Shown: piece after piece, positions 1 through 32,472 of the stretch
Numbering within the stretch: position 1 is the stretch's first letter
Layout: every line of letters starts with the position of its first letter
Source of the DNA: a bacterium
GTDB taxonomy: Bacteria > Patescibacteriota > Andersenbacteria > UBA10190
Direction: 5' to 3'
NCBI GenBank assembly: GCA_027624555.1
Contig: JAQBWN010000007.1
Span: 1 to 32,472 of the forward strand
Length of the DNA stretch: 32,472 nt
Notes under the pieces: model-generated
Databases searched by the model: none
Told to the model about the DNA's origin: nothing
What the model saw: only the letters and a program-made list of their open reading frames with translations
Program-made: the position numbers and the translations under genes

Positions 1-535
1 TTTTTTGATTTCTTATATCTGCAAAAAGACTTCCTTTCAGTTCAGTTAAACCTTGCACCGAATAAATATAATCAAAATTATTGCGATCTTCTTCGACAAT
101 AAATCGACTAGTATCTAATTTTTCAACGACTACACTTGGAACAAGTTTCACTGTAGATAATAAACCCTTGATTTCTGCAAGCGCGAGAAGATGAGACATC
201 GTTTCATTCACTTCGTTTGTTCCAATGAAAGATAAAAATTGCTCATCTGAAATATAGTCGGAAAATTGTACAACCAGATTTTGGTTCAGATTCGACACTT
301 TCAGTTTTTTATCCGTATCCCAACTCCACAAGCTTGTAAAATTAAAATCAGAATACGGAACAAACTTCGAAGTGTGCTTTATAATTTCTTCCCTATCAGA
401 AAGCTCAAGAGGTTTAAATTCGGGGAATTGCGGGATGCCCTTTAAAGCCAACACTAAATCTTCCCTTAAAATATCACATGTATTTCTAGTGGTCTTTCTA
501 GGGGTTTTAACTATCATTGCGTGACGTGTATTCAT
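1..535 (-). CDS. DUF2156 / GNAT-like acyltransferase family protein, partial
   Basis: The gene is open from an ATG at 535 to the window edge (178 codons seen, 3' end missing). I recognise the DUF2156 pattern, which is related to the C-terminal domain of phosphatidylglycerol lysyltransferases and has a GNAT-like fold. The N-terminal part has an FKPLELSDREEI motif followed by NFTSLWSWD. The visible end reads YIYSVQGLTELKGS followed by LFADIRNQK, matching the family's 'Y.Y....L..LKG...+.KRN' segment. The family is thought to transfer aminoacyl or acyl groups, but the substrate of this member cannot be read from the sequence. Another ATG lies six codons downstream (517). The upstream TTGACA/TAAGAT promoter supports the longer start. 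The missing C-terminus holds most of the catalytic half. Confidence 0.7.
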   Translation of the reverse strand, partial: MNTRHAMIVKTPRKTTRNTCDILREDLVLALKGIPQFPEFKPLELSDREEIIKHTSKFVPYSDFNFTSLWSWDTDKKLKVSNLNQNLVVQFSDYISDEQFLSFIGTNEVNETMSHLLALAEIKGLLSTVKLVPSVVVEKLDTSRFIVEEDRNNFDYIYSVQGLTELKGSLFADIRNQK

Positions 536-561
536 CAATGGTACTTAAGAGTAAACCGTTC

Positions 562-590
562 ATCTTACACCGCAAATATATATTTGTCAA
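562..590 (-). promoter_or_regulatory. Sigma70-type promoter for the DUF2156 gene
   Basis: On the minus strand TTGACA (585-590) and TAAGAT (562-567) are separated by exactly 17 bp. Transcription would start near 555, leaving about 20 nt before the ATG at 535. I see no clear Shine-Dalgarno sequence in that short leader. Confidence 0.65.
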
Positions 591-925
591 ATGTTTATGA
601 CAGTTGGCATATTTATTCGCTATATGTCAGTAACAACCTATACCTTCTCGTCATAAATCCCCTCTATATTGTATAAAAAAGTCTATATAAACGGATTTTA
701 AGAAAGAGATTACTTGTAAAAATAATTGTCAATACTTTTTAACAATATGAATTAATTACTGAAAAATAACCATTCACGCACAATGATTAACGAAAGAATA
801 CTGCCTTTTACGCTAGTATAGTGGTCGGCAGGGACAAAGCACCACAACATCCATAGTTGTGGTTACTTGATAAACCCAAAATCTCTGATCCATAATAAGC
901 TCCTAAAATAGTGACTTCATCAGTT
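591..925. other. AT-rich intergenic region without a recognisable gene
   Basis: No convincing reading frame or RNA gene is visible. The one clear structure is a perfect 8-bp hairpin, ACCACAAC (841-848) against GTTGTGGT (856-863) with a 7-nt loop. No T-run follows on either strand, so it is not a typical terminator. Confidence 0.5.
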
Positions 926-955
926 AAAACAAAAGGCGAAGATCCAATCTCCGCC
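926..955 (-). terminator. Intrinsic terminator downstream of the SMR-like gene
   Basis: On the minus strand an imperfect stem (AGGCGGAGAT against ATCTTCGCCT, 934-955) has a three-base loop and is followed by TTTTGTTTT. It lies about 20 bp after the stop codon at 976 and fits a rho-independent terminator for that gene. Confidence 0.7.
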
Positions 956-975
956 TATTTTAGTTCAATTTTTAC

Positions 976-1308
976 TTACCCGGTGTGCATGAGCAACAAG
1001 GCAACTATTGCCAGGGCTACTCCAGTCCATTTTTGCACAGACATATGGTCATGGAAGACCAATGGCCCTGCGATAAGGGCAACGGCACAGTTCGCCAAGA
1101 GAAAAAGGATGACGCAATCTACGAGCATCCCCCGCTTGAGCATCATCGTAAACATTACGAGAGCGCCTATCCAACAGACGTATCCGCCAATGAGGTGGGT
1201 CGGCTTATGGCTAACTTTAGCCCAGTGGTTCAGGAGGACGTCTCCGGTTCCCCCGACCAAACCAGATAGTAACGCCAATGTATAGAGCACAATACGTGCC
1301 TTGTCCAT
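976..1308 (-). CDS. Small four-helix membrane protein of the DMT (SMR/EamA-like) superfamily
   Basis: A 110-aa protein made almost entirely of four hydrophobic segments (about residues 4-24, 38-58, 64-83 and 91-108). Size and topology match small multidrug resistance (SMR) or half-size EamA transporters, which work as dimers to export cations or metabolites through the cytoplasmic membrane. The SMR-type glutamate of helix 1 is not evident. The first helix instead has GLVGGTGDVLLNHW, with an acidic Asp a few residues later, so I do not assign a substrate. It has its own well-formed promoter (1352-1379) and an AGGAGA Shine-Dalgarno (1314-1319) 5 nt before the ATG. A terminator follows, so it is probably monocistronic. 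SMR versus EamA half-protein is unresolved. Confidence 0.7.
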   Translation of the reverse strand: MDKARIVLYTLALLSGLVGGTGDVLLNHWAKVSHKPTHLIGGYVCWIGALVMFTMMLKRGMLVDCVILFLLANCAVALIAGPLVFHDHMSVQKWTGVALAIVALLLMHTG

Positions 1309-1351
1309 TTAAATCTCCTGTAAAAATTACTCTGAAAGGAACACTTGCGCA

Positions 1352-1379
1352 AGTATACATAACGTGGTGTAAAAGTCAA
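1352..1379 (-). promoter_or_regulatory. Strong promoter for the SMR-like gene
   Basis: On the minus strand TTGACT (1374-1379), a 16-bp spacer and TATACT (1352-1357) form a near-consensus promoter. The transcript would begin near 1345 and carry a leader of about 37 nt with a canonical AGGAGA ribosome binding site. Confidence 0.7.
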
Positions 1380-1468
1380 GTTTTGCGAGGCGGATTAAAC
1401 TCCCAAACGCATAAACAAAAGATACCAAATGTGTTCGCGTTAACTAGCCTGTTCCCTATCAAGCCCAC

Positions 1469-1494
1469 ACCACGTTCTCACGAACGTGGTTTTT
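1469..1494 (+). terminator. Hairpin with T-run pointing in the + direction
   Basis: A perfect 9-bp stem ACCACGTTC (1469-1477) / GAACGTGGT (1482-1490) with a 4-nt loop is followed on the + strand by TTTTTC. It looks like a rho-independent terminator for + strand transcription, but no + strand gene precedes it. It sits just beyond the 3' end of the minus-strand remnant at 1496, where it would be a plain hairpin. Confidence 0.55.
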
Positions 1495-1495
1495 C

Positions 1496-1717
1496 TTACT
1501 CAGCTATTACAGATTTACCAGAATTTAAGAAAACAACGACGTCTTTCTTTGTAAACAGTGGCTTAATAAGATCCGTAAAAACCACCGCGGAAGATGGTTC
1601 GCATAGGGTAATATGTTGAAACTTTTTAAAGGTTTCCTTAACCTCCTGCTCACTCAACCGGTAAATTGGATGACCTTGCTTCTCATAAAATTCGAGCGCC
1701 TTTGCAGTCTTTTTCAC
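1496..1717 (-). pseudogene. Probable C-terminal remnant of a fold-type II PLP enzyme (threonine synthase-like)
   Basis: This 73-codon frame opens with GTG directly after an in-frame TGA and has no Shine-Dalgarno site. Its sequence resembles the last segment of threonine synthase and related fold-type II PLP enzymes: LSEQEVKETFKKF (residues 21-33) matches their 'S..E...A...' helix, LCEPSSAVVFTDLI (38-51) matches the 'EP.+A....' helix, and VVVFLNSGKS (60-69) matches the final 'VVVL.TG.G' strand and turn. The PLP-binding lysine and the whole N-terminal domain are absent, about four fifths of a normal protein. It overlaps the 3' end of the Nudix frame by 35 bp. I read it as a decayed fragment left by a deletion. 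The family assignment comes from memory of the motif pattern and is moderate; a short genuine protein is possible. Confidence 0.5.
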
Positions 1718-1949
1718 TCAGAAACGGAAAAAAATATGCCGGACGATCTGCTATCCACGTAGTTTTGATGTCCATTTCTTCTTCTATTTCTCGAGCCAAG
1801 CATTCTTGCGGAGCTTCTCCCCAATCCATTCCCCCACCAGGGAAATCCCACTTATTCGTCCCTTCATCTTTGGTAAGCAATATCTTTTTATTCTCATCAA
1901 AAACGAGCGCCTTGATACTTGTTCTGTAGAATGTGTTTGGTTGAAGCAC
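1683..1949 (-). CDS. Truncated Nudix hydrolase (88 aa)
   Basis: A Nudix-fold N-terminal two thirds. The Nudix box spans residues 39-61, with Glu45, Arg53-Glu54 and Glu57-Glu58 in place, but the usual Gly near its end is Asp60. Upstream are the typical KILLTKDEG and WDFPGG strands. Nudix enzymes hydrolyse nucleoside diphosphates linked to another moiety; the substrate here is unknown. The usual length is 130-160 aa, and this frame stops right after the FFPFL strand, so the C-terminal helix is missing. The start is GTG at 1949, 12 nt after the stop of the SpeD-like gene, with AGAGG about 9 nt upstream, suggesting co-transcription. With the PLP remnant that follows, this looks like a decayed locus rather than an intact gene. 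Confidence 0.6.
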   Translation of the reverse strand: MLQPNTFYRTSIKALVFDENKKILLTKDEGTNKWDFPGGGMDWGEAPQECLAREIEEEMDIKTTWIADRPAYFFPFLSEKDCKGARIL

Positions 1950-1961
1950 GCAGGCAATCCT

Positions 1962-2348
1962 CTATCTCTCAAGTACAGTTAGTTTTCCGTTTTGTGCGCC
2001 GAAGTATTTCTTTGCAAATTCAAATGTCTCTGGAGCATCAAAATCCTGGCAGCTAAATAAATCGATGTATGCCCTATTATTTACCTCGTCTAAATGAAGG
2101 GTAATGGTAGATGTTTCAATAAACTGCATAGCAGAATACCCTTCCAAATTTTCCTCTGGACTTCCAAAGCGCTCGATATGGCAAGGACCATGAGCTATCA
2201 TATTTACTTCTTTTATTAATTCTTCAACAAATTGCTTTAAGATTTCAGGACTTATAAGCCTTTCATGCTCGCACTCAATCAGATCCATATGGGCAGATTT
2301 GCCCCAGTGGTCTTCAAATGTAAATGACGCATTGTTCACATTACACAC
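1962..2348 (-). CDS. S-adenosylmethionine decarboxylase (SpeD)-like pyruvoyl enzyme homologue
   Basis: A 128-aa protein of the bacterial/archaeal SpeD fold. Classical SpeD cleaves itself at a Glu-Ser bond to make a pyruvoyl cofactor and decarboxylates AdoMet for spermidine synthesis. Here Ser80, His85 and Cys100 have the same spacing (5 and 15) as the Ser63/His68/Cys83 triad I recall for Thermotoga SpeD, within IETSTITLH and YIDLFSC. The residue before the Ser is Thr79, not Glu, and the ESH signature is absent. A divergent branch with a different substrate is therefore plausible; SpeD homologues acting as arginine or ornithine decarboxylases have been reported from CPR bacteria and phages. 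It heads a possible operon with the Nudix frame and is divergent from the ABC exporter. Confident in the family, unsure of the substrate. Confidence 0.75.
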   Translation of the reverse strand: MCNVNNASFTFEDHWGKSAHMDLIECEHERLISPEILKQFVEELIKEVNMIAHGPCHIERFGSPEENLEGYSAMQFIETSTITLHLDEVNNRAYIDLFSCQDFDAPETFEFAKKYFGAQNGKLTVLER

Positions 2349-2387
2349 AATACACTAAAAGGATTCGCAAAAACAACCGAAATACCC

Positions 2388-2393
2388 TATACT
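2388..2393 (+). promoter_or_regulatory. -10 box (TATACT) of the ABC exporter, probably leaderless
   Basis: TATACT ends 8 nt before the ATG at 2402, so transcription should begin at or within 1-2 nt of the start codon. No convincing -35 box or Shine-Dalgarno site is present. The same arrangement recurs at other genes in the window. Confidence 0.5.
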
Positions 2394-2401
2394 ACACGCC
2401 T

Positions 2402-4159
2402 ATGTCGACCATCTCCTCTGTATACAAGGCATTTAAACCAAGCATTGCAAAGCATTGGGGTCTTTTGGTTGTGTCAGTATGCTTTATGATAGGTGCAGTT
2501 CTCCTGGGTGCACAACTTCCCTTTAAGACCAGATTGCTTATCAATGAGTTCACAAGCGCATTGCCAGATGTATCGCGTATGTGGGAAATTTTCCAAGCTC
2601 TTATTTTCATATATATAGGCATAAACGTCTGTTACCGAATATTCGACATCTCAATAACTGTCTTTCAAGCAAGAGTCATGAGAGATCTCACTAAGAGAAG
2701 CTTTACGGTACTGCAACAGCAATCGATTCGTTTTTTTGAAAATTCGTTTACTGGCTCACTTATAACAAGTGCAAAACGGTTTGCAAATGCGTTTGATAAT
2801 ATGAGCGATGTGTTTTTCTACCAATTTATTAAAACATCCGTTTTGTTTACTGTGGTGTTCACTGTAATTGTTCAAGAAAAAAGCTTATTGGCATTTCTCC
2901 TTCTTGGCTGGCTCGCCGTATACGGTTTTCTTATTGCGTGGGGTATGCGCCTCCAACTCCCTCTTTATAACGCAAGTGCTGATATGGATTCTGAAGTAGG
3001 TGCAGTGCTTGCAGACTCAATCTCTAACCACATGACAGTGAAATCGTTTGGTCAAGAAACGAATGAAGAACTCAGGTTTTTTGGAGTTACTGAAAAAAGC
3101 TACGCTACTCGATTACATGCGTGGTTTGTAAGCAATGCATTTTTTGCAGGGCAAGGAATACTCATGGCGGTTGCAGAACTTGGACTGATTTGGTACCTCA
3201 TCACAGGGTGGCAAAAAGGCACGGTAACTGCAGGAGATTTTGTGTTTTTCCAGGCATATATTCTTTGGATTATCGAGCAGATATGGAATTTGGGCCCAAT
3301 GACCCAACGCTTTTTTATGTATGCATCTAATGCAAAAGAAATGGCTGATGTATATGGCTTATCTCCCGACGTGCAAGATGAACACGAAGCCAAACCATTG
3401 GAAATAGAAAAGGGCGAAGTTGTTTTTGATAACGCGTCGTTTAGCTACATAGACAAAAAGCACACTATACGTCATACAATTCACGATATAACGCTTACGA
3501 TTCCTGCAGGGCAGTCTATTGGTTTTGTGGGGAGAAGCGGAGCCGGAAAGAGTACAATCGTAAAACTATTGCTCCGTTTTTATGATTTAAAAAGCGGGAC
3601 TATTAGCATAGATGGGCAAGATATAGCAACAACTACCCAAGAAAGTTTACGTCAGCAAGTAGCAGTTGTGCCCCAAGATCCTCAAATGTTTCATTCAACC
3701 ATTCGACACAATATTGCGTTTGCTCGCCCCGATGCATCTGAAATAGAGATTATACAAGCAGCAAAACAAGCATACGCTTGGGATTTTATTCAAGAACTCC
3801 CCAGTGGACTCAACGCGGTAGTTGGAGAACGCGGAATAAAGTTATCTGGTGGACAGCGTCAGAGGATCGCAATAGCCCGAGCAATACTTGCGGACCCTAA
3901 AATATTAGTTCTAGACGAAGCAACAAGCGCATTAGATAGCGCAACGGAAAAAATTATTCAAAAAGCGACTAAAAATCTTTTAGCAAATCGCACGTCCATA
4001 GTCATCGCTCACCGATTAAGCACTATCATGCAATTAGATAGAATTGTGGTGATTCAAAGTGGTGAGATTATTGAAGATGGCAACCATGCGCAGCTTCTTG
4101 AGAACAAGGGAGAATACGCCGACCTGTGGGCTCACCAAAGCGGCGGATACTTGAAGTAA
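2402..4159 (+). CDS. ABC exporter, fused permease and ATPase (MsbA/lipid-exporter-like half transporter)
   Basis: A 585-aa half transporter. The N-terminal ~310 residues form the six-helix exporter membrane domain and the C-terminal ~240 the nucleotide-binding domain. Visible motifs in order (approximate residues): Walker A GRSGAGKST (~376), Q-loop PQDPQMF (~423), ABC signature LSGGQRQR (~480), Walker B ILVLDEATSALD (~500) and H-loop IAHRLST (~535). Such proteins dimerise and use ATP to move lipids, drugs or peptides outward; the cargo is not predictable. The frame is open 26 codons further upstream, but I chose ATG 2402 because the earlier start would overlap the divergent SpeD-like gene and a TATACT box sits at 2388. 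It is the only + strand gene in the first 10 kb. Confidence 0.93.
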   Translation: MSTISSVYKAFKPSIAKHWGLLVVSVCFMIGAVLLGAQLPFKTRLLINEFTSALPDVSRMWEIFQALIFIYIGINVCYRIFDISITVFQARVMRDLTKRSFTVLQQQSIRFFENSFTGSLITSAKRFANAFDNMSDVFFYQFIKTSVLFTVVFTVIVQEKSLLAFLLLGWLAVYGFLIAWGMRLQLPLYNASADMDSEVGAVLADSISNHMTVKSFGQETNEELRFFGVTEKSYATRLHAWFVSNAFFAGQGILMAVAELGLIWYLITGWQKGTVTAGDFVFFQAYILWIIEQIWNLGPMTQRFFMYASNAKEMADVYGLSPDVQDEHEAKPLEIEKGEVVFDNASFSYIDKKHTIRHTIHDITLTIPAGQSIGFVGRSGAGKSTIVKLLLRFYDLKSGTISIDGQDIATTTQESLRQQVAVVPQDPQMFHSTIRHNIAFARPDASEIEIIQAAKQAYAWDFIQELPSGLNAVVGERGIKLSGGQRQRIAIARAILADPKILVLDEATSALDSATEKIIQKATKNLLANRTSIVIAHRLSTIMQLDRIVVIQSGEIIEDGNHAQLLENKGEYADLWAHQSGGYLK

Positions 4160-4182
4160 CCGTATTTGCATGAATTTGGATA

Positions 4183-4983
4183 CTAAAGCGCTTGAAACTC
4201 GATTGTTTCGCCTATAAAATCAGTGCTTTTTTGGGATACTTCTTGGGGATGACCTGTTGTGAGATATGTCCGCTTCCCTGTTTTCTCTAACTGAGAGTCG
4301 ATTTCGGGGTGCCGCCTGAGATAATCCCTTAAACTTTCAGCAACGATACTTGGTTGGTGATACAGCGCAGTACCCGCAGGTAGTGCTTGGGCTATACTAT
4401 CGGCAATCAATTCATAATGCGTACATGCGAGAAGTACGGCGTCAACAGCTCCTCTATCTACCAGCCCTTGAACACACGTACTCACCTCTTGAACAACTTG
4501 CGTGTTCTTTGATCCGAGTAATTCCACTATCCCCGCAAGACCGCTGCATGCATGTTCGATAACGGTAATATTCGGATTTCTTTTTTGAATTTCATGCTGA
4601 TATGCATGAGATTCTACGGTTCGGTTCGTTCCGAGTATTCCAACGTTCATTTGAAAAGTTGTAGAAGTTATTTGCTCAATCGTTGGCACCACTATGCCAA
4701 GCAGTTTATTATCAGGCCATGTAGTTGGCAGCCACTTTTGTTGTAATTCTCGCAATGACACAGCAGACGCAGTATTGCAGCCCAGAACAACGAGAACACA
4801 GCCTCGCCGAAACAACTCGCCAACCCCCTGCTTTGTATATTCCGTAATTTCTTCCGGCGTTTTATTACCGTATGGAGCACGGGCGTTGTCTCCGAGATAT
4901 GCAAAAGAATATTCTGGAAATGCTTGAGTGAGTTTCCGAAATATCGTCAGCCCACCATACCCAGAATCAAATACACCGATCAT
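4183..4983 (-). CDS. murI: Glutamate racemase
   Basis: 266 aa, normal length. MurI interconverts L- and D-glutamate in the cytoplasm to supply D-Glu for peptidoglycan. Both catalytic cysteines are present, Cys69 in LGCNTAS and Cys187 in LLACTHY, as is the N-terminal FDSGYGG loop with Asp6 and Ser7. It is the last gene of the long minus-strand run and overlaps rmlB by 4 bp (ATGA), which suggests translational coupling. No strong terminator is visible in the 23 bp between its stop and the convergent ABC gene. It supports a cell that makes its own peptidoglycan. Confidence 0.95.
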   Translation of the reverse strand: MIGVFDSGYGGLTIFRKLTQAFPEYSFAYLGDNARAPYGNKTPEEITEYTKQGVGELFRRGCVLVVLGCNTASAVSLRELQQKWLPTTWPDNKLLGIVVPTIEQITSTTFQMNVGILGTNRTVESHAYQHEIQKRNPNITVIEHACSGLAGIVELLGSKNTQVVQEVSTCVQGLVDRGAVDAVLLACTHYELIADSIAQALPAGTALYHQPSIVAESLRDYLRRHPEIDSQLEKTGKRTYLTTGHPQEVSQKSTDFIGETIEFQAL

Positions 4984-5975
4984 TTCGATGCGTAAAATTG
5001 CTCTGCCTGTGTTTTAAGTGGTCTCCACCACGCTTCATTCGCCTTGTACCAAGTAACTGTTTCTTTCAGCCAGTCCTGGAAATGATGTTCTGGTTCCCAA
5101 CCTAAGTCTTGATGAATTTTCGTCCAATCAACAGCATATCGCCTATCATGCCCAGGGCGGTCAACTACAAATTCAATCCTATCCTCCCCTACACCCATAT
5201 AATCAAGAATTAATTTTGCTACTTCTAGGTTATTAATATCTTCGGACATACCACCAACTACGTATGTATCCCCTACATTGCCCTTCTGTAAAATACTATC
5301 TATCGCACGACAATGATCTTTCACGAAAAGCCAATCCCTTACATACAATCCATCTCCGTATACTTTGATACTTTCACCATCCATAATATTCGTAATCATA
5401 CGAGGAATAAATTTTTCTGGGTGTTGGTATGGACCGAAATTATTCGAGCAGTTGGTAATTGTGACAGGCACTTGAAATGTATCAGAATATGCTCGTACAA
5501 GGTGATCAGAGCCCGCTTTAGACGCTGAGTAGGGGCTGCGAGGGGCATAGGGAGTCCGTTCTGTAAATTTAGCCGTATCACCTAAAGACAATGATCCGAA
5601 CACTTCATCCGTAGAAACATGGTGAAAATGCTTCTTGTGCTTCCGCACAGCTTCCAGAAGTGTGAATGTGCCTTTAATATTCGTTTCTATAAATGCTTCT
5701 GGACCGAGAATAGAACGATCAACGTGAGATTCTGCTGCAAAATGCACTACTTTGTCAGACTTCTCGACGAGAGTATCTACCAGGGCTGCGTCTAAAATAT
5801 TGCCATGAACAAACGTATAGTTTGGGTTGCTCTCGATATCTTTCAAGTTCTCGAGATTACCGGCATACGTTAGCGCATCAAGGTTTGTGATATAGTCTTC
5901 TGGATATTTTTCGAGCCAATACCGAATAAAATTAGAGCCAATAAACCCTGCGCCCCCTGTTACAAGTATGTTCAT
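4980..5975 (-). CDS. rfbB: dTDP-glucose 4,6-dehydratase
   Basis: 331 aa, typical length for RmlB/RfbB. It converts dTDP-glucose to dTDP-4-keto-6-deoxyglucose, the second step toward dTDP-rhamnose and other deoxysugars of surface glycans. The Rossmann NAD-binding motif GGAGFIG is at residues 7-13. The catalytic Thr122-Asp123-Glu124 lies in STDEVFG, and the SDR Tyr149-x3-Lys153 in YSASK. The C-terminal GRDRRYAVD-like sugar-binding motif appears here as GHDRRYAVD. It sits between metG (20 bp upstream) and murI (4-bp overlap). The RmlA, RmlC and RmlD partners are not in this window, so the pathway must be completed elsewhere or the product used differently. Confidence 0.93.
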   Translation of the reverse strand: MNILVTGGAGFIGSNFIRYWLEKYPEDYITNLDALTYAGNLENLKDIESNPNYTFVHGNILDAALVDTLVEKSDKVVHFAAESHVDRSILGPEAFIETNIKGTFTLLEAVRKHKKHFHHVSTDEVFGSLSLGDTAKFTERTPYAPRSPYSASKAGSDHLVRAYSDTFQVPVTITNCSNNFGPYQHPEKFIPRMITNIMDGESIKVYGDGLYVRDWLFVKDHCRAIDSILQKGNVGDTYVVGGMSEDINNLEVAKLILDYMGVGEDRIEFVVDRPGHDRRYAVDWTKIHQDLGWEPEHHFQDWLKETVTWYKANEAWWRPLKTQAEQFYASK

Positions 5976-5995
5976 AGGAATAACGATACGCGAAG

Positions 5996-7408
5996 TTAGT
6001 CTTTTCGCGCAAATAATGGCTCTGCGGGTTTTTTAATAGGACTTGCAGAAAGTAATCCCTGAATCGATTCGGCAGTTTCTGGCAACAAAGCCTCAAGTTC
6101 ATGCGAAATATTCGCAATACCAGCCAGTACGCTCTGTAACACTGTTTCTAACTCGTCGCTCTTCCCCGCCTTCGCTAATTCCCAAGGCTTTTTTTCATCA
6201 ATCACACCATCCAGTCGAGCAATTTCGTGCCAAATATCTGTGAGCGCTTTATCGAAGGCAAGATGTTCAATATGAGACGAAACATCTAGGCTCTGTCCTT
6301 TTACAAACGCGATATTTGGACAATTTTTTTCTACCAACGTAAGCGTCCTAGATACCAAGTTCCCTATCCCATTTGCGAGTTCGCTGTTAAACCTTTCTTT
6401 AAGACGAACAACGGAAAAATCACCGTCATTTCCAAATGGAATTTCACGTAATAAATAATACCGAATGGCGTCCAGCGGATAATCTTTTAGTAAATCCCTC
6501 GGATCGATTGCATCGCCTAAGCTCTTTGATATTTTTTCTCCGTTGATAGTAAAGAATCCATGAGCAAATATGGTGTTCGGAAGTGGAAGCTCGGCAGACA
6601 TAAGCATTGCAGGCCAAATAGCGCAGTGAAATTTAATAATATCCTTACCAATCAAATGCAAATCTGCAGGCCACATCTTTTCATAGCCTTGGCTTGGGTA
6701 CCCTGTCACCGTCAAATAGTTAATCAATGCATCAAACCATACATACACTGCGTGAGAATCGTCTTGCGGAAAGCGTATCCCCCATTTGCCTGCTTGGCGA
6801 GAGATAGAAATATCTTGCATTTCATCTGTTATATACGAAAGCATTTTATTTCTAGCCGATTCTGGCCGAACAGCGTCGGGACTGTTTTTATACCAAGCAA
6901 GAAGAGCGTCGCGATACTTCGTCAGCTTAAAAAAATAGTTCTTTTCTTGAATCACTTTGGGCTCCGTTTTATGAATTGTACATTTCCCCTCACTCAAGTC
7001 TTTTTCCGCAATAAACTCTTCGCAACCTACGCAATAATAGCCCTGGTAATCACCTAAGTAGATATCGCCCCTTGCTTGCATTGCATCTACCATGGCATGC
7101 ACTGCTGTTTCGTGTTCCTTGGAAGTAGTTCGAATAAACGTATCGTATGTTATCTGTATACCGTCGAAAGATTCTTTCCACACTTGCGCCATCTGGTCTA
7201 CGTATTTTTGGATAGGGATACCTGCTTTTTCTGCAGCTTCTACGTTTTTCTGCGAATTTTCATCAACCCCAGTGGAAAGAAGTACTTCGCTTCCCTGATT
7301 TCTGTAATGCCGAGCCATAACGTCCGCGGCCACGGCAGTATACATGTGCCCAACGTGCGGTCTCGCATTTACGTAATAAATTGGCGTAGTAATAAAGTAT
7401 TTTGCCAT
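5996..7408 (-). CDS. metG: Methionyl-tRNA synthetase
   Basis: 470 aa class I aminoacyl-tRNA synthetase that charges tRNA-Met. The HIGH-type motif is HVGH (residues 18-21) after YYVNARP. The KMSKS loop is KISKS near residue 295. A metal-binding knuckle is retained in part as CVGCEEF followed by CTIH (~125-147). The protein ends after the anticodon-binding helical domain, so the C-terminal dimerisation/tRNA-binding extension of larger MetRS forms is absent, which is common in compact genomes. It follows the methyltransferase gene by 18 bp but also has a TATAGT box 10 nt upstream of its ATG, so it may be transcribed both from the valS run and separately. Confidence 0.95.
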   Translation of the reverse strand: MAKYFITTPIYYVNARPHVGHMYTAVAADVMARHYRNQGSEVLLSTGVDENSQKNVEAAEKAGIPIQKYVDQMAQVWKESFDGIQITYDTFIRTTSKEHETAVHAMVDAMQARGDIYLGDYQGYYCVGCEEFIAEKDLSEGKCTIHKTEPKVIQEKNYFFKLTKYRDALLAWYKNSPDAVRPESARNKMLSYITDEMQDISISRQAGKWGIRFPQDDSHAVYVWFDALINYLTVTGYPSQGYEKMWPADLHLIGKDIIKFHCAIWPAMLMSAELPLPNTIFAHGFFTINGEKISKSLGDAIDPRDLLKDYPLDAIRYYLLREIPFGNDGDFSVVRLKERFNSELANGIGNLVSRTLTLVEKNCPNIAFVKGQSLDVSSHIEHLAFDKALTDIWHEIARLDGVIDEKKPWELAKAGKSDELETVLQSVLAGIANISHELEALLPETAESIQGLLSASPIKKPAEPLFARKD

Positions 7409-7418
7409 AATGAAAGTA

Positions 7419-7424
7419 ACTATA
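7419..7424 (-). promoter_or_regulatory. Possible -10 box (TATAGT) close to metG
   Basis: TATAGT on the minus strand lies 10 nt before the metG ATG at 7408. It would give a leader of only about 3 nt. No good -35 is visible, so this is tentative. Confidence 0.35.
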
Positions 7425-7426
7425 GG

Positions 7427-7975
7427 CTATGTGCTCGTAGTGTCAAAATAAAAGCGAATAGTAGACATATCATACAGGTACAGAGGCGCGCATTTCTTTT
7501 CTCTGTATACATTGAGCGTTTGCACCCCTTTAAACGGAAAAGCATACGATAGAATGAGCGTTTTATCGTTTATGGACTGCTTTGCGAGATACTTCCCTAC
7601 TTGGTCCATATGTTTTGGCATTAAAAAGAAAAAAACAAGCGTTGTATTTTTTGGAAGCGATATACGAAAAAAATTTCCATACATGATGTGTGCTGTTTTT
7701 TTACCTAGTATGCGTATTTGCGCAACAATCCACATAATCGGAGAAAGCTCATACCCTATTGCATAAGCACCTCGAACTGCAGCTTCTGCAATTATCGATC
7801 CATTTCCTGCACCCAGGTCTACAACAATGTCTTTCTGGTCCACTTCAATATCATCAAATGCTTTTTTAACAGCTTTCATTCGAGTAGGCGCCCACGGGGC
7901 GCCGATAACTCCCGCATACGCAGTAGGAATAAGGAACACTGAAAAAATCAGCGCTCCAACAATCAAATAATCCAT
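7427..7975 (-). CDS. Membrane-anchored class I SAM-dependent methyltransferase
   Basis: 182 aa. Residues 3-24 form one hydrophobic segment, followed by an APWAPTR turn and a Rossmann methyltransferase domain. Motif I is VVDLGAGNGS (52-60), and GYELSP (74-79) carries the acidic residue that binds SAM ribose. The arrangement of a TM anchor plus a short methyltransferase core with GYELxP recalls the FAM173/ATPSCKMT type of lysine methyltransferases, but I would not assign a target. The catalytic domain should face the cytoplasm. Its start codon abuts the hsp20 stop with no spacer, so the two are almost certainly co-translated. The low number of C-terminal motifs leaves protein, lipid or small-molecule substrates open. 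Confidence 0.75.
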   Translation of the reverse strand: MDYLIVGALIFSVFLIPTAYAGVIGAPWAPTRMKAVKKAFDDIEVDQKDIVVDLGAGNGSIIAEAAVRGAYAIGYELSPIMWIVAQIRILGKKTAHIMYGNFFRISLPKNTTLVFFFLMPKHMDQVGKYLAKQSINDKTLILSYAFPFKGVQTLNVYREKKCAPLYLYDMSTIRFYFDTTST

Positions 7976-8527
7976 TTATATTGCCTTGACCTTGAGCTTC
8001 CGCGTAACGGCTGTATTTGCTTTTGGGATGCGGACCGTAAGTACACCGTTTTTTATTTTTGCTTCTGCATTATCTGCATCAATTTCAACAGGAAGAATAA
8101 TAGAACGAGAGAACGTTCCCCAATAACACTCCTGGTAGAAAAAATCTTCTGGATCAACGGTGTGTTGCGATCTGCGTTCCCCTCGAATAACTACCATGTC
8201 GTTGGTAATAGATACATCAAGGTCATCTGGAGAAACACCCGCTACTGTACTTTGAATGATGATATTTTCGTCATCTTGGAACACGTCTACCGTAAGCTGG
8301 CCTTCCTGTTCTGCGCCTTCCTCATCGTCTCCTTCTTCGTCAGAAAAATCATCTTCAGTTTCTGGGTCTGGCTCTTCAAGAGCTTCTGTCAACGCTTCTT
8401 CTCCGTATTCATTCCCTTCTAACGGATGGTGCACCTCAAGAGTTTCCTCTGAGTCAGTCACTTCGGGACTATGTAAAACCCTGGCACCTGTTAATCTTTC
8501 AAAAAAACTTCGTGGTTCTTGTGGCAT
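7976..8527 (-). CDS. Small heat shock protein (Hsp20/alpha-crystallin) with acidic N-terminal extension
   Basis: 183 aa. The alpha-crystallin domain occupies about residues 77-180: it starts with QLTVDVFQDDENI, includes VAGVSPDDLDVSI, and ends with the family signature GVLTVRIPKAN. Hsp20 proteins are ATP-independent holdases that bind unfolding proteins. Unusually, the N-terminal ~75 residues are strongly acidic, with runs of Glu and Asp around residues 45-75, instead of the hydrophobic arm that usually binds clients. The C-terminal I-x-I anchor is not obvious; the tail ends KLKVKAI. It lies between valS and the methyltransferase in the same run. An extended -10 box upstream suggests it also has its own near-leaderless promoter. 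Confidence 0.9.
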   Translation of the reverse strand: MPQEPRSFFERLTGARVLHSPEVTDSEETLEVHHPLEGNEYGEEALTEALEEPDPETEDDFSDEEGDDEEGAEQEGQLTVDVFQDDENIIIQSTVAGVSPDDLDVSITNDMVVIRGERRSQHTVDPEDFFYQECYWGTFSRSIILPVEIDADNAEAKIKNGVLTVRIPKANTAVTRKLKVKAI

Positions 8528-8536
8528 ATTACGTTT

Positions 8537-8542
8537 ACTATA
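8537..8542 (-). promoter_or_regulatory. Extended -10 box (TGATATAGT) of hsp20
   Basis: On the minus strand TG-A-TATAGT lies 9 nt before the hsp20 ATG at 8527, so the 5' leader would be 2-3 nt. The box overlaps the last codons of valS. Confidence 0.5.
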
Positions 8543-10690
8543 TCACAACGCAGGCCAATCTTCCACCAAAAGCAACGACGAATTTTCTGCATCTTTTTTC
8601 TTTGGTATGTGATGCCATATTTCTTCTGTGATAAACGGCATACATGGATGTAGCATGATAATGCTGTTTTTTAAAATACATATAAGCAATTGTTGACGAG
8701 ACTGTTTTGCATGTTCGTCTTCACTGCTTAAAATACTTTTACTTTCCTCAATGATACTATCCGCAAATCTATGCCACACATAGTGGTATAACTTTTCTGC
8801 AGCCAAGTGGAACCGATACTCCTCAAAATCCAAGGTTACTTCTTTTGTACTATCCGCAAGCTCTTGCAAGAGCTTTTTATCTGAGTCAGCAGTTATCTTA
8901 GTTTCATCTATTTCGATATTTTCCGTGTTTGTAAATACAAATCGAGAAATATTCCACAACTTATTCGCAAAGTTTTTATATGCTTTGATTTTGTTTTCCG
9001 CAAGAGATGTATCGCTTCCTGGCGGATTCCCAATAACAAGAGCCATCCTCAGTGCATCCGTTCCAAATTTGTCGATGATATCTATAGGATTAATGACATT
9101 TCCTTTACTTTTGCTCATCTTTTTGCCTTGGGCATCGTTCACTAATCCATGTAAATACACCGTATGAAAAGGAACTTGTTTTTCCAAATACAGGCTAAAA
9201 ATAACCATGCGAGGCACCCATTTAAATATAAGGTCATGCCCGGTTTCCATTATGTCTGTTGGGTGAAACGTTTGGTAGTCTCTGCCCCTACTATACCCCA
9301 ATGCAAGCAGTGGCCATTGCCCAGAAGAAAACCACGTATCGAACGTATCTGTATCTTTTCTTACTTCACTTTTACACTCCGGGCACGCCGTTGCTTCATC
9401 TTGCAAATCAGGGAATGCAAACTCACACACCGTACAAATTTTTGCAGGAATAGGTATTCCCCACACAATTTGCCTCGATATATTCCAATCGATACTGTGT
9501 TCCATCCAATATTTGAATATCTTTTCGTAATTATCAGGAATAAACTTTATTTTGCCTGCCTCAACTGCATCGAGGGCAGTTTTTGCCAAATTCTCCATTT
9601 TCACAAACCACTGATCCATAATCTGCGGCTCTATTGGCGTATTACACTTGTAGCAACATGGGACATTGTGCGCATATGCTTCGTCAATTTTTACGACAAG
9701 ACCTTTTGCGTGCAGCTTTTCAATTATTTTTGGACGAGCATCTCGTATTTTCATACCAACAAATTCCCCCGCACATGCAAGCAACTTTCCTCGCAGGTCA
9801 ATAACTTGTTCTTTTGGCAAATCATGTTTTTTTGCTATTTCGAAATCTGCTGCGTCATGCCACGGAGTAATTGTCATCACACCCGTCCCAAATTCCATAT
9901 CAATAGAATCGTCTTTAATAATTGTTGCCGTTACGCTCCCACTTATCCACTCTGTCTCAAACGTGTCTCCATGTTTATACGTAGCGTATCTTGTATCATC
10001 GGGATGCATTACCACATATTTATCGCCAAATTTTGTTTCTGGACGCGCAGTGGCTATGACAAACGGGCCATACTGCAAGTAATACAGCGGGTCCTTTTTT
10101 TCTTCCGCAATCGTTTCTACGTCAGAAAGCGTTGTTTGATGCTTAGAGCACCAGTTCACAATTCTTTTTCCGCGAAATACCAGCCCGTCGTTGTACATTT
10201 TTTGGAACGTTTTTTGCACTTCCAGTACAACATCTGGGTCCAATGTAAATTTTTCACGAGACCAATCACAAGAAGCCCCAAGTCGCTTCACCTCGTTTTC
10301 CATATGCTTCTTATTCTCTATCGTAAAGTCGTATATTTCTTTGTATAAATCTTTTGAATCCATGCTAAACCTGGAACGACCTTCTTTCTCGAGTTTTTTT
10401 TCGTATACTATTTGAGTTTCAAAACCGGCATGGTCTGCTCCAGGAACCCAAAGCGCTTTAAAACCGCGCATACGTTTGTAGCGCGTCATAATATCTTCTA
10501 GCGTAATAAAAAGCGCATGGCCAGCATGCAAATGTCCGTTTGCGTTCGGTGGAGGCATAATAATGGTAAACGGTTTTTTGTGCCGTTTTGGCAAGTTGTC
10601 TGGGTTAAAAAAACCAGACTCTTCCCAGGCTGCGTATATCCTGCCCTCAGTATCGCCTGGTTCATACGGTTTTGTGAACTTTTCATGCAT
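8543..10690 (-). CDS. valS: Valyl-tRNA synthetase, compact form
   Basis: Class I synthetase that charges tRNA-Val and edits mischarged Thr. The HIGH motif is HLHAGH (residues 53-58) after PPPNANG, and the KMSKS loop is KKMSKSKGN near residue 525. Between them lies the CP1 editing domain, and CTVCEF followed by CPEC is a zinc knuckle around residue 420. The frame extends 14 codons upstream, but I chose ATG 10690 because the protein MHEKFTKPYEPGDTE then begins as family members do. At 715 aa it is much shorter than the roughly 880-950 aa of model bacteria: the C-terminal coiled-coil tRNA arm is missing. It is the first gene of a six-gene minus-strand run ending at murI. Confidence 0.95.
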   Translation of the reverse strand: MHEKFTKPYEPGDTEGRIYAAWEESGFFNPDNLPKRHKKPFTIIMPPPNANGHLHAGHALFITLEDIMTRYKRMRGFKALWVPGADHAGFETQIVYEKKLEKEGRSRFSMDSKDLYKEIYDFTIENKKHMENEVKRLGASCDWSREKFTLDPDVVLEVQKTFQKMYNDGLVFRGKRIVNWCSKHQTTLSDVETIAEEKKDPLYYLQYGPFVIATARPETKFGDKYVVMHPDDTRYATYKHGDTFETEWISGSVTATIIKDDSIDMEFGTGVMTITPWHDAADFEIAKKHDLPKEQVIDLRGKLLACAGEFVGMKIRDARPKIIEKLHAKGLVVKIDEAYAHNVPCCYKCNTPIEPQIMDQWFVKMENLAKTALDAVEAGKIKFIPDNYEKIFKYWMEHSIDWNISRQIVWGIPIPAKICTVCEFAFPDLQDEATACPECKSEVRKDTDTFDTWFSSGQWPLLALGYSRGRDYQTFHPTDIMETGHDLIFKWVPRMVIFSLYLEKQVPFHTVYLHGLVNDAQGKKMSKSKGNVINPIDIIDKFGTDALRMALVIGNPPGSDTSLAENKIKAYKNFANKLWNISRFVFTNTENIEIDETKITADSDKKLLQELADSTKEVTLDFEEYRFHLAAEKLYHYVWHRFADSIIEESKSILSSEDEHAKQSRQQLLICILKNSIIMLHPCMPFITEEIWHHIPKKKDAENSSLLLVEDWPAL

Positions 10691-10763
10691 ATATGTGTAT
10701 GCATAGTATGCCCCACAACGGGTAAAAATCAATCTGGCGGAGTTAACCCCTTGGAGTTATGCT

Positions 10764-11222
10764 ATGGAACAGATGTCATACACTATTGCTATTGAATCAA
10801 CTGAAGCATTAGATCAAGTGGCTACGCCCGAAGGGTTTACTTGCAACGAAGCCCAAAAGGCGTGTATGCCAGCATTTGTATTTAGTATTGCAGGGCAATC
10901 TGGTTTCAGGCGCGCACTCGAACACCTGGTTGACTGCCGCAAAAAAGACTGTTCTTCTCTCAAGAAAAAGGTTCGAGAAAGCATGCACGAAAAAGTAAAA
11001 TGGTTATTTTCTGAACATGCTCTTCTTGGCTGCATGGAGTGCCAATCGTTTCTCTACGGAGCAAAAAGTCCGCTAAAATTAAACGAAAGCAAGAATTTTT
11101 CTACAACAGCGCTACACCTATCCGTTTGTTCGCATGAAGGGTGTGCAAAACTCCGACGTTCTGTTCTTCTTACGATTCGCGATTCCGTGAGTCCGTCAGC
11201 AACGAGTAAAGACCTGTTTTAG
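10764..11222 (+). CDS. Unknown protein with eight cysteines in four pairs
   Basis: 152 aa, not recognised. Eight Cys residues occur as four pairs: 27/34, 58/63 (DCRKKDC), 90/93 (CMEC) and 122/127 (CSHEGC), with His124 in the last. This suggests one or two structural metal sites, but no known zinc-finger family is evident. No signal peptide or membrane segment is seen. A GGAG Shine-Dalgarno (10753-10756) lies 7 nt before ATG 10764, which supports this start over the in-frame ATG at 10773. It is divergent from valS, and its last 53 bp overlap the 3' end of the convergent tsaD. The good RBS, regular Cys pairing and lack of a competing frame over most of its length argue that it is real. Confidence 0.65.
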   Translation: MEQMSYTIAIESTEALDQVATPEGFTCNEAQKACMPAFVFSIAGQSGFRRALEHLVDCRKKDCSSLKKKVRESMHEKVKWLFSEHALLGCMECQSFLYGAKSPLKLNESKNFSTTALHLSVCSHEGCAKLRRSVLLTIRDSVSPSATSKDLF

Positions 11223-12279
11223 AAAAACTTTCAATACTTACTCTGGCCACTGCATCCACTTCTTGCCAATTCTTTTTTCTGCCCGCTTCATACGCAAATA
11301 ACCCCGCTTGCCCGATCATGGTAGCGTTATCGCCACATAGTGCCTGAGGCGCAACACATAATTTGACTGCATGCGCATCTGATTCTTTCTGAATCCGTGA
11401 ACGCAAAGCACTATTTGCCGCTACACCGCCCGCAAGCAATACTGAGCCGTATTTCTTTTTTTTCATTGCGTTTACCAACTTCCCCGCTAAACAGTCTATA
11501 ACAGCTAATTCAAAACTTGCTGCAATATCTGCCCGAACTTGTTCCGAAAGATCTTTACCAAGTTCTTGCAATTTATATAACACAGACGTTTTAAGACCGG
11601 AAAAACTAAAGTCTAAATCGTGAGAATTACTCATAGGACGCGGAAATGCAAACACCTCGCTGTTCCCTCGTTTTGCTAACTCGCTCACTTTAGGACCCCC
11701 CGGGTACGACAACTGCAACATTCTCGCCACTTTATCAAACACTTCCCCCGCAGCATCGTCTCTAGTTTGCCCGAGAATTTTATAGGTTAAATGGTTTTCT
11801 ATTTCTATAAGCATGGTGTGCCCGCCAGAGACTATCAGCCCGAGCGCGGGCATCGAGCTTATAGCTTCGTTAGCTGCATTAGCTTCGTTAGCTTCTCTGC
11901 TTAGCAATGCAGAATATATATGCCCTTCTATATGATGAACGGGAACTATCGGCTTATTCCATGCAAACGCTAACGTTCTCGCGGCTTGCACGCCAACTGC
12001 GAGTGCGGGCATGAGGCCAGGGCCAACAGTTATTGCAATTGCATGCACACTATCTTTGTTCACATTCGCCTGTTGCATAGCATTTGTAATCATCGGACCA
12101 ATCACTTGCAGATGTTCCCGAGCAGCAACTTCCGGCACTACCCCGCCAGTTGATTCATGGATAGATTGTGAAGCTATGAGTTCAGATAGCACGCGAATAT
12201 CACCGTTTTCTTTTTGCACAACAGAAACGCCCGTCTCATCGCACGAAGACTCAATTGCAAGTAAAGTGATTTGTTTCAT
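11170..12279 (-). CDS. tsaD: tRNA N6-threonylcarbamoyladenosine (t6A37) synthase subunit
   Basis: 369 aa, ASKHA-fold TsaD (Gcp/Kae1/YgjD family). With TsaB/TsaE and TsaC it transfers threonylcarbamoyl to A37 of tRNAs reading ANN codons. The N-terminal AIESSCDETG phosphate loop is intact, the metal-binding HxxxH is His116/His120 in HHIEGH, and the C-terminal GGVAANSALR and CGDNATMIG motifs are present. Just after the metal site is a low-complexity Ala/Asn/Glu insert encoded by four 9-bp repeats (11863-11898). The gene starts 13 bp after tRNA-Glu on the same strand, so the two probably share a promoter. Its 3' end overlaps the convergent Cys-rich gene. TsaB, TsaC and TsaE are not in the window. 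Confidence 0.95.
   Translation of the reverse strand: MKQITLLAIESSCDETGVSVVQKENGDIRVLSELIASQSIHESTGGVVPEVAAREHLQVIGPMITNAMQQANVNKDSVHAIAITVGPGLMPALAVGVQAARTLAFAWNKPIVPVHHIEGHIYSALLSREANEANAANEAISSMPALGLIVSGGHTMLIEIENHLTYKILGQTRDDAAGEVFDKVARMLQLSYPGGPKVSELAKRGNSEVFAFPRPMSNSHDLDFSFSGLKTSVLYKLQELGKDLSEQVRADIAASFELAVIDCLAGKLVNAMKKKKYGSVLLAGGVAANSALRSRIQKESDAHAVKLCVAPQALCGDNATMIGQAGLFAYEAGRKKNWQEVDAVARVSIESFSKTGLYSLLTDSRNRES
11863..11898. repeat. Four 9-bp tandem repeats inside tsaD
   Basis: Units AGCTTCGTT, AGCTGCATT, AGCTTCGTT and AGCTTCTCT follow each other without gaps. On the coding strand they encode an Ala/Asn/Glu-rich stretch between the HHIEGH site and the LGLIVSGGH strand. The repeats keep the frame and look like slippage in a surface loop. 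Confidence 0.8.
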
Positions 12280-12292
12280 ATTTTCCGTTATG

Positions 12293-12364
12293 CAGCTCCA
12301 AGGGGAATCGAACCCCTATTGCCAGAGTGAAAATCTAGCGTCCTAGCCATTAGACGATGGAGCC
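12293..12364 (-). tRNA. tRNA-Glu (UUC)
   Basis: A full cloverleaf is readable on the minus strand. The acceptor stem GGCTCCA/TGGAGCT has a terminal G-U pair, the anticodon stem is CTAGA/TCTGG with loop TTTTCAC giving anticodon TTC, and the T-arm is AGGGG/CCCCT around TTCGATT. The 3' CCA is not encoded, so a CCA-adding enzyme must supply it. It lies 13 bp upstream of tsaD on the same strand. Confidence 0.93.
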
Positions 12365-12405
12365 GTATCCTCTTTTTTAGCAGGTTTATTCAGAAATGTC
12401 CATGA

Positions 12406-12434
12406 TTTGTAGCAATTTTCTACCCCCGTTGCAA
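12406..12434 (-). promoter_or_regulatory. Promoter for tRNA-Glu (and probably tsaD)
   Basis: On the minus strand TTGCAA (12429-12434), a 17-bp spacer and TACAAA (12406-12411) preceded by TGC form a -35/extended -10 promoter about 40 bp upstream of the tRNA. The TGCTACAA core matches that of the promoter at 24465. Confidence 0.55.
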
Positions 12435-12454
12435 ACTTGGCGACATCTTTCTAG

Positions 12455-12475
12455 CCCCTCCTTCGTAAGGAGGGG
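12455..12475. other. GC-rich 9-bp hairpin between terminator and tRNA promoter
   Basis: CCCCTCCTT (12455-12463) pairs perfectly with AAGGAGGGG (12467-12475) around a 3-nt loop. No T-run follows on either strand, so it may be a back-up transcription roadblock or an RNA-stabilising 3' structure for the zinc-ribbon transcript. Confidence 0.5.
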
Positions 12476-12490
12476 GAATTCTCATAACAG

Positions 12491-12510
12491 AAAACCCCAC
12501 TTTCGTGGGG
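12491..12510 (-). terminator. Intrinsic terminator of the zinc-ribbon gene
   Basis: On the minus strand CCCCAC-GAAA-GTGGGG is a 6-bp stem with a GAAA tetraloop, followed by TTTTCTGTT. It begins 24 bp after the stop codon at 12535. Confidence 0.85.
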
Positions 12511-12534
12511 CTTATTGCTACTTACGCTAATCGA

Positions 12535-12831
12535 TTACATTCGATCTCGTTTGTAATGCTCTCGGCAGTAAACCGGTCGGCCTTCTGAAGGCTGGAACGG
12601 AACTTGCGTTGGCTGTCCGCATGTTGCGCAAACTGCGTCAAACATTGGACGGTCTCCACCGCTGAATCCGCCTCGTCCTGCTCCTCCTGTTTCTTGTCCT
12701 TTCATCTCGCGGAAACAATTGTTGCAGTACACTGGTCGATCGCCTGAAGGTTGAAACGGAACTTGCGTTTCGTTTCCACACTTGGAACAGGTAGCGTCAA
12801 ACATTGGACGATCTGAGTTAAATGAATTCAT
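12535..12831 (-). CDS. Duplicated CxxC zinc-ribbon protein
   Basis: 98 aa made of two near-identical halves joined by a Gly-rich linker (residues 43-60). Each half reads RPMFDA.C..C followed by TQVPFQPS (second half) or the near match ETQVPFQPS, then RPVYC. The ligands are Cys15, Cys18, Cys36 and Cys39 in the first half, and Cys68, Cys71, Cys89 and His92 in the second, so the second site is C3H. Such CxxC-x17-CxxC ribbons are, to my knowledge, common in CPR genomes; their function is unknown, with nucleic-acid or protein binding usually assumed. The start is supported by AGGCGG about 9 nt upstream. It has its own promoter, an unusual hairpin leader and its own terminator, which suggests separately regulated, possibly high expression. 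Confidence 0.85.
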   Translation of the reverse strand: MNSFNSDRPMFDATCSKCGNETQVPFQPSGDRPVYCNNCFREMKGQETGGAGRGGFSGGDRPMFDAVCATCGQPTQVPFQPSEGRPVYCREHYKRDRM

Positions 12832-12848
12832 ATAAAGTCACCGCCTTT

Positions 12849-12906
12849 CGTTATTAGATATCGAGGCCATAACGCTTATTCTTGACGCTCGATATCTTCG
12901 ATAACG
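12849..12906 (-). promoter_or_regulatory. Hairpin in the 5' leader of the zinc-ribbon mRNA
   Basis: CGTTAT-TAGATATCGAG (12849-12865) is the reverse complement of CTCGATATCTTCGATAACG (12888-12906) apart from a small bulge, giving roughly 16 bp around a 22-nt loop. On the mRNA the second arm ends 2 nt before the AAAGGCGG ribosome binding site, so folding could affect ribosome access or mRNA stability. Confidence 0.6.
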
Positions 12907-12952
12907 AATGCTTCTTACGTCGCGCTTGATCGTCTGTTCCCTCGTGCGTTTA

Positions 12953-12980
12953 CTATTACATAGAATGCAAAGAAATGCAA
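12953..12980 (-). promoter_or_regulatory. Promoter of the zinc-ribbon gene
   Basis: On the minus strand TTGCAT (12975-12980), a 16-bp spacer and TAATAG (12953-12958) would start RNA near 12946 and give a leader of about 115 nt that contains the hairpin at 12849-12906. Confidence 0.45.
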
Positions 12981-12981
12981 G

Positions 12982-14130
12982 TTACTCCCCGTTCACTTTC
13001 CTTACTTCAGGAAATTTATCTTTTGATTGATACTTGGATACAAAATTTTCTTCTCGGATGACTTTGCCCGCTTTTGTTACAATTTGTGCAACTGCAGCAG
13101 TTAACGAACCATCTGGTTTTTTCTCTGTGGTAAATGGACCGTTTATTTTTACTACTCTGCCATCTTTTTTACCCCACACTTCAAATTTTACTTTTGTACC
13201 TGCAATAGATGTTTTTAGGAGTACCGGAGTTGCCATATCGTTTTTAAATCGAAAATCTGGAGCTGGTTGGTACACCGTTGCGTCATACCCCGGAGCGCCA
13301 TAATACGAAACGGGATACGAATGATTTTTTCGGTACGTTACATCTAAACCCGCCTGCATCGCCGCGCGAAATGCTGTAGTTGATACTTGGCATATTCCCC
13401 CACCATATTCCGGAGTTGTAACATTTTCTTTAATTACAAGTTCGGGCAAATATCCATTTTTTTCATCTACTTCGCCCAAATACGTGTTAAAAGCAAATTC
13501 TTCGTTTGGCATAATAACTAATCCATTGAACCGCGCAGTGCCAACTTTTATATTATGCACACGATTTTTCGGACTTCCGGCAAAATTTGTTTCTCCGGTA
13601 GTTAACAAATCAGAAAATTTCAGTTTTTCAAAATCAGCTGCAGAAAATACAGAAGGTCGATACGGCATCATGTACACTGGCACGGCGCCCCTTCCTGCAA
13701 CAAGCGTATTTCTGAGCGCGAGAGACGTTTTCATTCCGTCTACCGTACTTCCCTTTGTTCCGCCCTTTATCAGCATTACTTTTCCATTTTCTCGTACAAA
13801 TCTGCTTTGTTCTCCTATATTATTAACTTTTGGAGAAATATAAATATTCAAATACGAATATATTGCACCCGGACGCAATTGCAACATTACTGTGTCATCT
13901 GAAATACTACGAGTTTTATAGAGTGATTTGGAATCCTTCAAAGATAATTTCCATGTTTTTCCGCCACGTGTAAATTGAATTTGCGTAGAAGAGAGTTTTT
14001 TTGCATTCTCTGCGCTAATTTTTACTTCAGTAAGCAATGGGTCAGCTGCGTGTGTATCCGAAAAAGGGACAAAGAAAACGAGTAGTGCAAATAGCAACGC
14101 GAGATATTTATTTAGTGCAATCAACATCAT
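12982..14130 (-). CDS. VanW family protein, secreted or membrane-anchored
   Basis: About 382 aa from ATG 14130 (an adjacent ATG at 14127 is equally possible). The frame is open 34 codons further, but that sequence overlaps the upstream gene and has no signal character. The chosen start gives a signal peptide: hydrophobic LALLFALLVFFVPFS followed by THAADP. The VanW core lies in the middle: NRVHNIKVGTARFNGLVIMP, EEFAFNTYLG, then GGGICQVSTT and a conserved HSYPVSYYGAPG. VanW was named from vancomycin-resistance clusters; its biochemical role is unknown and likely concerns the cell wall. It overlaps the 3' end of the upstream 3D-domain gene by about 20 bp, suggesting coupled translation of two exported wall proteins. 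Confidence 0.85.
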   Translation of the reverse strand: MMLIALNKYLALLFALLVFFVPFSDTHAADPLLTEVKISAENAKKLSSTQIQFTRGGKTWKLSLKDSKSLYKTRSISDDTVMLQLRPGAIYSYLNIYISPKVNNIGEQSRFVRENGKVMLIKGGTKGSTVDGMKTSLALRNTLVAGRGAVPVYMMPYRPSVFSAADFEKLKFSDLLTTGETNFAGSPKNRVHNIKVGTARFNGLVIMPNEEFAFNTYLGEVDEKNGYLPELVIKENVTTPEYGGGICQVSTTAFRAAMQAGLDVTYRKNHSYPVSYYGAPGYDATVYQPAPDFRFKNDMATPVLLKTSIAGTKVKFEVWGKKDGRVVKINGPFTTEKKPDGSLTAAVAQIVTKAGKVIREENFVSKYQSKDKFPEVRKVNGE

Positions 14131-14722
14131 ATTTATTAGGGTCGTTATATGTCTTTGTAAATAAAAACCAAAACCATTTCTTCTCTGCTTGCAAAGAAGG
14201 TTGAGGAGTAGGGCTGGGTGAAAGCTCTGCACCCACCTCTCCGTATGCCACGATAGTAATATCCAGCTTTTTTCTGCCGAATTCTAATGCTTCGCGCGTA
14301 GAAGTAAACCAAATATCAAGGTAATAGCCACTATACCGCGAGTTCATTCTATCTTCAACGATATATTTTTTATCTGCAATAGAAACAATTGTACCCAAGG
14401 GGAGAAAATTTGTTGCCACAACTCCTGGCCTAACAGTAGTGCCTGCTGCTGTAATGCATGGAGTTGAGTCTGTTTGGTATGGAGATGATGCATACGCACT
14501 TGAAATAACAGTGAGTACCGTTCCCTCTTTCGGACGAATTTGAACCATTTTTCGAATTCCAATTGCTAACCAGATTTTATCTATCCAACTTGTTTGCGGA
14601 GCAGGCATGTTTGGAATCATCACTTCTAAATGCGCTGGGGCAAATGCCAATGCGTGGTTTGCATAAAAAATAATAAAAATACTTCCTAACACAGTTACAA
14701 CAAAACGATTCATACTCATCAT
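14108..14722 (-). CDS. Exported 3D-domain protein (RlpA/MltA-like double-psi barrel)
   Basis: About 204 aa from the ATG at 14722 (others at 14719 and 14713). An N-terminal signal segment, RFVVTVLGSIFIIFYANHALAF, is followed by a linker and a 3D domain: PLGTIVSI, then YIVEDRM and LDIWF with its aspartates, then ALEFGR. In the 3D family these Asp residues form the catalytic or ligand site of peptidoglycan-acting lytic enzymes such as MltA-related and YocH-like proteins. The C-terminus carries a proline-rich segment and a hydrophobic FWFLF patch. The longer open frame upstream runs into the divergent gene and is rejected. It lies just upstream of vanW with overlapping ends, so I infer a two-gene wall-remodelling unit. 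Confidence 0.8.
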   Translation of the reverse strand: MMSMNRFVVTVLGSIFIIFYANHALAFAPAHLEVMIPNMPAPQTSWIDKIWLAIGIRKMVQIRPKEGTVLTVISSAYASSPYQTDSTPCITAAGTTVRPGVVATNFLPLGTIVSIADKKYIVEDRMNSRYSGYYLDIWFTSTREALEFGRKKLDITIVAYGEVGAELSPSPTPQPSLQAEKKWFWFLFTKTYNDPNKYDVDCTK

Positions 14723-14724
14723 GG

Positions 14725-14730
14725 TACACT
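14725..14730 (+). promoter_or_regulatory. Extended -10 box (TGGTACACT) of the 14738 gene
   Basis: TG-G-TACACT ends 7 nt before ATG 14738, predicting an essentially leaderless transcript. It lies within the 15 bp between two divergent start codons. Confidence 0.45.
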
Positions 14731-14737
14731 TGAATAC

Positions 14738-15355
14738 ATGGCAGGAGAAATAGCACATACCATATATGCAGCACGACTCCTTACACACATAGGAGACGAA
14801 GTTTCTGACCCCTCGTACTGGATTGGTGCATTGTTTCCAGATATTTACCGCATTGGAAGAACAAGCCGCTATCCTACCCACCCAAGACCCGTGAGCCTTT
14901 CAACCATTGTGGGGAAAAATGACTTTGTAACTGGAATGCGCACGCATAGCTGGATAGATGACACGAGAGAAAAATATTTTCGCGAGCACAATTCTTTTGA
15001 AAAACTTTCTTGGCATCCCCTATTGCCATTTGCATTTGAGCTATTCGAAGATGAGGTGCTCTACGATTTCTATGCTGACTGGGGCCACATCATTCGAATA
15101 CTTTCAACTATTCATTCAGATGAGGAACGCATTATTCATAATCGACCACACATACAAGCATGGCACGCACTGCTAACAAACTATTTCCGAGCTGCACCCA
15201 ACGATACATCGCGACGCATATTTATGGAAAAATTACAGATACCTTCACTAATTATCCAAGAGGTAAATGAAGTTGTCGCGGATTTGCGAACCAGCAATGT
15301 TGCAAAAGAAATTCTCATGGAATACATTCGAAGCATCGAGCATATCCTTATATAA
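14738..15355 (+). CDS. Putative metal-dependent hydrolase resembling zinc-dependent phospholipase C
   Basis: 205 aa, cytoplasmic, no signal peptide. It starts MAGEIAHTIYAARLL and continues WIGALFPDIYRIG, then GMRTHSWIDD. The spacing of His7, the PD pair and the THSWIDD motif resembles the bacterial zinc-dependent phospholipase C / S1-P1-nuclease-like helical fold, where His and Asp residues bind metal. The match is based on motif style and is not strong. The remainder is helical and rich in His and aromatic residues (WGHIIRIL, HIQAWHALL). The gene is divergent from the 3D/VanW pair by 15 bp and convergent with the histone-like gene. An integral-membrane role is unlikely. Confidence 0.5.
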   Translation: MAGEIAHTIYAARLLTHIGDEVSDPSYWIGALFPDIYRIGRTSRYPTHPRPVSLSTIVGKNDFVTGMRTHSWIDDTREKYFREHNSFEKLSWHPLLPFAFELFEDEVLYDFYADWGHIIRILSTIHSDEERIIHNRPHIQAWHALLTNYFRAAPNDTSRRIFMEKLQIPSLIIQEVNEVVADLRTSNVAKEILMEYIRSIEHILI

Positions 15356-15370
15356 AAAAGTACACATAAA

Positions 15371-15408
15371 AAATTCTCTCCCCTTTTTGAGGTGGAGAGA
15401 ATTTTTTT
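15371..15408. terminator. Bidirectional terminator between convergent genes
   Basis: AAATTCTCTCC and GGAGAGAATTT form a stem (paired arms 15373-15381 and 15394-15402). It is flanked by an A-run on the left and a T-run on the right, so it can stop both the 14738 gene and the minus-strand histone-like gene. Confidence 0.85.
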
Positions 15409-15416
15409 GCTACTAA

Positions 15417-15581
15417 CTATTTCTTTTTGCTCTTCTTACCTTTCTTAGAGGTGGTTTTCTTTTTTCCTTTTTTAGTAGCCTTTTTCTTTGTTGTCTTCTT
15501 CACAGACTTTTTTACAGTCTTTTTAGCAGTCTTTTTAGCAGTCTTTTTAGCTGCAACTTTTCGTTTCTTCTTAGCTGGCAT
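15417..15581 (-). CDS. Lysine-rich histone H1-like DNA-binding peptide
   Basis: 54 aa starting MPAKKKRKVAAKKTAKK, more than half Lys with Thr, Ala and Ser in a KKTAKKT pattern, like the C-terminal tail of histone H1 or bacterial HctB/AlgP-type proteins. Such peptides bind DNA or RNA non-specifically through charge. I chose ATG 15581 because a strong GGAGGTGG site precedes it; the open frame upstream has none. Three perfect 12-bp repeats (15515-15550) encode the AKKT units. A strong RBS and its own terminator suggest an abundant product. A nucleoid or RNA-chaperone role is inference, and disorder is expected throughout. Confidence 0.8.
   Translation of the reverse strand: MPAKKKRKVAAKKTAKKTAKKTVKKSVKKTTKKKATKKGKKKTTSKKGKKSKKK
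15515..15550. repeat. Three perfect 12-bp tandem repeats in the histone-like gene
   Basis: The unit CAGTCTTTTTAG occurs three times in a row. In the coding sense it encodes a repeating four-residue Lys/Ala/Thr unit. Copy number is likely to vary by slippage. Confidence 0.85.
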
Positions 15582-15709
15582 AGATACCACCTCCTCTCCA
15601 AATTGCAGATATATTTTCTGAACGAAATGCACTCACAAGAAAATATTTCTTGTGATGAACTGTTTCCCCTCCATAAAACATTTCATTCATATCGCTACAA
15701 ACAATTGTA

Positions 15710-16243
15710 TCACAAGTTTTTCTTTATGTGCAGTGCAAAACCAAGCGAACTCACAATAAAAGATAAAATTCCAATAAAAATAATTGCAAATAAAATAGTT
15801 GGCAGTGATATTTCAACAAAAAACATTGCAACAACTGTTGCGCCAATTACAAAATCTATTTGATCAAACGGAATCCATAACGCACCGGGCACTATTCCAA
15901 ATCTGCGTTTTAAAAAACTTTTAATACTATCACCAACAAGCGCTGCGCACCCAGTTGCCGTGCCATATGCAAGAGCAAATAAAAAAGAATGGTACGGTTT
16001 CTGTGCAATCAGAAAAAACAGTATTGCACCTACAACTCCTCCTGAAATTATTCCGGAAACTAACCCACGAATCGTTTTATTATCTCCCAATACCCTTTGT
16101 CCCCTCCAGGAAATTCCATAATCCAGGGGTTTGTTCAGGCTTTTTAGTGCGTTTAGTTTGCTCGCAAATATAGGCGCACTATTGGCTACCATAGCCGGTA
16201 AATATATATACAGCACGAAAAGTATAAACTGCCAATTGAACAT
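15710..16243 (-). CDS. CarS-like CDP-alcohol (CDP-archaeol synthase family) membrane protein
   Basis: 177 aa with about five hydrophobic segments. It has the hallmarks of the CarS/DUF46 family: LPAMVANSAPIFA (15-27), PLDYG (39-43), LGDNKTIRG (52-60), GDSIKSFLKRR (104-114) and WIPFDQIDFVIGA (123-135), with Asp105, Asp127 and Asp130 as likely metal or CTP ligands. In archaea CarS makes CDP-archaeol from CTP and unsaturated archaeal ether lipid; bacterial CdsA is a distant relative acting on phosphatidate. The bacterial members' substrate is not established. It lies 25 bp downstream of recG on the same strand. Family call confident, substrate unknown. Confidence 0.85.
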   Translation of the reverse strand: MFNWQFILFVLYIYLPAMVANSAPIFASKLNALKSLNKPLDYGISWRGQRVLGDNKTIRGLVSGIISGGVVGAILFFLIAQKPYHSFLFALAYGTATGCAALVGDSIKSFLKRRFGIVPGALWIPFDQIDFVIGATVVAMFFVEISLPTILFAIIFIGILSFIVSSLGFALHIKKNL

Positions 16244-16268
16244 AGTGAACTTAAATTAGTATAAACCG

Positions 16269-18353
16269 TTATTCAAAATGAGCATGTGCATTTTTTTGAT
16301 CTACCTTTTTCCGTAGCACTGCGTAACGCTCAAGAAAGGGATCAGATATTAAAATATTTTTCGCTTCTTCCCGAACAAGTTTTATCATCTCATAATCTAA
16401 CAGCGATGCAACTCTTAGGCTTCCAAAACCTGATTGTTCTAATCCATACAATTCTCCAGGTCCGCGAAATTGTAAATCCATTTCAGCAATCTGGAATCCG
16501 TCGTTTGTAGATGCAAACAAAGAAAGTCTTTTATTTTCTGCGCCATCTTGCACCGTTGGCACAATGTAGCAAATAGATTCATGCTCCCCCCTTCCAATTC
16601 TTCCGCGGAATTGATGGAGCTGCGCTAATCCAAATCTTTCTGCACCTTCAATCATCATCACGGTTGCATTTGGTACGTTCACACCAACTTCAACAACAGC
16701 CGTTGCGACGAGTAATTGAATTGCACCCGCAGCAAAGTTATTCATTACTCCCTCCTTTTCGCCAGACTCCATCTTGCCATGCAACATTCCAACCGCAATG
16801 CCTGGAAATACTTTTTGTATTTCTTGAAACGCTTTGTGCGCAGATTTTACTGCAAGTTTTTCCGAGTCTTCAATAATGGGAGTAATAATGTACGCTTGTC
16901 TACCTTCATGTAACTGCGCGAGCATGTGAATAATTGCATCATCGCGATTTTCAGAACGAACAATGCGAGTAACGATTGGTTTTCTTCCGGGAGGCAATTC
17001 ATCGAGCAGAGAATTTTCTAAGTCCCCGTACACGGTTAAACTGAGCGTCCGAGGTATTGGAGTTGCGGTCATGGAAAGAAGATGAGGCACCACACCCTCC
17101 TCAATAGACAATAACGCTTTTCTTTGGGCGACTCCAAACCGATGCTGCTCATCTATAATGGCTAGCCCTACATCTTTGGCAAGTACATAGCCTTGCAAGA
17201 GTGCATGAGTCCCAATCACACAGATAGCTTCTTTGTTTTGCAGTCGTACATATATATCTGCCTTTTCTTTTTGCTTCATTACACCTACTAACAAAAATAC
17301 TTTTTTTGGACCCAGACTTGCTTGAAAAGACAACGCCTGTTGCCGTGCCAAAATCTCCGTAGGAGCTAAATATAAAACCTTTTTGTTATTTTCTAATGCA
17401 ATTTTTGCAGCGATAAGAGCAACTGCGCTTTTACCAGAACCTACGTCGCCCTGTAACAACCGGTTCATTGGATGTGGCTGCGCCATATCATCCGCAATTT
17501 CGTTAATAGATCTTTTTTGGGCATTGGTAAGAGTAAATGGTAACGATGCAATGTGTTGTTCAATTTCTTCTTGTGTTGCAGGTAGGGCATATGCATTCGC
17601 CTGCCGCACTCGCTGCTTGCGAACAATTGCTGATAATTGTAGAAAAAACAATTCGTCAAACTGAAGCCGTTTTTTTGCGCGTGCAAGCGACTCTTGCGAA
17701 GATGGAAAATGTGCCTCTTTTATTGCCTCCCGTATTCCCATCAAATCGTTTCGCTCTATAATGTCTTTTGGCAAATATTCTGGGATAAGGAGTATTGCAG
17801 GTAATAGACTCTTTACTTGGTAGCGTATAAATCGTGAAGAAACGCCAGCACTCTCACTATATATAGGGGTAATAGCAGCAGTATGAATACGCTCAGAGGA
17901 AGATGAAGCAAACTCAAGTGCAGGAGAGCGCATTGAAAAATGTGGTTTTTTGCCCTGCGTTACTGCTTTTTTAAGAAAGCGAGGCTCCTCTACCATCCCA
18001 GCAACATATACTTTTGTCCCGACAGGTAGTTTATGTTGTAAAAACTGCAAATTAAACCATACGATGTGTAAAATCCCCGTACCATCATCAATATCTACAT
18101 ATATACGCAGCAATCTACGCTTTCCGTAAAACCCCCTGTTCTCTTTTATAGAAACAACTGTGCCAAGCGCAGTCATCTGCTTCCCTACTTCGAGTTTCTC
18201 GATAGACGTTACCGTTGAAAAATCTTCATATTTGCGGGGAAAATGAAATAAAATATCCCGGACATACTGTATCCCAAGCCTACTGAGCGCCCTTGCGCGC
18301 GCAGGCCCCACTCCCTGAAGATCCGTAATATGTGAAGAAAGTGTAATTGCCAT
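16269..18353 (-). CDS. recG: ATP-dependent DNA helicase RecG
   Basis: 694 aa from ATG 18353; a TTG two codons upstream is in frame but less likely. RecG is a monomeric superfamily 2 translocase that remodels stalled replication forks and recombination intermediates. An N-terminal wedge domain with an OB-fold (about 60-150) is followed by the helicase: Walker A GDVGSGKSA (~305), DEQH box IIDEQHRFG (~400), motif III SMTATPIPRTL, and motif VI QFRGRIGRGEHES. The TRG-type C-terminus is present with EMDLQFRGPGELYGLEQSG. Length and domain order are normal. A TACGAT box 8 nt upstream indicates a leaderless transcript, probably shared with the carS-like gene. Confidence 0.96.
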   Translation of the reverse strand: MAITLSSHITDLQGVGPARARALSRLGIQYVRDILFHFPRKYEDFSTVTSIEKLEVGKQMTALGTVVSIKENRGFYGKRRLLRIYVDIDDGTGILHIVWFNLQFLQHKLPVGTKVYVAGMVEEPRFLKKAVTQGKKPHFSMRSPALEFASSSSERIHTAAITPIYSESAGVSSRFIRYQVKSLLPAILLIPEYLPKDIIERNDLMGIREAIKEAHFPSSQESLARAKKRLQFDELFFLQLSAIVRKQRVRQANAYALPATQEEIEQHIASLPFTLTNAQKRSINEIADDMAQPHPMNRLLQGDVGSGKSAVALIAAKIALENNKKVLYLAPTEILARQQALSFQASLGPKKVFLLVGVMKQKEKADIYVRLQNKEAICVIGTHALLQGYVLAKDVGLAIIDEQHRFGVAQRKALLSIEEGVVPHLLSMTATPIPRTLSLTVYGDLENSLLDELPPGRKPIVTRIVRSENRDDAIIHMLAQLHEGRQAYIITPIIEDSEKLAVKSAHKAFQEIQKVFPGIAVGMLHGKMESGEKEGVMNNFAAGAIQLLVATAVVEVGVNVPNATVMMIEGAERFGLAQLHQFRGRIGRGEHESICYIVPTVQDGAENKRLSLFASTNDGFQIAEMDLQFRGPGELYGLEQSGFGSLRVASLLDYEMIKLVREEAKNILISDPFLERYAVLRKKVDQKNAHAHFE

Positions 18354-18361
18354 ATACAAAT

Positions 18362-18367
18362 ATCGTA
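18362..18367 (-). promoter_or_regulatory. -10 box (TACGAT) of recG
   Basis: On the minus strand TACGAT is followed by 8 nt and then ATG 18353. The same box and spacing (including ATG just before TACGAT) occur upstream of rpsO at 30466, supporting a leaderless promoter class. Confidence 0.5.
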
Positions 18368-18377
18368 CATGAAAAAG

Positions 18378-18403
18378 CGAAAAGGAACCTTTGGGGGTTC
18401 CTT
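18378..18403 (-). terminator. Intrinsic terminator between tRNA-Arg(UCU) and recG
   Basis: AAGGAACC (18382-18389) pairs with GGTTCCTT (18396-18403). On the minus strand the stem is followed by TTTTCGCTTTTTC, so it can end the tRNA transcript before recG. The region 18404-18590 contains nothing else I can support. Confidence 0.75.
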
Positions 18404-18590
18404 AGATATTTGATTACATAGTTATTCCGTCGTTTTGTGGACAGAAATGAACCAATGTTTTGATAACAAATATTTTCTACAAAAGAACAGAAAGAACTAG
18501 CTACTACTAGTATACGCTTTTTATAGATTTACGCAATTATCAATGCGAACAGAAATAAATGAACACTATTTGTACTCTCTAAATACGTAG

Positions 18591-18663
18591 TGTACTCGGC
18601 AGGAATCGAACCTGCGACCCAAGGGTTAGAAACCCTTTGCTCTATCCGCTGAGCTACGAGTAC
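18591..18663 (-). tRNA. tRNA-Arg (UCU)
   Basis: A clear cloverleaf on the minus strand: acceptor GTACTCG/CGAGTAC, D-arm AGCTCAGCGGATAGAGC, anticodon stem AAGGG/CCCTT with loop TTTCTAA giving TCT, and T-arm GCAGG/CCTGC with TTCGATT. The discriminator is A and CCA is not encoded. It decodes AGA and AGG. Confidence 0.95.
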
Positions 18664-18696
18664 TCAATAAAACTGTCTCCTCGTTTGTTTTTACCA

Positions 18697-18702
18697 TATA
18701 AT
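18697..18702 (+). promoter_or_regulatory. -10 box (TATAAT) for tRNA-His
   Basis: A consensus TATAAT lies about 48 bp upstream of tRNA-His. An overlapping TATGCT at 18702-18707 is an alternative. No good -35 is visible at 17 bp. Confidence 0.4.
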
Positions 18703-18721
18703 ATGCTACATTGCGAGGGGT

Positions 18722-18746
18722 ACCCGTTCGACAAGCTCAGGGTAAA
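18722..18746. repeat. Dispersed palindromic element, copy 1
   Basis: ACCC (18722-18725) pairs with GGGT (18740-18743) around GTTCGACAAGCTCA, followed by AAA. The core TTCGA-N4/5-CTCAG-NN-TAAA is shared with copies at 20144-20166 and 21751-21776. It lies in the leader of tRNA-His. Confidence 0.65.
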
Positions 18747-18749
18747 TAT

Positions 18750-18821
18750 GGCGGCTATAGCTTAATGGCAAAGCTCCGGGTTGTGGTCCCGGTGACGAGG
18801 GTTCGATCCCCTCTAGTCGCC
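18750..18821 (+). tRNA. tRNA-His (GUG)
   Basis: Acceptor GCGGCTA/TAGTCGC with the extra G-1 (18750) opposite C73 (18821), the tRNA-His identity element. The anticodon stem CCGGG/CCCGG has loop TTGTGGT giving GTG, and the T-arm is GAGGG/CCCTC with TTCGATC. A complete CCA end is not encoded. Confidence 0.95.
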
Positions 18822-18838
18822 CAGTGTATAAATAATGG

Positions 18839-18875
18839 CATTACCAAGCCACCCTTTGCTGGGTAATGGTTTTTT
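18839..18875 (+). terminator. Terminator after tRNA-His
   Basis: CATTACC (18839-18845) pairs with GGTAATG (18862-18868), and a run of six T follows from 18870. It would end the tRNA transcript just before the promoter of the 18898 gene. Confidence 0.75.
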
Positions 18876-18885
18876 AAAATGGTGC

Positions 18886-18891
18886 TATACT
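18886..18891 (+). promoter_or_regulatory. Extended -10 box (TGCTATACT) of the 18898 gene
   Basis: TG-C-TATACT ends 6 nt before ATG 18898, so transcription should start at the initiation codon. This also fixes the start: the longer open frame from 18835 would run through the tRNA terminator and this promoter. Confidence 0.6.
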
Positions 18892-18897
18892 CAATGC

Positions 18898-19383
18898 ATG
18901 AGTGACGCAACACAACTACTAAGCAAGGCCGCAAAGTTTCTGACCGATAACAGATTGGCTGTCCTGTCTACAGTTCATGAAAGCTGTGCTCCTCAATCAG
19001 CCTTTATTTACTATGTGGTTGATAAAGACTATAGCATCTGTTTTGCGACACCAAGAGAAAGTAGGAAAATCAAAAACATCCTTAAAAACAACCGAGTAGC
19101 ATTAGTCGTCGCTCAAGAAATAGAGCCGTATGAGCTTCAAGTAGAGGGGGTAGCGGAAATAATTACAGATTTTAAAACGAAGTCTACTATTTGGAATAAA
19201 TATAGCTACGTAGCCAATAAAAATCCGGCATCATTAAATTTTCCACCGCTAATGCAACTGGAGACCAATGAGGGGCTTGAAGTTATGAAAATAAAGATTC
19301 AATGGTTTAGATATTCAGAATTTAGCGGACATGAGCCATACATAACAGAAGGCGCCTTAGAAGATTTGAAGAAACTAGATTGA
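18898..19383 (+). CDS. Pyridoxamine 5'-phosphate oxidase-like flavin-binding split-barrel protein
   Basis: 161 aa. The sequence has the split-barrel flavin-reductase pattern of the PNPOx-like family: helix LLSKAAKFLTDNRLAVLST, a turn with PQSAFIYYVVDKDYSICFAT, then SRKIKNILKNNRVALVV and ELQVEGVAEII. These proteins bind FMN, F420 or haem at a dimer interface and act as small-molecule oxidoreductases or sensors. The residues that would tell FMN from F420 binding are not decisive here. Full PdxH activity is unlikely because the C-terminal PLP-binding segment is absent. The start follows from the promoter placement at 18886. It is a single gene between tRNA-His and the SpoU gene, 89 bp apart from the latter. 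Confidence 0.8.
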   Translation: MSDATQLLSKAAKFLTDNRLAVLSTVHESCAPQSAFIYYVVDKDYSICFATPRESRKIKNILKNNRVALVVAQEIEPYELQVEGVAEIITDFKTKSTIWNKYSYVANKNPASLNFPPLMQLETNEGLEVMKIKIQWFRYSEFSGHEPYITEGALEDLKKLD

Positions 19384-19472
19384 TATAAGAATAGCTATTT
19401 TGAAGGATCTAGCTGGTATCATTATTTAGCCACTCAAAAACAGTTCTAACATCCCCTATAACAGTTACCCCT

Positions 19473-20069
19473 ATGAAAAAGAAGACAACACACGAACTTG
19501 TGGAGGAACGCCCTTCTGCAGAAACACTGCGTACCCTGCCTCGAACACCGCTTATCGTCGTTGCAGACAATATTCGAAGCCTTGATAATGTAGGGCTGTT
19601 ATTTCGTCTATGTGAACTTGCGCGTATAGAACTGTTTGTACTGGCTGGGTACACCGGATATCCAAAATTAGAGAGGGATACTCGCCCCCTAAACGTCATT
19701 ACGAGGCATGATAATAGGATTAGAAAAACGGCTGTGTATGCACTCGAACACCAACCCTGGACATACACAGAAGACGCAAACACTTTTATTATCCAGAAGA
19801 AAAAAGAGGGTTACCAGGTACTGGCACTTGAGCAAACAACAACCAGCATTCCCTACTTTGAAGCCGCCTACACTCTGCCAACTATTCTTATAGTTGGACA
19901 TGAACGGCTTGGAGTTCGAGAAGAATTACTGGCACTTGCCGACGAACTTATTGAAATACCTATACTTGGCATAGGCAATTCTCATAACGTCGCCATGGCA
20001 ACGGGTATCATTATTTCACATATCCTCGAAAAAACTGGACAATATACGAAAAATACTGGAAAATCATAA
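19473..20069 (+). CDS. SpoU (TrmH) family RNA 2'-O-methyltransferase
   Basis: 198 aa, the compact SPOUT fold without the extra N-terminal substrate domain of RlmB. Motif 1 is NIRSLDNVGLLFRLCE, where the usual Asn-x-Arg-Asn is NIRS-LDN. Motif 2 is LIVGHERLGV and motif 3 IPILGIGNSHNVAMATGI, which form the trefoil knot that binds SAM. The family methylates ribose 2'-OH in tRNA or rRNA; the target here is not assignable. Motif 3 usually has Ser-Leu-Asn-Val, and here Leu is replaced by His. The stop codon lies 3 nt before tRNA-Arg(UCG), so gene and tRNA may be transcribed together. A TATAAC box 10 nt before the ATG suggests a very short leader. Confidence 0.9.
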   Translation: MKKKTTHELVEERPSAETLRTLPRTPLIVVADNIRSLDNVGLLFRLCELARIELFVLAGYTGYPKLERDTRPLNVITRHDNRIRKTAVYALEHQPWTYTEDANTFIIQKKKEGYQVLALEQTTTSIPYFEAAYTLPTILIVGHERLGVREELLALADELIEIPILGIGNSHNVAMATGIIISHILEKTGQYTKNTGKS

Positions 20070-20072
20070 CAC

Positions 20073-20145
20073 GCACTCGTAGCTCAGCGGATAGAGCATC
20101 TGGCTTCGGACCAGAGGGCCGTAGGTTCGATTCCTACCGAGTGCA
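20073..20145 (+). tRNA. tRNA-Arg (UCG)
   Basis: Acceptor GCACTCG/CGAGTGC, D-arm AGCTCAGCGGATAGAGC, anticodon stem TCTGG/CCAGA with loop CTTCGGA giving TCG, and T-arm GTAGG/CCTAC with TTCGATT. The discriminator is A and CCA is not encoded. Its body is very similar to tRNA-Arg(UCU) at 18591, suggesting descent by duplication. It starts 3 nt after the SpoU gene. Confidence 0.95.
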
Positions 20146-20166
20146 CTTCGATAAACTCAGTGTAAA
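20144..20166. repeat. Dispersed palindromic element, copy 2
   Basis: CACT (20144-20147) pairs with AGTG (20159-20162) around TCGATAAACTC, followed by TAAAC. It shares the TTCGA-N4-CTCAG-NN-TAAA core with copies 1 and 3. Its first two bases are the end of tRNA-Arg(UCG). Confidence 0.6.
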
Positions 20167-20169
20167 CAC

Positions 20170-20844
20170 ATGCAGCCAACAAAACTCCTTTATTTGGAAG
20201 ATTTTACTCAACTTGAGTCAACAGCTCAGATTTTGGATATTTCAGAAGAAAATGGAAAAACGGTTGTTATATTAGACCAAACAATTTTTTATCCACAGGG
20301 TGGCGGGCAGCCATTTGATATGGGAATTATTACAGGGAAATCAGGAATTTTTATGGCAGAAGAAGTTCGTTTTGTAGAAGGCACAGTAAAACATATTGGG
20401 AACTTTTCACGCGGTTCGTTTACTAGCCAAGAAACAGTTCATTGCTCTGTTGAGTCGCGAATAAGAACTATAAATAGCCGTATTCATTCTGCCGGGCATG
20501 TGATAGATATGGCAATTCATGCACTGAAGTTGAATTGGATACCAGGCAAAGGCTATCACTTCCCCGATGGGCCATATGTTGAATATTCGGGAAAAGTTGA
20601 TGCTCAAAATAAAGAAACTCTGCAAAAAGACATAGAACGAATTGCTAACGAATTCGTTCAAGAAAATAGGGAGACAACGCTTGTATTTAATGGCCCTACC
20701 AGAGTTGTGATGTACGGTGACTTCGGAATCCCCTGCGGAGGAACACATGTGAGCAATTTGTCAGAGATTGGCAAAATTACGGTACGAAAAATTAAAATAA
20801 AAAGCGATGTAATCCGCGTTAGTTACGCTGTAGAGGGAGTTTGA
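20170..20844 (+). CDS. alaX: Free-standing alanyl-tRNA editing protein AlaX
   Basis: 224 aa. AlaX proteins are stand-alone relatives of the AlaRS editing domain and hydrolyse Ser-tRNA-Ala (or Gly-tRNA-Ala). The N-terminal YPQGGGQPFD (41-50) is the glycine-rich motif of the family. Zinc ligands are His106 and His110 in RIHSAGH and Cys189 and His193 in CGGTHV. All are in place, so it should be active. It starts 25 nt after tRNA-Arg(UCG), with copy 2 of the dispersed repeat in between. Its last 26 bp overlap the 3' end of the convergent kinase-like gene. No AlaRS gene is in the window. Confidence 0.93.
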   Translation: MQPTKLLYLEDFTQLESTAQILDISEENGKTVVILDQTIFYPQGGGQPFDMGIITGKSGIFMAEEVRFVEGTVKHIGNFSRGSFTSQETVHCSVESRIRTINSRIHSAGHVIDMAIHALKLNWIPGKGYHFPDGPYVEYSGKVDAQNKETLQKDIERIANEFVQENRETTLVFNGPTRVVMYGDFGIPCGGTHVSNLSEIGKITVRKIKIKSDVIRVSYAVEGV

Positions 20845-21712
20845 TTTGAAACTCTAGTCCTGAGGACTCGCTTCGTTGTTTCCAGCTGAGCTTTCCGTTA
20901 AATTCATGAATTAATAGGCGCGAAAGCGTTAAACCAACCCCAATCCCGTCTTGATCATACTGGCTTGCGTACTGCCCCCGGACAAATGGATCAAATATTG
21001 CATGAATGTCCTCTTGTTTTACCCCTATACCCCTGTCTTGCACAATAATTCGAACGAATTTTTTACCACGAATAATGGCAACATTCACGAGTCCTGGCTT
21101 TAATGTATACATAATGCCGTTTTCTAGGATATGCGTAAGTGCGATAAGAAAAAGACTTTTATCGAGCTTTACCGGCGCATCTTCGCAAAGTGCTTTGCGA
21201 ATAATCTCAACATTCCTGGCAGAGGCTTGGACTTGTACGCGACTGATTGCCTCTTCAACAAGAGCACATACATTATAAACCTTGGTTTCCTGAGCAACTG
21301 TGCCACCTTGGGCTCGTAACATTAAGAATATATCTCTCACATTTTCCAGTAAAACGCGGGTTTTTGTATTCATGCGCTTTAATTTGAGTCGTACTTCTGC
21401 CGGCAAAGCGTCGGATTGCCTCACTAAGTACTCAATATCTTCTTCTAATGATGCAATAGGCTGTTCTAGCTGAGATGCCACTCGAGATAACCGGCGGTGT
21501 TCTCTTCTGTCATCGCCCCGCGCCCTTCCTTCTGCAAATACGATAAAAAGCAAACCGCCCGTAATACAAATACCCACAAATAACGGGAGTATGGGAGTAA
21601 AAGTTCCGTGAAGTAGCGCAATAACTAAAAAATAAATATCGATAGCCAGCAACACAGAAGCTCCCCCGTATAAAAAGGAATGTAATATAGTGTGTGGTGA
21701 CGAAGTTTTCAT
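20819..21712 (-). CDS. Histidine-kinase-like membrane protein lacking the phospho-acceptor His
   Basis: 297 aa. Two membrane segments (about 17-36 and 40-60) are joined by a short loop, then a dimerisation helix pair and a GHKL ATPase domain. The ATPase has its N-box as HILENGIMYT (Asn198), G1 as DRGIG (Asp226), an F-box in IFDPFVRG, and G2 as DGIGVGLTL (255-263). At the H-box (about 78-86) the sequence is VASQLEQPI, where family members read like IASHQLRTPL: the conserved His is absent. ATP binding looks intact, so it may be a pseudokinase, a scaffold, or use another acceptor. No response regulator is adjacent. It follows yifB by 59 bp on the same strand. Confidence 0.8.
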   Translation of the reverse strand: MKTSSPHTILHSFLYGGASVLLAIDIYFLVIALLHGTFTPILPLFVGICITGGLLFIVFAEGRARGDDRREHRRLSRVASQLEQPIASLEEDIEYLVRQSDALPAEVRLKLKRMNTKTRVLLENVRDIFLMLRAQGGTVAQETKVYNVCALVEEAISRVQVQASARNVEIIRKALCEDAPVKLDKSLFLIALTHILENGIMYTLKPGLVNVAIIRGKKFVRIIVQDRGIGVKQEDIHAIFDPFVRGQYASQYDQDGIGVGLTLSRLLIHEFNGKLSWKQRSESSGLEFQIKLPLQRN

Positions 21713-21750
21713 ACAATGATATTGTCTTTTATTATTTTACCATATATTTA

Positions 21751-21776
21751 TAGCCTTCGACTTCGCTCAGGCTAAA
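21751..21776. repeat. Dispersed palindromic element, copy 3, at the yifB stop codon
   Basis: AGCC (21752-21755) pairs with GGCT (21769/21770-21773) around TTCGACTTCGCTCA, followed by AAATAAA. It shares the TTCGA-N5-CTCAG-NN-TAAA core with copies 1 and 2. The minus-strand TAG stop of yifB lies in its right end, so the element may have replaced the original 3' end. Confidence 0.6.
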
Positions 21777-23319
21777 TAAAATCCGGGAGGGCTTCTGCGA
21801 GTTGCTCACGATACTGCAATGCTTCGGCGATATGCTTTGGTTCAATACTGGCCGATTCATTAATATCTGCAATTGTAAGGGCGACTTTGAGAATACGGTG
21901 TATTCCGCGAGAAGACAGGCGGAACTTTTCTTGTGCACGTACAAGCAGCGCCCTGCTCTCGTCTTTGAGCGCAGCAAATTCTAATAATTCCTTTGGTTTT
22001 AGCTCTGCATTTGTTTTTCCTTGCCTCGCCCATTGTTTTTGACGGCTCGTAAAAACAATTTGAGCATATTCCTTTGAAGAACTTCCTGAACGCTCCGTAG
22101 ATAACAGTTCTTCTGCGGGCACATCTCCCACTAAAACGTGCAAATCAAATCTATCGAGCATGGGTCCGGATATTCTTCGCTGATATCGAATAATATCTGC
22201 AGCCGAACAAGTACAGGATTTGCGCTTACTTCCTATAAACCCGCACGGACATGGGTTCATAGCCCCCACAATCATTGCTCTCGCCGGAAACCGCACGGTG
22301 TGCGCTGCGCGCGACACGGTAACCATGCCATCCTCTATAGGTGCGCGAAGTTGCTCTAATACGGTTCTTGGAAACTCCGGGAGTTCGTCAAGAAACAAAA
22401 CCCCGTGATGAGCCAACGTTATTTCCCCTGGCTTAGGGATAGTTCCTCCACCTACAAGAGCCGCGCTGGATGCCCCATGATGCGGGCTGCGAAATGGACG
22501 AGTATGCTTCAGCCCTTCATCTGCTGCCAAAAGCCCCGCGATAGAATAGATTGAAGTCACCACTAGAGCCTCTTCTCTTGTTAGTGAAGGCAATATTCCA
22601 TTCATTGCCCGTGCAAGCAATGTTTTACCCGTGCCCGGTGGACCAACCAGAAGACCGTTATGCCCGCCCGCAGCGCAAATAACGAGCGCTCGCTTTGCGT
22701 GCTCTTGACCACGAATTTCATTCATATCTATTTCAGGAGCAGTAAAACTACTTTCGAATTTTTGTTCTGCATAGGTACCAGGAAGAGAAGAAATAGCTTT
22801 ATGCTCAGAAAATAGCGTGATAAGTTGCGTAAGGCTCTCTACCGGGTATATTTCTATTTTATCAGCAAGGGGCGCTGCTTCTTTTGTGTTACCCGCAGGC
22901 AAGTATAAATGCTTTATTCCGTTTCGAACAGCAGAAAGTACGATTGGTAATACTCCTTTCACAGGACGAATACTGCCATCTAGCGCTAACTCCCCAATAA
23001 ACCAAGATGAGTTCAATATTTCTTCGTCTATATGAATTTGTCCGCTGGCGCACAAAAAACCAATTGTAATAGGAAGGTCATATAAAGAACCTTCTTTTTT
23101 CAAACTCGCGGGGGCGAGCGAAACTATCGTTTTTCTTCGCGGAGGAGTAAACCCAGAATTTGTAAGCGCGGCTGTCATACGCTCTCTTGATTCTTGGATA
23201 GCTTTGTCCGTTAACCCAACGAGCGTAAAGCTTGGTAACCCTTGGAGGACATCAACTTCTACGTCGACAGGAAGTGCATCAATACCATATACAGCTGCGG
23301 ATCTAATATGTGCGGGCAT
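21772..23319 (-). CDS. comM: YifB/ComM family Mg-chelatase-like AAA+ ATPase
   Basis: 515 aa, normal length. An N-terminal Lon-protease-like S5 fold domain (1-~170) precedes the AAA+ domain: Walker A GPPGTGKTLLARAM (~223), Walker B LFLDELPEF, a sensor region with NPCPCG, and a C-terminal Mg-chelatase-related domain with LSSRGIHRILKVALTIAD. ComM is a hexameric helicase that promotes branch migration during natural transformation; the family is also called YifB. In a CPR-like genome this fits DNA uptake, but no pilus or com genes are present here. The ATG overlaps the stop of the LspA-like gene by one base (TAATG), so translation is probably coupled. Confidence 0.93.
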   Translation of the reverse strand: MPAHIRSAAVYGIDALPVDVEVDVLQGLPSFTLVGLTDKAIQESRERMTAALTNSGFTPPRRKTIVSLAPASLKKEGSLYDLPITIGFLCASGQIHIDEEILNSSWFIGELALDGSIRPVKGVLPIVLSAVRNGIKHLYLPAGNTKEAAPLADKIEIYPVESLTQLITLFSEHKAISSLPGTYAEQKFESSFTAPEIDMNEIRGQEHAKRALVICAAGGHNGLLVGPPGTGKTLLARAMNGILPSLTREEALVVTSIYSIAGLLAADEGLKHTRPFRSPHHGASSAALVGGGTIPKPGEITLAHHGVLFLDELPEFPRTVLEQLRAPIEDGMVTVSRAAHTVRFPARAMIVGAMNPCPCGFIGSKRKSCTCSAADIIRYQRRISGPMLDRFDLHVLVGDVPAEELLSTERSGSSSKEYAQIVFTSRQKQWARQGKTNAELKPKELLEFAALKDESRALLVRAQEKFRLSSRGIHRILKVALTIADINESASIEPKHIAEALQYREQLAEALPDFI

Positions 23320-23567
23320 TATCGCCTAGTGTACACCCATATTGCCCAAATTGTACTAAGGACTATGCCAATGTCTGCTACGTTAAACATTAAAGACCCT
23401 ATAACAAACGGATCTCGCACATACCCTAGTCGCAACAGGTCTATATAATTGCTCATGCCAAATAAAATAATAAAAAAAAGAGGAACAATAAGGTATATGT
23501 CCCCTTTTTTTCTTAAAATACAGCCAACTAGAAGTATGAATGCCAGAACTGGCGGTATCAGCTCCAT
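23319..23567 (-). CDS. Half-size LspA-like (signal peptidase II-like) membrane protein
   Basis: 82 aa with three hydrophobic segments (about 4-18, 24-40 and 57-80). It matches the C-terminal half of lipoprotein signal peptidase II. SNYIDLLRLGYVRD (39-52) corresponds to the 'GN.iDR...G.V.DF' block with the first catalytic Asp (Asp43). FNVADIGIVLS (61-71) corresponds to 'FN.AD..I..G' with the second (Asp65). LspA is usually about 150-170 aa with four helices and an extracytoplasmic beta cradle; here the first helix and the cradle are missing, and Arg follows neither Asp as usual. Both catalytic aspartates remain, so activity, perhaps as a multimer, is conceivable. It is coupled to yifB by a 1-bp overlap and follows the DksA-like gene by 3 bp. 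Confidence 0.65.
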   Translation of the reverse strand: MELIPPVLAFILLVGCILRKKGDIYLIVPLFFIILFGMSNYIDLLRLGYVRDPFVIGSLMFNVADIGIVLSTIWAIWVYTRR

Positions 23568-23570
23568 CTG

Positions 23571-23879
23571 CTACGAAATAACAGTGGTAGCTGCGGGGTT
23601 AGCTCGGAGACGCCCTTCTGGTATAAGAATTCCGTCTTCAGTGATCCCGTATGTTTGTTTCTTTATTTTTTCTAACGCTAAGTCAATTTCTGTTATTCTC
23701 TCTGTTACTGCTGTGTTTGTAGCCTTGAGTGCCGCATAATCTGCCACTTCCGTTGCATTCTCTTCTTCGCTTCTCCCATAATCGGGAAAACCCGAACTTT
23801 CAACTGCCTCACCTAATAACGTTCTCTTCTCTTCTAAAAGGCGTTCTTTCATTTCATTAATAAAGTCTTGTGTGTGCAT
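23571..23879 (-). CDS. DksA/TraR-like protein without zinc-finger cysteines
   Basis: 102 aa. Two long helices with ENATEVADYAALK (40-52), resembling the acidic coiled-coil tip of DksA, are followed by LEKIKKQTYG and GILIPEGRLRANPAA (83-97), which correspond to the C4 zinc-finger region 'YG.C..CG..I...RL.A.P.A..C'. All four Cys are lost and the protein has none. DksA and TraR bind the RNA polymerase secondary channel to adjust promoter activity, often with ppGpp. Zinc-free variants are known in some bacteria, so function may persist. It starts the dksA-like/lspA-like/yifB/kinase operon and lies directly behind the structured RNA region, whose promoter may also drive it. Confidence 0.75.
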   Translation of the reverse strand: MHTQDFINEMKERLLEEKRTLLGEAVESSGFPDYGRSEEENATEVADYAALKATNTAVTERITEIDLALEKIKKQTYGITEDGILIPEGRLRANPAATTVIS

Positions 23880-23886
23880 AGTTATA

Positions 23887-24458
23887 TAAAAATTAGTGGA
23901 GCCGACAGTCCGGCATAAAAAATAAATTCTTGCCTCTGTCGGCTTCCGAGCTCGCGTTCACAGCCGTGTGAGGCAGATTGCTACTGATACCCTACTATAT
24001 CATCATTATCAGCAATAACCTGCCCCACATAGCATTTTGTCAAACGAGAGCTATGTGCATCGTCCTTTTGTCTGCTCAAAAGAATGGTCCCCTACCATAA
24101 TTGCGGTTCCTGATACATGTACTCGCATAAATGCGAAGTGCATAGGCGTACCTATCACCGCGATAATGTTCAAAAGAGCTAACCTTGTTTGATTTTTTTA
24201 TGTTTGATATGTGTGGCCCAGGCAGATGGGCTCGTCCTTATAGTGGGGGTGTACTATCCTTGTAAGGAAGCACGGGTAGAGAACATACTTCAGGCATCTT
24301 CGCTAACCGCGCTCCCCTTACTCTAAGGATCTTGATGTATTTAGTTGTAAATGTGCTTCTCTTTTATGTGGTTCTGAATGCTGTACGCGAGAGCATCTCA
24401 TCAGAACCATTTATTTGTTTTGCTTGTTTGTTTTGTTTGCGCCCCGTTTATGAGCGAT
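23887..24458 (-). ncRNA. Unidentified structured RNA or very long structured leader
   Basis: About 570 bp without a credible protein, packed with stems (arm positions given). 23901-23908/23936-23943 (8 bp) encloses an inner CGGCA/TGCC stem. 23958-23962/23967-23971 is 5 bp. 23972-23989/24007-24024 is a long helix of about 15 pairs with a bulge and an internal loop. 24026-24033/24050-24057 is 8 bp. 24065-24070/24077-24082, 24084-24088/24094-24098, 24124-24127/24132-24135, 24142-24146/24151-24155, 24216-24220/24227-24231 and 24369-24377/24401-24409 are further stems. A good minus-strand promoter (24465-24493) faces it, and the last stem is followed by TTTTT (23888-23892), like a terminator just before the DksA-like gene. 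I looked for tmRNA, RNase P and SRP signatures and found none. The strand is inferred from the promoter and T-run. Confidence 0.6.
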
Positions 24459-24464
24459 GTTTCA

Positions 24465-24493
24465 ATTGTAGCAGATATTTTGCCCTCGGTAAA
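24465..24493 (-). promoter_or_regulatory. Promoter of the structured RNA
   Basis: On the minus strand TTTACC (24488-24493), exactly 17 bp and TACAAT (24465-24470) with an extended TGC form a convincing promoter. Transcription would start near 24458. No protein start follows for almost 580 bp. Confidence 0.7.
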
Positions 24494-24601
24494 GAGTGTA
24501 AAGGCACTTTTTTGAACATATTTCGTATACATCTGTTTTGTAAGTCTTTTTTCACCAAAATATCAATGTATCGCAAGAACTTAATCAAAACCCACTATGT
24601 C

Positions 24602-24622
24602 ATGCCGGGCTTGACCCGGCAT
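24602..24622. repeat. ATGCCGGG hairpin element downstream of the 24637 gene
   Basis: ATGCCGGG (24602-24609) and CCCGGCAT (24615-24622) form a perfect 8-bp stem with loop CTTGA. It is 15 bp beyond the stop codon of the minus-strand gene. I recall very similar palindromes scattered in many bacterial genomes. There is no adjacent T-run; a GGGTTTTG lies about 15 bp on. Confidence 0.6.
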
Positions 24623-24636
24623 CCACGGATGACAAC

Positions 24637-25869
24637 TTATTTTTTTGTTTTTAAGTCTGCCCAAACGTCTAGCACGTCATCAACCAAAGAATATTCAACT
24701 TTATCAAACTGCGAGCCAAGACCAATTGCGTTCAATACCCCACCTTGAATAACCCCGCTTTCCAAACCCTTGGAATCTGCAAGAAGCGACACAAGTTGAT
24801 TCCCTATATAATCCTCGTTTGATACTACGAGAACTTCATCCTTCCCGCATAAGAATAAACCCTCGTCATACTCCTCACTTTGCAAACAGTTAGTGCCAGT
24901 GCTCTTCGTAAGAGAAAAATGAGCATTAGACTTACCTGGTATAAACTCATATCCAATTGATTTATCCGGAAGTGCAAAAGCTTTTTTTTGAGGATGCCTT
25001 ATGCCCTGCTCCTCGTCCATCCACGACCGTACGAGAGTTGCTGTTGTATCATCTTTTGCTAACACACCCACAGCAACTGAACTTTCCTTAATAGAGAGAA
25101 TAACTGCCTCATTATTAGATAGTAATCCTTGTAATATTCGGGGATGAGTTTTCGTAAAATGCATAAGTTCAGAGAGCCTACTCTCAACGGCGACAAGAAA
25201 TCCACTTGGGATTGCCGGGAATATATTTCTGCGCAACGTAATGAATGTTATTTCAGGTTGCATACCGTTTAGTTGCAAGCGCTTTGCATAACTTCCTACA
25301 AATTCTGAGGAATTCATATGAACAACAGCATGCAATGAGCCCCTATTTTCCTCTATGTAAAGAGCACTTAAACCATTATTTTTATTACCATTCTCTTGCA
25401 GCACAAATTGCACGTGCGCAGGCAAGCCACCTTTAAATACTGAGACAAGCGTTTTACCCATGGCCACAAAAGGATTATTACTATTTACCTCTCCTCCCTT
25501 CTCTGCAAGTAATATCCAACCTATGCGACGCACAGTATAAGACTGCGCTCTCAACTCCTGCCCTAACGAAAACTGGTGGATGATTTTTGGAATACCTGCA
25601 ATGTATTCTGCTTGACCGTCTTTCCTATACATAAAACGATTGAAGTTTTCCACCCCATCAGGAAGCATGTTTGCATAATCTTCATGGATTTTCTTTATAC
25701 CTAAGCTGGATTCCACGAAACTATTCTTGTATCCAACACTGTATTGTCCTGAGTTTTCCGGCAGTAATGCGCGAAGAAACCAAAGTGAGTACGAAAAACT
25801 TACAAAAACTGCGCACAACAAAATCCCTGTACACGCTGTACTTAGCGACCAAAATGACACTTTCTTCAT
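24637..25869 (-). CDS. Membrane-anchored unknown protein, DUF3352-like
   Basis: 410 aa. An N-terminal membrane anchor (about 8-33, WSLSTACTGILLCAVFVSF) is followed by a large extracytoplasmic part with few Cys. Sequence such as DEVLVVSNEDYIGNQLVSLLAD (starting near 355) recalls the DUF3352 pattern in which repeated half-domains end with 'D.+LVVS.......+L'. The family's function is unknown. The protein is the downstream partner of a longer protein of the same type (17 bp apart), so both are likely co-expressed and may form an envelope complex. The similarity of the two suggests old duplication, but identity is low. No protease, wall-binding or transport motif is visible. Confidence 0.55.
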   Translation of the reverse strand: MKKVSFWSLSTACTGILLCAVFVSFSYSLWFLRALLPENSGQYSVGYKNSFVESSLGIKKIHEDYANMLPDGVENFNRFMYRKDGQAEYIAGIPKIIHQFSLGQELRAQSYTVRRIGWILLAEKGGEVNSNNPFVAMGKTLVSVFKGGLPAHVQFVLQENGNKNNGLSALYIEENRGSLHAVVHMNSSEFVGSYAKRLQLNGMQPEITFITLRRNIFPAIPSGFLVAVESRLSELMHFTKTHPRILQGLLSNNEAVILSIKESSVAVGVLAKDDTTATLVRSWMDEEQGIRHPQKKAFALPDKSIGYEFIPGKSNAHFSLTKSTGTNCLQSEEYDEGLFLCGKDEVLVVSNEDYIGNQLVSLLADSKGLESGVIQGGVLNAIGLGSQFDKVEYSLVDDVLDVWADLKTKK

Positions 25870-25886
25870 AATAGCCGCTAGAATCG

Positions 25887-27485
25887 CTACTTAGTTGAAA
25901 GTACGACCTGTATTTCGGTTCCCGTACTTGTTCTTCCCGAGGAAGCAATAACAGGGATTTGGCTCAGAGTATTTGCAACAGGCAATATGCTCATCATTGC
26001 TGGATCGGTAAGCGACCCCACGACAAACAATCTGTCTTTGATAATTTCAGCAGCTTTTTCGCTTAAGCTTTTCCATGGTTCATCCACAGAAAACCCTTTG
26101 TTGGTAGCAAGCGATGTATCCAGCAGTGTATTCATGCCTTCAAGTGAGGATGATATAAGTAAAAAATTATCACCGACAGCATAATCTATTGTTTGTGTTT
26201 GCCCTATCAGATTTATGTACCTCAGAGGGATTTTTTCATATTCCCCATCATTAAATGCAACCTGAATTCCAAGCATTTTCCCTATAATAAGAGGTATTAG
26301 CGCTGGCAAGGATTGCTCAATAATCGGTTCACCTGTTTTTATTTTTTGTTTCAAGGAGCTTGGGATCGCAATAATAAGGCCCGTGTCAGGTACACCATCA
26401 GAACCCTTTCGCTCAAATATGGCATATGGCGTTGTAAATAGTGCAATAAATTGCCTCACCGCAGGCTGTGCAAGCACCGTAGTGTCGAATTGTGGAGAAT
26501 CCTCCGCCAATAGGCTACTATCCTCCGCAAAGTTGAACCCGACTCTACCAAACGTGATATCGCTTGGTATCAACGTCATTAATTCAGCAGTACCCTCTAC
26601 AACACCCTCTCCTGGCGGTTCCCCTGCAATGAGTGCAGACGCGCGAATTGTATTATCGTTTGTAGGTCCCGTAACATGAAATACCAGTGCGTCCATATGA
26701 GAAAGACCCAAAGCCACTGCGACAGGTGAATTGAATTGCTGAGAAACAAATTTTGCATTCAAAGCATATCGAATCATGTAACTCGCGCTATCAGTAGAAG
26801 CAAGAAGAGAACTGTTTTCATCAATGCTACCCTCAGCAATCGCGACTGTATACTCATCTACCTTATCTGCATGTACAACATACCAATTTCCATTTTCTAG
26901 TACCTGTTCTTCGCTATACTGAGCTACGTACTCTTTTGCTCCTTCAGTCTTTTCTATAAGCAAATATGGGCTCTTACCGCCAGGTATAAGCAAATAATAC
27001 ACCCCAGAAATATCTGGAATTTGCAGGAGGCTCGTTGGGTCACCGCTCGTAGCGCTACCCTCAGACGTATTGCCCGCTTCGCTCCACATCTGCCGTATAC
27101 TATTTCTATCTTCTTCTGAATTAATTTTATAGTGGATGAGCGCAAGTGCCTCCCTTGGAATTAATTGAAAAAAAGACACTTGTTTATTTGTACTGTCTTT
27201 GAATACTTGTATGCCATCCCATTTCATATACCCGTAGAATGCACCGCCAGCGATAACGCAAAAAAGAACAAGATATCCAACGCCAATTGCAATATTCCTA
27301 TTTTTTTTAGGTGGCGTTGTTATTGTTTCACTATGAGCTATCGGTTTTTTTGTAGGCAAGGTAAATACCGGCGCCTGAGGCTTTGTATTTTCTTGCTTCG
27401 TAGTAGGAGAAGGTTCCACTTTTGAACTAAAGTCCACACCAGCAATATCATCTTTCATTGTTCGAATCAATAACTGATTTTCCAT
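25887..27485 (-). CDS. Membrane-anchored DUF3352-like protein with proline-rich cytoplasmic tail
   Basis: 532 aa. Residues 1-62 form a Pro/Thr/Lys-rich cytoplasmic segment, 64-90 one membrane helix (AIGVGYLVLFCVIAGGAFYGY), and the rest an extracytoplasmic domain with repeating beta-strand motifs: SFFQLIPREALALIHY near 105, DNFLLISSSLEGMNTLLDTS near 455, and similar units between. This layout and the 'P....A.+...' and 'LLISSS.E....LLD' motifs match DUF3352-type proteins, which have no known function. It lies 40 bp after pnp and 17 bp before its smaller partner on the same strand. It has no signal-peptidase site, so the protein should stay membrane-anchored. Confidence 0.6.
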   Translation of the reverse strand: MENQLLIRTMKDDIAGVDFSSKVEPSPTTKQENTKPQAPVFTLPTKKPIAHSETITTPPKKNRNIAIGVGYLVLFCVIAGGAFYGYMKWDGIQVFKDSTNKQVSFFQLIPREALALIHYKINSEEDRNSIRQMWSEAGNTSEGSATSGDPTSLLQIPDISGVYYLLIPGGKSPYLLIEKTEGAKEYVAQYSEEQVLENGNWYVVHADKVDEYTVAIAEGSIDENSSLLASTDSASYMIRYALNAKFVSQQFNSPVAVALGLSHMDALVFHVTGPTNDNTIRASALIAGEPPGEGVVEGTAELMTLIPSDITFGRVGFNFAEDSSLLAEDSPQFDTTVLAQPAVRQFIALFTTPYAIFERKGSDGVPDTGLIIAIPSSLKQKIKTGEPIIEQSLPALIPLIIGKMLGIQVAFNDGEYEKIPLRYINLIGQTQTIDYAVGDNFLLISSSLEGMNTLLDTSLATNKGFSVDEPWKSLSEKAAEIIKDRLFVVGSLTDPAMMSILPVANTLSQIPVIASSGRTSTGTEIQVVLSTK

Positions 27486-27524
27486 CGCTTGTTATTATAA
27501 CAAACAACTACGAATCAGAACAAT

Positions 27525-29624
27525 TTAACGAGTAGCTTTATGTGAAAGACTTATGCGACCATTTGCATCAATTTCAGTAACCACTACAGAAATGATATCC
27601 CCTACTTTCACAACATCTTCTATTTTATTTACTCGTTCATCCCTAAACTGCGAAATATGTACGAGTCCGTCTATGTTTGGAAGTAATGAAACGAATGCTC
27701 CAAAATCAAGTATCTTTACAACTTTGCCTTCAAATCGTTCCCCAACTTTAACCTCACGAGACATGCTCAGTACCCACTGCTTAGCTTTTTCCATAGCTTC
27801 GGCATCGTTTGAAGTAATAGCAACAAGTCCGTCATCATCGATAGAAATATCTACGCCAGTCTCAGCAATAATTTCATTTATATTTTTACCCTTAGGACCA
27901 ATGAGTGCTCCTATCTTTTCCACAGAAATCCTCATAATGTGAATCCTTGGTGCATATTTTGATAATTCAGGCCTTGGGGCTGCCAAAACTTCTTCCATTT
28001 TCCCTAAAATATGGAGACGGGCTGTTTTTGCTTGGAGGAGTGCTTCTGAAAGTACCTCCCTCGTTAAACCAGTTACCTTAATATCCATTTGTAGTGCCGT
28101 AATACCATCCCTAGTACCTGCCACTTTGAAGTCCATATCACCCTTTTCATCCTCCATGCCTGCAATATCTGTAAGAACTCGGTATGTACCCGTACCATCT
28201 GACATCAAGCCCATTGCAATTCCCGCAACGGCTTTTTTAATGGGTACCCCCGCATCCATAAGTGCCAAAGAAGACCCGCAAACTGATGCCATAGATGAAG
28301 ACCCGTGACTTTCCAGTACCTCAGAGACAAGCATCATCGTATATGGCCACGTTTCTTTATCAGGTAACACGGCAAGCAATGCGCGTTCTGCTAATGCTCC
28401 GTGCCCTATTTCGCGCCTTCCAGGACCCCTATTTGGTCGAATTTCTCCAACAGAAAACGCAGGGAAGTTGTAGTAATGGATATATCGCTTCTTCTCTTCT
28501 TTTTGCATGGTGTCCATAATCAGCTCATCGTCTGGACCTCCAAGTGTGAGAACGGTTAATACTTGAGTATCGCCCCGCTGAAACAACCCAGTGCCATGCG
28601 TACGAGGCAAAATTCCTGCTTGTACCGATATAGAGCGAATTTCATCCAGTGCCCTACCATCGCTTCGGCTTGATTCCTCAAGCACTCGCAGGCGCGCAAC
28701 CTTGCCGTGCAATTCGTGAATTATATTACGGACTTTCTTTTCGGGAATTTCAACTTTTTCTTCATCAGACATACTGCCCAGTACGTGAGCTACAGCGTCT
28801 TTTTCTGCCTGACCTATGTCGCCCTTATTTTTTGATACTTGTAGTTTGTCTCTTAACAAAGAGCCGACAAGCTTTTCAACTTTTTCAGTGTGAGAATCAT
28901 TATGTTGAGCAAATATAGCTTCTCGTTTTGTTTTACCAACCTTGGTTTGTAACTCTTCCAAGAGCCCGACAACGCGTGCAATGCTTTTTTGCCCTGCATC
29001 AATCGCATCAAGCATGGCGTGTTCAGTAACTTCAAATGCACCGGACTCTATCATCGCAACATCGGTTGCAGTGCCGGCAAGGAGCAAATCGAGCTTGCTT
29101 TCGGCACGTTCTGTTACGGTAGGATTTACTATATACGCATCGTTCACTAATCCCACTCGCGCGGCGCCAAGCTTCCCCTCCCATGGAATATCGCTAATCA
29201 TCAACGCTCCGCATGCAGCAATCATCGCTAATACGTCAGAATCATTTTCACCATCGTACGAAAGCACTGTCAGAACAAGCTGAACATCGTTAATCATTCC
29301 GTGAGGAAACAACGGGCGGACTGAGCGATCAATGAGCCGTGCGGTTAAAATTGCATCGTCATTTGGTCTGCCTTCTCGCTTCATGAATCGGCTTCCTTTT
29401 ATTTTTCCTGCCGCATAAAACTTCTCTTCATATTCTACTAGCAATGGAAGATAATCTGCGTCTGGCGACATCGGCTTGCCCATAGTGGCAGTACCCAAAA
29501 CGATAGTTTCGCCGCATTGGACCACAATTGCGCCTCCTGCCTGCTTTGCCAATTCACCTGTACTTATACGCACTTCTTTGCCTCCGATATCTCCCACTAC
29601 TTCAGTTTTGTTTATTTGTGACAT
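27525..29624 (-). CDS. pnp: Polyribonucleotide nucleotidyltransferase (PNPase)
   Basis: 699 aa, normal length. PNPase degrades RNA from the 3' end by phosphorolysis and can also add nucleotides. Domain order: first RNase PH-like domain (1-~225), helical linker, second RNase PH domain (~310-540) with conserved FQRGDTQVL and SDGTG, KH domain with GPKGKNI (~575), and S1 domain from about 620 (EGKVVKILDFGAFV). It works as a trimer in the cytoplasm. The gene lies in the classic rpsO-pnp order, but here an NYN-domain gene separates the two by 182 codons. The start has no strong Shine-Dalgarno; the 15-bp gap to the NYN gene suggests coupling. Confidence 0.97.
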   Translation of the reverse strand: MSQINKTEVVGDIGGKEVRISTGELAKQAGGAIVVQCGETIVLGTATMGKPMSPDADYLPLLVEYEEKFYAAGKIKGSRFMKREGRPNDDAILTARLIDRSVRPLFPHGMINDVQLVLTVLSYDGENDSDVLAMIAACGALMISDIPWEGKLGAARVGLVNDAYIVNPTVTERAESKLDLLLAGTATDVAMIESGAFEVTEHAMLDAIDAGQKSIARVVGLLEELQTKVGKTKREAIFAQHNDSHTEKVEKLVGSLLRDKLQVSKNKGDIGQAEKDAVAHVLGSMSDEEKVEIPEKKVRNIIHELHGKVARLRVLEESSRSDGRALDEIRSISVQAGILPRTHGTGLFQRGDTQVLTVLTLGGPDDELIMDTMQKEEKKRYIHYYNFPAFSVGEIRPNRGPGRREIGHGALAERALLAVLPDKETWPYTMMLVSEVLESHGSSSMASVCGSSLALMDAGVPIKKAVAGIAMGLMSDGTGTYRVLTDIAGMEDEKGDMDFKVAGTRDGITALQMDIKVTGLTREVLSEALLQAKTARLHILGKMEEVLAAPRPELSKYAPRIHIMRISVEKIGALIGPKGKNINEIIAETGVDISIDDDGLVAITSNDAEAMEKAKQWVLSMSREVKVGERFEGKVVKILDFGAFVSLLPNIDGLVHISQFRDERVNKIEDVVKVGDIISVVVTEIDANGRISLSHKATR

Positions 29625-29639
29625 ATATAAGCTCTTACG

Positions 29640-30188
29640 TTACGAAATAATCTTTACCTTCCGACGAGGAGGCTTTTTCACATCCTGTAGTAAAAACTGT
29701 TTAGGATTGCTTGATAAATCAAAAAAACTATCAGCGCTCTCTATTAAATTCTTTGAGGTACTTTCTCGAAAGCCTATCACCTCTACCCGAAGACCCTTTT
29801 CTTTTGCAAATTCTACCATAGGAACAAAGTCCCCATCACCGCACACAAGCACAGCAACATCGATTTTTGGCTCTAATCGGAGAATATCTGTTGCAATTCC
29901 TACGTCCCAATCACCTTTTTTTTGCCCTCCGATAAACGTTTGTAATGGCTTGGTCTTTACTTCAAAGCCTTGGCCGGAAAGGGCTTCGTGAAACTCACCT
30001 TCATGAGCTTCTTCTGTTGTAATTCCATATGCAATAGCTCGAACAAGCTGTCGGCCAGATACGGACTGCCCTAATACATTTTTAAAATTTACTTTTCTGC
30101 TATATAAAGCCCTCGCAGAATAGTACATGTTCTGTATATCTACAAAAACCCCAACGCGTTGCTGGGGGAACTGTCCGGGCGTGTTCAC
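29640..30188 (-). CDS. NYN domain (LabA/DUF88-like, PIN-fold) protein
   Basis: 182 aa. The NYN fold is a PIN-like ribonuclease domain. Acidic residues that would bind metal are present: Asp17 in VFVDIQN, Asp93/Asp95 in [13 protein letters not shown] with Asp101, and Asp118/Asp120 in CGDGDFVPM. The middle has [18 protein letters not shown] and a [10 protein letters not shown] strand, as in LabA-like NYN proteins. A role in RNA cleavage or surveillance is therefore likely, though LabA-type members have not all been shown to be nucleases. It overlaps rpsO by 4 bp (ATGA) and precedes pnp by 15 bp, so it sits between two genes that are normally adjacent in bacteria. Confidence 0.88.
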
Positions 30189-30457
30189 ACTTGCTTTAAC
30201 CCTAATTTTTTCGTGAGAGCTTTAAAACGCTTTTCGTCCTGCCGCTTTAGATAGGTAAGGAGCCGTTTACGCTTACTTACCATACCAAGAAGCCCTCTCC
30301 TGCTGTGGTGGTCTTTCTTGTTTTCCTTCAAGTGATTTGCAAGTTCTTCAATCTTTTCGCAAAATATTGCAATTTGAACCTCCGGTGAACCAGTGTCATC
30401 GGTGTGGATTTTATACTTCTTGATAATAGATTGTTTCCTTTCTTCAACCTTGCTCAT
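30185..30457 (-). CDS. rpsO: 30S ribosomal protein S15
   Basis: 90 aa, standard length. S15 is a primary binder of the 16S rRNA central domain and joins the subunit interface. Family features visible are [14 protein letters not shown] (residues 19-32), [12 protein letters not shown] (72-83), and the conserved [18 protein letters not shown] helix. It is the first gene of the rpsO, NYN, pnp set and overlaps the NYN gene by 4 bp. A TACGAT box 8 nt upstream of the ATG points to a leaderless transcript, which would leave no 5' leader for the autoregulation known from E. coli. Confidence 0.97.
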
Positions 30458-30465
30458 ATTGATAT

Positions 30466-30471
30466 ATCGTA
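30466..30471 (-). promoter_or_regulatory. -10 box (TACGAT) of rpsO
   Basis: On the minus strand TACGAT is followed by 8 nt and ATG 30457. TTTACT lies 16 bp upstream (30488-30493) as a possible -35. The same TACGAT-N8-ATG layout is found at recG. Confidence 0.55.
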
Positions 30472-30498
30472 CATATATCTATAAAAAAGTAAAGAAGA

Positions 30499-30504
30499 TA
30501 TACT
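30499..30504 (+). promoter_or_regulatory. -10 box (TATACT) of the recombinase gene
   Basis: TATACT ends 6 nt before ATG 30511, predicting a leaderless transcript. It overlaps the -35 region of the divergent rpsO promoter, so the two could interfere. Confidence 0.55.
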
Positions 30505-30510
30505 TCGTAT

Positions 30511-31428
30511 ATGGAAAATACGCTTACAACGTTGAAGGCAGATTTCCTGGAAAACCTTGAAATAGGCCAGGGAAGGTCGGGTAATACCGCCCGGAATTAT
30601 GACTATTACATAAGCTGTTTTTTCAAACATCAGAATATTGGGAGAGTACAAGACATAACACTAACCTCTATTCGACTGTTTCGGCGCTGGCTTCATGACG
30701 AGGCTGGTGAAAAGAGTCGTGGAGTGACCCTAGCTACGCAAAATTACCACCTCATAGCTATTCGACAATTCCTCAAATATCTGACAAAGCGGGACATAAC
30801 GTGCTTATCGCCCGATAAAATAGAATTGGCAAAGCTTCCAGAACGAGATATCGACGTGCTGTATCCCGAGGAAGTTGCACAGCTCCTCTCTTCGTTTGCG
30901 AAGAAGACTCCTGAAGATTTGCGAGATATTGCGCTTGTATCTATCCTCTTTTCTACAGGAGTACGCATTTCTGAAGCTGCACGTTTGAACCGTGATGATA
31001 TTCGCATAGAGGCGAAAGAACTTACCGTACGAGGAAAAGGCAATAAAATACGTGTCGTGTTCTTATCGGAAGATGCCCATGTTGCCATTGCGTCGTATGT
31101 ACAGACAAGGAACGATGTAGACCCAGCACTCTTCATAAGGCACAAAAAGGGTATTGGCGAACAAGATGATTTACGGCTTACAACCAGAACGATGCAACGT
31201 ATTATTAAAAAAAGGGCTGTACAGGCCGGTATTACCAAAGATATAACCCCTCATACGCTTCGACATTCATTTGCTACCGACCTGCTTAGCAACGGTGCAG
31301 ATATTCGACACGTGCAGCAGCTATTAGGACACTCTTCCATCACAACCACCCAAATATATACGCATATTACGGATTCTCATTTGCGAGATATCCATGAAAA
31401 ATTCCACTTTACTACAAAACGTCCGTAG
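30511..31428 (+). CDS. xerC: Tyrosine recombinase XerC/XerD
   Basis: 305 aa with the usual two parts: an N-terminal SAM-like DNA-binding domain (1-~100) and a C-terminal catalytic domain. The catalytic set is complete: Arg152 in STGVRISEAARL, Lys176 or Lys179 in RGKGNKIRV, His248 and Arg251 in HTLRHS, His274 in LLGHSS and Tyr283 in QIYTH. This is the size and motif pattern of chromosome-dimer resolution enzymes rather than phage integrases, but whether it is XerC or XerD cannot be told here. It stands alone, divergent from rpsO by 53 bp and overlapping the convergent unknown gene by 17 bp. No dif-like site was recognised nearby. Confidence 0.93.
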   Translation: MENTLTTLKADFLENLEIGQGRSGNTARNYDYYISCFFKHQNIGRVQDITLTSIRLFRRWLHDEAGEKSRGVTLATQNYHLIAIRQFLKYLTKRDITCLSPDKIELAKLPERDIDVLYPEEVAQLLSSFAKKTPEDLRDIALVSILFSTGVRISEAARLNRDDIRIEAKELTVRGKGNKIRVVFLSEDAHVAIASYVQTRNDVDPALFIRHKKGIGEQDDLRLTTRTMQRIIKKRAVQAGITKDITPHTLRHSFATDLLSNGADIRHVQQLLGHSSITTTQIYTHITDSHLRDIHEKFHFTTKRP

Positions 31429-32359
31429 AACAGGGTAGCTTTGCAGTCCGCTCGAGCCCTACCATAACCGTAGCAACGCGAGTCCATGTAAACATTCTTT
31501 CAGACTCTCCCGTAATAAACCCGTACCTCGCACATATTTTATCAATAAGCCACATCTCTACCATTCCCTGCAATACAGACTGCTCGTATAACCCCACCAA
31601 TAGCTCTTGCTGCCACATAAAGCGAAACGATTGAACAATACGAGCAGTAAGGGCGTCAACAGACACTTCTTCTCCACTTTGAATTTGAGATAGCATTTCC
31701 CACACCATCGGTAAATATTGTTGGAATAGAACAAGGTGAGAGCCCCATTCATGGAAATACCCTTCCCAATCCAAATGGTACATATCTACATGCCATAACA
31801 AATAGTATTGGGACGGTAATGAGAGCGCCGTAAATTCACGATATCGAGATTCCACAACGCGTACCTTCCCCTTGTGGGGGCGCACAAGCTGCAATTCTTC
31901 TAATAACGCGCATACTCTGCGCACGTGCAGAGGATCTTGCCCAAACAAAGGTAGCTCCCGAGCTATTCTCGCCTCTTCAGAAGTCTGCAAAAAATGCGAC
32001 TTCGTATCTTCGTGTATATCTGCGGAGCTTTCCCGTAATTCTTGTATAAGTGTATGAACTTCTACCAATACAGGCGAAAACGCCACTTCTTTACTTGTGA
32101 GAGGTATATTCAACTGTTTTGGAGCCTTCGCATGCGTTAACGACCATGTTTGAAAAATATGCTTCCTCCATTTGTGCAACAATACTTCGCTTTCAATAGA
32201 GATACCTTTCAAGATATGCCGTAATGCCGTTTCCGGATCTGGCGAGTGTTTTACAATATCTAACATGCGAGACTCTACCGTTGTATCCGTATACCCGCTC
32301 AGCTCAAGCAATGCTCGCACGTTTGGTTGGTGTTCCATATCTTTAATACATACACGCAT
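31412..32359 (-). CDS. Unknown mostly helical protein
   Basis: About 315 aa from ATG 32359, or 308 aa from ATG 32338. The frame is open to 32395, but that extension lies inside the terminator at 32384-32421 and is rejected. I recognise no family. The composition is that of a soluble helical protein, with many Leu, Glu, His and Trp residues and few Gly; the N-terminal part (MEHQPNVRALLELSGY, ESRMLDIVKHSPDPETALRH) could be a helix bundle or HTH-like. No membrane segment or signal peptide is seen. It is convergent with the recombinase, overlapping by 17 bp. A TATAAA box at 32378-32383 could serve as its -10. Confidence 0.75.
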   Translation of the reverse strand: MRVCIKDMEHQPNVRALLELSGYTDTTVESRMLDIVKHSPDPETALRHILKGISIESEVLLHKWRKHIFQTWSLTHAKAPKQLNIPLTSKEVAFSPVLVEVHTLIQELRESSADIHEDTKSHFLQTSEEARIARELPLFGQDPLHVRRVCALLEELQLVRPHKGKVRVVESRYREFTALSLPSQYYLLWHVDMYHLDWEGYFHEWGSHLVLFQQYLPMVWEMLSQIQSGEEVSVDALTARIVQSFRFMWQQELLVGLYEQSVLQGMVEMWLIDKICARYGFITGESERMFTWTRVATVMVGLERTAKLPCSTDVL

Positions 32360-32383
32360 TCCCCCACTTTCACAATATTTATA

Positions 32384-32421
32384 TAAAAAAACCACTGTGT
32401 TGCATCATGCAACCCAGTGGT
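32384..32421 (-). terminator. Intrinsic terminator of the gene entering from the right
   Basis: ACCACTG (32391-32397) pairs with CAGTGGT (32415-32421), with an inner TTGCA/TGCAA stem (32400-32404/32408-32412). On the minus strand the hairpin is followed by a run of seven T. It ends transcription of the gene whose stop codon is at 32430. Confidence 0.85.
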
Positions 32422-32429
32422 GTTGAACT

Positions 32430-32471
32430 CTAAAAGAACTTCCTTGTATCCCCATCTTCACTACCTGTATC
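32430..32471 (-). CDS. C-terminal tail of an unknown gene, partial
   Basis: On the minus strand an open frame enters from the window edge and ends DTGSEDGDTRKFF-stop, 9 bp before the terminator. Only 13 residues are visible, so no family can be named. The position just ahead of a strong terminator supports it being a real 3' end. Confidence 0.4.
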   Translation of the reverse strand, partial: DTGSEDGDTRKFF

Positions 32472-32472
32472 G

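Follow-up and report, generated by a model that had tools for sequence, protein, structure and literature searches.

It is rare for a bacterial RNA to be several hundred nucleotides long and to have a deeply conserved fold. The OLE, ROOL and GOLLD RNAs are hundreds of nucleotides long, have an elaborate conserved fold, are restricted to certain lineages and are poorly understood in function; ROOL and GOLLD are described as phage or prophage RNAs that often lie near tRNA islands (PMC12286853). Patescibacteria are not named in the main text of a survey that covered 50 bacterial genomes (PMC11109978), and the open-access papers that were searched contained no report on noncoding RNA of Andersenbacteria or on large noncoding RNAs in the phylum. 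The RNA gene described here was found in a 32,472-nt stretch of DNA (hereafter, the window) from Candidatus Andersenbacteria (Patescibacteria), in line with the CPR origin assumed in the initial annotation. OLE, ROOL and GOLLD are its nearest kind, without a sequence or structure match (PMC12286853). Unlike ROOL and GOLLD, it is a single-copy gene with conserved neighbor genes. It also resembles tmRNA and RNase P RNA, which in these genomes are structured, single-copy RNAs of comparable size (320-600 nt). In the window's genus it has the layout of a long 5' leader or riboswitch ending in a terminator, i.e. a promoter, a structured RNA and a terminator-like hairpin before dksA, but unlike such leaders it is linked to no single downstream gene across the family.

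The region very probably encodes a real and new structured RNA whose fold is preserved by compensating mutations, and comparison among homologs establishes its strand, fold, promoter, hairpin end and conservation. We favor the view, with a probability of about 0.72, that it is a new, single-copy, stand-alone large structured noncoding RNA (ncRNA) that has its own sigma70-type promoter and terminator-like hairpin and acts in trans. New refers here to a putative RNA family without known relatives; no novelty of mechanism is claimed.

Locus and predicted architecture of the RNA

The RNA locus occupies the minus strand of a 757-nt gap that separates a hypothetical gene (24637-25869) from a dksA/traR-like gene (23571-23879, minus strand). 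Protein coding was rejected as an explanation, as ORF listing gave no plausible coding sequence in the gap upstream of the dksA-like gene, no long ORF, no sense ORF >40 aa within the predicted transcript and no ORF common to relatives. In the following list of features, f1 denotes the window's family, f2 a second family of the order and f36 a family of another class.

24506..24519, minus strand: ATGTTCAAAAAAGT element (ATGTGTNCAAAAAAG-like) upstream of the promoter, conserved in f1 in aligned upstream sequences
24465..24493, minus strand: sigma70-type promoter, TTTACC-17-TACAAT, with TG before the -10; every homolog is preceded by an equivalent one
23888..24459, minus strand: predicted ncRNA transcript, ~572 nt, ends placed from promoter and U-run
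24440..24456, minus strand: 5' hairpin H1, pairing kept with altered sequence in relatives (by eye)
24409..24439, minus strand: A/C-rich unpaired linker (homolog comparison)
24370..24408, minus strand: hairpin H2 (RNAalifold on genus; two pairs doubly changed)
24262..24321, minus strand: long hairpin H3, strands 24307-24321 and 24262-24276 (RNAalifold on genus)
24238..24249, minus strand: core long-range helix A, 5' strand (covariation and strand permutation)
24216..24231, minus strand: core hairpin 1 (3/5 pairs doubly changed in sequence alignments)
24183..24215, minus strand: A-rich unpaired strand, kept in all homologs
24162..24182, minus strand: conserved motif around CYUUUG (UUGNNCYUUUG in most homologs)
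24103..24161, minus strand: core hairpin 2, with GCGG/CCGC base, internal loop and covarying upper stem (MAFFT alignments)
24089..24100, minus strand: core long-range helix A, 3' strand (covariation and strand permutation)
24062..24085, minus strand: hairpin 3 (doubly changed pairs: 2/7 in the five-species alignment, 7/7 in the model-fitted alignment)
24042..24052, minus strand: long-range helix B, 5' strand (RNAalifold on genus; homolog partner comparison)
23972..24025, minus strand: hairpin H4, the long imperfect helix 23972-23989/24007-24024 (RNAalifold on genus, columns 470-490 with 504-524)
23949..23959, minus strand: long-range helix B, 3' strand, GAGCU (RNAalifold on genus; homolog partner comparison)
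23888..23947, minus strand: 3' terminator-like hairpin 23936-23947/23898-23908 and U-rich tail; a counterpart occurs in every homolog
23571..23879, minus strand: dksA/traR-like gene, zinc-finger cysteines absent (context; probably fed by read-through)
23319..23567, minus strand: lspA-like gene (context; Peptidase_A8 match, 2.9e-7)
21772..23319, minus strand: yifB-like gene (context; Mg_chelatase match, 4e-88)

The promoter proposed in the initial annotation is present at 24493-24465 and recurs before 14/14 homologs, with a weak -35 in two of them (G001 and G007). The element at 24506-24519 is possibly an activator site or an UP element. Farther upstream, between the hypothetical gene and the promoter, a palindrome around ATGCCGGGTCAAGCCCGGCAT lies at 24598-24632 and is perhaps the terminator of the upstream gene or a dispersed repeat. 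At the other end, the stem and T-run that had been noted before dksA are both there, although the stem measures 11-12 bp and not 8; it carries a long loop and is followed by ACTAATTTTT at 23888-23897. A simple terminator scan with loops limited to 3-8 does not call this hairpin, and the equivalent hairpin of several relatives has stronger U-runs.

Helix A encloses hairpin 1, the A-rich strand, the CYUUUG motif and hairpin 2, and organizes them into a core domain; helix B encloses H4 and organizes a 3' domain immediately ahead of the terminator. Length varies from ~320 to 740 nt across species, and the spacing between helix A and the end of the RNA keeps to a narrow range (187-214 nt in f1, 179 in f2 and 120-145 in f36). 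All f36 RNAs are 319-433 nt long and are shortened on the 5' side, and they keep helix A, the A-rich strand, the motif, a helix B candidate and the terminator hairpin. The H3 loop carries CCCCC in four other f1 genera and in f2. A hairpin with a conserved UUCCCCCU/CUCCCCCU loop was observed in the 5' third of the RNA (L024, L025, L026, L027 and L028); it occurs in four f1 genera and f2, is absent from the window's genus, and its loop resembles an anti-Shine-Dalgarno sequence. A hammerhead-like reading of H2 (CUGAUGAG...CGCGAA) was dropped because CUGAUGA is itself part of a conserved stem.

Folding energy and compensatory change

The minus strand folds far below its controls. For a 585-nt stretch the minimum free energy was -186 kcal/mol vs -140.6 +/- 6.7 for dinucleotide shuffles (z -6.78), which together with the ORF results bears out the earlier description of the region as hairpin-dense and protein-free. 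The exact stretch 23888..24459 gave a z of -7.55, and z was negative in all 14 homologs (-3.3 to -10.7). Folding of the plus strand is weaker (z -4.2), but in each of the homologs the antisense strand, too, folds better than its shuffles. The z value by itself therefore does not set the strand, which is fixed by the promoter, the hairpin with its U-run and covariation that tolerates G-U pairs.

Covariation was assessed in five- and eight-species MAFFT alignments, which are sequence-based and not fitted to structure. Long variable loops had been removed beforehand from alignments A2 and A6 (a 160-nt insert of G009 and the hairpin 2 loops), together with one G and one C near hairpin 1 of G007 in A6, and a MAFFT alignment including f2 was discarded because helix A was misplaced in it. 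In the five-species alignment 94.5% of cells pair and 11/33 pairs are doubly changed (0/500 shuffles), with shuffled and slid controls nowhere near the observed pairing. The eight-species alignment has 12/26 doubly changed pairs (0/500 shuffles), seven of them among the 12 pairs of helix A. A 12-species alignment gave 28/33, a count that comes from an alignment made with a covariance model and hence fitted to structure. Across 12 distinct pairs of helix A strands, pairing was 90% vs 73% with partners permuted, and 0/20000 permutations were as good. The sequences of the two strands are CCCCCACUAUAA/UUAUGGUAGGGG in the window, CCUUUGAUGCGA/UCGCAGCUAAGG in G005, UCUUAACUGUGA/UCACAGUUAGGG in G007 and AGGUGUCUCUGA/UCGGAGUCACCG in G011.

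RNAalifold on the genus alone returned 106 pairs, 22 of them doubly changed, and recovered helices A and B, H2, H3 and H4 without manual input. The long imperfect helix singled out in the initial annotation is thus real and shows partial covariation inside the genus. The strands of helix B are AGCUCUCGUUU/GAACGCGAGCU in the window, AGCUCCUAUGAG/CUUAUACGAGCU in G005, GUUCAAGG/CCUUGGAC in G010 and GCUCUAAG/CUUAGGGC in its sister G011. Every homolog has a candidate partner for this helix, ending 52-64 nt before the RNA end, a count that is descriptive because the strands outside the genus were chosen by eye. Covariation in related CPR intergenic regions had been named at the outset as a check on function; compensatory changes exceed those in controls, as in a conserved structured ncRNA, and the alignments indicate that the fold is under selection.

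That the region holds no functional RNA, and is an intergenic stretch with chance or repeat-derived hairpins, is hardly credible on these data. The RNA is known here from its sequence, with ends placed by prediction, and both strands fold well, which would suit such a view; against it, the compensatory changes greatly exceed what shuffled, slid and permuted controls give, in alignments that were not fitted to structure, and the promoter and the end are conserved.

A distinctly improbable variant of the fold is a two-state core, in which the 5' strand of helix A would pair first with an upstream near-repeat and then with the downstream strand. Such a conformational switch could apply to a trans-acting RNA or to a cis leader. 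Upstream in f36 and f2 there is a ACGGUAGGGG-like or UUGGAGUCACC element whose match to the 5' strand equals that of the downstream partner; in L106, L107, L108, L110 and L028 (f36 and f2), the upstream near-repeat of the 3' strand can pair with this 5' strand. The upstream element is, however, absent in seven of eight f1 genomes and weak in the window (p 0.04, uncorrected), and a duplicated strand could equally be due to chance or history.

Distribution and neighboring genes

DNA searches found one copy of the ncRNA in the window's genome, and each of the four genomes of the genus has a homolog of ~70% identity. Model R1, a covariance model for the core, was built from five sequences, none of them from f36, and matched 10/13 genomes of the order in two families; of the three genomes of the order without a match, two are ~80% complete and one is 95%. 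In a set of 380 genomes sampled evenly across the phylum, R1 matched 14, comprising the ten of the order, three of f36 and one inside an ORF. A further model, R3, which includes the three f36 sequences and excludes G052, recovered G052 (f36; E 4e-11), so that 4/4 f36 genomes carry the RNA. It was absent in five genomes of f25, the other family of that class. For f2, model R2 had a lower sensitivity than R1. In total the ncRNA is present in 14 genomes from two Patescibacteria classes.

Several matches were rejected as chance, namely L109 (in a methyltransferase-like ORF), L112 and L114 (in ORFs), and L113 and L115 (unconvincing); their E-values of 4e-4 to 7e-3 per genome are about the chance level for 380 genomes. 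The weak matches in four other genomes (E 0.002-0.007) are at chance level for this number of genomes and lie mostly in ORFs. A scan of named genomes with a degenerate DNA pattern returned 68 loci, of which just six were confirmed by R1, a Kerfeldbacteria match not being among them, and was set aside.

The initial annotation had identified the downstream genes as dksA-, lspA- and yifB-like. The last two assignments agree with the Pfam matches listed above. For the first, the protein in the window has no Pfam match because its zinc-finger cysteines are gone; its f2 counterpart (L028:1871-2227) matches zf-dskA_traR (1.6e-8). The cysteines of the dksA/traR-like protein are lost in f1, and a recognizable C4 finger is kept in f2.

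The RNA precedes dksA in all Andersenbacteria examined, with lspA mostly downstream as well, and a cis role keeps some probability because of this synteny. The region would then be a leader in which a riboswitch-like or attenuator fold decides passage through the terminator-like hairpin into dksA-lspA-yifB, a possibility that had been raised from the outset and that we consider unlikely. The arrangement speaks for it in 7/14 homologs, whose hairpin stops 5-35 nt short of a dksA gene on the same strand; in the window the spacing is 8 nt, and no promoter-like site other than that of the ncRNA lies between the upstream gene and dksA. This direct position is not shared by the remaining members, however: three genera have strong U-runs and gaps of 225, 312 and 442 nt, and in the four f36 genomes dksA does not adjoin the RNA and other genes follow. 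An alternative terminator/antiterminator pairing was looked for in f1 and none was found. Leaders are also usually shorter than 320-740 nt. The leader function would thus be at most a side role in some lineages.

The option of an independent ncRNA, likewise considered in the initial annotation, agrees better with the full set of observations: no Rfam match, presence in 14 genomes, strong covariation, a conserved promoter and 3' hairpin, and retention where dksA is not adjacent. As such, the stand-alone RNA would be transcribed from its own sigma70-type promoter, presumably constitutively, and ended by the terminator-like hairpin. In the window's genus some transcription would pass the terminator and supply the dksA-lspA-yifB mRNA, which is probable because of the 8-nt gap and the lack of a promoter between.

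No protein gene was found to accompany the RNA in every genome. Upstream of it, a DinG-like helicase gene is present in f36 and in G009 (L106:53-1225, L110:4-1257 and L005:137-949). These genes match each other at E 1e-10 in pairwise comparison, and the G009 copy has a Helicase_C_2 match, with no Pfam match for the f36 versions. Their shared position supports common descent of the ncRNA locus.

Relation to known RNAs and possible function

Rfam 15 was searched with the whole window at gathering thresholds and returned four tRNAs only; with no match to the ncRNA, its novelty stands. Relaxing the threshold to E up to 10 for a 781-base region gave chance matches only (E 0.035-7), and ten homolog loci gave no match at E <= 0.1. 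The absence of tmRNA, RNase P and SRP signatures noted from the letters alone was borne out by model searches at the locus. The genome has its own tmRNA (RF00023) at G000:C11:21760-22157 (77 bits), ARAGORN reporting none in the window, and its own RNase P RNA (RF00010) at G000:C28:16712-17050 (210 bits), so the ncRNA is neither. OLE, ROOL and GOLLD were rejected as identities, as their Rfam models match neither the window nor the ten homolog loci.

SRP RNA (RF00169, RF01854) was also rejected, as its models do not match the locus and none of the 14 RNAs carries the strict helix 8 pattern. The small and large bacterial SRP models found nothing in ten genomes of the window's family (G000-G009), although most control genomes respond, and the SRP RNA of this family may be highly diverged or missing. 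For this reason SRP RNA was proposed as the candidate in a further reading, in which the ncRNA would be a housekeeping RNA that replaces a universal RNA or is a highly altered form of one; this we regard as a long shot.

The trans-acting ncRNA would most likely work as the RNA part of a ribonucleoprotein or in an RNA-only assembly, with the A-rich strand and the CYUUUG motif as a putative contact surface. The genomes that carry it are about 0.6-1.4 Mb in size, and retention of a single copy in such small genomes across two classes argues for an important role. With the covariance models and the 14-sequence set, the ncRNA can be looked for directly in metatranscriptomes.
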